A stretch of DNA of 62,478 nucleotides, from positions 1 through 62,478 of the forward strand of contig JAAYEJ010000029.1 in assembly GCA_012728835.1 (NCBI GenBank). The letters are read 5' to 3'. Each line of letters opens with the position of its first letter. Position 1 is the stretch's first letter. Positions 1 to 62,478 of the stretch are shown here, piece after piece. Source of the stretch: Candidatus Brocadiaceae bacterium (lineage in GTDB: Bacteria; Planctomycetota; Brocadiia; SM23-32). The position numbers and the translations under genes are program-made. The notes under the pieces are model-generated. The model was not told the origin of the DNA. It saw only the letters and a program-made list of their open reading frames with translations, and made no database searches.

Positions 1-330
1 CAGGATGACAGCAGGGGGGGCGGCGCGGGTGCGAGCCGGGCGGCTCGTGTTGCGTGCGCCGTCCGGGGGCGGACGCTTCGCCGCAGTCGTTGGGTCGAGG
101 TCCTTCGCGCCGCCTGAGCGGCGCTCAGGATGACAGCAGGGCGGTCGGCGCGGGTGCGAGCCGGGCGGCTCGTGTTGCGTGCGGCGTCCGGGGGCGGACG
201 CTTCGCCGCAGTCGTTGGGTCGAGGTCCTTCGCGCCGCCTGAGCGGCGCTCAGGATGACAGCAGGGCGGGCGGCGCTCAGGATGACAGCAGGGTGGTCGG
301 CACGGGTGCGGACATGTGGCCCGGCCGCCC
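1..330. repeat. 125-bp tandem repeat at left edge
   Basis: A unit of 125 bp begins at 1, 126 and 251 with the words CAGGATGACAGCAGG. After the third start a shorter 27-bp step repeats the same words at 278. Each unit carries the palindrome CCTGAGC-GGC-GCTCAGG. No coding frame here has a plausible start or protein. The array may continue to the left of the window. A related sequence in the opposite orientation lies at 12367-12757. The stretch 331-360 holds nothing recognisable. Confidence 0.85.
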
Positions 331-360
331 GGCGGCCCATCCGCCGCAGGCGCGCGCCCG

Positions 361-1248
361 TCAGGCCCGGGGGTGCGCGCGGTCGTAGGTTGCCTTCAGG
401 TCCTCGTGCGAGAGGTGGGTGTAGATCTGGGTCGTGCTCAGGTTCTCGTGTCCGAGCAGCTCCTGCACGGAGCGCAGGTCGGCACCGTTCGAGAGCATGT
501 GTGTGGCGAAGCTGTGGCGCAGGGCGTGGGGGCTGAGTTCGGGGTTCAGGCCGGCCGTCAGCGCGTGCCGCTTCAGGATGCGCCGCACGCTGCGTGGCGT
601 CAGGCGCCGGCCGCCGCGGGCGTTGAGGAACAGCGCGTGGGAGTCGTTGCGGCGGGGCGTGTCGGGTGCGGCGGTGCCCAGGTAGGCGCCGATGGCCTCG
701 ACGGCGCAGCGGCCGACGGGCACGATGCGCTCCTTCTTGCCCTTGCCGCGTACGCGCACCAGGCCGTCGCCGGCGGCGACGTCGGCCAGGTCGAGGGCCG
801 TCAGTTCGCCGACGCGCAGCCCGCCGCCGTAGAGCGTCTCGAGCATGGCCAGGTCGCGGCGGCCGGCCCAGGTGGCGGGATCGGGCGCGGCCAGGAGGCG
901 TTCGACCTCGCTGATGGTCAGGAAGCGCGGCAGCCGCTGCTCGCGGCGCGGGGAGCGGAGGATGACCATCGGGTTGTCCTGGCGCAGGCCCTGCCGCTGG
1001 AGGAACTTGTGGAAGCTGCGCACTGCGGCGGTGCGGCGCGCGAGCGTGGCTCGGGCCAGGCCGCGCGCCTGCAGTCCGGCCATGAACGCGCGGACGTCCT
1101 GCAGGCCGACCTCGAGCATCGTGCGGCCGCGCCGGTCCATGAAGTCGGCGAACATCGCCAGGTCCGTGGCGTAGGCGCGGATGGTGTGGGGCGAGCAGCC
1201 GCGCTCGACCGCCAGGCGATGCAGGAAGTCGTCGATCAGTTCGTCCAT
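361..1248 (-). CDS. Tyrosine site-specific recombinase, XerC/XerD type
   Basis: This 295-residue protein is a tyrosine recombinase of the size and layout of XerC/XerD, which resolve chromosome dimers at dif during division. An N-terminal SAM-like core-binding domain spans about residues 1-90 and the catalytic domain about 105-290. The catalytic set is visible: Arg145 (GGLRVGEL), Lys169 (RGKGKKER), His241 and Arg244 (HALRH), His267 (LLGHENL) and Tyr276 (IYTHL). The start at 1248 (MDELIDDFL) fits the family length; the frame is open to 1446 but the extra residues are low-complexity. XerC and XerD cannot be told apart here. A second Xer gene and a dif site are not in the window, so an integrase of a mobile element is possible but less likely. 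Confidence 0.93.
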   Translation of the reverse strand: MDELIDDFLHRLAVERGCSPHTIRAYATDLAMFADFMDRRGRTMLEVGLQDVRAFMAGLQARGLARATLARRTAAVRSFHKFLQRQGLRQDNPMVILRSPRREQRLPRFLTISEVERLLAAPDPATWAGRRDLAMLETLYGGGLRVGELTALDLADVAAGDGLVRVRGKGKKERIVPVGRCAVEAIGAYLGTAAPDTPRRNDSHALFLNARGGRRLTPRSVRRILKRHALTAGLNPELSPHALRHSFATHMLSNGADLRSVQELLGHENLSTTQIYTHLSHEDLKATYDRAHPRA

Positions 1249-1265
1249 GTCGGGCCTCGTCGGCC

Positions 1266-1295
1266 ATGATAGGCGGGTGTGCGGGGCGGCTGCAA
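1266..1295 (-). promoter_or_regulatory. Putative promoter of the Xer recombinase gene
   Basis: On the minus strand TTGCAG (1290-1295) and TATCAT (1266-1271) are 18 bp apart. The expected start of transcription would leave only about 10 nt before the ATG at 1248. Confidence 0.45.
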
Positions 1296-1329
1296 ATACC
1301 GTCCCGGTCAGCGGGGGGCGTTCCGGCGC

Positions 1330-1358
1330 TTGACACGGGGGGCGGGCGGCGATAGGTT
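1330..1358 (+). promoter_or_regulatory. Putative promoter of the YhaM-like gene
   Basis: A perfect -35 box TTGACA (1330-1335) is followed after 17 bp by TAGGTT (1353-1358). The gene starts at 1409, leaving a leader of about 45 nt. Confidence 0.5.
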
Positions 1359-1408
1359 GGGCGCTCCGGCCGCCCGGGGACGGCGGCTCACGCAGGGGCG
1401 GGGAGACG

Positions 1409-2395
1409 ATGGACATCGACGCACTGGAGGCCGGGCAGCTCATCACCGACGAGGTCTTCCTGGTCGCCGAAGCGCGGCTGCAGGTCGACCGGCGCGGGCA
1501 GCAGTACTACACCCTGACGCTGAACGCCGAGGGCGGCCGGCCGATCGAGGCCAAGGTCTGGTCCGACAGCATCGGGGCCGCCATCGAGGCCGGCCGGGGG
1601 CTGGAGGTGCTGGCCCGGATCGACGAGTTCCGCGGCAAGAAGCAGCTTAACGTCCAGCGCTACAAGGTGCTCGATGCGGCCGACTACGACCTGTCGGCGT
1701 TCGTGCGCACGGCCGACATCGACGCGGACGCGGCGTTCGAGACGCTGTTCGACTGGGAGCGCGAGGGGTATGTCGACCCGCTTCTGAAGCGCCTGATGGC
1801 CGAGTTCCACGGCAACGCGGCGTTCGCGGCCGAGTTCAAGACCTGTCCGGCGGCCAGCCACAACCACCACAACTACGCGGGCGGCCTGATCGAGCACACG
1901 CTGGAGGTCTGGCGGCTGGCCGAGGCCATCCTGGGCGCCGGGGTGGGTGCGTTCGACCGCGAGATGGTCCTGTGCGCCGCGGCGCTGCACGACGTCGGCA
2001 AGGTCCGCAGCTATCGGCTGGTGGCCGGCATCAGCCAGCGCACGGAGGTGGGGGAGCTGCTGGATCACATCTTCGTGAGCGCCTCGATGGTGAGCAACGT
2101 GTGGGACGCTGCCGTGCGGCCGGAGGTGCCGGCCGAACGGCAGGAGGCCGCCGCGCGGCGCAAGGGGTTGCTGCTGCACGCCGTCCTGAGCCATCACGGC
2201 AAGCGCGAATGGGGCGCGCCGGTGGTGCCGCGCACGCCGGAGGCGGTGCTGGTGCACTACTGCGACGTGATCAGCTCGACGATGCGCATGTGCTTCGACG
2301 CGCTGGGGAACGCGCCGGAAGGCGAGCCGTGGACGGACAACGTGTACATCATGGACCAGGCGCGCCGCCTGTTCGTGCCCCGCGATCCGGTCTGA
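1409..2395 (+). CDS. yhaM: YhaM-type 3'-5' exoribonuclease, OB-fold plus HD domain
   Basis: The 328-residue protein combines an N-terminal OB-fold nucleic-acid-binding domain (about residues 10-90) with an HD phosphohydrolase domain (about 145-300). This is the architecture of the YhaM/Cbf1 family of manganese-dependent 3'-5' exonucleases, which trim RNA and single-stranded DNA. The metal-binding residues are seen as the run HNHHNY at 151-156, His163 in LIEHTLEV, and the HD pair His194-Asp195 in ALHDVGK. Length matches the family (about 310-330). The ATG at 1409 follows GGGGAGA. It is transcribed away from the recombinase gene and stands 55 bp before the next gene, with which it may be co-transcribed. 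Confidence 0.88.
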   Translation: MDIDALEAGQLITDEVFLVAEARLQVDRRGQQYYTLTLNAEGGRPIEAKVWSDSIGAAIEAGRGLEVLARIDEFRGKKQLNVQRYKVLDAADYDLSAFVRTADIDADAAFETLFDWEREGYVDPLLKRLMAEFHGNAAFAAEFKTCPAASHNHHNYAGGLIEHTLEVWRLAEAILGAGVGAFDREMVLCAAALHDVGKVRSYRLVAGISQRTEVGELLDHIFVSASMVSNVWDAAVRPEVPAERQEAAARRKGLLLHAVLSHHGKREWGAPVVPRTPEAVLVHYCDVISSTMRMCFDALGNAPEGEPWTDNVYIMDQARRLFVPRDPV

Positions 2396-2450
2396 CGCAC
2401 CCGTCGGGCTTCGCACTGCCGTCCCCGCATCCTCTGTACTGGAGACATCC

Positions 2451-3773
2451 ATGAGCGATCGTGACGTTGTGCGGGAAGCCGTCGCCCGGATCCGTTCGGG
2501 GCCCGTGACGACGGGCGTCATCGGCCTGGGCTACGTGGGGCTGCCGCTGGCGCTGCTCTGCGCCCGGCGTCTGGGCACCGTGGTGGGGCTGGAAGCGGAC
2601 CCCGAGCGCGTCGAGGCGGCCCGGGCGTGCCGGCCCTACATCGACGACGTGACGGCGGCCGAGCTGCAGGAGGCCGCCCGCGCGGGCTTTCGCGCGACCA
2701 CCGACCCCGCCGAGCTGGCGGGGTGCGACGTGATCGTCATCTGCGTGCCCACGCCGCTGCGCAAGACGCGCGACCCGGACCTCTCGTACATCATCCAGAG
2801 CGTCGAGGCGGTGGCCGCCCACATGCGGCCCGGCAAGCTCATCGTGCTGGAGAGCACGTCGTATCCGGGCACGACCGACGAACTCGTCCGTCCCTACCTG
2901 GAGAAGGACGGGCTGACGGCGGGGCGGGACTTCTTCCTGGCCTTCAGCCCCGAGCGCATCAACCCGGGCCCGGCCTACCGGAAGTTCAACCTGGTCAACA
3001 CGCCGAAGGTCGTCGGCGGCATCACCCCGGCGTGCACGGAGGTGGCCGCGGCCTTCTACGGGAAGATCGTGCAGACCGTCGTGCCCGTGTCGAACAGCCG
3101 CGCGGCGGAGATGGTGAAGCTGATCGAGAACACCTACCGCAGCGTCAACATCGCGCTGGCCAACGAACTGGCGCAGATGTGCAACGAACTGGGCGTGGAC
3201 GTCTGGGAGGTCGTCGATGCCGCCCGGACGAAGCCGTACGGCTTTGAGGCCTTCTACCCGGGGCCCGGCCTGGGCGGGCACTGCATCCCCGTGGACCCCT
3301 TCTACCTGGCCTGGAAGGCGCGCCTGCACGGCATCGAACCGCGGTTCATCGACCTGGCCGGACGCGTCAACGCCGAGATGCCCCGCCACGTGGTGAGACT
3401 GGTCACCGACCTGCTGAACGAGGCCGCCCGACCCGTGCGCGACTCGCGCGTGCACGTGCTGGGCGTCGCCTATAAACCCGACGTGGCCGACACGCGCGAG
3501 TCGCCGGCCCTGCCCATCATGGAGTCGCTGAGGCGCAAGGGCGCGTGCCTGTCATACACCGACGCGCACGTGCCGTCCGTGCGGCTGGCCGGAGGCGAGG
3601 AACTGCGCTCGGTGCCGCTGGCCGACGCCGACCTGCCCGGGGCGGACCTGGTGCTCATCGTCACGGACCATGCGGACTTCCCGTGGGGCGAGATCGTGTC
3701 GCAGTCGCGGCGCATCCTGGACACGCGCAACGTGCTCAAGGACTTCCGCGAGCCGCACATCCGGAAGCTGTAG
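2451..3773 (+). CDS. Nucleotide-sugar dehydrogenase (UDP-GlcNAc/ManNAc 6-dehydrogenase type)
   Basis: This 440-residue enzyme belongs to the UDP-glucose/GDP-mannose dehydrogenase family, which oxidises the C6 hydroxyl of a nucleotide sugar to a carboxylate in two NAD-dependent steps. The Rossmann motif GLGYVGLPL is at residues 25-33. The central-domain motif has Lys223 in MVKLIENTY. The catalytic Cys278 lies in GPGLGGHCIPVDPFY; this CIPVDP form is typical of the WbpA/WecC-like branch, whereas UDP-glucose dehydrogenases usually have CFPKD. The product would feed surface polysaccharide synthesis, but no glycosyl cluster is adjacent, so the substrate is uncertain. The ATG follows GGAGA. The gene converges on a radical-SAM gene across a repeat array. 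Confidence 0.9.
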   Translation: MSDRDVVREAVARIRSGPVTTGVIGLGYVGLPLALLCARRLGTVVGLEADPERVEAARACRPYIDDVTAAELQEAARAGFRATTDPAELAGCDVIVICVPTPLRKTRDPDLSYIIQSVEAVAAHMRPGKLIVLESTSYPGTTDELVRPYLEKDGLTAGRDFFLAFSPERINPGPAYRKFNLVNTPKVVGGITPACTEVAAAFYGKIVQTVVPVSNSRAAEMVKLIENTYRSVNIALANELAQMCNELGVDVWEVVDAARTKPYGFEAFYPGPGLGGHCIPVDPFYLAWKARLHGIEPRFIDLAGRVNAEMPRHVVRLVTDLLNEAARPVRDSRVHVLGVAYKPDVADTRESPALPIMESLRRKGACLSYTDAHVPSVRLAGGEELRSVPLADADLPGADLVLIVTDHADFPWGEIVSQSRRILDTRNVLKDFREPHIRKL

Positions 3774-3800
3774 GGATACCCCGGGGACGCTTCCCGCCGT

Positions 3801-4173
3801 GGAGGGGCACGCTCCGTCGTGCCCGCTCCTGCAATCACCGGCCGCTCGCCATCCCCGGCCGCGACAGAGCGCGGCCCTCCACTTGCACGGACGGTTCACG
3901 CCGCTGGAGGGGCACGCTCCGTCGTGCCCGCTCTCGCAATCACCGGCCGCCTGCCATCCCCGGCCGCGACAGAGCGCGGCCCTCCACCGATCCCCGGCCG
4001 CGACAGAGCGCGGCCCTCCACTTGCACGGACGGTTCACGCCGCTGGAGGGGCACGCTCCGTCGTGCCCGCTCTCGCAATCACCGGCCGCCTGCCATCCCC
4101 GGCCGCGACGGAGCGCGGCCCTCCACTTGCACGGACGGTTCACGCCGTTGGAGGGGCACGCTCCGTCGTGCCC
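3801..4173. repeat. REP/BIME-like array 1 (four A and four B hairpins)
   Basis: Hairpin A (GGAG, arms GGGCACG/CGTGCCC, loop CTCCGT) starts at 3801, 3906, 4045 and 4150. Hairpin B is the opposite-facing relative (arms GGCCGCG/CGCGGCC then CCTCC) and starts at 3857, 3962, 3996 and 4101. The A-B pair repeats every 105 bp, and one extra B adds a 34-bp step. Three of the four B copies have loop ACAGAG instead of ACGGAG. The array fills the gap between two converging genes. Remaining bases of the gap (3774-3800, 4174-4242) hold a GTAG palindrome at 4180-4208 and nothing else recognised. Confidence 0.95.
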
Positions 4174-4242
4174 GCTCCACGCCACCGGGCGGGGGCGCCC
4201 GGCGCTACCCATTGGGGGGGGCGGCCATGCGCGGGCGGGCCG

Positions 4243-5730
4243 TCAGGACTGCTCGCCGGAGGGTGCCTCGGCGGCCAGGGCGTCGTACTTCGCCTGGATC
4301 GCCTTGAGGATGGGGACGTTGTAGAGCCACCAGGAGCAGGCGGGGATGCTGCGGACCTCGCCGGTGTCGACGTCCTCGTAGGCGAAGCCGGAGGCACAGC
4401 GGACCAGGCGGGCCGATTCGAGCGAGTGGGTCTCCTCGAAGGGCAGCACGATGACCCTGAGCGGGTCGCGCAGGTGCGTGTGCGCGCGCAGTTGGTCGGC
4501 CAGGGGCTTGCCGGCCAGCAGGCCGGTGAAGAGCCGCAGGAGCGCGAGCTTCGGCGAGCCCTGCATCACCCGGCGGGTGTCGCAGGATCGGTGCCACCAG
4601 CCGTTCATCGCCCGGAGCGCCCTGAGGCGGCCCGGGCGTTCGCCCAGCGTCTCGGCGACGTCCAGCGCGTCCCGGGCGGCCTCGGCCAGCGGCCTCTTGA
4701 GGAAGTGGCTGACGGGCCGGTAGCGTTCGCCGTCGCTGATCAGCAGGGTGGCGGACTCGCAGTTCGGGTGCACGCTCTGGAACGTCTCGCGGTGGCCGGC
4801 TCCGACGCTGGACAGGATGCCGGTGAACTCGTTCTGCATGCCCAGCGGCAGGAACTCCACCGGCTCGTCCAGCGCGGCGTCGACCATCTGTTCGACGTCC
4901 TCGATGGTGGTGACGGCCGTGGTCTCGTATCGGTCGTTGTCCCACGTCTCCGTCAGGGGCAGCAGGTAGAGGCCCTTGAGGTGGCTGCGGTGCTCGTGGC
5001 AGAAGGCGATCGTGTCGGCCATGTGCCGGTCGTTGATGCCGCGGGCGCAGCAGCACATGATGATGTTCTGTCGGCGCTTGCTGAAGCGGCGCATGTTCTC
5101 CAGGGCCTGGATCTTCTTGGCGGCGACGCTCGTGTTCTTGCGCATGCCCGCGTAGATCTCCGGCGCGCGTCCGTCGAACCCGAGCAGGATGGGCACGTCC
5201 TTCTCGCAGAGGCGGCGGCAGTAGTCCTCGTCGGCCAGCTTCAGCCCGTTGGTCACCACGAAGATGGTCAGGCCGAACGAGCGCCCGAGGTCGATCAGCT
5301 CGAACAGGTCGTCGCGGCAGGTCGGCTCGCCGCCGAAGAAGTGGACGACCGGCTTCGGCTCCCACTGCGACAGGCCCTTGAAGATGCGCTCGAAGTACTG
5401 TCGCGGGGGGTAGAACTCGAACCGCATCGACGGGACGTTCGCCACGCAGATCGGGCAGTTCATGTTGCAGCGGTTCGTCACGTCCAGGAACACCATGCGG
5501 GGCGAGCCGTGGGCGAAACAGGTGTCGCACGTCAGGCTGCAGGCGGGCACCCGGGCGGGGTCGAAGCGCGCCAGGCGCCGCTTCGCCTGCCAGGCATCCG
5601 CGTCGTTGCTCACCACCGCCTCGCTGTAGCCGCAGGTGGGACAGGTGCGGGCCAGGTAGACCTGCCCGTCGCGGATGACGTGTTCGACGGGCACGCGGGC
5701 ACGGCACTTCTCGCAGACGCCGTAGTTCAT
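4243..5730 (-). CDS. Radical-SAM enzyme of the tetraether/membrane-spanning-lipid synthase (Tes/MSS) type
   Basis: This 495-residue protein has the radical-SAM triad Cys88, Cys92, Cys95 (CNMNCPIC) and the SAM-binding GGEP at about 133-136. Two features point to the family of archaeal tetraether synthase (MJ0619/Tes). First is an N-terminal rubredoxin-like knuckle, Cys6-x2-Cys9 and Cys30-x2-Cys33, built as in 'C..C...DGKVY...TCP.C'. Second is a further cluster Cys64, Cys68, Cys71 just before the radical-SAM motif. There are additional cysteines near residue 225 (MCCCARG) and at the C-terminus. The length matches Tes (about 500). Known members couple lipid tails through sp3 C-C bonds; whether this one does is inference. 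It stands alone, without lipid genes beside it. The start at 5730 places the knuckle at the very N-terminus, as in the family. Confidence 0.8.
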   Translation of the reverse strand: MNYGVCEKCRARVPVEHVIRDGQVYLARTCPTCGYSEAVVSNDADAWQAKRRLARFDPARVPACSLTCDTCFAHGSPRMVFLDVTNRCNMNCPICVANVPSMRFEFYPPRQYFERIFKGLSQWEPKPVVHFFGGEPTCRDDLFELIDLGRSFGLTIFVVTNGLKLADEDYCRRLCEKDVPILLGFDGRAPEIYAGMRKNTSVAAKKIQALENMRRFSKRRQNIIMCCCARGINDRHMADTIAFCHEHRSHLKGLYLLPLTETWDNDRYETTAVTTIEDVEQMVDAALDEPVEFLPLGMQNEFTGILSSVGAGHRETFQSVHPNCESATLLISDGERYRPVSHFLKRPLAEAARDALDVAETLGERPGRLRALRAMNGWWHRSCDTRRVMQGSPKLALLRLFTGLLAGKPLADQLRAHTHLRDPLRVIVLPFEETHSLESARLVRCASGFAYEDVDTGEVRSIPACSWWLYNVPILKAIQAKYDALAAEAPSGEQS

Positions 5731-5798
5731 GGGCGACCCCTGTATGTGCGACCCCGACCGGGGGGGGCGTGTTCTGTAGAGAAACGGCGGAACCCCCT

Positions 5799-5828
5799 AT
5801 GGTAGTGCGGGAGGGCGGGCCGCCGCAA
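5799..5828 (-). promoter_or_regulatory. Weak putative promoter of the radical-SAM gene
   Basis: On the minus strand TTGCGG (5823-5828) and TACCAT (5799-5804) are separated by 18 bp, about 70 nt before the ATG at 5730. The match is only moderate. Confidence 0.35.
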
Positions 5829-5860
5829 GGACAGGGCGGGCCGTGCGCGCCGGGCGTGGC

Positions 5861-7198
5861 TCAGGGCGGATCGGCCGGCGCCAGGAGGGTGCGCCATTCG
5901 GAGTCGGCGGCGGCCAGGTCGGCCGGCTCGCCGCCGCTGCGGAAGGTGGCCGTGCGGCCGGCGGCGACGCGGAGGTCCTGTCCGCCGGCGGAGACGTGTG
6001 CGGTGCCCTCAAAGACGGTGACGGTCAGCGTGTCCGGGTCGGGAGAGTGGAACTCCGCGCGGCCGCCCGCCAGCTCGGCGCGTGCCGGGGCCGTGCGGAC
6101 CGACACGGCCGGGCCTCCGCCGGGGCATCGTACCAGGCAGCGGCCGGCATACAGGCTCACGCCCGTCGCGCCGTGCACTTGCAGGCGCCCGCCGGGTGCG
6201 AGGTGGATGCGCGCCTCGCCGTCCGCCGGCGCGATCTCTGCCAGCCCCTGCGGCCCGGTGCGGCAGACGGCACCGCGCCGCAGCCGCACGGCGGTCCCTG
6301 CCGCCAGGACGGCATCGTTCATCCGGACCTCGCCCCGAACGGCGGCCAGTTCGCCGACGGGCCAGAGGTGGAACCAGGCCAGCGCCACGGCGCCGGCCAG
6401 CAGGATGGCGCCCGTGAAGCCGAGGAACCCACGGAAGGCCGTCCGGCTGGGGGCCGCCGCCAGGCCGCCCAGGTCGTAGAGCACGATCAGGGTCACGGCC
6501 ATCATCAGTTGCGTCACAAGGTCGGGCGGCGTCAGGATCGCTCCGACGATGAACGCCGTCAGGACGAACCCCTTGCGGCAGCGCTGCAGGGCGGCCGGTT
6601 CGAGCACGCCCCACCGGATCAGGTAGAAGATGATGACGGGCGTCTGGAACACGATGGCGAGCGCCACCGTGAGCGTGAACACGAGCGAGAGGTAGCTGCC
6701 GATCATCAGCACCGGCTCCGCCCAGCCGCCCGACAGGCTGATGAGGTAGCGCAGCGCGACGGGCAGGAATACGAAGTAACCGAAGCCGACGCCGGCGGCC
6801 AGGCAGAGGAGGCAGGCGGCCGCCAGCCGGACGCCCCGGCGGCGCTCATGCGGGAACAGGCCGGGGGCAATGAACGCCCAGAGCTGGTAGATGACGACGG
6901 GCGAGACGAGCACCAGGCCGAAGGCCATGCACGTCTTGATCTGCGCGATGAATGACTCGAAGTGGCTGCTGTACTTCAGCAACGTGTCGAGGTCCAGCGC
7001 CTGCATGGCCAGCACGTGCGGCCGTTGGACGATCAGCCAGATCCGGTGGCGGAACTTCCAGCAGAGGACGAACGCGGCCCCCACGGCGACCAGGCAGATG
7101 ATGAGGCGGCGGCGGAGTTCCTCCAGATGCTCGCCGAGCGGCATGACGGCCATCCCGTCCTGGTCCCGTCTGCGCGGCGGCCGTTCCTGTTCTGGCAT
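5861..7198 (-). CDS. tatC: TatC twin-arginine translocase subunit fused to a FecR-like periplasmic domain
   Basis: TatC is the membrane receptor that recognises twin-arginine signal peptides and recruits TatA to export folded proteins. This 445-residue protein carries the TatC hallmarks: HLEELRRRL near residue 24, AFIAPGLFPHERR near 108-120 (with the conserved Glu), six hydrophobic segments, and LTPPD in the last periplasmic loop. Ordinary TatC is about 240-270 residues. Here a seventh membrane segment (about 275-295, LLAGAVALAWF) is followed by roughly 145 residues with the pattern of a FecR domain (GEVRMND...GTAVRLRRGAVCRTG...VTVFEGTAHV). Six TatC helices leave the C-terminus inside, so the extra helix would put this domain in the periplasm. 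The start at 7198 follows GAGAGGGG. No tatA or tatB gene is nearby. Confidence 0.9.
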   Translation of the reverse strand: MPEQERPPRRRDQDGMAVMPLGEHLEELRRRLIICLVAVGAAFVLCWKFRHRIWLIVQRPHVLAMQALDLDTLLKYSSHFESFIAQIKTCMAFGLVLVSPVVIYQLWAFIAPGLFPHERRRGVRLAAACLLCLAAGVGFGYFVFLPVALRYLISLSGGWAEPVLMIGSYLSLVFTLTVALAIVFQTPVIIFYLIRWGVLEPAALQRCRKGFVLTAFIVGAILTPPDLVTQLMMAVTLIVLYDLGGLAAAPSRTAFRGFLGFTGAILLAGAVALAWFHLWPVGELAAVRGEVRMNDAVLAAGTAVRLRRGAVCRTGPQGLAEIAPADGEARIHLAPGGRLQVHGATGVSLYAGRCLVRCPGGGPAVSVRTAPARAELAGGRAEFHSPDPDTLTVTVFEGTAHVSAGGQDLRVAAGRTATFRSGGEPADLAAADSEWRTLLAPADPP

Positions 7199-7229
7199 GC
7201 CCCTCTCACCCGTTCGCGACCCGCAGGGC

Positions 7230-7258
7230 ATTATACAGAGGCCCCGACGGGGCGCCAA
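7230..7258 (-). promoter_or_regulatory. Putative promoter of tatC-fecR
   Basis: TTGGCG (7253-7258, minus strand) and a perfect TATAAT (7230-7235) are 17 bp apart, about 25 nt before the chosen ATG at 7198. This supports the start at 7198 over longer readings of the frame. Confidence 0.65.
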
Positions 7259-7322
7259 ATGCGGCCGCAGGGCGGCCACCGTCGCACCCGCACACGGGTG
7301 GCGCGGCCGTCTCGGCCGCGGG

Positions 7323-7352
7323 TTGTGGTGCCCTGCGGGGGGTGTGTACAAT
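7323..7352 (+). promoter_or_regulatory. Putative promoter of ridA
   Basis: TTGTGG (7323-7328) and TACAAT (7347-7352) are separated by 18 bp. The boxes lie upstream of the ATG at 7393 and argue against the in-frame start at 7342, which would lie inside the promoter. Confidence 0.55.
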
Positions 7353-7392
7353 CGCGGTCCGTCGGCGGTTCGCGTGGACGAGGGAGACGAGC

Positions 7393-7788
7393 ATGGCGAG
7401 CGTGGACGAGAGGCTGAAGGAGCTGGGCCTGGAGTTGCCGCCGGCGGCTGCGCCGCTGGCGCAGTACGTGCCGGCGAAGCGGCTGGGGGAGGGGGTGTCG
7501 GTCGCGCAGGGGCGCGAGTGTGCGCGGCTGTGCGCGCTGAACGCACTGGCGGCCGTGAAGCAGGCGGCCGGGAGTCTGGAGTCCGTGGCGGAGGTGGTGC
7601 AGCTCCGGGGGTTCGTCCGCAGCGCGCCGGACTTCGGGGACCAGCCGGAGGTGGTCAACGCGGCGTCCGAGCTGATGGCGGCCCTGTTCGGCGAGGCGGG
7701 CCGGCACGTGCGTTCGGCGGTGGGCGTGAGCGCCCTGCCGCGGGGCGTGCCGGTGGAGCTGGAGCTGATCGTGCGGCTCAAGGCGTAG
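7393..7788 (+). CDS. ridA: RidA/YjgF family protein
   Basis: A 131-residue member of the RidA (YjgF/YER057c/UK114) family. RidA enzymes hydrolyse reactive enamine/imine intermediates released by PLP enzymes. The core pattern is present: the GFV.SAPDFGDQPEVVNAAS segment, then FGEAGRHVRSAVGVSALPRGVPVELEL. The Arg of HVRSAV aligns with the substrate-binding Arg105 of Salmonella RidA, so deaminase activity is plausible. The protein belongs to the slightly longer subgroup with an N-terminal extension (VDERLKELGLELPPAAAPLAQYVPAKR). It is transcribed divergently from tatC and converges on rpoN with 20 bp between stops. Confidence 0.85.
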   Translation: MASVDERLKELGLELPPAAAPLAQYVPAKRLGEGVSVAQGRECARLCALNALAAVKQAAGSLESVAEVVQLRGFVRSAPDFGDQPEVVNAASELMAALFGEAGRHVRSAVGVSALPRGVPVELELIVRLKA

Positions 7789-7806
7789 CGGCCCCCGGCC
7801 GGGGGC
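7785..7806 (+). repeat. GTAG plus perfect 16-bp palindrome between ridA and rpoN
   Basis: GCCCCCGG/CCGGGGGC at 7791-7806 is a perfect palindrome, two bases after GTAG (7785-7788), which contains the ridA stop codon. No U-run follows on either strand, so a strong Rho-independent terminator is not evident. Confidence 0.5.
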
Positions 7807-7808
7807 GG

Positions 7809-9281
7809 TCAGTATTCCTTGCGCCGGCGCGAGGACGGGATTCCGAGCACCTTTCGGTATTTGGAGACGGTGCGGCGGGCGATCTCGATGCCCTGCGCGG
7901 CCAGTTGGGCGGCCACCTGGTCGTCGCTGAGCGGGTTGGTCTTGTCTTCGTTCTCGATGATCTGCAGGAGCTTCTGGCGGACGACCTCCCAGGACTCGAC
8001 CTCTCCATCGTTCTTCTCGACGCCGCCGGTGAAGAAGTGCTTGAGCGAGAAGACGCCGCGGGGCGTCTGGACGTGCTTGCCGGCCAGTGCGCGGCTGACG
8101 GTGGAGACGTGCACGCCGACGCGGTCGGCGATCTCCTGCATCCTCAGGGGCTTGAGGGCCATCGGGCCCTTGTCGAAGAATGCCTTCTGCTCTTCGACGA
8201 TGGCGGAGGCGATGTTGTAGATCGTGCTGCGGCGCTGCTGGATGGCGTCGATGAGCCAGCGTGCGCCCTGGAGCTTGTCCTTCAGATAGGCCTGGGTGCG
8301 GGCGTCGAGGTCTTCGCGCTGGAGGCGCCGGGCGTAGTAGGCGGCGATGCGCAGGGGGGGCAGGTCGGCGTCTTCGAGCATGACGCGGTATTCGCCGTCC
8401 ACGAGTTCCACGCGCAGATCGGGCACGACGTGGGGTGCGGTCTGCTCGCCGAAGAGGGCGCCGGGCATGGGGTTGAGGGCGCCGATCTGGTCGATGGCGT
8501 GCTTGAGTTCCTCCATGGTGCAGCCGAGGGCACGGACGATGCCGGGGTAGCGGTTCTTGAGGATGTCCTGGAAGTGCTCGGAGATGAGTTGCCGCAGGAG
8601 CGGGTAGTCGGGGGCGTGTTCGTCGAGCTGGAGGAGCAGGCACTCTTCGAGCGTCCGGGCGCCGACGCCGGGGGGCTCCAGGCCCTGGACGACGCGCAGG
8701 GCCTGGCGGGCCAGTTCGATGTCGACGGGCTCGTCCATCGACTCGACGATCTCCTCGAGGGGGTATTCCAGGTAGCCGCGCCAGTCCAGGTTGGCGATGA
8801 TGTTCTCGCAGGCGGCGAGCACCTCGGGGGCGAGGTCCAGGTAGGTGATCTGGGACTGCAGGTGGTCGGCCAGGGTGATCTCGGGGGCGGGGGAGTTCTC
8901 GATGGCTGCGCGCTTGCCGTCTTCATCGTCGGCCGGGGAGCCGCGCACCCCCAGCTCCGTCGCCTCCCCTTCGGCCTGCCGGATGATCTCCTCGACGGCG
9001 TCGTAGTCTTCGTCTTCGAGGGGCTCGGGCTCGGTCTCGGGCTCCTCCTGGAGCGGTTCGACCACTTCGAGGTCCTCGACGGGGCCGTCTTCGGGCGCCT
9101 CGCCGTCGGCGGCGTCTTCCGGCCCGGCGACCTCCAGCAGGGGGTTCTCCAGCAGTTCCTGGTCGATGCGTTCGCGCAGTTCGAGCAGCGGGAGCTGGAG
9201 GATCTCAATGGACTGGATGATCTGCGGGGCGAGCTTGAGCCGCATCTCCTGGCGGGCCTGCAGGCTGGCTTCGAGTCTCAT
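7809..9281 (-). CDS. rpoN: RNA polymerase sigma-54 factor
   Basis: The 490-residue protein is sigma-54, which directs RNA polymerase to -24/-12 promoters that need AAA+ activators. Region I is the Gln/Leu-rich N-terminus (residues about 1-50, ASLQARQEMRLKLAPQIIQSIEILQLPLLELR). It is followed by a long acidic region II (about 55-125). Then come the core-binding region, a helix-turn-helix (about 390-410, GVHVSTVSRALAGK) and the C-terminal RpoN box ARRTVSKYRK that reads the -24 element. It is the last gene of the leftward dnaX-ybaB-recR-rpoN run, 27 bp after recR. No enhancer-binding activator is encoded in the window. Confidence 0.97.
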   Translation of the reverse strand: MRLEASLQARQEMRLKLAPQIIQSIEILQLPLLELRERIDQELLENPLLEVAGPEDAADGEAPEDGPVEDLEVVEPLQEEPETEPEPLEDEDYDAVEEIIRQAEGEATELGVRGSPADDEDGKRAAIENSPAPEITLADHLQSQITYLDLAPEVLAACENIIANLDWRGYLEYPLEEIVESMDEPVDIELARQALRVVQGLEPPGVGARTLEECLLLQLDEHAPDYPLLRQLISEHFQDILKNRYPGIVRALGCTMEELKHAIDQIGALNPMPGALFGEQTAPHVVPDLRVELVDGEYRVMLEDADLPPLRIAAYYARRLQREDLDARTQAYLKDKLQGARWLIDAIQQRRSTIYNIASAIVEEQKAFFDKGPMALKPLRMQEIADRVGVHVSTVSRALAGKHVQTPRGVFSLKHFFTGGVEKNDGEVESWEVVRQKLLQIIENEDKTNPLSDDQVAAQLAAQGIEIARRTVSKYRKVLGIPSSRRRKEY

Positions 9282-9308
9282 CGCTCGCTCACTGTGTCTA
9301 TCGCAACG

Positions 9309-9917
9309 CTATCGGGGCATCTCGCGCCGCCCCGTCAGGGCATCGGTCAGCACGGCAGAGTCGGCGTATTCCAGGCGGCTGCCGCTGGGCAGGCCGCGGG
9401 CCGGGCGGGTGACGCGCACGCCGGTGCCTTCCAGGGCCTGGCGTACGTAGAGCGCGGTGGCCTCGCCCTCCATGTCGGGATCGGTGGCGACGATCACCTC
9501 CTTAACCTCGCCGCCGGCGACCCGCGTGCGCAGGCTGCGCACGGTCAGATCCTCGGGCTCAATGCCGTCCAGGGGGGCGAGCCGCCCGCAGAGCACGTGG
9601 TAGAGCCCTCTGTAACCACCGGTCTGCTCGATGGATACGACGTCGCGCGCGTCTTCCACGACGCAGAGCACGGAGCGGTCGCGGCGCGGATCCGAGCAGA
9701 CGGGGCAGGGGTCGGTCTCGGCGAACTGGTGGCAGGTGGAGCACTGCCGGACGCGGTGCTTCACCTCCCGGATGGCGTCCGCCAGGGCGAGCGCCTCCTG
9801 GTCCGACGAGCGCAGCACGTGGTATGCCAGCCGTTCGGCCGTGCGTTCGCCAATGCCGGGCATCCGGCCCAGCAGGTCCATCAGCCGGGCGATGGACTCT
9901 GTGTAGCCCCGTGTCAC
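9309..9917 (-). CDS. recR: Recombination mediator RecR
   Basis: RecR (202 residues) forms a DNA-clamping ring and, with RecF/RecO, loads RecA on SSB-coated gaps. The helix-hairpin-helix (LGRMPGIGERTAERLAYHVL, residues about 16-35), the four-cysteine zinc finger (CSTC...CPVC, about 59-74) and the Toprim domain (LCVVEDARDVVSIEQTGGYRGLYHVL onward, with ATDPDMEGEATALY) are all present in order. The start codon is GTG at 9917. It follows ybaB by 71 bp and has its own promoter-like sequence in that gap. Confidence 0.97.
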   Translation of the reverse strand: MTRGYTESIARLMDLLGRMPGIGERTAERLAYHVLRSSDQEALALADAIREVKHRVRQCSTCHQFAETDPCPVCSDPRRDRSVLCVVEDARDVVSIEQTGGYRGLYHVLCGRLAPLDGIEPEDLTVRSLRTRVAGGEVKEVIVATDPDMEGEATALYVRQALEGTGVRVTRPARGLPSGSRLEYADSAVLTDALTGRREMPR

Positions 9918-9955
9918 CTGCCCGTCGCTCCCTCTCGCTCGGTCTCTCCGATGGT

Positions 9956-9984
9956 ATTGTACCGGCCGCCCCCCGAGTTGGCAA
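9956..9984 (-). promoter_or_regulatory. Internal promoter before recR
   Basis: On the minus strand TTGCCA (9979-9984) and TACAAT (9956-9961) are 17 bp apart, between the ybaB stop and the recR start. It would allow recR-rpoN expression independent of dnaX. Confidence 0.6.
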
Positions 9985-9988
9985 TCCG

Positions 9989-10339
9989 TCAGAGCAGCCC
10001 TTCGAGCCCCGGGATGCCCATGTTGCCGGCGACCTTGCCCCGTTCGGCCTCCTCGAGTTCCTGGGCCTTCTTGAGCCCCTGGCGGATGGCCGCCAGGACC
10101 ATCTCCTGGAGGAACTCGGGGCCTTCCTCCTCGAAGACGGTCTGGTCAATCTTGACGTCCAGAGGCTCCCGGAGCCCGTTGAAGACGACCTTGACCATGC
10201 CGCCGCCGGCGGTGCCCTCGACGGCGCGTTCGCGGAGGTCTTCTTCCACCTCGCGCATGCGCCGCTGCATGTCCTTCATCTGCTTCTGGGCCTGTTTCAT
10301 CAGACCGCCCAGATCGCCGAGACCTCCGAGTCCTCGCAT
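9989..10339 (-). CDS. ybaB: YbaB/EbfC family nucleoid-associated protein
   Basis: A 116-residue YbaB/EbfC protein, a small dimeric DNA-binding protein associated with the nucleoid and commonly encoded between dnaX and recR. After a Gly-rich start (GLGGLGDLGG) comes the long basic/acidic helix KQAQKQMKDMQRRMREVEEDL, then the conserved VEGTAGGGMVKVVFNGLREPLDVKID core and the helix ending KAQELEEAERGKVAG. The start at 10339 gives the usual length; an upstream in-frame ATG at 10393 would overlap the dnaX stop region. It sits 50 bp downstream of dnaX. Confidence 0.93.
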   Translation of the reverse strand: MRGLGGLGDLGGLMKQAQKQMKDMQRRMREVEEDLRERAVEGTAGGGMVKVVFNGLREPLDVKIDQTVFEEEGPEFLQEMVLAAIRQGLKKAQELEEAERGKVAGNMGIPGLEGLL

Positions 10340-10389
10340 GTCGTCTGCTCCGTTCTGCGGATAGTGCGCACTGCAAACAGCCGGGGCCG

Positions 10390-11937
10390 TCACTCCTCGG
10401 TTTCGTCCGGAGGCGGGGCCTGGTCCTCAACCTCCGGCCCGCCGTCGGGGGGGGCGGTCCGTTCCAGCCGCACCGGATTCAGCCCCAGGGCCTTTTCCCC
10501 TTCCAGGAACGCCGTGCGCAGCGGGCCCTCGGCCATGGCCTCGCGGGCCGTCTCCGGTGCGTCGGCGCAGCTCATCATCTCGCGGAACTTCCGGTCCGGC
10601 ACCCCGGCCGGCGGCGCCGCCGAGAAAGGGGGCGGGGCGTCGTCCGGCGCTCCGGGCGGCTTGGCGGCCGCCCTGGCTCCGTTGTTCAGGCGTTCCTTCA
10701 GGCGCGCGATCGAGGCGGAGGCCCCTGAGCCGGCCGTTCCGGGCGCGTCGGCCGGGGGGCGGGCCGGCCGCCGCTGCGGGGGCGGGTCGGGGCGGCCGGC
10801 GTCGGTCGCCCCGGAGCCGGCGAGCCGTTCGACGGCCTCGGCCAGGGGCAGCAGGTCGGCCAGGCGCGCCATCTTGACCACGGCCAGTTCCAGCGCGATG
10901 CGTCCGGTCGTGTCGCGCCGCGCGCGCAGCCGGGCCTCGCGCAGGAGCTGCAGCATGTAGGTGAGCTGATCGGGCGAGAAGAGGTCCGCCTGGGCCTTGC
11001 GCGTCTCCGCGTCGGCCGCCGCGCCGGCCAGCATGGGGTCGTCGGGGCCGCAGTAGCAGGCCACGAGCAGGTCGCGCAGGTACTCGCTGAGCTGGTCGGC
11101 GAAGTCCTCCGGGGCGGTGCCTCCGAACAGGAGCGCGTGCAGAGCGCGCAGGGCGGCGGCCACGTCCTGGCGGGCGAAGGCGTCCACCATGCGGCTCAGC
11201 GCCTCGCGGTCGACCGCGCCGAGCACGCCGAGCACGTCCTGCATGCGCACGGTCTGGCCGGCGGCGGCCACCTGGTCCAGCGTGCCCAGGGCGTCGCGCA
11301 TGGAGCCGCGCGCGGCGCGGGCGACGGCGGCCAGCGCGCCGGGCTCGGCCTGCAGGCCCTCGTCCGCGCAGACCTTCTCCAGCATGGTCACGATGCCGGC
11401 GTCGGGTATGCGGCGGAAGGTGAAGCGCTGGCAGCGGCTCGTGACCGTCTCGGGTATCTTCTGCGGGTCGGTGGTGGAGAAGATGAACTTGACGTGCGCG
11501 GGGGGCTCCTCGAGCGTCTTGAGCAGCGCGTTGAACGCCGGCTCGGTGAGCATGTGGACTTCGTCGATGTAGTAGACCTTGAAGCGGCCGTGCGCGGGGG
11601 CCAGGCGCACGTTCTGTCGCAGGCTGCGCACCTCGTCGATGCCGCGGTTGGAGGCGCCGTCGATCTCCATCACGTCCATGTCGTCGCCCGTGGCGATACG
11701 GCGGCAGGATTCGCATTCGCCGCAGGGGTCGGGCGTGGGGCCGTCCTTGCAGTTCAGCGCCATGGCCAGCAGGCGCGCGGCCGTCGTCTTGCCCACGCCG
11801 CGGGAGCCGCAGAAGAGGTAGGCCTGGGCGACGCGGCCCGTGCGGACGGCGTTGCGGAGGGTGGTGGTCACCGGCTCCTGCCCGATGACGTCCTCGAAGC
11901 GGCGCGGGCGGTACTTGCGGGCGAAGACCACGTACAT
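10390..11937 (-). CDS. dnaX: DNA polymerase III subunit tau/gamma
   Basis: DnaX (515 residues) is the clamp-loader motor of DNA polymerase III. The AAA+ module fills residues 1 to about 240: Walker A GSRGVGKTTAARL (about 44-56), the zinc module with C-x8-C-x2-C-x2-C spacing (NCKDGPTPDPCGECESC), the DEVHML Walker B, and sensor/SRC motif TSRCQRF. The clamp-loader collar follows, then a Pro/Ala-rich linker (about 385-460) and a short C-terminal tail. The protein is shorter than E. coli tau (643), and no obvious slippery frameshift site for gamma was noticed. It follows the SRP RNA on the same strand and leads ybaB-recR-rpoN. Confidence 0.97.
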   Translation of the reverse strand: MYVVFARKYRPRRFEDVIGQEPVTTTLRNAVRTGRVAQAYLFCGSRGVGKTTAARLLAMALNCKDGPTPDPCGECESCRRIATGDDMDVMEIDGASNRGIDEVRSLRQNVRLAPAHGRFKVYYIDEVHMLTEPAFNALLKTLEEPPAHVKFIFSTTDPQKIPETVTSRCQRFTFRRIPDAGIVTMLEKVCADEGLQAEPGALAAVARAARGSMRDALGTLDQVAAAGQTVRMQDVLGVLGAVDREALSRMVDAFARQDVAAALRALHALLFGGTAPEDFADQLSEYLRDLLVACYCGPDDPMLAGAAADAETRKAQADLFSPDQLTYMLQLLREARLRARRDTTGRIALELAVVKMARLADLLPLAEAVERLAGSGATDAGRPDPPPQRRPARPPADAPGTAGSGASASIARLKERLNNGARAAAKPPGAPDDAPPPFSAAPPAGVPDRKFREMMSCADAPETAREAMAEGPLRTAFLEGEKALGLNPVRLERTAPPDGGPEVEDQAPPPDETEE

Positions 11938-12010
11938 GTCCGGGCCCCGGAACTCAGAGGGGAGAGGCCGCCGCGCACGCCGGGCGCCGGCCCGACAGCG
12001 CCGAAAGAAA

Positions 12011-12284
12011 GGGGCCGTGCGCTCCGCTCGAAGTCTGCTGCGCGGCAGTAACGCCAGGGCGACTCAGGGCAGGCGATCCCACGGCAGACGGGGTACTGCT
12101 TATGGCTGCTGGCTTCCGCCCCTGACCAGGTTCGCAGCCGCCCGACTCCATGGGACCCACCCCTCAACGCCGTCCCTGAGGTCCTTATCCAACACAGAGA
12201 CAGAACTCCTCCCGGAGTGGTCAGCCCTGCTCAAGCGGTTTGCAGGTTACAGGGCACCGCTAGCGCCCCGCTTAGCACGGCCCC
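12011..12284 (-). ncRNA. ffs: Large (Bacillus-type) SRP RNA with Alu domain
   Basis: The minus strand folds as the 270-nt class of bacterial signal recognition particle RNA. The ends pair perfectly: GGGGCCGTGC (12284-12275) with GCACGGCCCC (12020-12011). The Alu part near the 5' end reads GTGCTAAGCGGGG, then AGCGGTGCCCTGTA and CGCTTGAGCAGGGC, very close to the B. subtilis scRNA. The S-domain hairpin has the conserved apex ACCTGGTCAGG, GCGGAAGCC and AGCAGCCATAAGCAG, closed by CTCAGGG/CCCTGAG at 12174-12180 and 12063-12069. A T-rich run follows the 3' end. Length is 274 nt against about 271 in B. subtilis. It precedes dnaX, as in Bacillus. Mature ends are inferred from pairing. Confidence 0.95.
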
Positions 12285-12333
12285 ATCATGTTCAGTCCGC
12301 TGCGCCGTCGCGCTCCGCGAGGGCACACCGCGT

Positions 12334-12362
12334 AGCGTACCACAGACGGCCCCCCGGGGCAA
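12334..12362 (-). promoter_or_regulatory. Putative promoter of the SRP RNA - dnaX unit
   Basis: TTGCCC (12357-12362, minus) and TACGCT (12334-12339) are 17 bp apart. Transcription would begin about 40 nt before the mature SRP RNA, implying 5' processing, as known for the Bacillus RNA. Confidence 0.5.
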
Positions 12363-12366
12363 CCGA

Positions 12367-12757
12367 ATCCCGTGCGGCTGCGCCGGGCTCGCACCGGCGC
12401 AGCCCGCCCTGCTGTCATCCTGCCCGAGCAGGGTCTCGTGGCTGATCTCATCGACCCTGCTCGACCGGCGCAGCCCGCCCTGCTGTCATCCTGAGCGCCG
12501 CTCAGGCGGCGCGAAGGACCTCGATCCGGCAACTGCGGCGACGCGTCCGCCTGCCGGACGCCGTACACAACACGCACCGCCGCCGGGCGTGCACCCGCGC
12601 CGCCGGCCGCACGGGGCGAGGTTCTTCGTCGCTCCGCTCCTCAGAATGACAAAGCTCGTGTGTGCCCGTCCGTGTGAGGCACCGCGGCCGCACCTGCACC
12701 CGCGCCGGCGGCCGCACGGGCGAGGTTCTTCGTCGCTCCGCTCCTCAGAATGACAGG
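12367..12757. repeat. Dispersed 'TGTCATCCTGAG / TGTCATTCTGAG' repeats
   Basis: A 30-bp direct repeat beginning ACCGGCGCAGCCC lies at 12393 and 12464. The second copy runs into the palindrome CCTGAGCGCCGCTCAGG followed by CGGCGCGAAGGACCTCGA, which is the reverse complement of the left-edge repeat core. Two copies of a relative (GAGGTTCTTCGTCGCTCCGC then TCCTCAGAATGACA) start at 12618 and 12723, about 105 bp apart. Together with the promoters at either end these fill the 600-bp gap between the SRP RNA and 12883. Confidence 0.8.
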
Positions 12758-12807
12758 AGGGGACGATGCCCGGCGCCCCGCCTTCCCAAGCGGCCGAGGG
12801 CGGCCAT

Positions 12808-12836
12808 TTGATTTGACCGGCGGCCGCTCCTATACT
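12808..12836 (+). promoter_or_regulatory. Putative promoter of the methyltransferase gene
   Basis: TTGATT (12808-12813) and TATACT (12831-12836) are 17 bp apart, 46 bp before the ATG at 12883. Confidence 0.55.
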
Positions 12837-12882
12837 CGCAGGCGATATCGGGTTCCACATTCTCGCTCCAGGGGATGTCTCC

Positions 12883-13677
12883 ATGCTTGTGATCGCCGAA
12901 CGCATCAACGCCACGCGACGCCGCATCGCCCGGGCCTTCGAAGAGCGCGACGCCCGACTGCTGGCGCGCGAAGTGCGCAGGCAGGCCCAGGCGGGGGCCG
13001 ACTTCATCGACGTGAACGCCGGCAGCGATCCCGCTCGGGAGGTCGAGAACCTCTCGTGGGCCGTCGAGGTGGTGCAGGACTGCACCGAACTGCCCCTCTG
13101 CCTGGACTCGGCCAACGCCGACGCGTTGCGGGCCGCCGTGCGGCTCGTCCGCGGCGAGGTCGTCATGCTCAACTCCGTGACCGGCGAGCGCGAGAAGATG
13201 GCCCGGGTCCTGCCCCTGGCCGCCGAGTGCGGCGCCCGCCTCGTCGCCCTGGCCATGGACGACCACGGCCTGCCGGAGACGGCCGAGCGGCGCATGGAGG
13301 TCACCGCCTCCCTGGTCGAGGCGGCCGGGCAGCACGGCATCCCAGCCGACCGCCTCTACGTGGACCCCTGCATCCAGCCCGTCAGCACCAGCCCCGGCCA
13401 GGCCATGGAGGTGCTCTCGGCGGTGTTCCGGATCATGCAGGCGTTCCCGGGCGTCCACACGACCTGCGGGCTGTCCAACATCAGCTTCGGCCTGCCGGGG
13501 CGGGCGCTGGTCAACCGCACCTACCTGGCCTGCCTGATCATGGCCGGGCTGGACTCGGCGATCGTGGACCCGACGGCGGAGGGGCTGATGGACGCCGTTC
13601 GGGCGGCCGAGGCGCTGGCCGGCCGCGACGAGTTCTGCATGAACTACATCCGCGCCGCCCGTGAGGCCGGCGTGTGA
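12883..13677 (+). CDS. Pterin-binding methyltetrahydrofolate methyltransferase (AcsE/MeTr-like)
   Basis: The 264-residue protein is a single pterin-binding TIM barrel of the dihydropteroate-synthase superfamily. Its opening VIAERINATRRRIARAF, the DFIDVNAG motif, LCLDSAN, LNSVTGE, DPCIQPVSTSP and CGLSNISFGLP match the methyl-THF:corrinoid/iron-sulfur protein methyltransferase (AcsE, about 262 residues) rather than folate-synthesis DHPS. AcsE moves the methyl group from CH3-THF to a corrinoid protein in the Wood-Ljungdahl pathway. Stand-alone homologues also serve other corrinoid methyl transfers. No corrinoid protein, CODH/ACS or metH part is adjacent, so the partner is unknown. It is followed by a hydrolase gene after 18 bp. 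Confidence 0.82.
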   Translation: MLVIAERINATRRRIARAFEERDARLLAREVRRQAQAGADFIDVNAGSDPAREVENLSWAVEVVQDCTELPLCLDSANADALRAAVRLVRGEVVMLNSVTGEREKMARVLPLAAECGARLVALAMDDHGLPETAERRMEVTASLVEAAGQHGIPADRLYVDPCIQPVSTSPGQAMEVLSAVFRIMQAFPGVHTTCGLSNISFGLPGRALVNRTYLACLIMAGLDSAIVDPTAEGLMDAVRAAEALAGRDEFCMNYIRAAREAGV

Positions 13678-13695
13678 GCCCGGGGCGGCGGGCGA

Positions 13696-14514
13696 ATGCC
13701 GATGGATGAACAGGTCCTGATCGAGACGCCGCGCGGCCGGCTGGTGGGGATGCTCCACCGTCCGCCGGGGCCGGCGTCGGCCCCCGGCGTGGTGTTCTGC
13801 CACGCGTTCGGCGAGGAGCGCAAGTCCAGCGCGCTGGCCATGGCGCGGCTCGCGCGGGCGGTGGCGGCGACCGGGCGGCCCGTGCTGCGGTTCGACTACT
13901 ACGGCTGCGGCGACAGCGAGGGGGCGTTCATCGAGTCCGACGCCGCCACCCGGCTGGACGACGTGCGGGCGGCGGTGCGGTTCCTTCAGCACGCCGGCGG
14001 CCGGGAGGAGTTCCTGTTGCTGGGCCTGCGGCTGGGCGGCACGCTGGCGGCCCGGGCGGCCGAGGAGGCGGCCGGATGCGCGGGCCTCGTGCTGGTCGAG
14101 CCCGTGGCCGACGGGCGTGCGTACTTCGACGGCCTGACGCGCCGCAGCCTCGTGCGCGGCATGCTGACGCGCGGGAGCGGCGGCGCCCCGGAGGGCGGGG
14201 CGCACCGGGAGGCGGCCGGCGAGGGCGATGTGCTGGACCTGGACGGTTTCGCCATGCGGCCGGCGGCCGCCCGTTCGCTGGGCGCGCTGGGGATACGGAG
14301 CGGGGAGGTGGCCTTCGGCGGCCCGGTGCTCGTCTGCCAGGTGCATTTCAGGGACGCGGCGCGGCCGGACATGGAGGGCGTCTGCGCGGCCTATCGCACG
14401 GCGGGCGCAGCAGTTACGTTTGAGCGCCTCGTGCTGCCGCCGTTCTGGAACCGCGTCGATGTCGCCGTGGCCCCCGAGCTGGACCGGGTCGTCTGCGCCT
14501 GGCTTTCCCACTGA
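13696..14514 (+). CDS. Alpha/beta-hydrolase-fold protein lacking the nucleophile serine
   Basis: This 272-residue protein has the alpha/beta-hydrolase layout: oxyanion strand VVFCHAFGEER (about 32-42), FDYYGCGDSEG (about 66-76), and the nucleophile elbow at residues 110-114. The elbow reads Gly-Leu-Arg-Leu-Gly instead of Gly-x-Ser-x-Gly, so position 112 is Arg. The same GLRLG form is recalled from hydrolases associated with exosortase (PEP-CTERM) systems, so it may be a real subfamily rather than decay. An esterase role is therefore doubtful; ligand binding or a different chemistry is possible. No exosortase gene is in the window. The start may be ATG 13696 or ATG 13702. It is probably co-transcribed with the methyltransferase. 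Confidence 0.75.
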   Translation: MPMDEQVLIETPRGRLVGMLHRPPGPASAPGVVFCHAFGEERKSSALAMARLARAVAATGRPVLRFDYYGCGDSEGAFIESDAATRLDDVRAAVRFLQHAGGREEFLLLGLRLGGTLAARAAEEAAGCAGLVLVEPVADGRAYFDGLTRRSLVRGMLTRGSGGAPEGGAHREAAGEGDVLDLDGFAMRPAAARSLGALGIRSGEVAFGGPVLVCQVHFRDAARPDMEGVCAAYRTAGAAVTFERLVLPPFWNRVDVAVAPELDRVVCAWLSH

Positions 14515-14564
14515 GGCGGCCGGGTTCGGAGGCCTCGGCGGCGGGAGAGCGGGGCGGGGTCAGG

Positions 14565-16880
14565 TCATTCGCATGCGGGGGGCGCGCCGGCCGCCCGGGC
14601 GTGGCGCTCCTGCAGGTATTGGTCGATGGCGGCGGCGGCCCGCTTGCCGGCGCCCATGGCCTGGATGACCGTTGCGGCGCCCGTGACGATGTCGCCGCCG
14701 GCGTAGACGCCGGGCAGGCTGGTGGCGCCGGTCACCTCATCGGCCGCGATCGTGCCCCACTTCGTGACTTCGAGCCCGGGGGTCGTCTGCGGCACCAGCG
14801 GATGGGGCCGGTTGCCGAAGGCGACGATGACCATGTCGACGGGGATGTCGAACTCGCTGCCTTCGACCGGGAAGGGGCGGCGGCGTCCGTCGGGGCCGGG
14901 CTCGCCCAGTTCCATGCGCACGCAGCGCAGCCCGCAGACCCAGCCGTGCTCGTTGCCCAGGACCTCTACGCTGTTGGTGAGCCACATGAACTTGAGGCCC
15001 TCGTGTTCGGCGTGCTTGAGTTCCTCGGCGCGGGCGGGGGCCTCCTCGATGGTGCGGCGGTAGACGAGCGTGACCTGCCGGGCGCCGAGCCGCATGGCCG
15101 TGCGGGCCGCGTCCATGGCCACGTTGCCGCCGCCGAGCACGGCCACGCGTTCCTTGACCATGATGGGCGTGGCGTAGTCGGCGCTGTAGCCGCGCATGAG
15201 GTTGGAGCGGGTGAGGTACTCGTTGGCGCTCAGGACGCCGTTGAGGTTCTCGCCCGGCACGCCGGCGAAGATGGGCGTGCCGGCACCGGAGCCGATGAAG
15301 ACGGCCTCGTAGCCCTCGCTGAACAACTCCTCTATGGTGGCCGTCTTGCCCACCACGAAGTTGCGTTCGATCCCCACGCCCATCTGGTGCAGCAGGTCGA
15401 TCTCGGCGTGCACGATGTCCTTGGGCAGGCGGAACGCCGGGATGCCGTACATCAGCACGCCGCCGGGCTCGTGCAGGGCCTCCAGGATGGTCGGGGAGTA
15501 GCCGCGCCGGGCCAGCTCGCCGGCGGCCGTGAGGCCGGCGGGGCCGGAGCCGACGACGGCGACCTTGATGCCGCGGGATGGCGCCAGGGCGGGGACTTCG
15601 ACGTGGCCGCCGTTGCGTTCGAAGTCGGCGGCGAAGCGTTCCAGGTTGCCGATGGCGACGGGATCGCCCTTGCGCCCGAGCACGCAGAGCGCCTCGCACT
15701 GGGTCTCCTGCGGGCAGACGCGGCCGCAGACGGCCGGCAGCGTGTTGTCTTCCTTCAGTTTGCGCGCGGCGCCCAGGAAGTCATCCTCGGCGATGAGTCG
15801 GACGAAGCCGGGGATGTCCACGCCGACCGGGCAGCCCTCGACGCACCGGGGCTTCCTGCACTGCAGGCAGCGGCGCGCCTCGAGCACGGCCTGCTCCGGC
15901 CGGAGCCCGAAGGGGACCTCCTCGAAGTTGCGCACGCGGCTCTCGGCCGGCTGCTCCGGCATGGGCTGGCGCGGGATCTCGGCGGACCGCGCGGCGTTGC
16001 GGCCGGCCTCGATCATGGCGTCCTGCAGGGCCGTGTGCTTCCGGTCGCAGGAGTGGGCGGATTCGTACCTCGGCAGGTTGCGCTTGTGCGGGTCGCCTTC
16101 ATACTGCTTCAGGCGGTGGGCCAGCTCGGCGAAGTCGACCAGGTGGCCGTCGAACTCCGGGCCGTCCACGCAGGCGAACTTCGTCTGCCCGTCCACCGTC
16201 ACGCGGCAGCCGCCGCACATGCCCGTGCCGTCCACCATGATGGGGTTGAGGCTCACGACGGTGCGGACGCCGTAGGGGCGTGTGACCTCGGCGACGGCGG
16301 CCATCATCGGGACCGGGCCGACGGCGTAGACGGCGTCGAGCGTCTCGCCGGAATCGAGCAGTTGCCTGAGCAGGTCGGTGGGGAAGCCGTGGTGGCCGAC
16401 CGAGCCGTCGTCCGTGGCCAGCTTCAGGTCGGTGCAGACGCTCCCGATCTCGTCCCGGAGGATGAGCAGTTCGCTGGTGCGGGCGCTGAGGATGCCGGTC
16501 AGGCGGCGGGCATGGCGGCTGAGGGCGTCGGCGATGGGCCAGATGAGGGCGATGCCCACGCCGCCGCCGACGGCCACGGCGTGCTCGCAGGGCTCCATCT
16601 CCGTGGGCATGCCCAGCGGGCCGGCGATGTCCGGGATGCGGTCGCCGGGCTCCATGGCGGCCAGCTTGCGGGTGCTGGCCCCGACGGCCTGGAAGACGAT
16701 GGTGATCGAGAGGGCGCGGGGGTCGGCGGCGGCGATCGTCAGGGGCACGCGCTCGCCCGTCTGGTCGGGGCGCACGATGACGAACTGGCCGACCTTGCGT
16801 GCGACGGCGATGCGGGGGGCTCGGATGGTGGTGCGGTAGATGTCGGGCGCGAGGCGGTCCTTGGCCAGGATTTCGAACAT
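14565..16880 (-). CDS. Fused NfnA-NfnB type ferredoxin/NAD(P) oxidoreductase
   Basis: A 771-residue fusion. The N-terminal third (about 1-280) is a ferredoxin-NADP-reductase-like FAD/NAD domain ending in the [2Fe-2S] segment GMCGGCRVTVDGQTKFACVDGPEFDGHLVDF, as in NfnA/SudB. The rest is GltD/NfnB-like: a bis-[4Fe-4S] domain (CLQCRKPRCVEGCPVGVDIP and CGRVCPQETQCEALC) and two Rossmann motifs (VGSGPAGLTAAGELARRG and VLGGGNVAMDAARTAMRLG). Nfn couples NADH and reduced ferredoxin to NADPH by flavin-based bifurcation. In many anaerobes the two subunits are separate genes; fusions occur. The start at 16880 has GGAGAG upstream. It is preceded by a structured leader. Glutamate-synthase or sulfide-dehydrogenase roles remain possible. 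Confidence 0.85.
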   Translation of the reverse strand: MFEILAKDRLAPDIYRTTIRAPRIAVARKVGQFVIVRPDQTGERVPLTIAAADPRALSITIVFQAVGASTRKLAAMEPGDRIPDIAGPLGMPTEMEPCEHAVAVGGGVGIALIWPIADALSRHARRLTGILSARTSELLILRDEIGSVCTDLKLATDDGSVGHHGFPTDLLRQLLDSGETLDAVYAVGPVPMMAAVAEVTRPYGVRTVVSLNPIMVDGTGMCGGCRVTVDGQTKFACVDGPEFDGHLVDFAELAHRLKQYEGDPHKRNLPRYESAHSCDRKHTALQDAMIEAGRNAARSAEIPRQPMPEQPAESRVRNFEEVPFGLRPEQAVLEARRCLQCRKPRCVEGCPVGVDIPGFVRLIAEDDFLGAARKLKEDNTLPAVCGRVCPQETQCEALCVLGRKGDPVAIGNLERFAADFERNGGHVEVPALAPSRGIKVAVVGSGPAGLTAAGELARRGYSPTILEALHEPGGVLMYGIPAFRLPKDIVHAEIDLLHQMGVGIERNFVVGKTATIEELFSEGYEAVFIGSGAGTPIFAGVPGENLNGVLSANEYLTRSNLMRGYSADYATPIMVKERVAVLGGGNVAMDAARTAMRLGARQVTLVYRRTIEEAPARAEELKHAEHEGLKFMWLTNSVEVLGNEHGWVCGLRCVRMELGEPGPDGRRRPFPVEGSEFDIPVDMVIVAFGNRPHPLVPQTTPGLEVTKWGTIAADEVTGATSLPGVYAGGDIVTGAATVIQAMGAGKRAAAAIDQYLQERHARAAGAPPACE

Positions 16881-17050
16881 GGGGCTCTCCGATCGGCAGG
16901 GCGGCCGGCGGGCGGTACGGGGGTCTGTCGAAGAAAAGCGCCGGCAGGGCCCCTCCAAAGGGGAAGCCTGCCGAGCAGGCTCCAAACACCCCCTGCCAGC
17001 GCCTCGTACGATTCTCGGCACCGGCCCGGTGGCCGACGCCGACGTTTGTC
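16881..17050 (-). promoter_or_regulatory. Structured leader with terminator-like stem before the nfnAB fusion
   Basis: Transcription is expected to start near 17050, giving a leader of about 170 nt. A hairpin (CACCG-GGC-CGGTG, 17031-17019) comes first. Then a three-way junction spans 17002-16938: outer arms GCGCTGGCAGGG and CCCTGCCGGCGC enclose hairpins GCCTGC-TCG-GCAGGC and CCCCT-TTGG-AGGGG. The outer stem is followed at once by TTTTCTT, as in a Rho-independent terminator. The GGGGGT at the junction can instead pair with ACCCCC just after the T-run, giving a possible alternative fold. It resembles an attenuator or riboswitch. It matches no class I can name. Confidence 0.55.
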
Positions 17051-17056
17051 CGGAGG

Positions 17057-17085
17057 ATTGTAAACCAATCGGAACCCCGTGGCAA
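17057..17085 (-). promoter_or_regulatory. Promoter of the nfnAB fusion
   Basis: On the minus strand TTGCCA (17080-17085) and TACAAT (17057-17062) have a 17-bp spacer. Both boxes differ from consensus at one position. Confidence 0.7.
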
Positions 17086-17146
17086 GCCCATAAAAGGGGG
17101 ATCCGGCGCCAGGATGCCGGAGCCCCGTCGGGGCCGCAATCCTGAT

Positions 17147-17175
17147 TTGCATGATCCGGCGCAAGCGGCTATAGT
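17147..17175 (+). promoter_or_regulatory. Promoter of the trypsin-like protease gene
   Basis: TTGCAT (17147-17152) and TATAGT (17170-17175) are 17 bp apart, about 29 nt of leader before the ATG at 17211, which has GGAGGA upstream. Confidence 0.65.
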
Positions 17176-17210
17176 GATGCCGATCCCTTCGGCCTGGAGG
17201 AACCGCCGTC

Positions 17211-18185
17211 ATGAAGCGCCTGACGCTCTGCTGCCTGGTGCTGGCGTGTTGCTGCGCGGCGTCCGCCGGAGCCGAGACGGTGCGGCTGAAGACGGGCCAC
17301 GTCCTGACCGGCGACGTGCTGGCTCAGAAGGCCGAGTTCCTGGTGCTGGACATCGGCTACACGGTGCTGGAGGTGCCTCGCGACCAGATCGAGGCGGTGG
17401 AGGCGTCCGAGGAAGCGGCGGGGCCGGGGCCCGAGGCCGGCAAGACGGGCGTGCTCTACCGGACCGCCGCCCTGAAGCCCGGCACGGTGCGGGATCTGGT
17501 GGAGACGTTCGGCACCGGCGTCGTCAAGGTCCACACGCCGAGTGGGAGCGGCAGCGGCCTGATCATCAACGAGCTGGGCCATGTCATCACGAACGCCCAT
17601 GTCATCGAAGGGGAGACCCGCGTCTCGGTGATCCTCTTCGCGCGCGAGGGCGGCTCGACGGCCCGCCGCACGGTCGAGGACGTGCAGATCGTGGCCGTCA
17701 ACACGTCGGCCGACCTGGCGCTGCTGAAGATCGAGCCGCCGGACGACGTGGCGCTGACCCCGCTCTACTTCGGCAGCATCGACCGGGTGCGTGCCGGCGA
17801 GCCGGTGTTCGCCATCGGCAACCCGTTCGGGCTCGAGCGCAGCGTCAGCGAGGGGATCGTCAGCCACCGGGCGCGCCTTGTCGACGGCATGCTGCTTCTG
17901 CAGACGACCGCGCCGATCAACCCGGGCAACAGCGGCGGGCCGCTGCTGAACATGCGCGGTGAGGTCGTCGGCGTGACGAACATGAAGCTCACCGGCATGG
18001 CCGAAGGCCTGGGCTTCGCCGTGCCGATCCACTGTGTGCGGGACTTCCTGAAGTTCCGCGACGCCTACGCGTACGACAGGAACAACCCGAACACCGGGTA
18101 CCACTACCTGAAGCCGCCGCATGCCGGCGGGGAAGGGGCGCGAAGCGATGAGGAGCAGCCGGAGCGTGAAGACGAGCAGGCGTAG
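17211..18185 (+). CDS. Secreted trypsin-like serine protease, HtrA/DegP catalytic domain without PDZ
   Basis: A 324-residue exported protease of the S1C (HtrA) family. Residues 1-21 form a signal peptide (MKRLTLCCLVLACCCAASAG). A short beta-rich module follows (about 22-65, RLKTGHVLTGDVL...FLVLDIGYTVLEVP), like the small domains before proteases in other exported proteins. The catalytic triad is His130 (ITNAHVIEG), Asp168 (SADLALLKI) and Ser241 (NPGNSGGPL). No PDZ domain follows; the C-terminus ends in an acidic tail, so the protein is shorter than DegP (about 450). It probably acts in periplasmic protein quality control. The next gene starts inside its last 38 nt, suggesting translational coupling. 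Confidence 0.88.
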   Translation: MKRLTLCCLVLACCCAASAGAETVRLKTGHVLTGDVLAQKAEFLVLDIGYTVLEVPRDQIEAVEASEEAAGPGPEAGKTGVLYRTAALKPGTVRDLVETFGTGVVKVHTPSGSGSGLIINELGHVITNAHVIEGETRVSVILFAREGGSTARRTVEDVQIVAVNTSADLALLKIEPPDDVALTPLYFGSIDRVRAGEPVFAIGNPFGLERSVSEGIVSHRARLVDGMLLLQTTAPINPGNSGGPLLNMRGEVVGVTNMKLTGMAEGLGFAVPIHCVRDFLKFRDAYAYDRNNPNTGYHYLKPPHAGGEGARSDEEQPEREDEQA

Positions 18186-19896
18186 TCGGCGTGCCCTTGC
18201 GTGGTCGGTCGCACTGGCGGCGGTGCTGGCCGTTGCCTGCGTGCGTGCGGCGGAACCGTTCGAGAACCTGATGCCCGAGGGCGTCATCGTCTGCGTCGCC
18301 GCGCGGGACGTGCCGGGCTCTGTCGAGTCGGTGAAGGCCTCTCCGCAGTGGGAACTCTGGTCCGAACCGGGCATGGAGTTCTTCCTGGGCGATGTCACCG
18401 AGGCGATCGAGGACATGCGCACCGAGCTGCTGGGCGACCTCGGCGTGTCTCCGGAGGAGTTGCTCGCCATGCTGGGCGGACAGGTGTGCGTGGGCGTGTA
18501 CCCGCGCGGGGACGGCGACGCCCACTTCCTCCTGCTGGCCGACGTGAGCGGCAGCCCGGAGACGGCCGCCAGGCTGGTTCGCGAACTGGTGCGCAGGGAG
18601 CGCGTGAGCGGCGAATACGATGTGACCGAGGAGGAATTCCGCGGCCACACGATCCACCACGTGCAGCCCGTAGAGGACGAGACGGCCGAGGAGGAGGAAC
18701 CCGAATGGTGGGAACCGGAGCCTCGCCGCGAGTACCCGGGCTACCTCGCCCTGAGCGACAACGTGCTGGCGAAGGCGTCCAGCCCGGACCGGTCGCTGCT
18801 GGAACGTCACCTCGTGCTGCGCGCCGGCGAGACGGCCGTGCCGAGCGTGGGCCGGTCGGACGATTACCGGCGCCTTCAGCCGCACGTGGGCGCGGACGCG
18901 GACGTGGTCGCATTCGTGGACATCCGGACGGCGGCAGGGCTCGAGGACGGCGAAGGCGCCTCCGTGCCGCCCGCGCTGGGCCTGGGGTTCGACGTGGATG
19001 CCGACGGGAGCGAGGCCGTGCAGGGACTGCTGCTGATGCCGCGTCCGCGCACGGGCTACGTGCGGGCCTTCATCCCGGAGGGCGGCTCGGTGCAGGTGCC
19101 CGCGTTCGCCGATGCCGACGGCGCCCTGATCGCGGCGCTGCACTTCAGCATGCCGGTGCTCTGGGAAGAGATCGTGGCGACGATGCAGCGGGACGCCCCC
19201 GAGGCGTACATGAACATGCAGCAGGGCCTGCAGGGCCTGCCCTTCAACCTGGAGAACGACATCATCAACGCGCTCGGCGACCGCGTGTTCTTCTACATGG
19301 CGTCGGCGGATGCCTGGGAAGAGCGCTCCATCCTGATGCCCATGGCCCTGGTGGCGCGACTGCGGGACGCAGCGGCCTTCGGCACCGCCTGGAAGCAGAT
19401 CCTGGCCATGGTCCCCCCCATGTTCCGGGTGGAGACCGTCGAGTTCATGGGCGTGGAGATCCAGCAGTTCGGCATGGCGATGGCGGAACCCGGGATGCCC
19501 ATGCCCCGGCCGTGCGTGGCGGTGACGGCCGACAAGGTGGTCCTGGCCAGCGGGCTCCAGGTGGTCAGGGACATCATCCGGAACGACGCGCGTTCGGCCG
19601 GCGCCGTGTCGGAGACGGAGGACTTCCGCCGGCTCGCCGGCCTGACGATGGAGGATCCCGACGCGGTGGTCTACGCCAACGGCCAGGCCATGGGCCGGCT
19701 GGTGAAGGGTCAGGTCGAGCGGCAGAAGCAGATGATGCGCGACATGGGCTTCGACGCGGAAGACGACGAGATGCCCGACGAGATGCCTTGGGACCTCCTG
19801 GACAAGTACTACACCAGCAGCATGCTGACGGCCCGATGGACGGACGACGGACTGCTGATCAAGGCCCGATCGCTTGCGCCCGCCGCCGGCCGGTAG
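18148..19896 (+). CDS. Exported protein of unknown function, DUF3352-like
   Basis: A 582-residue protein with a basic N-terminus and hydrophobic signal (about 15-36, RRALAWSVALAAVLAVACVRAAE). The mature part opens with LMPEGVIVCVAARDVPGSVESVKASPQWELW, the style of DUF3352-type periplasmic proteins ('P.d...yv.v.d......l..sp'). It also has mixed alpha/beta repeats such as FLLLADVSGSPETAARLV and VAVTADKVVLASGLQVVRDII. The function is unknown. It overlaps the protease gene by 38 nt, hinting at a shared periplasmic role. The in-frame ATG at 18121 is possible, but 18148 gives a better signal peptide. Confidence 0.75.
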   Translation: MRSSRSVKTSRRSRRALAWSVALAAVLAVACVRAAEPFENLMPEGVIVCVAARDVPGSVESVKASPQWELWSEPGMEFFLGDVTEAIEDMRTELLGDLGVSPEELLAMLGGQVCVGVYPRGDGDAHFLLLADVSGSPETAARLVRELVRRERVSGEYDVTEEEFRGHTIHHVQPVEDETAEEEEPEWWEPEPRREYPGYLALSDNVLAKASSPDRSLLERHLVLRAGETAVPSVGRSDDYRRLQPHVGADADVVAFVDIRTAAGLEDGEGASVPPALGLGFDVDADGSEAVQGLLLMPRPRTGYVRAFIPEGGSVQVPAFADADGALIAALHFSMPVLWEEIVATMQRDAPEAYMNMQQGLQGLPFNLENDIINALGDRVFFYMASADAWEERSILMPMALVARLRDAAAFGTAWKQILAMVPPMFRVETVEFMGVEIQQFGMAMAEPGMPMPRPCVAVTADKVVLASGLQVVRDIIRNDARSAGAVSETEDFRRLAGLTMEDPDAVVYANGQAMGRLVKGQVERQKQMMRDMGFDAEDDEMPDEMPWDLLDKYYTSSMLTARWTDDGLLIKARSLAPAAGR

Positions 19897-19996
19897 GCGG
19901 CCGGCGGTCCGGTGGGGCCGCGGAGCCTCCGCGGCCCCGATCAACCTGACTGTTCCCCCGGAACGCGGGGCAGCGGCCCCGCAGGAGAGACCGTTC

Positions 19997-20470
19997 ATGC
20001 CCCCGAAGCCGGTTGTGGACCTTGCCCGCGTGGACCTGGCCAGAGTCGTGGCCGGACCGGAGGAGATCCGGCGCCGCAACGCGCAACGCTACGAGATGGA
20101 GCACCTGGACGCCATCTGCCACATCGACCTGGAGGAGGGCGTCATCGTCGGCTACAAGGACGTGCGGGAGGATGAGTTCTGGGTGCGGGGCCATATCCCG
20201 GGCCGCCCGCTGCTGCCGGGCGTCATCATGTGCGAAGCGGCGGCGCAGCTCTGCAGCTACTACTACAAGGAGGCGGTGCCGGCGGACAGCTTCCTGGGCT
20301 TCGGGGGGCTGGAGGGCGTCAAGTTCCGCGCCGAGGTGGTGCCGGGCCAGCGGCTGATCCTGGCCGCCCGGAGTCGCGACCTCCGCCCGCGCCGCGCCGT
20401 GTTCGACTGCCAGGGCTTCGTCGACGGCCGCATGGTCTACGAAGGGACCATCATCGGCATGCCGATGTAG
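19997..20470 (+). CDS. FabZ/FabA-type 3-hydroxyacyl-ACP dehydratase
   Basis: A 157-residue hot-dog-fold protein. The catalytic His66 lies in RGHIPGRPLLPGV and the partner Glu80 in MCEAAAQ, the standard FabZ pair that removes water from beta-hydroxyacyl-ACP. The segment FGGLEGVKFRAEVVPGQRL also fits FabZ. Compared with E. coli FabZ (151 residues) the N-terminus is longer and the spacing is unusual, so it may serve a specialised acyl chain or be a paralogue. GGAGAGA precedes the ATG. It is followed 44 bp later by glyS, with no other fatty-acid genes in the window. Confidence 0.82.
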   Translation: MPPKPVVDLARVDLARVVAGPEEIRRRNAQRYEMEHLDAICHIDLEEGVIVGYKDVREDEFWVRGHIPGRPLLPGVIMCEAAAQLCSYYYKEAVPADSFLGFGGLEGVKFRAEVVPGQRLILAARSRDLRPRRAVFDCQGFVDGRMVYEGTIIGMPM

Positions 20471-20514
20471 CCGCACCCGCCGGCGCCCGCCCGGCCCCCC
20501 CATGGAACACGCCC

Positions 20515-22638
20515 ATGTCTGACCTGCTCTACGAGATCGGAACCGAGGAGATACCGGCCGGCTACCTGCAGCCCGCGCTGCGGCGGCTGGTGGACGAGTT
20601 CGCCGCCCTGCTGGCCGCCAACGGGCTGGAGGCCCGGAGCGTGCGCGGCGCCTGCACGCCCCGGCGGCTGACGCTGGCGGCCGGCGGCCTGCCGGAGGCG
20701 CAGGCGGCCCGGCGCACGAAGGTCGTCGGCCCGCCCGCCTCGGCGGCGTTCGACCGCGACGGGCGCCCGACGCCCGCCGCGCACGGCTTCGCGCGCAGCA
20801 AGGGCGTGCCCGTCGAGTCCCTGCAGATCGAACAGAGCCGCAAGGGGCCCTACGTGGCCGCCGTCGTGGAGGAGCCGGGCCGCCCGGCGGGCGAGGTCGT
20901 GCCGGGGCTCCTGGCGCAGGCGACGGCCGGGCTGCGCTTCCCCAAGTCGATGCGGTGGGAGTCGGGCGGGGCCACCTTCGCCCGGCCCATCCGCTGGCTG
21001 GTGGCGCTGCTGCGGCACGAGGTGCTGCCGCTGGAGATCGCCGGGGTCCATGCGGACCGCCGCACGCGCGGGCACCGGTTCCTGGCTCCGGGGGAGATCG
21101 AGCTGCGTGACGCCTCGTACGAGGACTACCGCGCCGCGCTCCGACGGGCGTACGTGATTGTGGACGACCGGGAGCGGCGGGACATCCTGAAGGGCAGGAT
21201 CTCGGCCATCCTGGGTGCGCATGGCTCGGAACTGCGTGACGAGGCCCTGCTGGACGATGTGACGGGCATGGTCGAATGGCCGCACGCGGTCGAGGGCTCC
21301 TTCGACGATGCCTTCCTGGCCGTGCCCGCGCCCGTGCTGGTGGCGGCCATGAAGGGGCACCAGTACGACTTCCCCGTGTGGGGTGCGGACGGGCGGCTGC
21401 GGCCGCGCTTCGTCGCCGTCTCCGACCGCACGGAGGAGCACGACGACCTCGTGCGGGCCGGCAACGAGCGCGTGCTGCGCGCCCGGCTGGACGATGCGCG
21501 CTTCTTCTGGGAGCACGACCGCGGCCGGCCGCTGGACGAACTGGTTCCCCGGCTGGAGGGCGTGGTGTTCCTGGGCGGGCTCGGCACGAACCTCCAGCGT
21601 ACGGAGCGGCTGGCCGGGCTCTCGGTGCGCATCGCGCAGCACCCGGGCGGCGGGGCGCCGGTCGAGCACGTGCAGCGCGCGGCCCGGCTGTGCAAGGCCG
21701 ACCTGCTGACGGGCCTTGTCGGGGAGTTCCCGGCCCTGCAGGGCGTGGTGGGGGGGGAGATCGCGCGCGTGCAGGGCGAGCCGGAGCCGGTCGCGCGGGC
21801 CGTCGCCGAGCACTACCGGCCCGCCGGCCCCGACGATGCGCTGCCGGAGACGCCCGCCGGACGCGTCCTGGCGTTGGCCGACAAGCTGGACGTCATCGTC
21901 GGGTGCTTCGCCATCGGCCTGCTGCCCAGCGGCTCGCAGGACCCGTATGGCCTGCGCCGCGGTGCGCTGGGCATCCTGCGCATCCTGGAGCGGGACGTGG
22001 CCGTCCCGTACGAGGCGCTCCTCCGGATGGCGGTGGAGACGTACAGGGAGCACGGCGTCGAGACGTCCGAGGAGGCGCGGGCGGCGCTGGTCGCGTTCGT
22101 GCTGGAACGATTGGAGCAACTCGCGCGCGACCGCGGGTTCCGGCACGACTTCGTTGCGGCCGTCCGGGCGAGCGGCTGGCGGCGGGTCGACGACTTCTGG
22201 AGGCGCCTGGAGGCGCTTGTGGAGTGTGCGACGCGCCCCTGGTGGCCCGAGCTGGTGGAGCTGGTCGACCGCACCCACCGCATCACGTCCGACGACGGCG
22301 ACGGGGCGGAGCTGCGCGAAGACCTGCTGAGCGAGCCCCTGGAGAGGCAACTGGCCGCCGCGCTGGCCGAGCACGCGGGCGGCATCCGGGAGCGCTTCGC
22401 GGCGGGCGACTACGTCGGCGGGGCCGAGGCGGGCTGCGCGGCGTTCGCCCGGCTCGTGCACGAGTTCTTCGACCAGGTGTTCATCAACGTCGAGGACCGG
22501 GCCGTGCGGGCCAACCGGAAGGCGCTCTGCCGCCGGGTCTGCACGCTCTTCTCGCACAACCTGGCCAACCTGTACTGGATCCAGACGACCGAGGGGCAGG
22601 GGGAGTCGGCTCAGTCCTCCGGGGGCTGCTGCGGGTAG
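20515..22638 (+). CDS. glyS: Glycyl-tRNA synthetase beta subunit
   Basis: The 707-residue beta subunit of the bacterial alpha2beta2 glycyl-tRNA synthetase, needed for tRNA recognition. The N-terminus LLYEIGTEEIPAGYL, the RWESGGATFARPIRWLVAL block, FLAVPAPVLVAAMKGHQYDF, the HD-like segment and the C-terminal anticodon-binding (DALR-like) part are recognisable. The catalytic alpha subunit glyQ is not in the window and is usually adjacent, so here the pair is split. The last 28 nt overlap the end of the convergent VCBS gene. The start at 20515 is the standard N-terminus. Confidence 0.95.
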   Translation: MSDLLYEIGTEEIPAGYLQPALRRLVDEFAALLAANGLEARSVRGACTPRRLTLAAGGLPEAQAARRTKVVGPPASAAFDRDGRPTPAAHGFARSKGVPVESLQIEQSRKGPYVAAVVEEPGRPAGEVVPGLLAQATAGLRFPKSMRWESGGATFARPIRWLVALLRHEVLPLEIAGVHADRRTRGHRFLAPGEIELRDASYEDYRAALRRAYVIVDDRERRDILKGRISAILGAHGSELRDEALLDDVTGMVEWPHAVEGSFDDAFLAVPAPVLVAAMKGHQYDFPVWGADGRLRPRFVAVSDRTEEHDDLVRAGNERVLRARLDDARFFWEHDRGRPLDELVPRLEGVVFLGGLGTNLQRTERLAGLSVRIAQHPGGGAPVEHVQRAARLCKADLLTGLVGEFPALQGVVGGEIARVQGEPEPVARAVAEHYRPAGPDDALPETPAGRVLALADKLDVIVGCFAIGLLPSGSQDPYGLRRGALGILRILERDVAVPYEALLRMAVETYREHGVETSEEARAALVAFVLERLEQLARDRGFRHDFVAAVRASGWRRVDDFWRRLEALVECATRPWWPELVELVDRTHRITSDDGDGAELREDLLSEPLERQLAAALAEHAGGIRERFAAGDYVGGAEAGCAAFARLVHEFFDQVFINVEDRAVRANRKALCRRVCTLFSHNLANLYWIQTTEGQGESAQSSGGCCG

Positions 22639-24953
22639 ACGATGACGCGGTCGTGGACCACGATGGCGATGTCGGTGAGGGCGTCGCCGGTGACGTCGGC
22701 GGCGACGATCTCGCGGGGCTCCACCGGGGGCGTGTCCGTCCGTTCGTAGATGGGGCCCTCGTAGACGCGGAAGCGCAGGGCGCGCTTCCAGTCGCCGTCC
22801 GGCGCCTGGGCGATCACCTCGATCTGGTGCTTCTGCACCTCTCGGAGCAGCAGTTCGTTGCGGCTGTCGCCCGTCAGGTCGGCGATCAGCGCCTCGGCGT
22901 AGGTGGTGTCCTTCTGGTCGGTCTCGTAGGCGGCCACTTCCTTCAGCTCGGGTGCGCCCTGCTCCAGGAACAGCACGCCCACCTTCTCCTGGCCCACCAG
23001 GAGGACCTCGGCGGTGCCGTCTCCGTCGGTGTCGGCGGTCGTCAGCCCGAGCAGTTCGAACGGCCCGATGTCGACGTCGCGGGCGACCTCGTAGAGGTCG
23101 TTCGCGCCGCGCCGGAGGATCGACAGGCGGCTCGACGCGGAATCGCACGCGAGGAGTTCGGCCTGCCCGTCGCCGTCCAGGTCGGCGGCGGCCAGGGCCG
23201 CGTAGGACGCGCGGGGGTTGGCGTGGCTGTACTGGTCGTCCACGTGCAGGTTCGTGCCGTCGTAGCGGACGGCGCGCACCAGGTTGCCCTTGCCCAGGAA
23301 CAGGGCGGGCGCCTGGGGGCCGGAGGCGACGGCGGCGGGCTTCAGGTCGCGGAGCATGTGCCGGTAGAAGCCCGGCTGCTCGCTGACGTCCGTGAACAGG
23401 CCGTCGGGCCCCTGCATGAGCAGGGCGGGGGGGGCGTACTGGGGGAAGGCCAGCAGGTCGGCGGCGCCGTCGCCGTCCGCGTCGACGGCCACCAGGGCCG
23501 CCGGGGGCTCCTTGAACGTCTCGACGGGCTGGCGGCGCTTGACCTCGTAGCGGTCGGGCGTGCGCTCGAGGGTGACGATCTCCACGGGGCCCCGGTCGGC
23601 GCCTTCGGGCGGGGTGCCGCGCACGGCGCAGTAGACGAACGGGCCCGCGGCGGCCGGCCCGGCGCCCACGGCGATGCCGTGCGGCTCGCCGTTGACGGGG
23701 ATCGGGGTCGGATAGGTCAGCCGGCCCGACTCGGCGTCGTAGCGGGAGACGCCCAGTATCCCCTCCTTGCGGCTGCCCACGAGGATCTCGGCCGGTCCGT
23801 TGCGTGGCTGGAACGCGGCGAGCGCCGAGGGCTCCTCGAGGGCCGGGAAGCTTTCCGGCGGGGCCATGCCGCCGCCCGCGCGGCTGAGCACGAGGCTCAG
23901 GCGCGCGGTGCTGGGGTTGCTGACGATCACGTCGGGCAGGCCGTCGCCGTTCACGTCGGCCACGACGGACGTACGGTTGCGGCTCTTCTCGTCGCGTGGG
24001 AAGGCGATCAGGTGCAGGTCGCCCGCCGGCGTGCCGGCCGGCCCGGCGTCGTCGTGCTCCACCGACCACCGGAGCACCTTGATGCGGTTCGTCGTGGACT
24101 CGACGACGACGATCTCGGGGGCGCCGTCGCCGGTGCAGTCGCCGACGGCCACGTGGCGCGGCGGCGGCATGCGGAAGCGGTATTCGGGCCCCGGCGTGCC
24201 GTCCGGCAGCGTGGGACGAACGCGCAGCGGGTAGCGCGTGCCCGGGGATCGGAAGACCATGTCCGGCCGGCCGTCGCGGTCGACGTCGCCCAGGACCAGT
24301 CCGAACGACCGTTCGATGGCCACCGGATAGTGCTGCGGCTCGGCCAGGCGGCCCTCGTCGTCCTGGAAGAACACCAGGAGGTCGTCCTGGGCCAGCAGGA
24401 CCAGGTCGGCCCGCCCGTTGCCGTCCAGGTCGGCCTGCTCGAAGCCGCCGGCGAACTTGGACGGCAGGTCCGGAAGGAAGCTCTGTACGGTCTCCCAGCG
24501 GCCCTCGTCGTCGGGGCGGGTCACGAGCACCTCCATGTCGGCCGTCAGGTAGACGATGGCGGCCGGGGCGCCGGCGAAGGCCCCGACCTCGCAGCCGACG
24601 ATGCTCTCGTTGAGCCGGATCTCGTCCTCGAACAGGAGCCTTTCGGGCGCCAGATCGTTCAAGCCGTCCGGCTCGAAGGCCTCCGGCGTCTCCCCCGGCT
24701 CCCACTGGCGCAGGATGTGCACCTTGCCGGCGCGGTCGTTGACCAGGACCAGGTCCGTGCGGCCGTCGCCGTTCATGTCGTGCGCGGCGAGCGCCCCGAT
24801 GCCGTGTCCGCACGGGAAGAGGTGCGGCCCGGTGAATCGAAGGCGGGGGCCGCCCGCTCCCGGTGCGTCCGGGGCTTGCGGAGCCTGTGCTGCCGCACCG
24901 GCGGCGACGGCCGACGCGAGCAGGAGTGCGAGGACGATCGGCGCAGTCTTCAT
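22611..24953 (-). CDS. Secreted FG-GAP/VCBS repeat protein
   Basis: A 780-residue exported protein. Residues 1-23 are a signal peptide (MKTAPIVLALLLASAVAAGA...A). The rest is a string of at least ten calcium-binding VCBS/FG-GAP blades, each with D-x-[ND]-G-D-G-x-x-D: DMNGDGRTDL, DLDGNGRADL, DVDRDGRPDM, DCTGDGAPEI, DVNGDGLPDV, DADGDGAADL, DLDGDGQAEL, DTDGDGTAEV, DLTGDSRNEL and DVTGDALTDI. Together they should form one or two beta-propellers. Such proteins are commonly extracellular adhesins or binding scaffolds; no enzymatic domain is seen. The ligand is unknown. It is transcribed divergently from the phosphatase gene at 25272. Confidence 0.88.
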   Translation of the reverse strand: MKTAPIVLALLLASAVAAGAAAQAPQAPDAPGAGGPRLRFTGPHLFPCGHGIGALAAHDMNGDGRTDLVLVNDRAGKVHILRQWEPGETPEAFEPDGLNDLAPERLLFEDEIRLNESIVGCEVGAFAGAPAAIVYLTADMEVLVTRPDDEGRWETVQSFLPDLPSKFAGGFEQADLDGNGRADLVLLAQDDLLVFFQDDEGRLAEPQHYPVAIERSFGLVLGDVDRDGRPDMVFRSPGTRYPLRVRPTLPDGTPGPEYRFRMPPPRHVAVGDCTGDGAPEIVVVESTTNRIKVLRWSVEHDDAGPAGTPAGDLHLIAFPRDEKSRNRTSVVADVNGDGLPDVIVSNPSTARLSLVLSRAGGGMAPPESFPALEEPSALAAFQPRNGPAEILVGSRKEGILGVSRYDAESGRLTYPTPIPVNGEPHGIAVGAGPAAAGPFVYCAVRGTPPEGADRGPVEIVTLERTPDRYEVKRRQPVETFKEPPAALVAVDADGDGAADLLAFPQYAPPALLMQGPDGLFTDVSEQPGFYRHMLRDLKPAAVASGPQAPALFLGKGNLVRAVRYDGTNLHVDDQYSHANPRASYAALAAADLDGDGQAELLACDSASSRLSILRRGANDLYEVARDVDIGPFELLGLTTADTDGDGTAEVLLVGQEKVGVLFLEQGAPELKEVAAYETDQKDTTYAEALIADLTGDSRNELLLREVQKHQIEVIAQAPDGDWKRALRFRVYEGPIYERTDTPPVEPREIVAADVTGDALTDIAIVVHDRVIVYPQQPPED

Positions 24954-25271
24954 GCCGGAGCATCTCCCCCTGGGGAATCGGGACGGGCCAGCATCCGGGC
25001 CGCATTCTACCACCGGGCGCGCGGCGGCGCCAGCCGGTCGGCGGGGAGATTGGGCCGCCGATTTTGGCCGGGCGAAAACCGGGGGCCGGCGGGATGCCCG
25101 GGGGCGCTCAGAGGGGCTTTGGAGGCCCTCCGGAGCCGTCTGAGACGGGTGGCGGGGGGCGCCCGGCCGGCGGATTGAGGGCGCCCTCGGCCTTGTGGTA
25201 GAGTGGCGGCGTCCCCGGTACCGGTGTCGGGCCCCGCCCGGGACCGGCGTCGTTTGGGGAGCGATGGGACC
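24954..25271. other. 318-bp divergent intergenic region
   Basis: It lies between the VCBS gene and the phosphatase gene. It holds the rightward promoter at 25175-25204 and a leftward -10-like TAGAAT (rc at 25003-25008) with only a poor -35. No RNA gene or repeat was recognised. Confidence 0.5.
25175..25204 (+). promoter_or_regulatory. Putative promoter of the phosphatase/kinase pair
   Basis: TTGAGG (25175-25180) and TAGAGT (25199-25204) are 18 bp apart, about 67 bp before the ATG at 25272. Confidence 0.45.
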
Positions 25272-26870
25272 ATGGTCAAGCTTCTGTGGGACAGCGGCGA
25301 GTCGCGAGGGGCCGGCCCGGAGGTCTTCCGCCCGGAGGACTACCGGGACCTGCTTGCCCGCCTCTCGGCCCTGGCAGGGGTGAGACTGGCCTTCGAACGC
25401 GAACGAGAGGCCCGCAGCCCGGACAGGGCGCTGGCCCCCGTGCGGCTCGGCAGCACCCGCACCGGCTGGGTCGTGGCGGCCCGGGCGGACGGCCCGGCCG
25501 CCGCGGCGGCCGCCGAGGCGGTCGTCGAGGCGGCCGCCGAGGTGACCAGCCGGCTGTTGACGGCCGAGCGGGACGTCTCGGCCCTGGCCGCCGAGGTGGC
25601 CGATCACAGCGAGGAACTCAACTTCCTCTACGAGATGAACTTGCGCGTGGGCGGGCTGACGGACGAGGACGAGATCTGCCAGTACGTGGTCAAGGAGGCG
25701 GCCTATCTGCTGGACTGCGAGCGTGCCTCGCTGATGCTGGAGGACAGGGCCACCGGGGTGCTGAAGATCCGCGCCGGGGTGGGCCTGCCGGAGGACATAC
25801 CCGAGGACCTGGCGGTTCAGCCGGGCCAGGGGATCAGCGGCAAGGTCTTCCAGAGCGGCACGAGCCTTTTCGTTCGGGACGGCGATCCCCTGCCGGCGGA
25901 CTCCCTGCAGGTCGGCAACCTGCGCGACGCCAAGAGCTTCCTGAGCGTGCCGCTGAAGATCACCCCGCAGGAGGACGAACAGGAGCACATCCTGGGCGTG
26001 TTCAACCTGACCCGGAAGCGCCTGAGCGACCGGTTCACGGCCAGCGACCTGAAGCTGGTCAGGGCCGTGGCGGCCTCCGCCGCCATGCAGATCCACAACT
26101 GCCGCCTGATCGATGCCGAGCAGCGCCGCCGCGAGCTGGAGCACGAGCTGCAACTCGCCGCCGGCATCCAGTTGAGCCTGCTGCCGGAGGCCCCCCTTCG
26201 GTTCGGCGCCGTCAAAGTCGGCGGCCACTGCCGGCCCGCGCGGCACGTGGGCGGCGACCTGTTCGACTACTGGGTCCGGGGCGACCACCTCTGCCTGGTC
26301 ATCGCCGACGTGTCCGGACACGACCTGGGCGCCGCGCTGATGGCCGCCGCGGTGCGGAGCGTCATGCGCAGCGAGTCGGCCCACAGGCGGTCCGTGGCCG
26401 GCCTGCTGGAGCAGGTGAACCGGGCGCTCTTCGACGACCTGGCCAACGCCGAGCTGCTCGTCAGCGCCTTCTACGCCGAGATCGACCGGGCGTCGGCCGT
26501 GATGACCTTCGGCCGCGCGGGTCATCCGAAGCCCCTGCGGCTGCAGTCGGGCCGGGCCGAGAACCTCGACACCGCGGGCACGCTGCTGGGCCTCTGCGAG
26601 GATGGGCAGTTCGAGGAGCGGGCCGTCCGGCTGACCCCCGGCGACGCGATCGTGCTGTACACCGATGGGCTGGCCGAGGCCCAGGACGCCGAAGGGCGGA
26701 GTTTCGGGCCGGAGGGCGTGGCGCGCGCCGCCCTGGAGAGCCTGGGCCGGCCGTCCGGGGACGTGGCCGCACACATCGTCGGGACGGCGGCCCGGCACTG
26801 CGAGCCGTCGCCGGGCTCGGACGACATGACGGCGCTGGTCGTGCAGTTCGGCGGCAAGCAGGAGGAGTGA
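25272..26870 (+). CDS. GAF-domain SpoIIE/PP2C-type serine phosphatase
   Basis: A 532-residue cytoplasmic signalling phosphatase. A short N-terminal domain (1 to about 100) leads into a coiled coil (about 95-120). A GAF sensor domain follows (about 130-285, EDEICQYVVKEAAYLLDCERASLMLED...), then a linker helix QRRRELEHELQLAAGIQLSLLP. A SpoIIE-like PP2C domain completes the protein (about 315-530) with metal ligands in HVGGDLFDYW, VIADVSGHD and GSDDMTAL. Such enzymes dephosphorylate STAS-domain anti-anti-sigma factors. The next gene, a kinase-like protein, begins 3 bp after the stop. A STAS protein is encoded at 41989, but its partnership is only inference. GGGGAGCG precedes the ATG. Confidence 0.88.
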   Translation: MVKLLWDSGESRGAGPEVFRPEDYRDLLARLSALAGVRLAFEREREARSPDRALAPVRLGSTRTGWVVAARADGPAAAAAAEAVVEAAAEVTSRLLTAERDVSALAAEVADHSEELNFLYEMNLRVGGLTDEDEICQYVVKEAAYLLDCERASLMLEDRATGVLKIRAGVGLPEDIPEDLAVQPGQGISGKVFQSGTSLFVRDGDPLPADSLQVGNLRDAKSFLSVPLKITPQEDEQEHILGVFNLTRKRLSDRFTASDLKLVRAVAASAAMQIHNCRLIDAEQRRRELEHELQLAAGIQLSLLPEAPLRFGAVKVGGHCRPARHVGGDLFDYWVRGDHLCLVIADVSGHDLGAALMAAAVRSVMRSESAHRRSVAGLLEQVNRALFDDLANAELLVSAFYAEIDRASAVMTFGRAGHPKPLRLQSGRAENLDTAGTLLGLCEDGQFEERAVRLTPGDAIVLYTDGLAEAQDAEGRSFGPEGVARAALESLGRPSGDVAAHIVGTAARHCEPSPGSDDMTALVVQFGGKQEE

Positions 26871-26873
26871 TCC

Positions 26874-28436
26874 ATGAGGGACGAATCCATCCATCCTCTC
26901 CAGACCCGGTTCTTCTACGTCGGGTCGATCTTTGCGATCAGCCTCGGCCTGGCCTGCCTGATGTGGCGGTTCCGAGACGTGAACCTGATCCTGATCGCCT
27001 TCGGCCTGACCTGGGCGGTGCTGGTGACGGCGCTCACCTGGGAGGTGGTGACCCGCGCCGCGCGCCTGCAGGCCATGGTCCGGTCGCGCACCTACGCGCT
27101 GGAGCGGTCCAACGGCGACTGGGCGGCCCTGCTGGACCAGTGGAAGGCGTTCCACACCATCAGCAGCGAGATCAACCAGAAGACCGGGGCCGACGAGATT
27201 GCGCAGACCTTCGCCCACCGGCTGTGCACGAGCCTGCCCGGCGTGGACGGGGCCTGGGTCTGGCTGGAACCCGGCCTTCTGCCGGACGGCGGCGGCGGGG
27301 CATCGGCCGGCGAGGGGTTCGCACTGGCCGCCCGTTGCGGCCCGGACTTCGGCATGCCGGAGCCGCTGTGCGTCCTGCGTCCGGACAACCCCCTGACGAG
27401 CCGATGCTTCGAGGCGCCCGGCGTGACGATGGGCCATCACCTGGCCCTGCGGGCGCGCGCCTGGGGCTGGCCCTGGCTGGAGGCCGCGCGCATGGAGTCG
27501 TTCGCCGGCATGCGGCTGGAACTGGACGGCCGGCTGCTCGGCGTGCTGGGGCTGTTCAGCCGCCGTACCCTCACGGTGGAGTTCGTCAGCCGCCTGGACC
27601 TGAGCGTCAACCAGCTCACGGTGGCACTGGAGAAGGCCCGGCTGCTCCGGGAGGCGGCGGGCCGCGCCGACGAACTGGCCGCGATGGACGACGAACTGGG
27701 GCGCCTCGGCGCCATGAGGGACTGGCTGGTCTCGTCGGCCGGGCGCGACCTGCGCGGACCGCTGGCGAACATCCGCTCCATCGGCGAGATCCTGGAGCAC
27801 TGTGAGGACCTGGCCGGGCAGGAACGGCGGGAGTTCGGCCGCGTGATCCGCCATGAGAGCGGGCAGGTCTGCGGGCTGCTGGCCGACATGGTGGACCTGG
27901 CCCGCATCGCGGCGGGCGACCTGGCCCTGGCGCCGCACACGCTGGACCTGGCCGGAGTGGTGGCCCGATGCTGCGAGTCGTTCGCCCCGGAGGCCGAGGA
28001 GCGCGGCATCGTGCTGGAGACGACCGTCTCCGGCGCCGTCCCGGCGCACGCCGACGGGCAGGCCGTCGGCCGCGTGCTGAACAACCTGCTGGCCAACGCC
28101 CTCAAGTTCACCCCCGGCGGGGGGCGCATCCGCGTTGCCCTGGACGTGCTGGGCGGCAGCGACGAGCCGCTGGACGCCGTGGTGAGGGTGAGCGACACGG
28201 GCGTGGGCATCGCGCCCGGCGAGCAGGCGCGCATCTTCGACCTGTTCGCGCAGGTCGCCGCCGAGTCGGGCGAGCGGCCGGCGGGTGCCGGGATCGGGCT
28301 GGCGATCTGCCGCGAGATCGTCGAGGCGTCCGGAGGCCGCATCTGGGTCGACAGTCGGCCCGGGGACGGCAGCACGTTCGCCTTCACGCTGCCCCTCGGG
28401 GCGGCCGCTGCGGCCGCCGCCCGGCGCGTGGCCTGA
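26874..28436 (+). CDS. Membrane-bound histidine-kinase-like protein lacking the phospho-acceptor His
   Basis: A 520-residue protein with two membrane helices (about 13-30 and 36-60), a coiled coil, a GAF-like domain (about 95-255), a dimerisation helix pair and a HATPase_c domain (about 385-515). The ATP-binding boxes are intact: N-box NNLLANALKFTP, G1 DTGVGI, G2 GAGIGLAI. At the H-box, where kinases have S-H-E-L-R-T-P-L, it reads G-R-D-L-R-G-P-L, with Arg291 in place of His. It therefore cannot autophosphorylate in the usual way. It may act as a pseudo-kinase or as a Ser kinase (anti-sigma type) opposing the phosphatase encoded 3 bp upstream. The overlap-free GGAGGAG site lies within the upstream gene's end. 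Confidence 0.85.
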   Translation: MRDESIHPLQTRFFYVGSIFAISLGLACLMWRFRDVNLILIAFGLTWAVLVTALTWEVVTRAARLQAMVRSRTYALERSNGDWAALLDQWKAFHTISSEINQKTGADEIAQTFAHRLCTSLPGVDGAWVWLEPGLLPDGGGGASAGEGFALAARCGPDFGMPEPLCVLRPDNPLTSRCFEAPGVTMGHHLALRARAWGWPWLEAARMESFAGMRLELDGRLLGVLGLFSRRTLTVEFVSRLDLSVNQLTVALEKARLLREAAGRADELAAMDDELGRLGAMRDWLVSSAGRDLRGPLANIRSIGEILEHCEDLAGQERREFGRVIRHESGQVCGLLADMVDLARIAAGDLALAPHTLDLAGVVARCCESFAPEAEERGIVLETTVSGAVPAHADGQAVGRVLNNLLANALKFTPGGGRIRVALDVLGGSDEPLDAVVRVSDTGVGIAPGEQARIFDLFAQVAAESGERPAGAGIGLAICREIVEASGGRIWVDSRPGDGSTFAFTLPLGAAAAAAARRVA

Positions 28437-28494
28437 AGCCGCCCGGGCGTCCCGCGTATCGTCCGGCCCTGCGCCGCGCACGGGGGCGGCGCCG

Positions 28495-31125
28495 TCAGGG
28501 CCGCTCCTGCTCGCGCAGGCGGCGCACGATCTCCGTCAGGTGCGTCAGGGCCTCCAGGGGCGTCATCGCCTCGGGCTCCAGCGCCAACAGATCCTGCCGG
28601 ATGCGGTCGTCCAGGGGCCGGAACAGGGGCATCTGGACCGGGCGCGGTCGGGGTCCTGGCCGGCGCGGCTGCGGGGCGAACCGGGGCTGATCGTTCGGTC
28701 CGACCGCGTTCTCCTCCAGGTGGGCCAGTATCTCCCGCGCCCGGTCCTGCACCTCGGGCGGGACGCCCGCCAGCCGGGCCACGTGGATGCCGTAGCTGCG
28801 GTCCGTGGCGCCGGGCACCACGCGGTGCAGGAAGACGACGTCCGTCTTCCATTCCCGCACGGCCACGTTCAGGTTGCGAACGCGCTCCAGCGTGTCGGCC
28901 AGTTGGGCCAGCTCATGGTAATGGGTGGCGAACAGCGTGCGCGCGCCCAGGTGGTTGTGGATGTACTCCGCGGCGGCCCAGGCGATGCTGACGCCGTCGA
29001 AGGTGCTGGTGCCGCGGCCCACCTCGTCCAGGATGATGAGGCTGCGCTCGGTGGCGTTGTTGAGGATGTTGGCGACCTCGACCATCTCGACCATGAAGGT
29101 GCTCTGGCCGCGGCGCTGTTCGTCGGTGGCGCCCACGCGGGTGAAGACGCGGTCGACCAGGCCCACCTCGGCCTGGCCGGCGGGCACGAACGATCCCATC
29201 TGGGCCATCAGCACGATCAGGGCCGCCTGGCGGATGTAGACGCTCTTGCCGGCCATGTTCGGGCCGGTGATCACGAGCAGGCGGGCGCGTTCGGGGTCGA
29301 ACTCCAGGTCGTTCGGCACGAACTCCTCGTCCAGCATCTGCTCCAGCACCGGATGGCGTCCGTCCCGGACGCGCAGCGCGAGCCCCTCGTCGATCCGCGG
29401 GCGCACGTAGCCGGCCTCGGCCGCGACGGCGGCCAGGGAGAGCGCCACGTCGAGCGCCGCCAGGGCCTCGGCCGTGGCCTGGAGCCGCGCCGTGTGCTCG
29501 GCCACCTGGCGGCGCACGTCCTGGAACAGGTCGTATTCGAGCTGCCGGGCGCGCTCCCCGGCCGTCAGAACGGCCGATTCGCGTTCCTTGAGTTCCGGCG
29601 TGATGTAGCGTTCGGCGTTCTTCAGCGTCTGCTTGCGCACGTAGTCGGCCGGCACCTTCTCCTTGTGTGCGTTCGTGACCTCGATGTAGTAGCCGAAGAC
29701 CTTGTTGAAGCCCACCTTGAGCGACGGGATGCCGGTGCGCTGCGTCTCGTCGGCCTCGAACCGCGCGATCCAGTCGCGGCCCTGGCGGGCGGTCGCCCGC
29801 AGGTCGTCCAGTTCGGGGTGGTAGCCGTCCTGGATCAGGTCGCCGTCGGTCAGCGTCGTCGGCGGATCGGGGCGGATGGCGGCTGCGATCAGGCTCTCGG
29901 CCTCCGGCACGGGGTCCATGGCCCCGCGCAACTCCGCCAGCAGGTCCGCCGTGCAGGGCGCCAGCAGCGTCGCCACCTGTGGGATCCGCATCAGCGAGCG
30001 GCGCAGGCCCACCAGGTCGCGCGCGTTGGCGCGGCCGCAGCAGACCCTGGCGGTCAGGCGTTCGATGTCGTAGATGCCCTCCAGCGTCCCGGCCAGTTGC
30101 GCACGCAGGGGGCCGGCGGCGAACAGCTCTTGCACGGCCTCCAGGCGGCGCTCGATCAGGGCGGGGTCGCGCAGCGGCGTCAGGATGCGCCGGCGCATCA
30201 GGCGGCTCCCCATCGGCGTGCGGGTGCGGTCCAGCACGCCCAGCAGGCTGCCGTCGCGGCCGCCGCCGCGCATCGGCTCGACCAGCTCCAGCGCGCGCTG
30301 GGTGGTGGCGTCCAGCACGAGGTAGCGGTCGGGGAGGAACCGTTCGATCCTGCGGACCTGCCCCACGGCGGCGCGCTGGGTCTCCTGCAGGTAGACGAGG
30401 ACCGCGCCGGCGGCGCCCAGCCCGGGCCCGAGGTCGTCGCACCCGAACCCCTGCAGCGTCGCCGTGCCGAAGTGCTCGTTCAGGCGGCGGCGGCCCTCCT
30501 CGCGGCCGAACTGCCAGGGCGCCAGGCGCGTCACCAGGCAGCCCTCGGGCAGGCAGGGCAGGGCGGGGTGCCCGCCGGAGTCCTCGTCCCTCGATGCCTC
30601 CGAGAGGAGGCATTCGGCCGGTCGGACACGCGCCAGGCTGTCGGCCAGGCGGCCGACGGGTACCTCCTCGACCTCGAACCGGCCGGTCGAGAGGTCGACC
30701 CAGGCGACGCCCGCCTCGGCGTCCGAGAGCGCCACGGCGGCCAGGTAGTTGTTCGAGCGGCTGTCCAGGATGTGCTCTTCGGTCAGCGTGCCCGCAGTGA
30801 TGATGCGCGTCACGTCGCGGTCGACCAGGCCGCGCGCCTCGGCGGGGTCCTGCACCTGCTCGCAGACGGCCACGCGGTGCCCGGCGCGGATGAGGCGCCG
30901 GATGTAGCCGTCGGCGGCGTGGTGGGGGAAGCCGGCCATCGGCACGGCGCCGGCCCCCTTGTCGCGACTGGTGAGCGCCAGGCCCAGGTCGCGCGCGCAG
31001 GTCCGGGCGTCCTCGAAGAAAACCTCGTAGAAATCGCCCATGCGGAACAGCAGAACGGCGTCCTGGTGCTTCCTCTTGAAGGCCAGATACTGCTGCATGA
31101 CCGGCGTGTGGGGAGACTTGGCCAT
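28495..31125 (-). CDS. mutS: DNA mismatch repair protein MutS
   Basis: MutS1 (876 residues) recognises mismatches and small loops. The N-terminal mismatch-reading motif GDFYEVFFEDA (Phe-x-Glu) is at about residues 26-36. The connector, lever and clamp domains follow. The ATPase contains Walker A GPNMAGKSVYIRQ and the downstream ILDEVGRGTSTFDG signature. The length is standard (E. coli 853). The start at 31125 (MAKSPHTPVMQQYLAFK) fits the family; upstream in-frame residues come from the decamer repeat. No mutL is in the window. Confidence 0.97.
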   Translation of the reverse strand: MAKSPHTPVMQQYLAFKRKHQDAVLLFRMGDFYEVFFEDARTCARDLGLALTSRDKGAGAVPMAGFPHHAADGYIRRLIRAGHRVAVCEQVQDPAEARGLVDRDVTRIITAGTLTEEHILDSRSNNYLAAVALSDAEAGVAWVDLSTGRFEVEEVPVGRLADSLARVRPAECLLSEASRDEDSGGHPALPCLPEGCLVTRLAPWQFGREEGRRRLNEHFGTATLQGFGCDDLGPGLGAAGAVLVYLQETQRAAVGQVRRIERFLPDRYLVLDATTQRALELVEPMRGGGRDGSLLGVLDRTRTPMGSRLMRRRILTPLRDPALIERRLEAVQELFAAGPLRAQLAGTLEGIYDIERLTARVCCGRANARDLVGLRRSLMRIPQVATLLAPCTADLLAELRGAMDPVPEAESLIAAAIRPDPPTTLTDGDLIQDGYHPELDDLRATARQGRDWIARFEADETQRTGIPSLKVGFNKVFGYYIEVTNAHKEKVPADYVRKQTLKNAERYITPELKERESAVLTAGERARQLEYDLFQDVRRQVAEHTARLQATAEALAALDVALSLAAVAAEAGYVRPRIDEGLALRVRDGRHPVLEQMLDEEFVPNDLEFDPERARLLVITGPNMAGKSVYIRQAALIVLMAQMGSFVPAGQAEVGLVDRVFTRVGATDEQRRGQSTFMVEMVEVANILNNATERSLIILDEVGRGTSTFDGVSIAWAAAEYIHNHLGARTLFATHYHELAQLADTLERVRNLNVAVREWKTDVVFLHRVVPGATDRSYGIHVARLAGVPPEVQDRAREILAHLEENAVGPNDQPRFAPQPRRPGPRPRPVQMPLFRPLDDRIRQDLLALEPEAMTPLEALTHLTEIVRRLREQERP

Positions 31126-31159
31126 CGACCGCCTGCTCAAGGGGGGCACGGACGGCGAC

Positions 31160-31188
31160 AGGATACGGGCTGTCCCCGGCGTTGTCAA
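31160..31188 (-). promoter_or_regulatory. Promoter of mutS
   Basis: On the minus strand a perfect TTGACA (31183-31188) and TATCCT (31160-31165) are 17 bp apart, with about 28 nt of leader. Confidence 0.65.
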
Positions 31189-31198
31189 TTCGGGAGCC

Positions 31199-31255
31199 TG
31201 GGCCGCACACGGACGCACACGGACGCACACGGACGGGCACCGACGGGCACGGACA
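31199..31255. repeat. Decamer repeat upstream of mutS
   Basis: About five tandem copies of the 10-mer ACACGGACGC and variants (GGCACCGACG, GGCACGGACA). The same decamer is found upstream of the YbhN-type gene at 38215-38352. Confidence 0.8.
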
Positions 31256-31267
31256 GCGGGGCCGCCG

Positions 31268-31492
31268 TCAGCGCCTGAGCCAGAAGAAGGCCGCCGCCCC
31301 CGCCAGCGCGGCGAGGACGGCCAGGGCCAGGAGGACGCGGCGGGCCGTGGCCCCCGGCGATGCGGGGTGCACCCGGCGGCCGCAGGAGGGGCACTGGGCG
31401 CTGCGGAGAGCCGTGTACGTCATGAACTCCTCCCGGCAGTGCGGGCAGGTGGCCGTGCGGCCGCGGGTTCGTTTGGGGTCCTTCCCGCGCAT
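31268..31492 (-). CDS. Small zinc-ribbon protein with one C-terminal membrane helix
   Basis: A 74-residue protein. Residues about 13-40 form a zinc ribbon with CPHC and CPSC knuckles (TATCPHCREEF and AQCPSCGRRVHP). A single hydrophobic helix follows near the C-terminus (RRVLLALAVLAALAGAAAFFWL) and ends in two Arg. The zinc ribbon would face the cytoplasm by the positive-inside rule. The function is unknown. It lies in the short gap between mutS and rplM on the mutS strand. The short, well-formed design argues for a real gene despite no family name. Confidence 0.6.
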   Translation of the reverse strand: MRGKDPKRTRGRTATCPHCREEFMTYTALRSAQCPSCGRRVHPASPGATARRVLLALAVLAALAGAAAFFWLRR

Positions 31493-31508
31493 GGTGGCGT
31501 GAATCCCT

Positions 31509-31537
31509 TTGACAAGTGGGCACGCTTGCCCTATAGT
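31509..31537 (+). promoter_or_regulatory. Promoter of rplM-rpsI
   Basis: A perfect TTGACA (31509-31514) and TATAGT (31532-31537) with a 17-bp spacer; about 57 nt of leader precede the rplM ATG at 31601. Confidence 0.8.
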
Positions 31538-31600
31538 AGGTGGTTCGTCCCTCCCGGGGCAAGGGGAATTGTATCCCGACGCTTTTTCCGGACTCCGTCG

Positions 31601-32035
31601 ATGAAGACGCGCTTTGCGCACAAAGAGGACTACAAGGACAACCGCCGCTGGTTGCACGTCGATGCCAGCGACCAGGTGTTGGGCCGCCTGGCCACCCGCG
31701 TGGCCGTGGCGCTGATGGGCAAGGACCGCCCGGATTACACGCCCAACGTGGATACCGGCGCCTACGTGGTGGTGACCAGTGCCGAGCGGGTGCGCCTGAC
31801 AGGGCGGAAGATGGATCAGAAGGTCTACCGCCATCATTCCGGCTACCCCGGCGGGCTCAAGGAAGTGTCCGTGGCCGAGGTGCTCCGGAAGCACCCCGAA
31901 CGCGTCATCAAGGAGGCCGTGCGCCGCATGCTCCCCAAGAGCAAGCTCGGCGACGCCATGCTGACGAAGCTGAAGGTGTATGCGGGGCCCGACCATCCGC
32001 ATACCTACCACAAGCCCCAGGAACTCCCGCTGTGA
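31601..32035 (+). CDS. rplM: 50S ribosomal protein L13
   Basis: A 144-residue L13, an early-assembly protein of the large ribosomal subunit. Family landmarks are present in order: RRWLHVDASDQVLGRLATRVAVALMGKDR, the D-T-G-A-Y-V-V-V-T strand, YRHHSGYPGGLKEV, RVIKEAVRRMLPKSKLG and KLKVYAGPDHPH. The length equals the usual 142-148. It heads the conserved rplM-rpsI operon, 54 bp before rpsI. In E. coli L13 can repress its own operon; whether this occurs here is not shown. Confidence 0.97.
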   Translation: MKTRFAHKEDYKDNRRWLHVDASDQVLGRLATRVAVALMGKDRPDYTPNVDTGAYVVVTSAERVRLTGRKMDQKVYRHHSGYPGGLKEVSVAEVLRKHPERVIKEAVRRMLPKSKLGDAMLTKLKVYAGPDHPHTYHKPQELPL

Positions 32036-32089
32036 GCGTGACGGGGCAGCGCCCCGAAGGAACGCCAGAACTCGAGGTGAGCAGGACGA

Positions 32090-32482
32090 ATGGCTGACGA
32101 TTACATCTGGGGAACCGGCCGGCGCAAGAGCGCCGTCGCCAGGGTGCGCATCCGACCCGGCACCGGCGTGATCCGCGTGAACGGACGTGACGTGGAGGAT
32201 TACTTCCCGCGCGAGGGGCATCAGTTGGCCATCAGGGAGCCTCTGCGCGTCACGCACAACCAGGGGCGCTATGACGTGTGGATCGGCGCCCGGGGCGGCG
32301 GACTCACCGGCCAGGCCGAAGCCGCGCAACTCGGCGTGGCCCGCGCGCTCCTGGTCAGCGATGCGTCCCTGCGCGAGGTGCTGAAGGGGGGCGGCCTCCT
32401 GACGCGCGACAGCCGCAGGGTCGAGCGCAAGAAGTACGGAAAGCGCGGCGCGCGGCGGTCCCCGCAGTTCAGCAAGCGCTGA
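32090..32482 (+). CDS. rpsI: 30S ribosomal protein S9
   Basis: A 130-residue S9 of the small subunit. GTGRRKSAVARVRIRPGTG at the N-terminus, the DYFPREGHQLAIREPL segment, GGGLTGQAEAAQLGVARAL and the basic C-terminal tail ending SPQFSKR are diagnostic; the tail reaches the P-site tRNA. It is the second gene of the rplM-rpsI operon and ends before a strong terminator. Confidence 0.98.
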   Translation: MADDYIWGTGRRKSAVARVRIRPGTGVIRVNGRDVEDYFPREGHQLAIREPLRVTHNQGRYDVWIGARGGGLTGQAEAAQLGVARALLVSDASLREVLKGGGLLTRDSRRVERKKYGKRGARRSPQFSKR

Positions 32483-32512
32483 TACGGCCGCAAGCCGAAG
32501 ACGAAGACAAGG

Positions 32513-32552
32513 GCGCCCGCCGCATGCCTCGTGCCTGCGGCGGGCGCTTTTT
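32513..32552 (+). terminator. Rho-independent terminator after rpsI
   Basis: Twelve-bp arms GCGCCCGCCGCA (32513-32524) and TGCGGCGGGCGC (32536-32547), an 11-nt loop, then TTTTT. Confidence 0.92.
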
Positions 32553-32558
32553 CGCGGC

Positions 32559-32584
32559 CCCCGGGCGAGGACGCCCGGGGCTAC
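32559..32584 (-). repeat. GTAG-headed REP-like palindrome at the yebC stop
   Basis: On the minus strand GTAG (32584-32581, containing the yebC TAG stop) is followed by arms CCCCGGGCG and CGCCCGGGG around loop TCCT. A relative with the same TCCT loop lies at 58035-58056. Confidence 0.55.
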
Positions 32585-33333
32585 GCATCGTCCAGTTCGG
32601 CCATCAGCTCCGGCGGCAGGTTGAAGTTGGAGTAGACGGCCGTCACGTCCTCGTCGTTCTCCAGGTCCTCCATCATCTTGAGCACCTTGCGGCCGTCATC
32701 GACGCTCAGGTCGACGTAGGACTGCGGGACCATGGTGACCTCGGCCGACTCCACCTCCAGGCCGGCCTCCCGCAGGGCGTCGCGGACGGCGTGCAGGGAG
32801 CGGGCGTCGCAGCTCACCTCATAGTCGTCCCCGGCCTGTTGGAAGTCGTCCGCCCCGGCCTCAATGGCGATCTCGAACAACTCCTCTTCGGACCGCCCGC
32901 CGGCGGCCAGCAGGATGAGGCCCCGGGTCTCGAACGACCACGACACGCTGCCGCCGGCCGCGAGTTGACCGGCGTGGTCCCCGAATATCTTCCGCATGTT
33001 CGGCGTGGTGCGGTTGCGGTTGTCGGTCAGCGCGTCCACCATGACGGCGGCGCCGCCCGGCCCGTAGCCCTCGAAGCGCACGGCCTCGAGCTGGCTCCCT
33101 TCGAGTTCTCCGGCGCCCTTCAGGATGGCGCGCTCGATGTTGTCCTTCGGCATGTTGACGGCCTTGGCCGCCTCGATGGCGTACTTCAGGTCCAGGTTCA
33201 TGTCCGCGTCCTTGCCGCCGTGGCGCACGGCGGTCATGATCTGCTTGGCGACGCGGCTGAACGTCTTGCCGCGCCGGGCGTCTTCCTTCGCCTTCTTGTG
33301 CTTGATTCCGGCCCAATGGGAATGCCCAGACAT
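32581..33333 (-). CDS. yebC: YebC/PmpR family (TACO1-like) protein
   Basis: A 250-residue YebC-family protein. The N-terminus MSGHSHWAGIKHKKAKEDARRGKTFSRVAKQI, the NMPKDNIERAILKGAG motif and YGPGGAAVMVDALTDNRNRT are diagnostic; three domains fill the usual 240-250 residues. The family was annotated as transcriptional regulators. More recent work on YebC and its mitochondrial homologue TACO1 assigns a role in relieving ribosome stalling at polyproline stretches. A short upstream frame at 33389-33478 encodes PPPPG and may be relevant. The gene has its own promoter at 33512-33540. Confidence 0.95.
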   Translation of the reverse strand: MSGHSHWAGIKHKKAKEDARRGKTFSRVAKQIMTAVRHGGKDADMNLDLKYAIEAAKAVNMPKDNIERAILKGAGELEGSQLEAVRFEGYGPGGAAVMVDALTDNRNRTTPNMRKIFGDHAGQLAAGGSVSWSFETRGLILLAAGGRSEEELFEIAIEAGADDFQQAGDDYEVSCDARSLHAVRDALREAGLEVESAEVTMVPQSYVDLSVDDGRKVLKMMEDLENDEDVTAVYSNFNLPPELMAELDDA

Positions 33334-33388
33334 TTGTTCCTGCTCCGGTCGGGACGATGCGGGATGTGCGCGACGAACGCCGGGAGGG

Positions 33389-33478
33389 TCAGGCACCGGG
33401 GGGCGGAGGCTTGCGCCGGCGCCGGCGGGCGGGACGGCACGCGCGCCGCGGCACGGGATGGCGGAGGATGTCGATCAT
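33389..33478 (-). CDS. Possible 29-residue Arg/Pro-rich leader peptide of yebC
   Basis: The frame lies wholly within the predicted yebC transcript leader. It starts about 27 nt after the predicted transcription start and ends 55 nt before the yebC ATG. The peptide begins MIDILRHPVPRR and ends RRRRRKPPPPGA. PPPPG is a strong ribosome-stalling motif, and five consecutive Arg precede it. No good ribosome-binding site is visible. In GC-rich DNA such a frame could arise by chance, so this is a hypothesis supported by position and content. Confidence 0.35.
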   Translation of the reverse strand: MIDILRHPVPRRACRPARRRRRKPPPPGA

Positions 33479-33511
33479 GATTCGGCCGTCTTGCGAGGGG
33501 AATATACCTCG

Positions 33512-33540
33512 ATTATACGGCATGGCGCGCGCCGTGCCAA
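33512..33540 (-). promoter_or_regulatory. Promoter of yebC
   Basis: On the minus strand TTGGCA (33535-33540) and a perfect TATAAT (33512-33517) are 17 bp apart. The -35 box lies in the first unit of the 22-bp tandem repeat. Confidence 0.7.
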
Positions 33541-33596
33541 GCCCGGCGCGCGGCCGTGCCAAGCCCGGCGCGCAGCCGTGCCAAGCCCGGCGCGCG
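33531..33596. repeat. 22-bp tandem repeat, three copies
   Basis: Units begin at 33531, 33553 and 33575 (GCCGTGCCAA then GCCCGGCGCGCG), differing at the last base only. A degenerate fourth start follows at 33597. Each unit carries a TTGGCA on the minus strand. Confidence 0.9.
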
Positions 33597-33678
33597 GCTG
33601 GCATCCCGGGTCGGCGCCCCCCTATAATGAGGTCCGAGGCCACGGTTGGGGGGCCCTCGGTCTCCGAAAGGGGTGTCC

Positions 33679-34038
33679 GTGAAGACCTGCCGGGTGACGA
33701 TCGCCGATACCGACGGCGTGCTGCTGGACCGGGCCGAGGTGGCCCTGGGGAGCCTGCAGCGCCTGCGCGGCCTGATGGGGCGCCGAGCCCTGCCGCCGGG
33801 CGAGGGCCTGCTGATCCCGCACTGCAGCTCCGTGCACACCTTCTTCATGCGCTTCCCGATCGACGTGGTCTACCTGTGGCGGGACAACCGCGTCCTGAAG
33901 ATCGTCCACGCGATGCGGTGCTGTCGCGTCTCGGCCTGCTGGTCGGCGCGGTCCGTGCTGGAGATGCCGGCGGGCTGGGCAGAGGCACACGACCTGCGCG
34001 CCGGAAGGACCCTGACGTTCCACGACATCGCACCGTGA
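33679..34038 (+). CDS. DUF192 family protein
   Basis: A 119-residue DUF192 protein. The family signature is clear: SLQRLRGLMGRRALPPGEGLLIPHCSSVHTFFMRFPIDVVYLWRDNRVLKI, followed by VLEMPAGWAEAHDLRAGRTLTF. DUF192 is a small beta-rich fold of unknown function, sometimes exported; no signal peptide is seen here. GTG at 33679 is chosen because AAAGGGG precedes it by 5 nt. A TATAAT at 33623-33628 may be its -10 box, with a poor -35. It ends just before repeat array 2. Confidence 0.82.
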   Translation: MKTCRVTIADTDGVLLDRAEVALGSLQRLRGLMGRRALPPGEGLLIPHCSSVHTFFMRFPIDVVYLWRDNRVLKIVHAMRCCRVSACWSARSVLEMPAGWAEAHDLRAGRTLTFHDIAP

Positions 34039-34064
34039 CGGCCACGCGGGGCGACGCGTCGGCT

Positions 34065-34527
34065 GGAGGGGCACGCTCCGTCGTGCCCGCTCCTGCAATG
34101 ACCGGCCGCCTGCCATCCCCGGCCGCGACGGAGCGCGGCCCTCCATTTGCACGGACGGTTCACGCCGTTGGAGGGGCACGCTCCGTCGTGCCCGATCCTG
34201 CAATCACCGGCCGCTCGCCATCCCCGGCCGCGACGGAGCGCGGCCCTCCACTTGCACGGCCGGTTCACGCCGTTGGAGGGGCACGCTCCGTCGTGCCCGC
34301 TCCTGCAATCACCGGCGGCCTGCCATCCCCGGCCGCGACGGAGCGCGGCCCTCCACTTGCACGGACGGTTCACGCCGTTGGAGGGGCACGCTCCGTCGTG
34401 CCCGCTCCTGCAATCACCGGCCGCTCGCCATCCCCGGCCGCGACGGAGCGCGGCCCTCCACCGACTCCCGGCCGCGACGGAGCGCGGCCCTCCACCGACT
34501 CCCGGCCGCGACGGAGCGCGGCCCTCC
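34065..34527. repeat. REP/BIME-like array 2 (four A and six B hairpins)
   Basis: The same hairpins as array 1. A starts at 34065, 34170, 34275 and 34380, an exact 105-bp period. B starts at 34121, 34226, 34331, 34436, 34470 and 34504; the last two steps are 34 bp. All B loops are ACGGAG. The array fills the gap between the converging DUF192 and ilvC genes; the remaining 34528-34563 holds only a short GTAGC/GCTAC palindrome at the ilvC end. Confidence 0.95.
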
Positions 34528-34563
34528 ACTTGCATGCACGCCGCCGCCGGGCAGGTAGCGCGG

Positions 34564-35619
34564 CTACTTGCCCCAGTTCTCCGGGCGGAGGCTGCGGACG
34601 GCCGCGCCCGCGCGCCACATCTCCGAGTTCTTGATCTTGTCCAGCTCGACGCGCAGCTTCTGCTGGTAGTCGGGGCGGCTGTTGCTCTCCAGGACGATGC
34701 GCGTCTCGGTGCCGTTCTTGACGCTCTCGTAGAGCTTCTTGAAGACGGGGGCGACGGCGTCGCGGAAGCGGTCCTTCCAGTCGAGCGCGCCGCGCTGCGC
34801 GGTGGCGCTGCAGTTGGCGTACATCCAGTCCATGCCGTTCTCGGCCACCAGGCGGATGAGGCTCTGGGTGAGTTCCTCGACCGTCTCGTTGAATGCCTCG
34901 CTCGGCGTGTGGCCGTGGGCGCGCAGGACGTTGTACTGCGCCTCCATGACGCCGGCCAGGGCGCCCATCAGGATGCCGCGTTCGCCCGTCAGGTCGCTCC
35001 ACACCTCGTGCTCGAAGCTGGTGGGGAACAGGTAGCCGGAGCCGATGGCGATGCCGACGGCCAGGCAGCGCTCCTCGGCGCGGCCGGTGGCGTCCTGATG
35101 GACGGCGTAGCTGGAGTTGATGCCGCTGCCGTCCAGGAAGTTGCGGCGCACGGACGTTCCGGATCCCTTCGGGGCGACCAGGATCACGTCGACGTCCTCG
35201 GGCGGCACGACGCCGGTCTGCTCGCCGTAGACGATCGAGAAGCCGTGCGAGAAGTAGAGGGCGTCGCCGGCCTTGAGGCAGCCCTTCAGCGCGGGCCAGA
35301 CGATCTTCTGCGCGGCGTCGTTGAGGAGATACTGGACGATCGTGGCCTTCCGGGCGGCCTCCTCGATGGGGAAGAGGGTCTTGCCGGGCTCCCAGCCGTC
35401 GGCGACGGCCCGGTCCCAGTCCGCCTTGAAGTCGGGCGACTGGCCGATGATCACGTTGAATCCGTTGTCGCGCATGTTCAGCGACTGGGCGGGGCCCTGC
35501 ACGCCGTAGCCGATGACGGCGATCACTTCGTCCTTGAGTACCTCGCGGGCCTTCTCCAGTGGGAACTCGTCGCGGGTCACCACGTCCTCGACCACGCCGC
35601 CGAAGTCTATCTTCGCCAT
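34564..35619 (-). CDS. ilvC: Ketol-acid reductoisomerase
   Basis: IlvC (351 residues) isomerises and reduces acetolactate in valine/isoleucine synthesis. The NAD(P) motif GYGVQGPAQSLNMRDNGFNVIIGQ is at about residues 36-59. The all-helical C-terminal domain carries Mg-binding acidic residues (DLTGERGILMGALAGVMEAQY and the ETVEELTQSL helix). The GPAQ and DVILVAPKGSGTSVRRNFL forms resemble the slightly longer Bacteroidetes-like KARI branch. No ilvBN or leuABCD genes flank it. AAGGAG precedes the ATG at 35619. Upstream in-frame GTG 35658 is less likely. Confidence 0.95.
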   Translation of the reverse strand: MAKIDFGGVVEDVVTRDEFPLEKAREVLKDEVIAVIGYGVQGPAQSLNMRDNGFNVIIGQSPDFKADWDRAVADGWEPGKTLFPIEEAARKATIVQYLLNDAAQKIVWPALKGCLKAGDALYFSHGFSIVYGEQTGVVPPEDVDVILVAPKGSGTSVRRNFLDGSGINSSYAVHQDATGRAEERCLAVGIAIGSGYLFPTSFEHEVWSDLTGERGILMGALAGVMEAQYNVLRAHGHTPSEAFNETVEELTQSLIRLVAENGMDWMYANCSATAQRGALDWKDRFRDAVAPVFKKLYESVKNGTETRIVLESNSRPDYQQKLRVELDKIKNSEMWRAGAAVRSLRPENWGK

Positions 35620-35701
35620 GTCGGTGCTCCTTAGCTCAATGGAGGATCGCGCGTTCACGCGCCCACACGGCGATCGGCCGCGGGACGGGTCTCAGAGCGA
35701 C

Positions 35702-35730
35702 ATTCTGCCCTGTCCCGGCCCGTTTTTCAA
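35702..35730 (-). promoter_or_regulatory. Putative promoter of ilvC
   Basis: On the minus strand TTGAAA (35725-35730) and CAGAAT (35702-35707) are 17 bp apart; about 75 nt of leader follow. Confidence 0.5.
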
Positions 35731-35839
35731 GGATACGGAGGCCCCGGGTCTCCGCGATTGCGGCGGCGGCGGCGATGTGGTCTAATCGCCGGAACCGCCG
35801 GCCGCGGCGGGCATCATCGGGGAGTGCGAAGGGACCGAG

Positions 35840-37039
35840 ATGAAGATCGGCTATCTGGACTGCTTCAGCGGCATCAGCGGGGACATGTGCCTGGGTGCGC
35901 TCGTGGATGCGGGCGTGCCCCTGGAGGCCATCGCCGAGGCGCTCGGGACGCTGCACCTGCACGGGTACTCGCTGGAGGCGCACACCGTGCACCGGGCGGG
36001 GATGCGGGCGACCAAGGTCGACGTGGTGCTGGAGCACGACCACCACGGCGACCACGGCCACCATCACCACCACCCGCACCGCGGCCTCAGCGACGTGCTG
36101 GCCATCATCGAGGGCGGCGCGCTGCCGGACAGGGTGGTGGCCGACAGCTCGGCGGTGTTCCGCGCGCTGGCCGAGGCGGAGGCGTTCGTGCACGGCTCGG
36201 ACCCGGAGCAGGTGCACTTCCATGAGGTGGGCGCCGTGGACGCGATCTGCGACATCGTGGGCACCGCGGTGGGGCTGCACGTGCTGGGGCTGGAGGCGAT
36301 CAGGTTCTCGACCGTCAGCCTGGGCGGAGGTACCGTCCGGGCGGCCCACGGCGTGCTGCCCGTGCCCGCGCCGGCCACGGCCGAGCTGCTCAGGGGCCTT
36401 CCGACCGCCGGCGGGCCTGTGGACTTCGAGCTGGCCACGCCGACCGGCGCCGCCATCCTGAAGGCCCTGGGCGAGCCCTCGCCGCGCTGGCCGGCCATGA
36501 CCGTGGAACGGATCGGCTGCGGCGCCGGCGGGCGCGACCTGCAGGAACTGCCCAACGTGCTGCGGCTCGCCGTGGGGACGGCGGCGGAGGGCGGCGGCTT
36601 CGCGGCGGACATCGTCTGGGTGCTGGAGGCCAACCTGGACAACATGACGGGCGAGGAGGTCGGCTACTGCACGGAGCGGCTGCTGGCTGCGGGCGCGCTC
36701 GACGTCTTCACCGTGCCCGTGCAGATGAAGAAGAACCGCCCCGGGGTCGTCCTGACCGTCCTGTGCGCCCCCGAGAAGCTGCAGGAGATGCAGGCGCTGG
36801 TGCTGAGGCATTCGGCGACGCTGGGCGTGCGGTGCGCCCTGCACCACCGCGCGAAGCTGCGCCGCCAGGTCCGCTCCGTGACCACGCCGTGGGGCGAGGT
36901 GCGCGTCAAGGAGGGGTATGTGGACGGCCGCCGGGTGCACTGTGAGCCGGAGTACGAGGACTGCCGGCGAATCGCGGACGAACGCGACCTGCCGTTGCGG
37001 CAGGTCCGGCGTGCGGCGCTGCAGGCCGCCGACGCCTGA
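35840..37039 (+). CDS. larC: Nickel-pincer cofactor biosynthesis protein LarC
   Basis: LarC (399 residues, DUF111) inserts nickel into the pincer nucleotide cofactor of lactate racemase and other LarA-family enzymes. The N-terminus YLDCFSGISGDMCLGALVDAGVP, the histidine-rich stretch at about 75-88 (HDHHGDHGHHHHHPH, a likely nickel-binding loop), HFHEVGAVDAICDIVGTAVGL, and LEANLDNMTGEEVGYCTERLLAAGALDVF are all diagnostic. In some bacteria larC is split by a programmed frameshift; here it is one frame. larB, larE and larA are not in the window. Confidence 0.95.
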   Translation: MKIGYLDCFSGISGDMCLGALVDAGVPLEAIAEALGTLHLHGYSLEAHTVHRAGMRATKVDVVLEHDHHGDHGHHHHHPHRGLSDVLAIIEGGALPDRVVADSSAVFRALAEAEAFVHGSDPEQVHFHEVGAVDAICDIVGTAVGLHVLGLEAIRFSTVSLGGGTVRAAHGVLPVPAPATAELLRGLPTAGGPVDFELATPTGAAILKALGEPSPRWPAMTVERIGCGAGGRDLQELPNVLRLAVGTAAEGGGFAADIVWVLEANLDNMTGEEVGYCTERLLAAGALDVFTVPVQMKKNRPGVVLTVLCAPEKLQEMQALVLRHSATLGVRCALHHRAKLRRQVRSVTTPWGEVRVKEGYVDGRRVHCEPEYEDCRRIADERDLPLRQVRRAALQAADA

Positions 37040-37071
37040 GCGGCGCGCCGGCCGGGGGTGAGGGGCCTCGG

Positions 37072-38181
37072 TCAGGCGGCCCCGGCCGGATCGGGGGCGG
37101 GCGGCTTGGGTTCAGCGTCCTCCCCGGCTTCCTCCACGGCGCGACCGTAGCGCAGGGACAGTCCGACCAGGCACAGCCCCCCCAGGCCGATTCCATAGGT
37201 GTAGAACAGGACGCGGCTGATGAGTGTCACGGCGGCCGCTTCCCCCGGGGAGATGCCGAAGGCTGCGCAGAGCGCGATCATGGCCGTCTCCATGACGCCC
37301 GCGCCCCCCGGCGAGACCGAGATGTCGCCGATGAACGTCGAGATCGTGACGATGGCGACCACCCGCAGGTACCCGGTATCCGCGCCGAGCCCGCGAAACA
37401 GCATGTAGTGCGCCAGGCAGAACAGCAGCCACGCGACTGCCGAGAGCAGGAAGGCCGTGAGCAGGGCGGTCGTGCTGCCGGCCATTCGGGCGATGGGTGC
37501 GGAGATGTTCCGCACCTTCCGCGTTAGGTACTCCTCGAATTCCGCGCACGTGGCGAACCGGAGGCGCAGGATGCCCATGGGGCGGCTGCGGTAGAGCAGC
37601 GGCAGCAGCCGGCGCAGGGCCAGAACCGCACCCTTGACGACCTGCCGGCGCAGGATCACCAGCGTCACAGCGGCGGCCACGACCAGGAGGACGCCGACCT
37701 CCATGGCGAGCTTCGAGTAGAGCCCGATGCCGACGAACAGCACCACGAAGTTGACCGTCGCCATCAGGAAGAGCAGGAAGACGGCGCCGTTGCTGATCTT
37801 GTCGGCCAGAATGGTGCCCAGGTGTGCGGTCTTCTCCCCGCCGAAGGCGCGGCTCATGTAGTAGGCGCGGATCGGTTCGCCGCCCACGCGCGCCCCGGGT
37901 GTGACGACGTTGCCGAAGACGCCGGCCATGTAGATGGGCAGAAGGGCCGCGACGCTGCGGCGGTCGCTCCGGGGCATCAACTGCTGCCAGCGCAGGCACC
38001 AGAGCAGGAACATGGCCATGAAGAGGGCGGCGGCCGAGCCGACGGCGGTCCACTCCATGCGACCCGCCGCCTCCAGGATGCGGCCGAAACCGATGTGCCG
38101 CAGCACGAGGAACAGAAGGCACAGCACCAGCGGCACGGCCAGGGCCTTCAGGGCGTGGAGGAATGTGCGCGCGGTGTTCAT
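37072..38181 (-). CDS. YbhN/UPF0104-type integral membrane protein (LPG synthase TM-like)
   Basis: A 369-residue polytopic membrane protein with about eight hydrophobic segments. It belongs to the lysylphosphatidylglycerol-synthase transmembrane-domain family (YbhN/UPF0104). Landmarks are the WRWQQLMP-like turn (CLRWQQLMP), NVVTPGARVGGEPIRAYYMSR near residue 90-110, and GDISVSPGGAGVMETAMIAL near 300. Members without the catalytic domain are thought to move or use lipids, often beside glycosyltransferases; a glycosyltransferase gene lies upstream on the same strand. The start at 38181 removes an Arg-rich translation of the decamer repeat. Confidence 0.85.
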   Translation of the reverse strand: MNTARTFLHALKALAVPLVLCLLFLVLRHIGFGRILEAAGRMEWTAVGSAAALFMAMFLLWCLRWQQLMPRSDRRSVAALLPIYMAGVFGNVVTPGARVGGEPIRAYYMSRAFGGEKTAHLGTILADKISNGAVFLLFLMATVNFVVLFVGIGLYSKLAMEVGVLLVVAAAVTLVILRRQVVKGAVLALRRLLPLLYRSRPMGILRLRFATCAEFEEYLTRKVRNISAPIARMAGSTTALLTAFLLSAVAWLLFCLAHYMLFRGLGADTGYLRVVAIVTISTFIGDISVSPGGAGVMETAMIALCAAFGISPGEAAAVTLISRVLFYTYGIGLGGLCLVGLSLRYGRAVEEAGEDAEPKPPAPDPAGAA

Positions 38182-38214
38182 CTTCTGCCTGCCCTCCCTG
38201 CATGGCTGAGGCCC

Positions 38215-38352
38215 GCGGAGCAGACGGACGCGCGCGGATGCACACGGACGGACACGGACGCACACGGACGGACACGGACGCACGCGGATGCACACGGGCG
38301 CACGCGGGCGCACACGGACGCACGCGGATGCACACGGACGCACGCGGACATC
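38215..38352. repeat. Decamer minisatellite upstream of the YbhN-type gene
   Basis: About thirteen tandem copies of a 10-bp unit, ACACGGACGC, with variants ACGCGGATGC, ACACGGACGG and ACGCGGGCGC. The period is close to one helical turn. It is in the gap between the YbhN-type gene and the glycosyltransferase gene. Confidence 0.9.
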
Positions 38353-38409
38353 GCCGCCCGGCGGTGCGGGCGCAGTGGAAGCGCGCGAAGGAACATGACG
38401 TCGGCCACC

Positions 38410-39171
38410 TCAGCGTCGCAGGCGGGCGATCGCCGCTGCGTGGTAGACGGTCGCCCAGGTCAGTTGGAGCTTGTCGCAGAGCCGGATGCGGCTGGGGGCG
38501 TCTTCGTAGGAGCAGGGCACGGGCACCTCGGCGATTCGGAAGTCGCGTCTGCGGGCGCGGGCCAGCCGGGCGAACAGGAGCATGGACGAGTGCTCGAAGG
38601 CGTAGCGTCCGGCCTCGGGCAGGTGCCGCGCCAGGTACGCCGCCGTCTCCCGCGAGTAGACGCGGTAGCCGCTCTGCACGTCGCCGATCGGCACGCCGGC
38701 CAGCAGGGCATAGGGGGCGCTGGCCAGCAGGTTCGCCGCGCGCCGGACGGCCGGCATGTGGTCCTGATGCCGGCGGCCGACGACGAGGTCGTAGGGCCCG
38801 ATCAGGCCGCAGAGCCGGGGCAGGAGGGCGGGGTCGTTCTGCATGTCGGCGTCGAGCACGGCCACCGCGTTCCAGTGCGTGTGGCGCGCGGCCGCCTGCA
38901 GTCCGTGCACGACGCCCGCCTGTTTGCCGAGGTTGACCTCGTGGTGGACGGCCTGCACACGGGGATCACACGCCAGACGGTCGAGGATCGCGCCGGTCGA
39001 GTCGGTGGAGCCGTCGTTGACGACGACCACGAGGCCCAGGCCGCAGGCCAGGGCCGCCTCCACGCACCGGGCGAGGTGCCGCTCCTCGTTGTAGGCGGGG
39101 AAGACGGCGGCGACGTGGGCCATGGCCCGCTCGGCGCGCTGCCCTGTCCGCTGCTCCACCCGTATCCGCAT
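38410..39171 (-). CDS. Family 2 glycosyltransferase
   Basis: A 253-residue GT2 enzyme of the dolichyl-phosphate-mannose-synthase-like group. The fold motifs are PAYNEERHLARCVE (about 25-38), VVVNDGSTDSTGAI, and the metal-binding DADMQNDP (about 107-114), followed by VVGRRHQDH and QSGYRVYSRE. No C-terminal membrane helices are present, so it is likely peripheral. The donor and acceptor are unknown; polyprenyl-phosphate glycosylation is a reasonable guess. ATG 39171 is preceded by GGGGGGACG; an alternative ATG 39123 would start just before the catalytic domain. Together with the YbhN-type gene it may modify a lipid. Confidence 0.85.
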   Translation of the reverse strand: MRIRVEQRTGQRAERAMAHVAAVFPAYNEERHLARCVEAALACGLGLVVVVNDGSTDSTGAILDRLACDPRVQAVHHEVNLGKQAGVVHGLQAAARHTHWNAVAVLDADMQNDPALLPRLCGLIGPYDLVVGRRHQDHMPAVRRAANLLASAPYALLAGVPIGDVQSGYRVYSRETAAYLARHLPEAGRYAFEHSSMLLFARLARARRRDFRIAEVPVPCSYEDAPSRIRLCDKLQLTWATVYHAAAIARLRR

Positions 39172-39271
39172 CGTCCCCCCGGCGTCGTGTTGCCTGTGCG
39201 ACGGTCTGCTGCGGCATTATACCAGGGGGGCCGGGGGCGGGGAAGGGCGTTCGCGGCCCCCGGACAGGCGC

Positions 39272-40057
39272 TCAGAGCCGGTCGAGGATCTGGGACCGGT
39301 TGCGGTCCTGCCACCGGTAGAAATCGGCGCGCCGGAGCCGGGCGGCAGCCGCTTCGTCGACGATGGCCACGGTGTCCGGGTGCATCTGGAGGGCCGAGGC
39401 CGGCACCTGGCTCGTGAGGGGGCCCTCGATGGCGGCGGCGACGGCTTCGGCCTTTCCGGCGCCGCCGGCCAGCAGGATGCACCTGCGGGCGTCCAGGATC
39501 GAGGCGATGCCCATGGTGACGGCAAAGCGGGGGACCTCCTCGGGGCCGGCGAAGTAACGGGCATTGTCCTCGATCGTCTCGGGGGCCAGGGCCGCTACGT
39601 GGGTGCGGGACCCCAGCGAGGTGCCGGGCTCGTTGAAGCCGATGTGGCCGTCGCGCCCGATGCCCAGGACCTGCAGATCGATGCCGCCGGCCTGCCGGAT
39701 CGCCTCCTCGTATGCGGCGCAATGGGCCCGCAGGGGTTGGGCCAGGCCGTCGGGGACGTGGGTGTTCTGCGGCTTGACGTTGATGTGGTCGAAGAGCCGG
39801 TCGTTCATGAAGGCGCGATAGCTCTGCGGGTGGTCCGGCCCGAGGCCGACGTATTCGTCCAGGTTGAACGTGACGACGGGGGCGAAGTCGAGCCCATCGT
39901 TCGTGTGGGCGTCGATCAGGCGGGCGTAGAGCCCCTCGGGAGAGCTGCCGGTGGCGAGGCCCAGGACCGCGTCGGGCTTCTGACGGAGCGCGGCGATGAC
40001 GATCTCGGCCGCCCGGGCGCTCATCTCCTCGTAGTCGCGGACAAGGATGACGTCCAT
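39272..40057 (-). CDS. nagB: Glucosamine-6-phosphate deaminase
   Basis: NagB (261 residues) converts glucosamine-6-phosphate to fructose-6-phosphate and ammonia. Active-site motifs are LGLATGSSPEGLYARL (phosphate loop), TFNLDEYVGL with the catalytic Asp, and GIGRDGHIGFNEPG, which carries the Asp-His-Glu relay. The length matches the shorter Bacillus-type enzymes. nagA is not adjacent. The start at 40057 puts MDVILVRDYEEMS at the N-terminus as usual. Confidence 0.95.
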   Translation of the reverse strand: MDVILVRDYEEMSARAAEIVIAALRQKPDAVLGLATGSSPEGLYARLIDAHTNDGLDFAPVVTFNLDEYVGLGPDHPQSYRAFMNDRLFDHINVKPQNTHVPDGLAQPLRAHCAAYEEAIRQAGGIDLQVLGIGRDGHIGFNEPGTSLGSRTHVAALAPETIEDNARYFAGPEEVPRFAVTMGIASILDARRCILLAGGAGKAEAVAAAIEGPLTSQVPASALQMHPDTVAIVDEAAAARLRRADFYRWQDRNRSQILDRL

Positions 40058-40124
40058 CGGCACGATTCCTCGCAACGGGTCAACGGCACGGAGGCGTCCG
40101 GTCGGTTGGCCTTCGGGGGAAACA

Positions 40125-40155
40125 CGGCGGCGCCCCGGCCAGGGGGGCGCCGCCG
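40125..40155 (-). terminator. Terminator-like hairpin between the small lipoprotein gene and nagB
   Basis: On the minus strand arms CGGCGGCGCCCC and GGGGCGCCGCCG enclose a 7-nt loop and are followed by TGTTTCC. The U-run is weak. Confidence 0.5.
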
Positions 40156-40202
40156 TCCGTCCTGCGCAGACCAGACCATGCGGCGCAAGGCCGCATCGGC
40201 AC

Positions 40203-40400
40203 TCAGCGATACGGAGGGAAGCTGCTCTCGTAGAGCGAACTCTTCTCGTCCAGTCCGAGGGTCCAGTCGACGTCGTCGACCATGCTGTCGATGTCCCGCC
40301 TCATGGAGTAGTTGCGGTATCGGTTCCGTTCCAGCGTGCAGCCGAGCGAACCGACGACCATTATCAAGCAGAGGACTACGCCGACCCAGCGGGTGATCAT
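40203..40400 (-). CDS. Small predicted lipoprotein
   Basis: A 65-residue protein. Its N-terminus, MITRWVGVVLCLIMVVGSLGC, looks like a lipoprotein signal ending at Cys21, though the lipobox (S-L-G-C) is atypical at -3. The mature part is short and charged (TLERNRYRNYSMRRDIDSMVDDVDW). The function is unknown. A very good promoter lies just upstream, and GAGGGAGACG precedes the ATG, so the gene is likely real despite its size. Confidence 0.6.
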   Translation of the reverse strand: MITRWVGVVLCLIMVVGSLGCTLERNRYRNYSMRRDIDSMVDDVDWTLGLDEKSSLYESSFPPYR

Positions 40401-40448
40401 CTGTCTCGTCTCCCTCACAATGAACCGTGCCCCGGACGGGCTGCCAAG

Positions 40449-40477
40449 ACTATAGTCATTCGCCTGGCCGTTGTCAA
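40449..40477 (-). promoter_or_regulatory. Promoter of the small lipoprotein gene
   Basis: On the minus strand a perfect TTGACA (40472-40477) and TATAGT (40449-40454) with a 17-bp spacer. Confidence 0.75.
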
Positions 40478-40591
40478 CCCGGCAGGACCTTCCGGCGCCG
40501 CCAGGGCATCTCAGGCCCATGCGTGCAGAGGGGCGGCGAACCCCCGGGGGCGCTGTGCAGCCCCCCCGGGAGGTCCGCGACGTCGGGAAGA

Positions 40592-40822
40592 TCATTCAAC
40601 GCGCTCGCCCTGTGCCTCGAGTGCGCGGCGGCGTTCTTCCTCTTCCGCCTGCTTCGCGGCCTGCTGCTCCGGCGTGAGCTGAGGTTCTGCGGACTCGACG
40701 CCGGCCGCAGGCGTCCCCGCCCCGCCGGCAGGAGCACCCTCGTCCTTGCCACCGAAGAGCAGGATGGCACCCACAATGATGACGATGACAACGACAATCC
40801 CGATCCCCACGCGCTTGTCCAC
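40592..40822 (-). CDS. Small single-pass membrane protein
   Basis: A 76-residue protein with one N-terminal membrane helix (about 5-26, VGIGIVVVIVIIVGAILLFGG), a Gly/Ala/Pro linker and a charged helical tail (PEQQAAKQAEEEERRRALEAQ). The start is set at GTG 40822, which has GGAGG seven nt upstream. The in-frame ATG at 40912 overlaps the -10 box of the promoter and cannot be used. The function is unknown. Confidence 0.6.
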   Translation of the reverse strand: MDKRVGIGIVVVIVIIVGAILLFGGKDEGAPAGGAGTPAAGVESAEPQLTPEQQAAKQAEEEERRRALEAQGERVE

Positions 40823-40910
40823 GATCAACCTCCAGAGACTTGATCCTGAAACCTCCCGGCCGGAGCCCTCTCGCTCCCCCTGGTACCGGGGGGGGTCCGC
40901 ATACGAAAGC

Positions 40911-40939
40911 ATTATAGCGGGGTCTCGGCAGGCGCGCAA
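40911..40939 (-). promoter_or_regulatory. Promoter of the small membrane protein gene
   Basis: On the minus strand TTGCGC (40934-40939) and a perfect TATAAT (40911-40916) with a 17-bp spacer. It decides the GTG start at 40822. Confidence 0.65.
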
Positions 40940-40976
40940 GTCCTGTTCGGCTCACAGTGCGGAGGGCAGTTGTGGC

Positions 40977-41004
40977 TTGACTCCCGGTCCTGAGCGATTA
41001 GAAT
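40977..41004 (+). promoter_or_regulatory. Promoter of mtnP
   Basis: TTGACT (40977-40982) and TAGAAT (40999-41004) with a 16-bp spacer; about 61 nt of leader. Confidence 0.6.
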
Positions 41005-41071
41005 GCGGCAGCGTGGTGGGGGCGTTGCGGCCTCCGATGATTCGGACGAACGGCATCTGCGGGAGTGACCG

Positions 41072-41941
41072 ATGGAGCGACTGGATGAGGCGATCGGCGT
41101 GATCGGAGGCTCGGGGCTGTGCGGCATGGAGGGTCTGGAGCCGATCGAGGAGGTGGAGGTGGCCACCCCGTTCGGCGCGCCGTCCGATCACTACATTGTT
41201 GGGAAGATCGAGGGCCGTCTCGTCGTCTTCCTGGCCCGGCACGGCCGCACGCACCGGCTGCTGCCGCACGAGCTGAACTACCGGGCCAACCTGTTCGGGT
41301 TCAAGAAGCTCGGCGTGCAGCGCATCGTCTCGGTCTCGGCCGTGGGCAGCCTCAAGGAGGACATCCATCCGCTGCACATTGTTGTGCCGGATCAGTTCTT
41401 CGACAGGACGCGCCACCGCGCGGACACGTTCTTCGGCGACGGGGTGGTGGTGCACGTGGGATTCGGGGACCCGGTATGCCCTCAACTGCACGGCGCGCTC
41501 TGCCACGCGGCGGCGGCCAGCGGAGCGACGGTCTGGCCGGGGGGCACCTACGTGTGCATGGAGGGGCCGGCGTTTTCCACGCGGGCGGAGTCGCAGGTCT
41601 ATCGGTCCTGGGGTGCCAGCGTGATCGGCATGACGAACCTGCCGGAGGCCAAGCTTGCCCGCGAGGCGGAGATGTGTTACGCTACGCTGGCTCTCGTGAC
41701 CGATTTCGACTGCTGGCACGAGGCCGAGGAGGCTGTCACGCAGCAGGACGTTCTGCAGAACATGCAGGCGAATGTCGCCACTGCACAGAGGACGCTGCGT
41801 GCGCTGGTCGCGTCTCTCGGGCGGGAGCGGTCCTGCGCATGCGGGGACGCGCTCCGCAGTGCGTTCGCCAGGCCGCCCGGGCAGGCGCCTGCGGCCGCGC
41901 GGGAGAGACTGGACATCATCATCGGCAAGTACTTACAATAG
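41072..41941 (+). CDS. mtnP: S-methyl-5'-thioadenosine phosphorylase
   Basis: MTAP (289 residues) splits methylthioadenosine into adenine and methylthioribose-1-phosphate. The PNP/MTAP class 2 motifs are IGVIGGSGLCGMEGLE (about 8-23), FLARHGRTHRLLPHELNYRANLFGFKKLGVQRIVSVSAVGSL, the P-D-Q-F-F-D-R-T-R segment, YVCMEGPAFSTRAES and GMTNLPEAKLAREAEMCYATLALVTDFDCW. The TNLPEAKLAREAE form favours MTA over purine nucleosides. It is 47 bp upstream of the zinc-ribbon/STAS gene and may lead that operon. Confidence 0.93.
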   Translation: MERLDEAIGVIGGSGLCGMEGLEPIEEVEVATPFGAPSDHYIVGKIEGRLVVFLARHGRTHRLLPHELNYRANLFGFKKLGVQRIVSVSAVGSLKEDIHPLHIVVPDQFFDRTRHRADTFFGDGVVVHVGFGDPVCPQLHGALCHAAAASGATVWPGGTYVCMEGPAFSTRAESQVYRSWGASVIGMTNLPEAKLAREAEMCYATLALVTDFDCWHEAEEAVTQQDVLQNMQANVATAQRTLRALVASLGRERSCACGDALRSAFARPPGQAPAAARERLDIIIGKYLQ

Positions 41942-41988
41942 CCGGTCAGCAGCCACACGCACACGCGAACTGTGGGAGAAGCGCAGAG

Positions 41989-42525
41989 ATGCCAGACGAG
42001 ATCGTCATCAAGTGCGACAACTGTGGGCATAAGCTGGTCACCGAGAGCCGGTTCATCGGCAAGAAGGGCAAGTGCCCCAAGTGCGGCGCCACCATCCGTC
42101 TTCGGCAGCCCGGCGCGGCCTCGTCCGGAAGCGGGGAGCAGCAGGTGGTTGTCGAAGAAGTGGAGACGCGCAAGGACGCCCTGCTGCGGGTCAAGAAGCA
42201 GAACGACGTTGCCATCGTCGGCTTCGCCACCTCCCGCATCCTCGACCAGTCGAACGTGCAGCAGCTCGGCGAGGAATTCGACGCGCTCATCGACCAGTTC
42301 AAGCTGCGCAAGATCGTCGTCAACTTCTCCGGCGTCACCTACATGAGCAGCGCCGTGATGGGCAAGCTGGTCGGGCTGCTCAAGAAGTCCAAGGCCTCCG
42401 GCGGGCGCCTGATCCTCTGTGCGATCGAGGACAGCATCTTCGAGATCTTCGAGATCATGCGATTCGACAAGATGTTCGAGATCAGCAAGACCGAGGACAA
42501 GGCCGTTCTTGAACTGACGGGCTGA
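41989..42525 (+). CDS. Zinc-ribbon STAS-domain (anti-anti-sigma-like) protein
   Basis: A 178-residue protein. Residues about 8-35 form a zinc ribbon (IKCDNCGHKL...GKCPKCGATI), like the 'CDNC..CPKCG' ribbons common in planctomycete proteins. A linker leads to a STAS domain (about 70-175). The STAS phosphorylation loop reads VTYMSSAVMGKLVGLL, with a serine at the position phosphorylated in SpoIIAA. It could be switched by a Ser kinase and a SpoIIE phosphatase; one such pair is at 25272-28436, far away. It is followed 5 bp later by the duplicated-domain gene, so it heads a tight five-gene run. Confidence 0.85.
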   Translation: MPDEIVIKCDNCGHKLVTESRFIGKKGKCPKCGATIRLRQPGAASSGSGEQQVVVEEVETRKDALLRVKKQNDVAIVGFATSRILDQSNVQQLGEEFDALIDQFKLRKIVVNFSGVTYMSSAVMGKLVGLLKKSKASGGRLILCAIEDSIFEIFEIMRFDKMFEISKTEDKAVLELTG

Positions 42526-42530
42526 GTGGA

Positions 42531-43472
42531 ATGGCTGTCAGCCGTGCATCGGACGGCGAGAAGGCCCTGAAGGCTTTCGGCTGGCAGGCCGTCGCCCTGA
42601 ATGTCCCTCCCGACTGGGAACTCGCCTACACGCGGGGATCCCGCGAAACCGGCCGCGTCCGCCTCACCGACGGCGAATCCGTGCGGCTGGAACTCGACTG
42701 GCGCACCGACCGCGGCGTCGCCTCCCCGGCGGCCGTGGCGGGCCTGTTCCTGGCCAAGCAGGCCCGCAAGGCGCGCAGGAACGGCACGGCCTTCGACGTG
42801 CAGCGCGGCCTGAACCTCGCCCACCCGCCCGGCATGGACGTCGAGTGCTATCGCTGCGTCGGCCCGCGGCAGGTGCTCGCCATGGTCAGCCGCTGCCGCG
42901 AATGCCGCCGGCTCGTGCACCTCCAGATCCTCGGCGCGCGGGACGACTCCCTGCGGAGCCTGGCCCGGCGCGTCTTCTCCTCGCTGCGCGACCATCCCGA
43001 CGAGGGCGTGTGCCGGTGGAGCATCTTCGACGTGCGGCTGCAGACTCCCGAGCGGCTCCGCCTGGCCGAGAGCAGCCTGCAGAGCGGCCGCATCCGGCTG
43101 AGCTTCGCCCGGGGGCCGAGCCGACTGGAGTTCACGCGCGTCAGCCTGGCGGACGTGCTTCTGGCCCGGCAGAGCCTGGCCGACTGGTTCCGGACCATGC
43201 ACGCACGCCGGCTGCGGCGGCGCCGTTTCGTGGTGGAGGAGGCCCCCGTGCGCGGCCACGCCGGCCTGCGGGTGCACGGCCGGCGCCGGCTCCTGCTGGA
43301 CCCGGGCCGGCCGGTGGGGCGCGGGCGCGTCCTGCGGGCCGCGTGCTGGCACTGCGAGGAGACGAACCGGCTGTTCCTGTGCGCGTTCGACGGGCTTGCG
43401 CGGGACCTCGCGTGGTTCGAGCCGGCGGTCGAGGCGTTCGAGTGCTGCGACGGCGGGGAGGCGACGAGATGA
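42531..43472 (+). CDS. Uncharacterised protein with an internal domain duplication
   Basis: A 313-residue protein with no family I can name. It appears to be two copies of one domain (about 15-160 and 160-310). Each begins with a Trp-led strand (GWQAVALNVPPDWEL and CRWSIFDVRLQTPERLRL). A G-R-[VI]-R-L strand follows (TGRVRLTDGESVRLELDW and SGRIRLSFARGPSRLEF). Each then reaches a Cys pair followed by a hydrophobic strand and helix (RCRECRRLVHLQI and CWHCEETNRLFLCAF). The order resembles DcrB/PsbP-like domains, but this is a guess. No signal peptide or membrane helix is seen. Its stop overlaps the start of the PqqD-like gene by 4 bp (ATGA). Confidence 0.75.
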   Translation: MAVSRASDGEKALKAFGWQAVALNVPPDWELAYTRGSRETGRVRLTDGESVRLELDWRTDRGVASPAAVAGLFLAKQARKARRNGTAFDVQRGLNLAHPPGMDVECYRCVGPRQVLAMVSRCRECRRLVHLQILGARDDSLRSLARRVFSSLRDHPDEGVCRWSIFDVRLQTPERLRLAESSLQSGRIRLSFARGPSRLEFTRVSLADVLLARQSLADWFRTMHARRLRRRRFVVEEAPVRGHAGLRVHGRRRLLLDPGRPVGRGRVLRAACWHCEETNRLFLCAFDGLARDLAWFEPAVEAFECCDGGEATR

Positions 43473-43870
43473 GGCCATTCGGGCGCCCGCGGTCGGCCGG
43501 TCGGCCGCTGAGCCGTGCGCTGTCCCTGTCGGCCCGGCCGGTGCTGAACCGTCTGGTCAAGGTGGACCGCGACCGGGAGGGGCACGTGATCCTCCAGGTG
43601 CCCCGTGCGGACAACTCCCTGGTGCGGAGCGTCACGCGCTGGTTCCGGCTGCCGCCGTACAAGCCGATTGCACTTGACGAACTCGGGACGTTCGTCATAG
43701 AACTATGCGACGGGCGCCGCACGGTGCGGGATTTGGTTGATATGTTTGCGAAAAGGTATAAACTCAACCGGCGGGAGGCGGAAGTGGGGATGACGACGTT
43801 CCTGCGGACGCTCGCCCGCCGATCGATCATCGCACTGGTCATCGAGGGCGAGGACGTGCCGGCTCCCTGA
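43469..43870 (+). CDS. PqqD-like (RiPP recognition element) protein
   Basis: A 133-residue protein whose C-terminal half (about 60-125) is a PqqD-like winged helix: KPIALDELGTFVIELCDGRRTVRDLVDMFAKRYKLNRREAEVGMTTFLRTLARRSIIAL. PqqD domains bind leader peptides of ribosomally made, modified peptides (RRE). The N-terminal half is basic and includes LVKVDRDREGHVILQVPRADNSLVRSVTRWFRLPPY. No radical-SAM or other modifying enzyme is adjacent and no precursor peptide was found in the short gaps. It is translationally coupled to the upstream gene and lies 36 bp before the permease gene. Confidence 0.83.
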   Translation: MRPFGRPRSAGRPLSRALSLSARPVLNRLVKVDRDREGHVILQVPRADNSLVRSVTRWFRLPPYKPIALDELGTFVIELCDGRRTVRDLVDMFAKRYKLNRREAEVGMTTFLRTLARRSIIALVIEGEDVPAP

Positions 43871-43906
43871 GGCGGCGACCGTTCGGTTAGCTTGCGGAGG
43901 TCATCT

Positions 43907-45307
43907 GTGGCACAGCCCGGGCACGGCGGCGGACAGAAGATCGGCCGGCAGATCGTCCTGCCGTTCAGCAAAGCGTTCGAGATCGCCTGGAAGGGCATCA
44001 AGATCCGCATCTGGCGCTCGATGATCACCATGAGCGGCATCATCCTGGCCATCGCGTTCCTCATGTCCGTCTGGACCGGCGGCGTCTTCGAGCGGGCGCT
44101 GCATGCCGTTCCGGAGAGCCATCCGCTGCACTCGCTCGTGCAGGGCGCCCTGGAGGCCGAGGCGATGGCCGGCGGCGGCGTGCGCCTGCACTGCGTCGTG
44201 GCGGAGGAGCGCGCCGGCGGCAGCGTGGAGGCGATCACGCCCGGCGGCAGCCTCGAGACGTTCCTGAACGCCACCGAGGCGTTCCGGGCCGAGAGCGTGT
44301 CGGCGGAGGCCGAGGCGCTGGCCGAGGTGCTGGACCGGGAGACGGCCGACGTCAGCGCGCTGATCCTTGTGGGGCTGCCGCCCGGCCTGGCGGACGCACA
44401 GGCGGCGTCCCTGCTGGAGCGGTTCGTGCGCGACGGCGGCTTCCTGCTCGTCTATGGCGCCGGGGGCGTGTCCGACGCGGCCGAGAGCCCCCTGGCCGGA
44501 CTCCTGCCGGCCACCCCCGCGGGCGGCGTCCGGTCCTTTGACGAAGGGAGCCTGACGCGCGGCCCCCAGGCCGTGCAGGTGCAGTGGGCGACGCATCCGG
44601 CGGCCCGGTTCGTCGAGGCCCGGGCCAGGTCGGGCGCCGTCGCCATGGCCGTGGCGCGGGACGGCGGAGACGAGGTGGCCTGGAGCTGGGACCTCGGCAA
44701 GGGGCAGGTGGCCTGGTACTCGGTGGATGGCGCCTCGGCGGCCGACCCCGACGTGCTCTCCTGGTTTGTCCGCGGGCAGGGCGCCGAAGGCGCCGACGAG
44801 ACGGTGCAGGTCGCCGGCAGCCTGATGAACCGGCTGATCGCGCGCGGGGCGGGCAGTCGCGGCCAGACGCACGACATGCGCGGCGTCTGGCTCGTCACCC
44901 TGAGCCTGATGGTGTGTGTGGTCGGCATCACCAACGCCATGCTGATGAGCGTTACCGAACGGTTCCGCGAGATCGGCACCATGAAGTGCCTCGGCGCGCT
45001 GGACCGGTTCGTCGTGAAGCTCTTCCTGATCGAGTCGTCCCTCCAGGGCGTCGTGGGCTCGCTGATCGGGGCCTTCATCGGCTTCGTGCTGGCGTTTCTG
45101 CGCGCGCTGCTCACCTACCGCGTCACGGACCTGGAGACGGGCGAGACCTTCTGGCTGACGCTGCACTTCTTCCCCATCGGGTCCGTTCTGGTCTGGCTGG
45201 TGATCGCCCTGGCCGTGGGGATCGTTCTGAGCATTGTCGCCGCCATTTACCCGGCCATCCGTGCGGCGCGGATGGAGCCGGTGCAGGCCATGCGGGTCGA
45301 GGCGTAG
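43907..45307 (+). CDS. FtsX/MacB-like ABC permease with a GATase-like extracytoplasmic insert
   Basis: A 466-residue permease. The first membrane helix (about 38-56, SMITMSGIILAIAFLMSVW) and the three C-terminal helices (about 325-345, 380-405, 430-455) follow the MacB/FtsX pattern, including EIGTMKCLGALDRFVVKLFLIES and the ending AIRAARMEPVQAMRVEA. The extracytoplasmic domain (about 60-320) does not look like the usual MacB periplasmic core. It contains VSALILVGLPPGL...LLERFVRDGGFLLVYGAGG and the later AVAMAVARDGGDEVAWSWDLGKGQVAWYS, reminiscent of class-I glutamine-amidotransferase-like folds such as DUF4159/DUF4350. The start GTG 43907 has GGAGG six nt upstream. The ATPase gene follows. Confidence 0.82.
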   Translation: MAQPGHGGGQKIGRQIVLPFSKAFEIAWKGIKIRIWRSMITMSGIILAIAFLMSVWTGGVFERALHAVPESHPLHSLVQGALEAEAMAGGGVRLHCVVAEERAGGSVEAITPGGSLETFLNATEAFRAESVSAEAEALAEVLDRETADVSALILVGLPPGLADAQAASLLERFVRDGGFLLVYGAGGVSDAAESPLAGLLPATPAGGVRSFDEGSLTRGPQAVQVQWATHPAARFVEARARSGAVAMAVARDGGDEVAWSWDLGKGQVAWYSVDGASAADPDVLSWFVRGQGAEGADETVQVAGSLMNRLIARGAGSRGQTHDMRGVWLVTLSLMVCVVGITNAMLMSVTERFREIGTMKCLGALDRFVVKLFLIESSLQGVVGSLIGAFIGFVLAFLRALLTYRVTDLETGETFWLTLHFFPIGSVLVWLVIALAVGIVLSIVAAIYPAIRAARMEPVQAMRVEA

Positions 45308-45364
45308 CGCGCACGCGCCGCCGTGCTTCGGCCGCCATGAGGTGCAAGCGAGGAGGATGGAGCC

Positions 45365-46186
45365 TTGGCAGATACCGCAGCCGCCCGAACCGACGTCGAG
45401 CAGCAGACCGTCGTGCGCACCGTGGACGTGCGCAAGATCTACCGCATGGGCAAGGTCGAGGTGCACGCCCTCAAGGGCATCACGCTGGACATCCAGGTCG
45501 GTGAGTACATCAGCATCATGGGCCCCAGCGGCAGCGGCAAGACGACGCTGTTCAACATGGTCGGGGCGCTGGACAAGCCCAGCAGCGGCCAGGTCTACAT
45601 CGACGAGGTCGACGTGGCCCAGCTGGACGCCTACGAACTCGCCTGGCTCCGCTGCCGGAAGATCGGCTACATCTTCCAGACGTTCAACCTCATCCCCGTC
45701 ATGTCGGCGCTGGAAAACGTCACGCTGCCGATGACCTTCGCCGGCCTGACCACCGACGAGGCGCGCGACAAGGGCATGGACCTGCTCGACCAGGTCGGGC
45801 TGGCCGAGCGCTACGACCACAAGCCCTTCGAGCTGTCCGGCGGGCAGCAGCAGCGCGTTGCGATCGCCCGCGCCATGGCCAACTCGCCCAGCATCATCCT
45901 GGCCGACGAGCCCACCGGCAACCTGGACCTGGCCACGGGCAAGGAGATCATCCAGCTCCTCGGCGAGATGAACGCACACCAGAACGTGACGATCATCACG
46001 GCGACGCACGACATCAAGATGCTCAGCGCCTCCGACCGCATCATCTGGGTGCGCGACGGCACGCTGGCGAAGATCGAACGCCGCGAGGACCTGGACATCC
46101 AGGTGGGGTCCATCGAAGGCGATGCCGAGGGCGGCGTGGAGGCCTCCCTGCGCGGGACCGAAGAGGACGAACAGGACGCCGGCTGA
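45365..46186 (+). CDS. MacB/LolD-type ABC transporter ATPase
   Basis: A 273-residue ATPase. Walker [16 protein letters not shown], the Q-loop [16 protein letters not shown], signature [15 protein letters not shown], Walker [13 protein letters not shown] and the H-loop TATHD are intact. The sequence is closest in style to MacB/LolD/FtsE, which power extraction or mechanotransmission rather than classic import. The start is TTG at 45365, which has GAGGAGG 12 nt before it. A C-terminal acidic extension of about 30 residues ([20 protein letters not shown]) is unusual. It pairs with the permease encoded 57 bp upstream. Confidence 0.93.
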
Positions 46187-46202
46187 GGACGGCCCCGGCG
46201 CC

Positions 46203-47408
46203 TCAGTGCGCCCTGCAGACGAGCGCGCCCGGGTAGTAGTGCTGCAGGATCTCCTGCCACGTGTGGCCGGCGCGCGCCATCCCCCGCGCGCCCCACTGGC
46301 ACAGGCCCACCCCGTGGCCGTAGCCGCGCCCCTGGAGCGAGAACACCCCGTCCCGCGCCGTCACCCGGAAGCGGAGGCTGCGCATGCGGTTGCCGCCCAG
46401 GGCGCGGCGCAGCGCCCCCGCGTCCAGCTTCACCTCGTCGTTGATGAGCACGAACCGCGCGTAGCCGTCCGGCTCGGTCTCGAGGGGCCGTAGGGTGCGG
46501 ACCTCCGCGACGTCCGGCCGGTCGAGCCGGCGGGCCAGATCGGCGCCGGTCACCTCCAGGCTCCACTCATACCAGCGCGTGCCCCGGCACCACGGGCACT
46601 CGACGCCCCGCAGCGGCGGCAGGGCGTCCAGTGCGAAGACCCGTTCGACGGCAACCGTCCGGCCGCCGCACGTGCTCTGGAAGTAGGCGGGGAGGGGGCG
46701 GTCGTCGTAGGCCAGCACGATGCCTGCGGTCAACTCGGTGGCCAGGCGGGCCGGGCGCGATTCGGCCTCCCGGCCGCGGTAGGCCATGTCCGCCGGCACC
46801 ATGTGGCCGCGGGCGTCCAGCGTGTACAGCATGAACGTGCGGGCCGCCACGGCCTGGGCCATCAGGGCCTCCATCGGCCAGCGGGCATACAGTTCCCGGC
46901 CGACCACACCGGCGATGTACTGCTCCGGCGGGAGCACGTTGACCGCGCGGACGCAGTCCCCGGGGCGGACCGTCAGGACCAGGTGCCCGCGATAGGCGTC
47001 TTCGCCCAGGACGAACCCGTCGTCGTTCGGCCGCAGTTGCGCCTCCCCTTCGGGGACGGCCAGGTCGTTCAGGTGCAGGACCTCGCCCGAGGCGGTCACC
47101 CGCCAGGGCCCCTCGCCCATGTCCAGGAAGCGCTCGCCGGGCGCGTACCAGCTCGCGCCGCCGGGGCACGAGAGGCGCAGAGACGGCGACGCCGAGACGA
47201 TGACCACCGGGACCGTCTCCGGGTACACGATCGAGGCCGGTGCGGCGGGCATGGGCGGCACCACGGGCAGGGGGCGCCAGAACTGCCACCCGTACAGGCC
47301 CACGAAGGCCAGCAGGCCCAGGGCGGCGGCCGCTGCGGCGAGGCCCGGGCCGGGGCCGCGCCGGCGCGGCGGGCGGGGGGCGGCCTCGAGGGGCGTCTGT
47401 TCGTCCAT
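46203..47408 (-). CDS. SpoIID/LytB-domain protein, membrane anchored
   Basis: A 401-residue protein with one N-terminal membrane helix (about 22-42, [20 protein letters not shown]). The SpoIID domain spans about 150-400 with [36 protein letters not shown], the Cys/Gly-rich STCGGRT and CPWCRGTRW segments, and the C-terminal [34 protein letters not shown]. SpoIID is a lytic transglycosylase that cuts denuded peptidoglycan in sporulation; outside spore formers relatives are general wall enzymes. It is the last gene of the leftward TPR-ruvA-ruvB-queH run and converges on the ABC gene with 16 bp between them. Confidence 0.9.
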
Positions 47409-47421
47409 GCGGCGCTCCTGG

Positions 47422-48012
47422 TCACGAGACCTCGGGCGTGTCGGCGGCGGGCCCCTGGCCGCGGTAGACGTGCAGGGCCGTGTCGCGGAACCGTTCCCAT
47501 TCGCTGAAGACGCAGCCGCAGTAGTTCTGCAGGTAGAGGCGCATCCGGCGGGCGCGTTCGTGGCCGCGCTCGGCCAGCGGGCGCCAGTCCTGCGCCAGGA
47601 AGGCCACGCCGTGGGTCCGGGCGCACTCCTCGCCGATCGCGCGGATGACGGAATGGTCCTGGTGGGTGCTGGACAGCAGCGTGGTGGCAAATGCCTCGTA
47701 GCCGCCGCGGGCCGCCGTCTCGGCCGTGCGCGCCAGCCGCAGGCGGTAGCAGTCGGCGCAGCGTTCGGCCGCCGGGGCCGCCCAGCGCACGGCCGCCAGC
47801 CAGTCGGGCAGCCCGTAGTCCTCCTGGTAGGTCACCGGCAGCGGCAGTCGCTCCTGGAGCACCTTGAGTGCCTTCAGGCGCCGGCGGAACTCGATGAACG
47901 GGTGGATGTTCGGGTTGCTGAAGAACCCGTGGACCCGGTGGCCGTTGCGCGCCAGCTCCTCGGCCGGCTCGATGGCGCATGCGGCGCAGCAGACGTGGAG
48001 GAGCACTCTCAT
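47422..48012 (-). CDS. queH: Epoxyqueuosine reductase QueH
   Basis: QueH (196 residues, DUF208) performs the last step of queuosine synthesis, reducing epoxyqueuosine in tRNA; it replaces the cobalamin enzyme QueG. The adjacent cysteines in LHVCCAACA (about 5-13), the CADCYRLRL pair and the C-terminal YCGCVFS motif bind the iron-sulfur cluster and metal. FFSNPNIHPFIEFRRR is also characteristic. It is 13 bp before the SpoIID-like gene and 44 bp after ruvB. Confidence 0.94.
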   Translation of the reverse strand: MRVLLHVCCAACAIEPAEELARNGHRVHGFFSNPNIHPFIEFRRRLKALKVLQERLPLPVTYQEDYGLPDWLAAVRWAAPAAERCADCYRLRLARTAETAARGGYEAFATTLLSSTHQDHSVIRAIGEECARTHGVAFLAQDWRPLAERGHERARRMRLYLQNYCGCVFSEWERFRDTALHVYRGQGPAADTPEVS

Positions 48013-48056
48013 GGCGTCCTTCCCGTGGCTCGGGGCCTGAGCGCGGGCGCAGCGCT

Positions 48057-49079
48057 TCAGAACAGCGATGCCTGCCCTTCGGGCCCGGGGCCGTCGGCGC
48101 CGCAGGCCTCCAGGCCGGCCGGCGTGATGGCGCGCCCCCGGGCCGTGCGTTCCAGCAGGCCCTGGCGGATCAGGAACGGCTCGTAGACGTCCTCGATCGT
48201 GTCTTCCTGTTCGCCGACGACGGCGGCGATGGTCTTGAGCCCGACGGGGCGGCCGGAGCTGCGCGCCAGGAGCGCCAGGATACGGCGGTCCATCTCGGCC
48301 AGTCCGCGGTCGTCGACGCCGAGCCGTCGCAGGCCGTCCTCGGCGATCTGCGGCGTGATGACGCCGCTTCCGGCCGCCTGGGCGACGTCGCGGATGCGGC
48401 GCAGGAACCGGTTGGTGATGCGGGGCGTGCCGCGGGAGCACTCGGCGATGCGGCGGGCGGCCTGCGGCTGCAGGCCGATGCCGAGGATTCGTGCGCTCTT
48501 GGCGGCGACCTCCATGAGTTCGTCGGTGGTGTAGAAGTCGAGCCGTTCGGAGATCTGGAAGCGGCTGCGCAGCGGCGGGGCCAGGAGCCCCTCGCGCGTG
48601 GTGGCGCCGATGAGCGTGAAGGGGCGCAGGTCCAGGCGGATCGACCGGCCATGCGGTCCCGGGTCGATGATGATGGTGATGAAGAAGTCCTCCATCGCCG
48701 TGTAGAGATACTCCTCGACGCGCACGTCGAGGCGGTGGATCTCGTCGATGAACAGGACGTCGCCCCTGCGCAGGCCGGTCAGGAGGCCCACCAGGTCGCG
48801 GGGCTTGCTGAGGGCCGGGCCGCTGGTGGACCGCAGGCTGACGCCGAGTTCGTTGGCGATGATGTAGGCGAGGGTCGTCTTGCCCAGTCCGGGCGGGCCG
48901 CAGAAGAGGATGTGGTCGAGCGGCTCGGCGCGCATGCGGGCGGCCTCGATCCACGTCCGCAGGTTGTCGACCGTGCCGGGGCGGCCGACGAAGTCGGCGA
49001 ACGACGCGGGGCGCAGGACGCTCTCGATCGTCTGCTCGTCGTCCTGGGGAAGGCCGGAGTAGATGTCCTGCTCGTTCAT
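48057..49079 (-). CDS. ruvB: Holliday junction branch-migration helicase RuvB
   Basis: RuvB (340 residues) is the AAA+ motor that drives branch migration with RuvA. LRPASFADFVGRPGTVDNL, Walker A GPPGLGKTTLAYIIANELG, Walker B DVLFIDEIHRL, sensor LIGATTREGLLAPPLRSRF and the winged-helix end (EPFLIRQGLLERTARGRAIT) are present. The start at 49079 gives the normal length. It lies 47 bp after ruvA. Confidence 0.98.
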   Translation of the reverse strand: MNEQDIYSGLPQDDEQTIESVLRPASFADFVGRPGTVDNLRTWIEAARMRAEPLDHILFCGPPGLGKTTLAYIIANELGVSLRSTSGPALSKPRDLVGLLTGLRRGDVLFIDEIHRLDVRVEEYLYTAMEDFFITIIIDPGPHGRSIRLDLRPFTLIGATTREGLLAPPLRSRFQISERLDFYTTDELMEVAAKSARILGIGLQPQAARRIAECSRGTPRITNRFLRRIRDVAQAAGSGVITPQIAEDGLRRLGVDDRGLAEMDRRILALLARSSGRPVGLKTIAAVVGEQEDTIEDVYEPFLIRQGLLERTARGRAITPAGLEACGADGPGPEGQASLF

Positions 49080-49126
49080 CGTTCCCGATCCGTGCGCGGC
49101 CGGTCGAAGGTGCACCGCAGGAGGCG

Positions 49127-49705
49127 TCAGTGGCCGAGGGCATCCTGCACGAGCTGCTGGCGGTCGGCGTCGGGGCCGAGCCGGGCCACGGCGGCGCGCA
49201 CGGCCTGCCGGGCATCGGCCTCGGGTTCCCCGAGCGCCACGAGTGCCTGCACGGCGTCCCGTGCGGCCTGGCTGCCGGCTTCCTCGGCGGCCACGGGCAG
49301 CCGTTCGATCCGTTCGCGCAGTTCCACGATGAGGCGCGAGGCCGTCTTGGCGCCGATCCCCTTCACGGTGCTCTTGAGCGCGTCCGCGTTGCCGTCCAGG
49401 ATGTAGCGCTTGAACTGGCCGGGCTCGCAACTGCTCAGCACACGCAGCGCGACGGCCGGGCCGATGCGGCTGACCGGCAGCAGCATGCGGAACAGCTCCC
49501 GCTCCAGCTCGGTGGCGAAGCCGAACAGGCACAGCTCGTCCTCACGCACCAGCAGGTGGGTCAGCAGGACGGCACGGCCGCCCTCGGGGGGCAGGGCCTC
49601 GTAGGTGGACAGAGGGATTCGCGCGACCAGCCCGACGCCGCCCACGTCGATCGTCGCGGCCGTCGGGCTCTTGACGACGAGGCGGCCCTGGAGGCGGTCG
49701 ATCAT
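49127..49705 (-). CDS. ruvA: Holliday junction DNA-binding protein RuvA
   Basis: RuvA (192 residues) forms the tetramer that binds four-way junctions. The OB-fold start MIDRLQGRLVVK, the helix-hairpin-helix repeats (LLPVSRIGPAVALRVLS and TVKGIGAKTASRLIVELRERI) and the small C-terminal RuvB-binding domain (about 145-192) are all present. It begins 4 bp after the stop of the TPR/alpha-CTD gene, indicating co-transcription. ruvC is not seen nearby. Confidence 0.97.
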   Translation of the reverse strand: MIDRLQGRLVVKSPTAATIDVGGVGLVARIPLSTYEALPPEGGRAVLLTHLLVREDELCLFGFATELERELFRMLLPVSRIGPAVALRVLSSCEPGQFKRYILDGNADALKSTVKGIGAKTASRLIVELRERIERLPVAAEEAGSQAARDAVQALVALGEPEADARQAVRAAVARLGPDADRQQLVQDALGH

Positions 49706-49709
49706 CCGT

Positions 49710-50996
49710 TCACTCGCTCCGGAGTTCCAGGCCGAGCGACTCCAGTTTCAGCACGATCTCGTTGAGGCTCGTGGCGCCGAAGTTGGGCACGCCCACCAGG
49801 TCGGCCTCGCTCAGGCGCACCAGGTCGCCGATCGTGGCCACCCCGAGGCGCTCCAGGCATCGACGGCAGCGGGTGGACAGCTCGAGCGTCTCGACCGAGG
49901 CGGTCAGGGCGTCGCTCTCGTCGTCGTCCTCTTCGCGGGGGGCTTCCTGGCCGAGCTGGAGGTCGTAGCGGGCCATCAACTGCTCGATCTCCTCCAGGCT
50001 CGTGTCGCCGAAGTTCTTTTCGCTCAGCAGCTCCTCGCGCGTGACCTTCGTCAGGGCGCCCAGCGTCTTGATGTCCCGACGGTCCAGGCACGTGCGGCTC
50101 CGCGCGCTCAGCTCGAACGCGGAGAGTTCCATGTTGAACAACTCCTCCATGCGGCGCATGTCGCGCGTCTTGGCGGCGTCGACGAACATGGTCAGCGACG
50201 ACTCGGCGTCCTTCAGGTAGAGCTGCGCCTGCTTGTGCCGAGGGTCGATGGCGAGCACGCGCTTGTAGCAGTCGATCGCGCGGTCGTACTCGTTGTGGTC
50301 CTCGCTCAGGATGCCCAGGTTGATCAGCGCGCCGACGTATGTCGGGCGCAGGTCGGCGCAGCGGCCGTACAGCTCCATGGCCCGCCTGTCGTCGCCGTTC
50401 AGGTCGGCGTTCCGGGCCAGCCGGAACAGGCTCCGGGCATGCTCGGGGTCCAGGTCGAGCGCGGATTCGTACAGCCGCATGGCCTCGGCGTAGTCTCCGT
50501 CGGCCTCCGCCAACAGGCCGCGGGCATACAGCAGGGCGGCGGTCGGTTCGGCCTTGGCGTGCTTCTTCAGGATGTCGACGGCCGCCTGCGGCTGCTGCAG
50601 GTCGCAGTAGGCTTCGACCAGGAGCACGTCGATCGCCGGGTCCTGGCCGGCCTCGGCCTGGAGCAGGTCCACGCCTTCCTGCGTGCGGCCCATGGCCAGC
50701 AGTGCGCGGCCCAGGAAGTGGGCGGCGTTCTTGCGGCTGCGCACGGGGCGCAACCGCTCGGCGGCCTCCGCGTAGCGTCCGCGGGCCAGCAGCAGGATCC
50801 CCAGCTTCTCGCTGAGGTCTCTCTGCTCGTCGTCGGAGACCTGGTCCCGGTCCGCCTCCATCTGCCGGATGCGCCGGTCCGCCTGATCGACCGTGGCGTA
50901 GCTGTCGTAGACGCAGGTGACCAGTTGGTCGTAGTTGTCCCTGGTCAGCGGGGCGGCCAGCAGTTCGTCAAGTTGCTTCGCAAGTGTCGTTGCCAT
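49710..50996 (-). CDS. TPR protein with two C-terminal RNA polymerase alpha-CTD-like domains
   Basis: A 428-residue protein. Tetratricopeptide repeats fill about 60-270 (for example AALLYARGLLAEADGDYAEAMRLYESALDLDPEHA). Two copies of an RNA polymerase alpha-subunit C-terminal domain follow, at about 295-350 (FELSARSRTCLDRRDIKTLGALTKVTREELLSEKNFGDTSLEEIEQLM) and 370-425 (LELSTRCRRCLERLGVATIGDLVRLSEADLVGVPNFGATSLNEIVLKL). The Arg equivalent to E. coli Arg265 and the Ser of 'G..SL.EI' (Ser299) are kept, so DNA or UP-element binding is plausible. It may bridge promoters, activators or polymerase. It leads the ruvAB operon. No experimental role is known to me. Confidence 0.85.
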   Translation of the reverse strand: MATTLAKQLDELLAAPLTRDNYDQLVTCVYDSYATVDQADRRIRQMEADRDQVSDDEQRDLSEKLGILLLARGRYAEAAERLRPVRSRKNAAHFLGRALLAMGRTQEGVDLLQAEAGQDPAIDVLLVEAYCDLQQPQAAVDILKKHAKAEPTAALLYARGLLAEADGDYAEAMRLYESALDLDPEHARSLFRLARNADLNGDDRRAMELYGRCADLRPTYVGALINLGILSEDHNEYDRAIDCYKRVLAIDPRHKQAQLYLKDAESSLTMFVDAAKTRDMRRMEELFNMELSAFELSARSRTCLDRRDIKTLGALTKVTREELLSEKNFGDTSLEEIEQLMARYDLQLGQEAPREEDDDESDALTASVETLELSTRCRRCLERLGVATIGDLVRLSEADLVGVPNFGATSLNEIVLKLESLGLELRSE

Positions 50997-51074
50997 AGAC
51001 TCTTCAGCACGATCATTGGGGGAGAGCGGCTGCGGCGGAACGGCACACCCTGCCTGCAGTTCACCGTCCCTGGC

Positions 51075-51103
51075 AGGCTAACAGGAAGTTTGAACCCTGT
51101 CAA
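51075..51103 (-). promoter_or_regulatory. Promoter of the TPR/alpha-CTD - ruvAB operon
   Basis: On the minus strand a perfect TTGACA (51098-51103) and TAGCCT (51075-51080) with a 17-bp spacer. It overlaps the divergent kdsA promoter. Confidence 0.5.
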
Positions 51104-51118
51104 GGGATTTGGTATCCT
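51090..51118 (+). promoter_or_regulatory. Promoter of kdsA-nadD
   Basis: TTGAAC (51090-51095) and TATCCT (51113-51118) with a 17-bp spacer; the kdsA GTG start is 54 bp further. Confidence 0.5.
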
Positions 51119-51171
51119 GCCCCCGCCGCAGGAGGGGGCGCCGGCCCCAAGCTGGAAAGGAACTCAGTTCC

Positions 51172-51996
51172 GTGGCGCAAGTGCATATCACCGAGGGAAT
51201 CTCGGCCGGCGACGGCCGGCCGTTGCTCGTCATCGCCGGGCCGTGTGTCATCGAGGGGCGCTGCCTCTGTCTGCGGGTCGCCTCCCATCTGAAGGCGCTC
51301 TGCGAACAGATCAAGCTGCCGTTCGTCTTCAAGGCGTCGTTCGACAAGGCCAACCGCAGCAGCATCTCCTCGTTCCGAGGAGTCGGCATGGAGGACGGCC
51401 TCAGCATCCTGGCCGAGGTCAAGGAGAAGGTGGGCGTGCCCGTCGTGACCGACATCCACCTGCCGGAGCAGGCCGCCCCGGTGGCCGAGGTCGTCGACAT
51501 GCTCCAGATCCCCGCCTTCCTGTGCCGTCAGACGGACCTGCTGATCGCCGCCGCGCGCGCCGGTCGGCCCGTCCTCATCAAGAAGGGCCAGTTCATCGCC
51601 CCGGAGGACATGGGGCGCGCCGCCGAGAAGGTCCGGTCCATGGGCAACGCGGACGTCCTTCTGTGCGAGCGCGGCGCCGTCTTCGGCTACCACGACCTGG
51701 TGGCCGACATGCGCTCGATCGTCCGCATGAAGGCCCTCGGCTATCCCGTCGCGTTCGACGTCACCCATTCCACCCAGCGCCCCGGCGCGGCCGGCACCGC
51801 CAGCGGGGGTGAGCGCGAGATGGCGATGCCGCTCGGATCGGCCGCCGTGGCGGCCGGGGCCGACGCCGTGTTCATCGAGACGCACCCGCAGCCCGACGAG
51901 GCCCTGTCCGACGCCGCCAGCATGGTGCCGCTGGAGTCGATGGAGCTTCTGCTCAAGAGGCTCCAGGCCGTCGCCGCAGCGGTGGGGAAGCCGTGA
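51172..51996 (+). CDS. kdsA: 3-deoxy-8-phosphooctulonate (Kdo-8-P) synthase
   Basis: KdsA (274 residues) condenses arabinose-5-phosphate and phosphoenolpyruvate to Kdo-8-P for lipopolysaccharide inner core. LLVIAGPCVIEG, FKASFDKANRSS, SFRGVGMEDGL, TDIHLPEQAAPVAEVVDMLQIPAFLCRQTDLL, IKKGQFIAPEDM, FDVTHSTQRPG and IETHPQPDEALSDAASM are all present. The GPCVIE form with its Cys suggests the metal-dependent subclass. The GTG start has AAAGGA upstream. Its stop shares bases with the nadD start (TGATG). Confidence 0.96.
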   Translation: MAQVHITEGISAGDGRPLLVIAGPCVIEGRCLCLRVASHLKALCEQIKLPFVFKASFDKANRSSISSFRGVGMEDGLSILAEVKEKVGVPVVTDIHLPEQAAPVAEVVDMLQIPAFLCRQTDLLIAAARAGRPVLIKKGQFIAPEDMGRAAEKVRSMGNADVLLCERGAVFGYHDLVADMRSIVRMKALGYPVAFDVTHSTQRPGAAGTASGGEREMAMPLGSAAVAAGADAVFIETHPQPDEALSDAASMVPLESMELLLKRLQAVAAAVGKP

Positions 51997-52610
51997 TGGC
52001 CGGCATCGGCCTGCTCGGGGGCTCGTTCGACCCCGTCCACTGCGCGCACGTGGCCCTGGCTGAGCGCGCGCGCGACCGGCTTGCCCTCGACTGCGTCCGG
52101 CTGGTGCCCGCACGCCGCAACCCCCACAAGCCCGTCCGGCCGGTCGCCTCGGACGCTCACCGCGTACGGATGCTCGAACTGGCCGTCGAGGGCCGGCGCG
52201 GCCTGCGCGTCAGCACGGCGGAACTCGACCGCCAGGGGCCGTCCTACACGCTCATCACGGTGCAGGAACTGCGCCGCGAGGTGGGCGTCGATGCGCCGAT
52301 CTACCTGCTGCTGGGCGCCGACAGCGTCGGCGACCTGGCGCGCTGGTGGCGGGCCGACGAACTGGTGGCCCAGGCCCTGGTCGTGCCCTTCGACCGGCCC
52401 GGCTGCCGGCTCGACGAGGTGCTGGAGGGCTTGGTGCCGCGCTTCGGAAGGGCGTGGGTGGCGGCGGCGCGGGCCCGGCGGATCGACGGGCCGCCCATGG
52501 AGGTCTCCTCCACGCAGGTCCGGGAGCGGCTGCGGGCCGGCCTGTCCGTCGTGGGGCTGGTGCCCGAGGCCGTCGCACGCTACATCGCCGAACAGGGCCT
52601 CTACGCCTGA
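51996..52610 (+). CDS. nadD: Nicotinate-nucleotide adenylyltransferase
   Basis: NadD (204 residues) makes nicotinic acid adenine dinucleotide in NAD synthesis. The nucleotidyltransferase motif GLLGGSFDPVHCAHVALAERA (GxFDPxHxxH) is at the N-terminus, then LVPARRNPHKP, YLLLGADSVGDLARWWRADEL, and the C-terminal ISSTxxR-like MEVSSTQVRERLRAGLSVVGLVPEAVARYI. ATG 51996 overlaps the kdsA stop by one base; a GTG at 51993 is an alternative. Confidence 0.95.
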   Translation: MAGIGLLGGSFDPVHCAHVALAERARDRLALDCVRLVPARRNPHKPVRPVASDAHRVRMLELAVEGRRGLRVSTAELDRQGPSYTLITVQELRREVGVDAPIYLLLGADSVGDLARWWRADELVAQALVVPFDRPGCRLDEVLEGLVPRFGRAWVAAARARRIDGPPMEVSSTQVRERLRAGLSVVGLVPEAVARYIAEQGLYA

Positions 52611-52620
52611 AGGGGGGGCG

Positions 52621-53658
52621 CTACGGCGTCTCGTCGTCGTCCCAGGCCAATTCCTCCCGCCAGCGGTGGCGCACGGCCTGCTTGCGCGTGCTGCGGGACT
52701 GGCGGCGCTGCTTCTTCGCGACCTGCTCCTGGGGCTGTTCCACGTCCGTTGCGCGGGGCACCTCGATCTCCTCGATGCCCTCGACGATCCGCACGTAGCT
52801 GTGGTAGCGCTCCGCGTCCAGCTCGCCGCTCTCGACGGCCGCCTTCACGGCGCAGTGCGGTTCGTGCATGTGGACGCAGTCGGGCATGCGGCAGTCGGCG
52901 GAGAGTTCCCAGATGTGCGGGAAGAACTGGGCGACCTCGACCTTCCGGATGTCCCAGAGCGTGAACTCCCGGATGCCCGGCGTGTCCACCACGTAGCCGC
53001 CGAAGGACAGCTTGAGCAGCGAGGCGTAGGTGGTGACGTGGCGGCCCTTGGTGGTCACCGGGCCCGTACGGAGCTTCAGGCCCGGCTGGAGGGCATTCAG
53101 CAGGGAGGACTTGCCCACGCCGCTGTGGCCGGCGAAGACCGTGCTCCGGTCGCGGAGGGCCGCCCGCAGACCGTCCAGGCCGCGGCGCTGCAGGGCGCTC
53201 GTGCGCAGGACGCGGTAGCCGAGCGACTCGTACATGCCGGCCACGTCTTCGTACTCGGCGGGATCGTCCGCCTGGTCGGTCTTGTTGATGCAGAGGATCG
53301 GTTCGAGCCGCCCGGTCTCGCCGGCGATGATGTATCGGTCGATGATGCCCGGCGTCAGCGGCGGGACGCGTACGGACGTGACGATGAGCAACTGGTCCAC
53401 GTTGGCGACGATCACGTGTTCGGTGTGCTGCCCGCGCGGCGAGGTGCGAGAGAGCTTCGTGCGGCGCGGAAGCACCTGCTCCACCACCCCTTCGCCGCCC
53501 CCGACGGCGGTGAGGATGACCCGGTCCCCGACGGCCAGCGGCTTCGACTCCCCCGTGTCGTTGTCGACCAGGCGGCCGCGCACCTTGCACTCATAGACGG
53601 CGTCCCCCGCGTCCACCTCGCACAGTGCGGACCGGATCCGGATGACCGTTCCTTCCAT
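52621..53658 (-). CDS. rsgA: Ribosome-assembly GTPase RsgA
   Basis: RsgA (345 residues) checks late 30S subunit assembly. The OB-fold N-terminus (about 1-75) precedes a circularly permuted GTPase: NKTD (G4) comes before GHSGVGKSSLLN (G1), and DTPGIREF (G3) follows. The zinc knuckle CRMPDCVHMHEPHC has the C-x4-C-x-H-x5-C spacing of the family. A basic C-terminal tail (KKQRRQSRSTRKQAVRHRWR) extends beyond the usual end. It is last in the leftward lpdA-to-rsgA run, 19 bp after holB. Confidence 0.96.
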   Translation of the reverse strand: MEGTVIRIRSALCEVDAGDAVYECKVRGRLVDNDTGESKPLAVGDRVILTAVGGGEGVVEQVLPRRTKLSRTSPRGQHTEHVIVANVDQLLIVTSVRVPPLTPGIIDRYIIAGETGRLEPILCINKTDQADDPAEYEDVAGMYESLGYRVLRTSALQRRGLDGLRAALRDRSTVFAGHSGVGKSSLLNALQPGLKLRTGPVTTKGRHVTTYASLLKLSFGGYVVDTPGIREFTLWDIRKVEVAQFFPHIWELSADCRMPDCVHMHEPHCAVKAAVESGELDAERYHSYVRIVEGIEEIEVPRATDVEQPQEQVAKKQRRQSRSTRKQAVRHRWREELAWDDDETP

Positions 53659-53677
53659 GGACCCTCGAAGGCTGTCG

Positions 53678-54676
53678 TTACGTCTGCGGTTCGGCGCCGC
53701 AGAGGCGCGTGAACATGCGGTCCAGGGCCAGGCGCATCTGCGCGTTGGCCCCGATCATCTCGATCGTCTCCACGACGGTGTCGGCGAGGTCCAGGTAATC
53801 GTCCGCGTCGCCGGCGGCGGCGGCCCGTTGCCGCATCGCCCCCTCCCGGTCCCGGTTCACCAGTGGGCAGTCGTCCTCCGGCGCGGCGGCCAGGACGGCC
53901 AGGTCGCGGTAGTAGACGGCCAGGCACTCCAGCAGGTCCTGCAGGGAGTCGCGCGCGGAGCCCGCGCCGGCCTCTTTGGCGAGGTCGGCCAGCCAGTCGG
54001 CCAGTTCCAGGTTGTCCTCGGGCGCGGCCGAGGCCAGCCGGTCCAGCAACTCCCGGTTCCGTTCGTGGAGCCCTTCGCGGGCGGACCGCAGGGCCAGGCC
54101 GGGGGCGCCCCAGCATCGGCCGGCCAGCCAGTGGGCGTCGTCGTCGGCGTAGCCCTCCTCGGTGAGCCGGCGGCTCAGCGCCGCCTGGGGCAGGTTGGCG
54201 AATCGCACCAGGCGGCAGCGGCTGATGATGGTCTCGGGGACGCGCCGGAGGCTCGAGGCGATCAGGATGAACACGCAGCGGCCGGGCGGCTCCTCCAGCA
54301 GCTTCAGGAACGCGTTCGCGGCCTCGTCGGTCATGCGCTCGGCATCGTTGACGACGAACACGCGCCGGTCCGCCCGAACCGGCCGAAGCCCGGCCGTGTG
54401 CTGCAGGTCGCGCACGACCTGCAACGGCAGCGACTGGCGGCCCTCCGGCAGGCCCACCTGCGTGTAGTCCGGGTGTGCGTTGCCTGCCAGCAGGCGGCAG
54501 TCGGCGCCGGTCGAGTCCGGGCAGAGCAGGGCGGCGGCCAGCCGGCGCGCCATCTCCAGGCGCCCCGTCCCGGCGGACCCGAGGAAGAGCAGCGCGTGCG
54601 GCAGCCGGCCGCTTTTCAGCAGGCCGGCCAACTGGCGCCCGGCCCGCTCCTGGCCCTCGATGGATTCGAACCCCAT
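53678..54676 (-). CDS. holB: DNA polymerase III delta-prime subunit
   Basis: HolB (332 residues) is the stator of the clamp loader. SIEGQERAGRQLAGLLKSGRLPHALLFLGSAGTG opens the AAA+ domain; DAERMTDEAANAFLKLLEEPP and the SRC motif ETIISRCRLVRF follow. The P-loop position has Arg (GTGR) instead of Lys, in line with delta-prime proteins not being ATPases. The zinc module is reduced. It starts 13 bp after the lipoyl-carrier gene; dnaX is in the window at 10390. Confidence 0.92.
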   Translation of the reverse strand: MGFESIEGQERAGRQLAGLLKSGRLPHALLFLGSAGTGRLEMARRLAAALLCPDSTGADCRLLAGNAHPDYTQVGLPEGRQSLPLQVVRDLQHTAGLRPVRADRRVFVVNDAERMTDEAANAFLKLLEEPPGRCVFILIASSLRRVPETIISRCRLVRFANLPQAALSRRLTEEGYADDDAHWLAGRCWGAPGLALRSAREGLHERNRELLDRLASAAPEDNLELADWLADLAKEAGAGSARDSLQDLLECLAVYYRDLAVLAAAPEDDCPLVNRDREGAMRQRAAAAGDADDYLDLADTVVETIEMIGANAQMRLALDRMFTRLCGAEPQT

Positions 54677-54689
54677 AGGTCCCCGCGTG

Positions 54690-54929
54690 CTACTGCTCGA
54701 CGAGCGCCATCACCTGGCCGGCCTTCACCTTCTCGCCCTCGCCGGCCAGAATCGACGTGATCCTGCCGCTGACGGGCGCCGGCACGGTGAACGCCGCCTT
54801 GTCCGTGACCATCTCCACCATGTCCTCGCCCTCGACCATCTCCTCGCCCTCGTTGACGTACCAGAAGGACACCTCGGCGTCCTCCGGCGCCTCGTCGCCC
54901 AGCGGGGGCAGCTTCACTTCAATCGGCAT
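54690..54929 (-). CDS. Stand-alone lipoyl (biotinyl/lipoyl-attachment) domain protein
   Basis: A 79-residue protein that is one lipoyl domain. [30 protein letters not shown] is the first half; the lipoylated Lys44 sits in [13 protein letters not shown], and the symmetric second half ends [16 protein letters not shown]. The DKA context favours lipoate over biotin (which prefers MKM). It is encoded in one run with lipA, lipB and lpdA, so it probably carries the lipoyl arm reduced and reoxidised by Lpd. Full 2-oxoacid dehydrogenase E1/E2 genes are absent here. Its first 11 nt overlap the end of lipA. Confidence 0.9.
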
Positions 54930-55827
54930 CGCGTGTCTCCGTTCCCGTTCCGTTGATCCTGTCGTTCACCAGATCCCGTGCCATGGCGGCCGCCCCGTAG
55001 CTGCTGCGGACGAACGGCCCGCTCGCCACGGCGGCAAAGCCCATCCGCAGCGCCTGCGCCTCCAGGGCGGCGAAGCGTTCCGGCGGCACGAACTCCGCCA
55101 CCGGGCAGTGGGCCGGCGACGGCGCCAGGTACTGCCCCAGCGTCAGCGCCGTGCAGCCGGCGCCGCACAGGTCGCCCAGGACGGCCGAGACCTCCTGCGG
55201 CGTCTCGCCCAGGCCGAGCATCAGCCCGCTCTTCGTGGCCGGCACGGCGGGGTGCTCGGCCGCCTGCGCCAGCACGCGGAGCGAGCGGCGGTAGTCCGCT
55301 TCCGGGCGCACGCGGGCGTAAAGGCGCGGCACGGTCTCGACGTTATGATTGAAGACTTCGGGCGCGGCGTCAAGCACCCGGGCCAGATCCGCCGCGTTTC
55401 CGGCGAAGTCCGGCGTCAGGACCTCTACGGTCGCCTCCGTGCCCTCGTGCAGGGCCCGGATCGTCTCGGCGAAGTGCCCGGCGCCGCCGTCGGGCAGGTC
55501 GTCGCGCGTCACGCTGGTGACCACCACGTGGCGCAGCCCCAGCCGGCGCACGGCCTCGGCCAGCCGCCGGGGCTCCCGGGCTTCCACGGGGGAGGGCGCG
55601 CCCCGGGCGACCGCGCAGAACGTGCAGCCCCGCGTGCAGACCGTGCCGAGGATCATGAACGTGGCCGTGCCCCGTGCGAAGCACTCGCCGATGTTGGGGC
55701 AGCGGGCCTGCCGGCAGACGGTCTCCAGGTGCAGCTCATCCAGCATGTCCAGCACGGGCCGCATCTGCTGCTCGGGCGGCAGGCGCTTGCGCAGCCAGGG
55801 GGGGAACCTGCGCGTGGGGGTGCTCAT
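54919..55827 (-). CDS. lipA: Lipoyl synthase
   Basis: LipA (302 residues) is the radical-SAM enzyme that inserts two sulfurs into octanoyl chains on lipoyl domains. The auxiliary cluster motif [12 protein letters not shown] (C-x4-C-x5-C), the radical-SAM CTRGCTFC (C-x3-C-x2-C) and the C-terminal R-S-S-Y (VRSSYGA) are all present, as is [18 protein letters not shown]. It overlaps lipB by 4 bp (ATGA) and the lipoyl-domain gene by 11 bp, so translation of the three is probably coupled. Confidence 0.97.
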
Positions 55828-56513
55828 GGAGTCTCCCGTGCGCCGGCCGCCGGCGCCGGCGTCATCTCGAAGTGTTCCGCGAAGGTCTCGGCAGCCCGCA
55901 ACGCAACGTCCGCAAGCGCCGGCACCGTGCCGGTCTCCCGCGCCAGCGACGTCATCGTCACGCCCCTGAGGCCGCACGGGACGATCAGGTCGAACTGCGA
56001 CAGGTCGGTCGTCACGTTCAGCGCCACCCCGTGGTAGGCCACCCAGTGCCGGACGGCGATGCCGATGGAGGCGATCTTGCGGTCCTCCACCCAGACGCCG
56101 GTATGGGGCGAGTCCGCGTGGGCCGGCACGCCGTAGCCGCGGCAGAGGGCCACGAGCCACGCCTCCAGGTCGCGCAGGTAGCGGTGCAGGTTGCGCCCGC
56201 GCCGGCGCAGGTCCAGGATGGGGTAGACGACGAGCTGCCCGGGGCCGTGGTAGGTCACCTCGCCGCCGCGGTTCGTCTCGGCCACCGCCACGCCGCGCGC
56301 GGCCAGCGCGTCCGCGTCGGCCAGCACGTCGCCGCGCACGCCCGTGCGGCCGATCGTCACCGTCGGCGTGTGCTCGAGCAGCATCAGGCACTCGGGTTCC
56401 CGCTGCTCGATCACCGCGTCGCGGCGCCGCACCTGCTCCCGGAACGCCTCTTCGTATCCGAGCCTCCGCAAGGGGGGGCACAGCAGGCGCGGTCGCGGGG
56501 GCGGGAGTGCCAT
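55824..56513 (-). CDS. lipB: Octanoyl-ACP:protein octanoyltransferase
   Basis: LipB (229 residues) moves octanoate from ACP to lipoyl domains, supplying the substrate of Lip[23 protein letters not shown], the Lys of [22 protein letters not shown] and the Cys of [14 protein letters not shown] form the active site. The start at 56513 is 5 bp after the lpdA stop; a longer frame adds a proline/arginine-rich tail that is unlikely. It overlaps lipA by 4 bp. Confidence 0.96.
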
Positions 56514-56518
56514 GCGGC

Positions 56519-57919
56519 TCAGCCTCTCCAGTTGATGGGCGGGCCCACCACGCCGTCGGCCGCCTCGCGCAGGGCCTCCGGCAGCGTGGGGTGTGCGTGG
56601 ATCGTTGCGGCCAGTTCCTCGGCCGTGCACTCCAGTTGCAGTGCCAGGGCGGCCTCGCCCAGGACGGCACTGGCCATCGGGCCGCAGGCGTGCACGCCCA
56701 GCAGCTCGCCCCGGCGGCCGTCGGCGATCATCTTCACGAACCCGTCCGTGTCGCCGATCACGTGCGCCTTGCCCAGCGCCTGGAGCGGGAACTTCTTGAC
56801 CACCACGTGCTCCCCGACCGCCTCGCGCGCCTGCTCCTCACCCATGCCGACCATGGCGACCTCCGGGGAGGCGAACACGCAGGCCGGAACGACGCGGTAG
56901 TCCATCGCCGCCGTGATCGAGCCCGTCGCGTGCGCGGCCGCCACGACCGCCTCCTGGCTGGCGACGTGCGCCAGTTGGGGGTCTCCGACGACGTCGCCGA
57001 CGGCGTAGACGTGCGGCTGCGACGTCTGCATGTGCTCGTTGACCTCGATCCGCCGCGCCTTGCCCGGCTCGATGCCTGCCGCCTCCGGCGCGAGGCCCGC
57101 GAAGTACGGCCGGCGGCCCACGCAGACCAGCATCCTCTGTGCCGACACCTCCCGGCCGTCGCTCAGACGGGCCCGCACGCCGCCGCCGTCCCTGGCGACC
57201 GACTCCAGCTTCGTGCCCGGGTGCAGCGCGGCGCCGGCCTTCTTCAGGCGGCGCACCACGACGCGCGCGCAGTCGAGGTCGACCCCGGGCAGGATCCGGT
57301 CCAGGGCCTCGACCACGGTCACCTCGACGCCGAAGGCCGAGTAGAGGCCCGCGAACTCGACTCCGATGTAGCCGCCGCCGACGATGATGACCGATTCGGG
57401 CAGCTCGTTCGCGGTCACGGCGTCGCCGCTGTCCCAGATGACCTCGTGATCGAACGGCGCCGACGGCAGTTCGACCGACTGCGAGCCGGTCGCGATGATG
57501 ACGTGGCGCGCACGGAGGCGGTCGGGGCCGTCGCCCTCGAGGGCCAGCGTGTGGGCGTCCTCGAAGCGCGCGGCCGCCCGGACGTGTTCCACCTTGTTGG
57601 CGGCCAGCAGGGCCTTGATCCCGCCGCGCAGCTTCGCGACCACCGCGTCGCGCCGGGCCGCGGCGGCCGCGTAGTTCAGCGTCAGACCGGTCACGTCGAT
57701 GCCGGCTTCGTCGGCGTGCCGCATCTGCTGGAGCAGGTTGGCGGCGTGCCAGAGGGCCTTGGTCGGGATGCAGCCGACGTTGGTGCAGCATCCGCCGAGT
57801 TCGCCCTTGTCGATCACACAGGCATTCGCGCCGAGCTGGGCGGCGCGGATGCCCGCCACGTATCCGGCCGGCCCGGCGCCGATGACGGCCACGTCGAAGT
57901 CGTAGCTGCTGTCTGCCAT
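56519..57919 (-). CDS. lpdA: Dihydrolipoyl dehydrogenase
   Basis: Lpd (466 residues) reoxidises dihydrolipoyl groups with NAD. The FAD motif [20 protein letters not shown] is at about 11-30, the redox disulfide in [13 protein letters not shown], the NAD motif [21 protein letters not shown], the second FAD motif VYAVGDVV, and the C-terminal His-Glu pair in [11 protein letters not shown]. It begins the leftward lpdA-lipB-lipA-lipoyl carrier set. No 2-oxoacid dehydrogenase genes adjoin. The start at 57919 gives the standard N-terminus. Confidence 0.96.
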
Positions 57920-58034
57920 GGGTTCCTCGCTTGTCGATGTCAGGGCAGCGGCCGCCGGCACCCGCGGCCGCGGGCACCATTGTAATGGAACCGCCGCGCC
58001 GGGGAAAGCCGCGGCGGGGCGCTGCGGTGGGCGG

Positions 58035-58056
58035 CCCCGGGCATCCTCGCCCGGGG
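58035..58056 (+). repeat. REP-like palindrome after the phosphoesterase gene
   Basis: Arms CCCCGGGC and GCCCGGGG with TCCT at the loop centre. It sits just beyond the stop of the leftward gene at 58058 and resembles the element at 32559-32584, but without a GTAG head. Confidence 0.55.
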
Positions 58057-58057
58057 A

Positions 58058-58744
58058 TCAGAATGCGATGCCGGGGGCCTGGCCGAGCCCGCAGCGCACG
58101 AGGCCGGGCGCGCCGTCGCGCCGGCCGATCTCCGCCCAGGCGTAGCCGCCGCCACGTGCCGGCCCGGGGTTCAGCAGTTGCGTCCGCCCGAGCGCGTCGC
58201 GGCCCGCCGCCTCGTGGATGTGGCCGCAGAAGCAGACCAGCGGTTCGCGCGTCAGGATGAAGTCGCGCACGGACCGGCTGCCCACGTGCATCCCGTTGCC
58301 CACGATGTCGAGCGCCGTGTCGCGCGGCGGCTGATGGCAGACGAGCACGCAGGGCAGGGCGGGGTCGATGCCCTCTGCCGCGGCCTTCAGCAGCGCCGCG
58401 AGTTCAGGCTCCTCCACCTCGCCGGGCGTGCGCCCGGGGCAGGGCAGAGAGCCGCCCAGGCCGATGAAGGCGACGCCGTCCAGGACGCGGCTCATGCCGT
58501 GCAGGCCGATGTCCTGCTCGTCCAGGTAGGCATCGACTTCGGGGTAGTCGCAGTTGCCCGGCACGGCCAGGGCCAGGGGGTTGCGCCGGCGGATGGCCTC
58601 GATCACCTCGGCGGCCTCTCGGCGGCGGCCGAAGTTCGTTACGTCGCCCGCGACGACCACGACGTCCGCCGCCTCGAACACCCCGGCGAACGCCTCCAGC
58701 GCGCGGGCCTGCCCGTGCACGTCCGTGACGGTTGCGACGATCAT
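58058..58744 (-). CDS. Calcineurin-like metallophosphoesterase
   Basis: A 228-residue phosphoesterase of the YfcE/MJ0936-like group. Metal-binding motifs are in order: TVTDVHGQ (normally D-x-H), VVVAGDVTNFG (GD), VPGNCDYPEV (GNCD), LVCHQPPRD (H) and CGHIHEAAG (GHxH). The substrate is unknown; relatives hydrolyse phosphodiesters, including cyclic nucleotides. AGGAGG lies eight nt before the ATG at 58744, an unusually good ribosome site for this window. It follows the anchored-protein gene by 85 bp. Confidence 0.88.
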   Translation of the reverse strand: MIVATVTDVHGQARALEAFAGVFEAADVVVVAGDVTNFGRRREAAEVIEAIRRRNPLALAVPGNCDYPEVDAYLDEQDIGLHGMSRVLDGVAFIGLGGSLPCPGRTPGEVEEPELAALLKAAAEGIDPALPCVLVCHQPPRDTALDIVGNGMHVGSRSVRDFILTREPLVCFCGHIHEAAGRDALGRTQLLNPGPARGGGYAWAEIGRRDGAPGLVRCGLGQAPGIAF

Positions 58745-58829
58745 GATCCGCCTCCTGTCCGGCGCGGCCGGCGCCGATGGCCTCTGCCGGCCGGCGTGTC
58801 GACGTCGCACGAGGGGGTGCGCATGGTGC

Positions 58830-59900
58830 TCAGTCCTGCGGCTTCGGCGTTGCGAGCAGGGCGGCCACGCGGTCGGCGAAGTTCTCGACGCGCACGGTCA
58901 GTTCGACTGTGTGGTCGTCATGGCCCTGCACGGAGGCCTCGCGCAGGTACGGCGTGCACGCCGGGTCGGCGGCCAGGTTCCGCAGCGCGGTCTCGATGCC
59001 GGCGGCCGTGCCGGCGCCGTCGCACGCGACCCGCAGGGTCAGGGCGGCGTCGCGGCTGTTCAGGCTGCGCACCTGCCCGCTGACCGCATGCACGCCGGGG
59101 CCGGCCAGCCCGGCGGCCTCCAGCGCGGCATGGACCCCCGGGTGCGGGACGCGCGCCAGCAGGGCGGCCAGTTCTCCGCGGGTGTTCAGACAGGCGAAGC
59201 GGACGGGGCTGTCGCGGTCCAGGCGGTCGTACGCGCCGAGCAACTGCGGATCCATGCCCGCCGGCAGGGGCGCTGCAGCCGGCTCGTCGTCCGGGCGGAC
59301 GGCCGCCTCGATGCCGTCGAGCCACGTGCGCAGCAGGATCGCGTCCTCGGCCACCATGTAGATGTTCGTGCGGGCGGCGAACGCCCCTCCGGCCGGCGCC
59401 GGCCAGATGGCGCCGCCTCGATAGGGCTCGGGCTTGGGCAACTCTTTCTTGGCCGCCACCTGGCGCAGCACGGCGTCGAGCAGGCGTCCCAGACGCGTGA
59501 TCGAGACGGCCAGGCCCCAGCGGACGCCGTCCTCGCCGGCCGCCGCCGTGCCCAGCACGACCAGTCGGATCGGCGCCACGTAGACGACGCCCTCGCGCAT
59601 CTGCTCGGGCTGATCGGCCTTGATCGGCATCCGGTTGCCCACGTCGGGCCTCAGCGCCAGCCGCACCGGCACCTCCACCATCATGGGATCGTCCCGACGG
59701 ATGCTGACGAACAGGAAGGCGCGGGTCTGCGGGGTCAGGAACACCTCCGCGTCCGGCACCGGCAGGGCGCGCGCGAACCACATGTAGATGCCGATGATCG
59801 CCAGGCCGACGACGACGATCAGCCCGAGGCAGCCGCCCGTACAGCCCCACATCCACCTCTTGCGCTGCCGCAACAGGCGTTCCTGATCGCCCATGTCCAT
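58830..59900 (-). CDS. Membrane-anchored protein of unknown function
   Basis: A 356-residue protein with a short basic N-terminus and one membrane helix (about 18-42, GCTGGCLGLIVVVGLAIIGIYMWF), the rest outside the cytoplasm. The exposed part begins PVPDAEVFLTPQTRAFLFVSIRRDDP and has alpha/beta repeats such as RTNIYMVAEDAILLRTWLDGIEAAV. This style recalls the DUF3352-like protein at 18148, but clear homology is not visible by eye. GGAGAG precedes ATG 59900. It is 28 bp downstream of purB. Confidence 0.7.
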   Translation of the reverse strand: MDMGDQERLLRQRKRWMWGCTGGCLGLIVVVGLAIIGIYMWFARALPVPDAEVFLTPQTRAFLFVSIRRDDPMMVEVPVRLALRPDVGNRMPIKADQPEQMREGVVYVAPIRLVVLGTAAAGEDGVRWGLAVSITRLGRLLDAVLRQVAAKKELPKPEPYRGGAIWPAPAGGAFAARTNIYMVAEDAILLRTWLDGIEAAVRPDDEPAAAPLPAGMDPQLLGAYDRLDRDSPVRFACLNTRGELAALLARVPHPGVHAALEAAGLAGPGVHAVSGQVRSLNSRDAALTLRVACDGAGTAAGIETALRNLAADPACTPYLREASVQGHDDHTVELTVRVENFADRVAALLATPKPQD

Positions 59901-59928
59901 CGGTTGCTCTCCGTGTGCGGTGGGGGGG

Positions 59929-61374
59929 CTACACGCGCGGCTCGCCGGCCGCGTCGTCGTCGTCGGGCAGGTCGGCCAGCGCGGGCCTCGCCACCTGGTC
60001 CAGGTACTCGTCCACCTGCTCGGGCGCCCGCCCGACGAAGGCGGACGGCGCCAGCGCCGCGTCCAAGCCCGCGCCGATGGCCGTGAACGCCTCGTCGGCC
60101 CGCAAGCGGTCCAGCAGGTCGTTGACCCCGTCGCCGGCCTTCACGCGCTCGGCGGCGTCCAGCGAATGCACGCGGATGCGCTCGTGCAGCGCCTGCCGGT
60201 CGCCTCCGGCACGCACGCCGAGCATCAGGATGTTCTCGGTGGCAATGAACGGGAGTTCCGCGCGGAGGCGGCGCTCGATGACGGCGCGGTTCACCACGAG
60301 CCCGCCCGTGACGTTCGCGGCCAGGCGCAGGACGGAGTCGGCCGCCAGAAACGCCTCGGGCAGCGTCAGCCGCCGCACGGCCGAATCGTCCAGCGTGCGC
60401 TCCAGCCACTGGTCCGCCGCCGTGAAGGCCGCGTTGGGCACCTGGTTGAGCAGGAACCGGCAGAGCGACGCCATGCGCTCGCTGCGCATGGGATTGCGCT
60501 TGTAGGCCATCGCCGAGGAGCCCACCTGCGAGCGCCCGAAGGGCTCCTCCAGTTCCTTCAGACCGGCCAGCAGGCGCAGGTCGCCGGCCATCTTGTGGCA
60601 GGCCGCCGCCAGGAGCCCGAGCGCGCAGAGCGCCCGATAGTCGAGCGCCCGCGGATACGTCTGGCCCGTCACCGGGCAGACGCGCGAAAAGCCCATCGCC
60701 TCGGCCACCCGGCGCTCGAGTTCCTTCACCTTCTCGTGATCGCCGTCGAAGAGCGCCAGGAAGCTCGCCTGCGTGCCCGTCGTGCCCTTGACGCCGCGAA
60801 AGGGCAGTTCGTCCGCCACGCGGGCGATCTCGCGCGCGGCGTCCAGCAGGTCCTGCAGCCAGAGGCACGCGCGCTTGCCGACGGTCGTGACCTGGGCCGG
60901 CTGGAAGTGCGTATAGGCCAGGCAGGGCAGGGCGCGCCACTCGCGCGCGAACGCCGCCAGGTTGCGGCCGGCCGTCGCCAGGGGCGGCAGAAGCAGCCGC
61001 AGGCCGTCCCGCAGCAGGATCAGGTCCGTGTTGTCGCCCACGAACGCGCTCGTCGCGCCCAGGTGCAGGATGCCGCGCGCGCGCGGGCACTGCTCGCCGT
61101 ACGCGCGCACGTGCGCCATCACGTCGTGGCGCGTCTCGCGTTCCAGGCGGGCTGCCAGCTCGAAGTCCACGTCGTCCTGATGGGCGCGCAACTCGGCGAT
61201 CTGCTCCTCCGAGATGTCCAGCCCCAGCAGGCGCTCCGCTTCGGCCAGGGCGATCCACAGGCGCCGCCAGGTGCGGAACTTGCGCAGGTCGCTCCAGTTC
61301 TCCAGCATGGCGCGGCCCGCCCAGCGGGTGGCGAAGGGCGAGCGGTAGACGGACTCCTCGGGTTCCCGTGTCAT
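59929..61374 (-). CDS. purB: Adenylosuccinate lyase
   Basis: PurB (481 residues) releases fumarate in two steps of purine synthesis. The fumarase/aspartase superfamily signature GSSAMAYKRNPMRSERM, the TSAFVGDNTDLI segment, THFQPAQVTTVGKRACLW and TGTQASFLALFDGDHEKV are present. The length and the YRSPFATRWAG start resemble the longer PurB branch. It stands between pyrE and the anchored-protein gene, all leftward. Confidence 0.95.
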   Translation of the reverse strand: MTREPEESVYRSPFATRWAGRAMLENWSDLRKFRTWRRLWIALAEAERLLGLDISEEQIAELRAHQDDVDFELAARLERETRHDVMAHVRAYGEQCPRARGILHLGATSAFVGDNTDLILLRDGLRLLLPPLATAGRNLAAFAREWRALPCLAYTHFQPAQVTTVGKRACLWLQDLLDAAREIARVADELPFRGVKGTTGTQASFLALFDGDHEKVKELERRVAEAMGFSRVCPVTGQTYPRALDYRALCALGLLAAACHKMAGDLRLLAGLKELEEPFGRSQVGSSAMAYKRNPMRSERMASLCRFLLNQVPNAAFTAADQWLERTLDDSAVRRLTLPEAFLAADSVLRLAANVTGGLVVNRAVIERRLRAELPFIATENILMLGVRAGGDRQALHERIRVHSLDAAERVKAGDGVNDLLDRLRADEAFTAIGAGLDAALAPSAFVGRAPEQVDEYLDQVARPALADLPDDDDAAGEPRV

Positions 61375-61396
61375 GGCTGCTCCCGCGATGCCTTAT

Positions 61397-61475
61397 GTGG
61401 CTCAGCCGCCCTCGGCTGAGGTCCAGCCCCGCGAGGCGGGGCTGGGTGGAACACAGGCGAGGGCGCCTGTGCCAC
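61397..61475. repeat. Three-hairpin REP/BIME-like element with GTGG heads
   Basis: Left unit: GTGG (61397-61400) then arms CTCAGCCG/CGGCTGAG with loop CCCT. Right unit on the other strand: GTGG (61475-61472) then arms CACAGGCG/CGCCTGTG with loop CCCT. Between them is a hairpin CCAGCCCCGC-GAG-GCGGGGCTGG (61423-61445). The outer GTGG and CCAC can pair to close a cloverleaf. It lies between purB and pyrE. Confidence 0.85.
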
Positions 61476-61523
61476 GCAGTCAACAGGGCACGTCGGCCTC
61501 CAACTCATAGCATACCGGCCGCA

Positions 61524-62051
61524 TCAACCGGCTGCGATGCCGAGCGATTCGGACGTGAACAGCGCGCGGCACGGCACGCCGGCCGCCGCGAACGCCTCGG
61601 CCGCGCCCTCCTGGCGGTCGAGCACGAGCAGCACGCTCACCTCGCCGGCGCCCGCCGCGCGGAGCGCCTCCACGGCGTCCAGGGCCGCCCCGGCCGTCGT
61701 CGCCACGTCCTCCACCAGAACGACCCGTTCGCCGGCCTCCATGGGGCCCTCGATGCGCCTGTCGGTCCCGTAGCCCTTGCTGGCCTTGCGCACGATGACG
61801 AACGGCAGGTCCGTCTGCAGCGCCAGCGCCGTCGCCAGCGGCACGCCGCCCAACTCGGCCCCCGCCAGCCGCTGGACCCCCTCGGGCAGCATGGCCGCCA
61901 GCTCGCGCGCGACCGCCCGGAGCAGGCCGGGGTGCGTCTCGAAGCGGTATTTATCGAAATAATAGTGGCTTGTGCGGCCGCTGCGAAGGGTGAACGTGCC
62001 CGTCAGCAGGGCGACGTTCTTCAACTGCCGGGCCAGCGTCTTCAGGCTCAT
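61524..62051 (-). CDS. pyrE: Orotate phosphoribosyltransferase
   Basis: PyrE (175 residues) joins orotate to PRPP in pyrimidine synthesis. The PRPP-binding loop reads VVLVEDVATTAGAALDAVEALRAAGA; FTLRSGRTSHYYFDKYRFETHP near the N-terminus and the Lys of FVIVRKASKGYGTDRRIEG are typical of the short bacterial enzymes. It is the most upstream gene of the leftward pyrE-purB set. Confidence 0.95.
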   Translation of the reverse strand: MSLKTLARQLKNVALLTGTFTLRSGRTSHYYFDKYRFETHPGLLRAVARELAAMLPEGVQRLAGAELGGVPLATALALQTDLPFVIVRKASKGYGTDRRIEGPMEAGERVVLVEDVATTAGAALDAVEALRAAGAGEVSVLLVLDRQEGAAEAFAAAGVPCRALFTSESLGIAAG

Positions 62052-62089
62052 GCATCGGCTCCCTCGGGGTGGGAATCACGCCCTGTCGG

Positions 62090-62118
62090 ATTATACCGGC
62101 CCTCCCGTGCCCCCACAA
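62090..62118 (-). promoter_or_regulatory. Promoter of pyrE
   Basis: On the minus strand TTGTGG (62113-62118) and a perfect TATAAT (62090-62095) with a 17-bp spacer; about 32 nt of leader. Confidence 0.6.
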
Positions 62119-62154
62119 CCGACGCGCCGGCCCTCCCCGGGGCCGCCTTCCACT

Positions 62155-62205
62155 ATGCAGATGTTTTGTAAATGAATATTTACACGAGATTGAATAAATA
62201 GCCAA
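62155..62205. promoter_or_regulatory. AT-rich island with an operator-like inverted repeat
   Basis: A stretch of about 50 bp that is strongly AT-rich in otherwise GC-rich DNA. It contains TGTAAAT-GAAT-ATTTACA (62167-62184), a perfect 7-bp inverted repeat. It lies just upstream of the rightward promoter at 62206 and upstream of pyrE on the other side. It may be a repressor or activator site, or an UP element. Confidence 0.5.
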
Positions 62206-62234
62206 TTGCCGCCTCCCGCCCCATGGGATATAGT
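62206..62234 (+). promoter_or_regulatory. Promoter of the gene at the right edge
   Basis: TTGCCG (62206-62211) and TATAGT (62229-62234) with a 17-bp spacer. The following 160 nt up to the ATG at 62401 are GC-rich; no named RNA motif was recognised. Confidence 0.55.
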
Positions 62235-62400
62235 ACATCGGCATGAAGTGTGCCCCCGGGGCGGAGGGGCCGGGGTGGCGGACTTCGGCATGGGGTGCGG
62301 CAGCCCGGCGGGCCCGCCGGCGGCAGAACAGCCGCCTCTGCCCCGCGGAGCGCCGTGCCATGTGTCGGTGATCGGCCCTCTTGCTCTCGGGGAGGCGGCC

Positions 62401-62478
62401 ATGGCAGGCACGCATCGGGGACGCACGTCGGCTTCCGTACGGACCGTATCGGCATTCCTCTTCCTCTTCGCCGCGGCC
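62401..62478 (+). CDS. Start of a probably secreted protein, cut by the window edge
   Basis: The first 26 codons only. GGGGAGG lies about 7 nt before the ATG. The peptide has a basic start (MAGTHRGRTSASVR) and then a hydrophobic run (VSAFLFLFAAA), as in a signal peptide. The rest is outside the window, so no function can be given. Confidence 0.55.
   Translation, partial: MAGTHRGRTSASVRTVSAFLFLFAAA

Follow-up and report, generated by a model that had tools for sequence, protein, structure and literature searches.

The 62,478-nt stretch of DNA analysed here (the window, contig C29 of a 3.07 Mb draft genome, G000, in 82 contigs and 96.9% complete) raises a specific question: what are the short, perfect hairpins that crowd the gap between two convergent genes, and what recognizes them? 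A sequence-only reading had described a pair of hairpins at 3801-4173 and proposed that they form a REP/iREP layout (BIME) moved by a RAYT transposase. The hairpins are real, and the sequences and coordinates given for types A and B are right, but the interval holds eight of them rather than two. They alternate in orientation, four of type A (24 nt, + strand) and four of type B (GGAG-GGCCGCG-CTC[C/T]GT-CGCGGCC, − strand), and the array occupies most of the intergenic gap. A second array of the same family, which that reading did not include, lies elsewhere in the window. The features are as follows.

2451-3773, + strand: UDP-sugar dehydrogenase gene, on one side of the first array
3801-4173: BIME-like array, eight REPs that alternate in orientation with a 105-nt period
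3801-3824, + strand: REP hairpin A, GGAG-GGGCACG-CTCCGT-CGTGCCC
3857-3880, − strand: REP hairpin B, loop CTCTGT
3906-3929, + strand: REP hairpin A
3962-3985, − strand: REP hairpin B, loop CTCTGT
3996-4019, − strand: REP hairpin B (doubled), loop CTCTGT, 10 nt past the preceding B
4045-4068, + strand: REP hairpin A
4101-4124, − strand: REP hairpin B, loop CTCCGT
4150-4173, + strand: REP hairpin A
4243-5730, − strand: radical SAM gene, on the other side of the first array
33646-34038, + strand: DUF192 gene, beside the second array
34065-34527: second array, ten REPs, between convergent genes
34564-35658, − strand: ilvC gene, beside the second array

Spacing in the first array is regular, with 32 nt tail to tail and 25 nt head to head generating the 105-nt period, and the spacers are near-identical between the 105-nt repeats of the arrays. 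Going from A to B, two stem pairs are swapped, G-C becoming C-G and A-T becoming G-C, as had been noted. The accompanying statement that the two types share head and loop and differ at four of 24 bases holds for the B copy at 4101-4124; the other three B copies carry the loop CTCTGT and differ at five. No Rfam family matched at this array.

The family extends across the genome. Scanning for the hairpin pattern with up to three mismatches returned 149 matches, where the reversed pattern gave 49; with zero mismatches the two counts were 90 and 0, an excess over the control that excludes chance as the source of the repeat. The search for both 24-mers that had been suggested finds, in the genome stretches around arrays, at least 98 copies that match A or B with at most one mismatch; these have two stems only and carry the GGAG head in 98/98 cases. 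Eighty-three are exact, 12 have loop changes and 3 have stem changes, all three C to T with a G-T wobble remaining. The sequence-only reading was to be abandoned if stem mismatches proved as frequent as loop changes or if no other copies existed; per site, the stem has changed less often than the loop in these 98 copies (p = 9e-5), and copies abound. They sit at about 29 places, many as lone hairpins, and 27 of the 29 arrays lie outside any predicted ORF. An exact match to the pattern occurs in none of 97 relatives, eight of them from the same family. A short, high-copy, mostly intergenic palindrome with a conserved tetranucleotide at its 5' foot, in alternating and regularly spaced copies, is what is called a REP, and its arrays BIMEs. 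REP arrays of this sort break draft assemblies: about 11 of the 29 terminate at a contig end, so the assembly was probably interrupted by them and the true copy number is probably higher. Contigs with a REP array at an end are C1, C4, C16, C19, C24, C52, C61, C70, C75 and C80. A rarer loop, CTCCTG, accompanies a GGAG head once in this genome (L080 3078-3101).

The window contains no RAYT gene, as had been stated. A motif scan of the stretches around arrays found one on another contig.

C16 305-784 (L064 305-784), − strand: RAYT gene, 159 aa, outside the window
L064 276-299 and L064 807-830: A hairpins flanking the RAYT gene

The search for a RAYT gene bounded by the 24-mers thus succeeds: one A hairpin lies 5 nt past the stop codon and another lies 22 nt upstream of the ATG, in the same orientation, and four further REPs follow beyond the 3' hairpin. 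That the RAYT gene sits between REPs which are also scattered through its genome bears out the proposed BIME and RAYT layout. The protein has the catalytic motifs of the Y1 family, PDHIH (HUH) and YVRHNP (Tyr), and scores 88.3 bits on the NCBIfam model for REP-associated tyrosine transposases (NF047646, cut-off 80). On Pfam PF01797 it reaches 19.9 bits, below the cut-off of 23, and the conclusion from that model that the genome has no RAYT was a wrong negative about a gene lying next to an array. A Pfam-based search can miss a RAYT in this way. A Lentisphaerae homologue, 54% identical to the host protein (the host being the genome that contains the window), gives a match (E 1.3e-5) to the solved structure of E. 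coli TnpA-REP, 4er8, and has the same hairpin-flanked layout with stems of its own. The host gene has a G+C content of 62.7% against 71.5% for the window, and 79% at third positions against a mean of 92% in window genes. The radical SAM gene beside the window array (4243-5730, − strand) encodes an HMPTM zinc ribbon, and a paralogue that also has this zinc ribbon adjoins the RAYT locus (L064 889-2709, − strand).

Both 24-mers fold as drawn, A at −8.2 and B at −9.7 kcal/mol (z −3.2 and −2.5); a unit made of A plus B forms a single long hairpin. The claim that selection acts on the folded strand had been built on the swapped pairs between A and B. These count as two events, both in a composite unit that has been amplified, and cannot alone show selection. 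Within the host genome there is no compensatory change besides A versus B and the copies are too alike, so this argument was set aside; compensation is demonstrable only across genomes, where it is plain. A first scan of named genomes, with head, loop and inner pairs fixed and three pairs free, gave 113 separate copies (loci L108-L187), 100 of them perfect in all three free pairs. A wider set, anchored only by the head GGAGGG, the loop CTYYGT and a final CC, gave 300 copies outside the host genome; the reversed pattern gave 0. Of these 300, 236 retain every one of the five free pairs, an unselected count, where base composition predicts about 10. The set includes 59 different stems, with pairs 6 and 7 varying less than they might because most of its loci were fetched with the inner two pairs fixed.

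Among 70 distinct sequences chosen from these 300 copies, 90.8% of cells pair against 67.3% in shuffles, a percentage that leans high since this set omits same-stem loop variants and some single, mostly unpaired matches. Two-sided changes occur in 107 cells against 31 in shuffles that ignore genome relatedness, and sliding the partner by one base abolishes the pairing signal. The comparison across genomes points clearly to selection on the fold, so that this part of the earlier claim stands on the foreign copies rather than on A and B. Covariation of this kind is a mark of selection on the folded strand, common to DNA and RNA; it is the association with RAYT genes that argues for a fold acting as single-stranded DNA. 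The loops CTCC, CTTC, CTCT and CTTT also gave rise to the idea that the GGAG head pairs with the loop (with CTCC, wobble allowed), which was tested through co-change and rejected as a general rule. The loops CTCTGT and CTCCGT also accompany GTAG heads (L249, L282), so such pairing is not required, and the head abuts the stem and could hardly reach its own loop.

The link between repeat and enzyme recurs in other genomes. In several phyla, homologous RAYT genes have GGAG-stem-CTYYGT hairpins with other stems on their flanks, and 38 of the 40 repeat-holding genomes, host included, have some RAYT homologue. A RAYT of the host clade (E < 1e-35) is present in 19 of the 39 other repeat-holding genomes, in 1 of 293 other phylum genomes sampled and in 0 of 97 relatives. 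The first two counts give an association of p = 3e-19, uncorrected for ancestry and with two different clade members as queries. The one exception among the 293, G143, has its RAYT (L259) flanked by a GGAG hairpin with the loop CTCCTG. The link is not absolute, because genome G235, from the same phylum, has 34 GGAG...CTCCGT hairpins with many different stems (L087, L101, L104, L107), and no RAYT of the host clade was found in it. REPs can apparently outlive their RAYT, and those of G235 are possibly orphans.

A REP/BIME family with its RAYT is a known kind of system. The conserved 5' tetranucleotide that had been invoked is present as well; that it reads GGAG, and not the described GT[AG]G, had been passed over. 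REPs are defined by GT[AG]G (PMC2817692, PMC3686654, PMC6006769), related repeats by GTAG and CGTC tags (PMC3733652), and described REP tags are almost all GT[AG]G. By the strict definition the present repeat, with its GGAG head, is a variant rather than a standard GTAG REP. GGAG as a word start is absent from PMC2817692, PMC3733652, PMC3686654, PMC8266576 and PMC6006769, and no further GGAG-type or Verrucomicrobia REPs were found in the openly readable papers. Judged by that literature, what is new is the GGAG tag, together with the RAYT clade that goes with it and their wide spread.

GGAG is the dominant head near RAYTs of this clade and stands directly at the stem foot, while the base before it varies. 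Near more distant RAYTs, both in relatives of the host and in other genomes, the heads seen are GT[AG]G. An offset GTGG tag upstream of GGAG, as in Pseudomonas, was considered and rejected: GT[AG]G occurs upstream in 8 of 100 copies near RAYTs, and the GTGG before many B copies in the host genome is incidental. Canonical GT[AG]G RAYT/REP pairs with varied loops occur in named genomes and relatives of the host (L249, L252, L253, L255, L276, L279, L281, L282), and among them are GTAG heads with CTCYGT loops.

When 63 RAYTs are placed on a tree, a single branch (support 100/98) has all the labelled GGAG proteins to one side. Beyond it, the closest lineages whose tag could be read have GTAG, which suggests that GTAG is probably ancestral and that one switch to GGAG took place. 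The host RAYT pairs with a Fimbriimonadaceae RAYT (96/90), far from the host's kin. This position, together with absence from the relatives and the lower G+C content of the gene, points to arrival of the RAYT/REP pair by horizontal transfer.

A candidate basis for the switch can be seen in the protein. Residues W94, Q95, E100, H101 and R104 of E. coli TnpA-REP are discussed in relation to how the GTAG guide is recognized, and two subclasses sometimes have Arg in place of H101 (PMC6006769). With numbering fixed by alignment to 4er8, W94, R104 and an acid at position 100 are kept in GGAG and GTAG RAYTs, and Q95 in nearly all. Residue 101, in contrast, is His in 13/13 readable GTAG RAYTs and Thr, Arg or Ser in 17/17 GGAG RAYTs, and residue 102 is Gln in 15/17 GGAG RAYTs and 0/13 GTAG RAYTs; one GTAG row with a misplaced motif was left out of the count. 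The change at 101 and 102 is thus a possible specificity switch. With one switch on the tree, the match between residues and tag is a single co-occurrence, a correlation, and other residues also changed on the GGAG branch.

In the guide model of PMC8266576, the cut dinucleotide is set by tag bases 3-4 or 2-4. The model predicts that with GGAG the cut should still fall at C|T and might fall at C|C in place of C|A. The GGAG clade, with its changed tag, dozens of stems and matching residue change, offers a ready test of that model. Taken as a whole, we think it somewhat probable that the GGAG REPs and their RAYTs form a separate cross-phylum REP lineage, which would have arisen once from GTAG through altered guide specificity (T to G at tag base 2; His101 to Thr, Arg or Ser and residue 102 to Gln, E. 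coli numbering), spread between phyla by horizontal transfer, and been missed in part by the Pfam Y1 model and GTAG-based searches.

The window array itself is best read as a REP cluster, or BIME, of 24-nt hairpins (5' GGAG, 7-bp stem, CTCCGT-type loop). A RAYT whose gene lies at another place in the genome, between the same hairpins, would recognize them in the form of folded single-stranded DNA; we put the probability of this reading at about 0.92. By analogy with E. coli TnpA-REP, the RAYT would bind the folded strand at moments of exposure, such as on the lagging-strand template, and would cut beside the hairpin at a short site picked by the GGAG tag, predicted to be C|T. Rejoining would then carry REP pairs to new intergenic sites, and local amplification afterwards may have produced the arrays of period 105.

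The regular 105-nt period and near-identical spacers also suit a passive tandem repeat grown by slippage or unequal recombination, in which the second REP type is only drift. Local amplification does occur, but such growth accounts poorly for copies at about 29 places with many lone hairpins, for covarying stems, and for a family common to several phyla and tied to RAYT genes, and it is the least probable of the explanations weighed here. Hardly better are the prospects of hairpins that work as RNA, as terminators or stabilisers of mRNA 3' ends, and that have no working link to any transposase. RNA would be expected to covary just as much, and each of the two window arrays has convergent genes around it, a setting in which a terminator acting in both directions would be of use. 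Convergent placement, however, is not clearly enriched (7/16 arrays against 9/45 gene pairs, p = 0.10), the genes around four arrays diverge, the hairpins are not followed by a T-run, and both the invariant unpaired GGAG foot and the RAYT association are left unexplained. A secondary RNA role is compatible with the REP cluster reading.

A comparison with known systems shows how much of the architecture is shared. The REP/BIME and RAYT systems of E. coli and other gammaproteobacteria (PMC2817692, PMC8266576) likewise have short, tagged, high-copy hairpins that alternate in orientation, two types of REP in each genome, REPs on both sides of the RAYT gene, and an HUH-Y1 enzyme with the W94/Q95/acid 100/R104 motif. 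The E. coli REP differs in its GT[AG]G tag and in its bulge, in place of which a perfect 7-bp stem and a conserved CTYYGT loop are found here, and E. coli TnpA-REP differs in having His at residue 101, which is Thr, Arg or Ser here, followed mostly by Gln at 102. The REPs of Stenotrophomonas and Pseudomonas and their group 3 RAYTs (PMC3686654, PMC8266576) resemble the present pair in the short perfect palindrome, the importance of loop bases, a length of about 150 aa and Asp at residue 100. Their tag is GT[AG]G and in Pseudomonas stands 2-3 nt off the stem, whereas GGAG abuts it.

The GTAG and CGTC repeat superfamilies (PMC3733652) are also tagged palindromes in inverted pairs, and their host groups overlap with those found here, GTAG repeats occurring in Planctomycetes and Verrucomicrobia; that catalogue has no GGAG superfamily. 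IS200/IS605 transposons share the Y1 HUH fold and strand-specific hairpin ends with a guide tetranucleotide. The host protein, in contrast, reaches 18.9 bits on the IS200 model (cut-off 55) while passing the REP transposase model, and here one gene accompanies many hairpins without a gene. Elsewhere in the window lie a gene for a tyrosine recombinase of the phage integrase family (361-1446, − strand; Pfam PF00589) and a bacterial large signal recognition particle RNA (12015-12280, − strand; Rfam RF01854, 150 bits).
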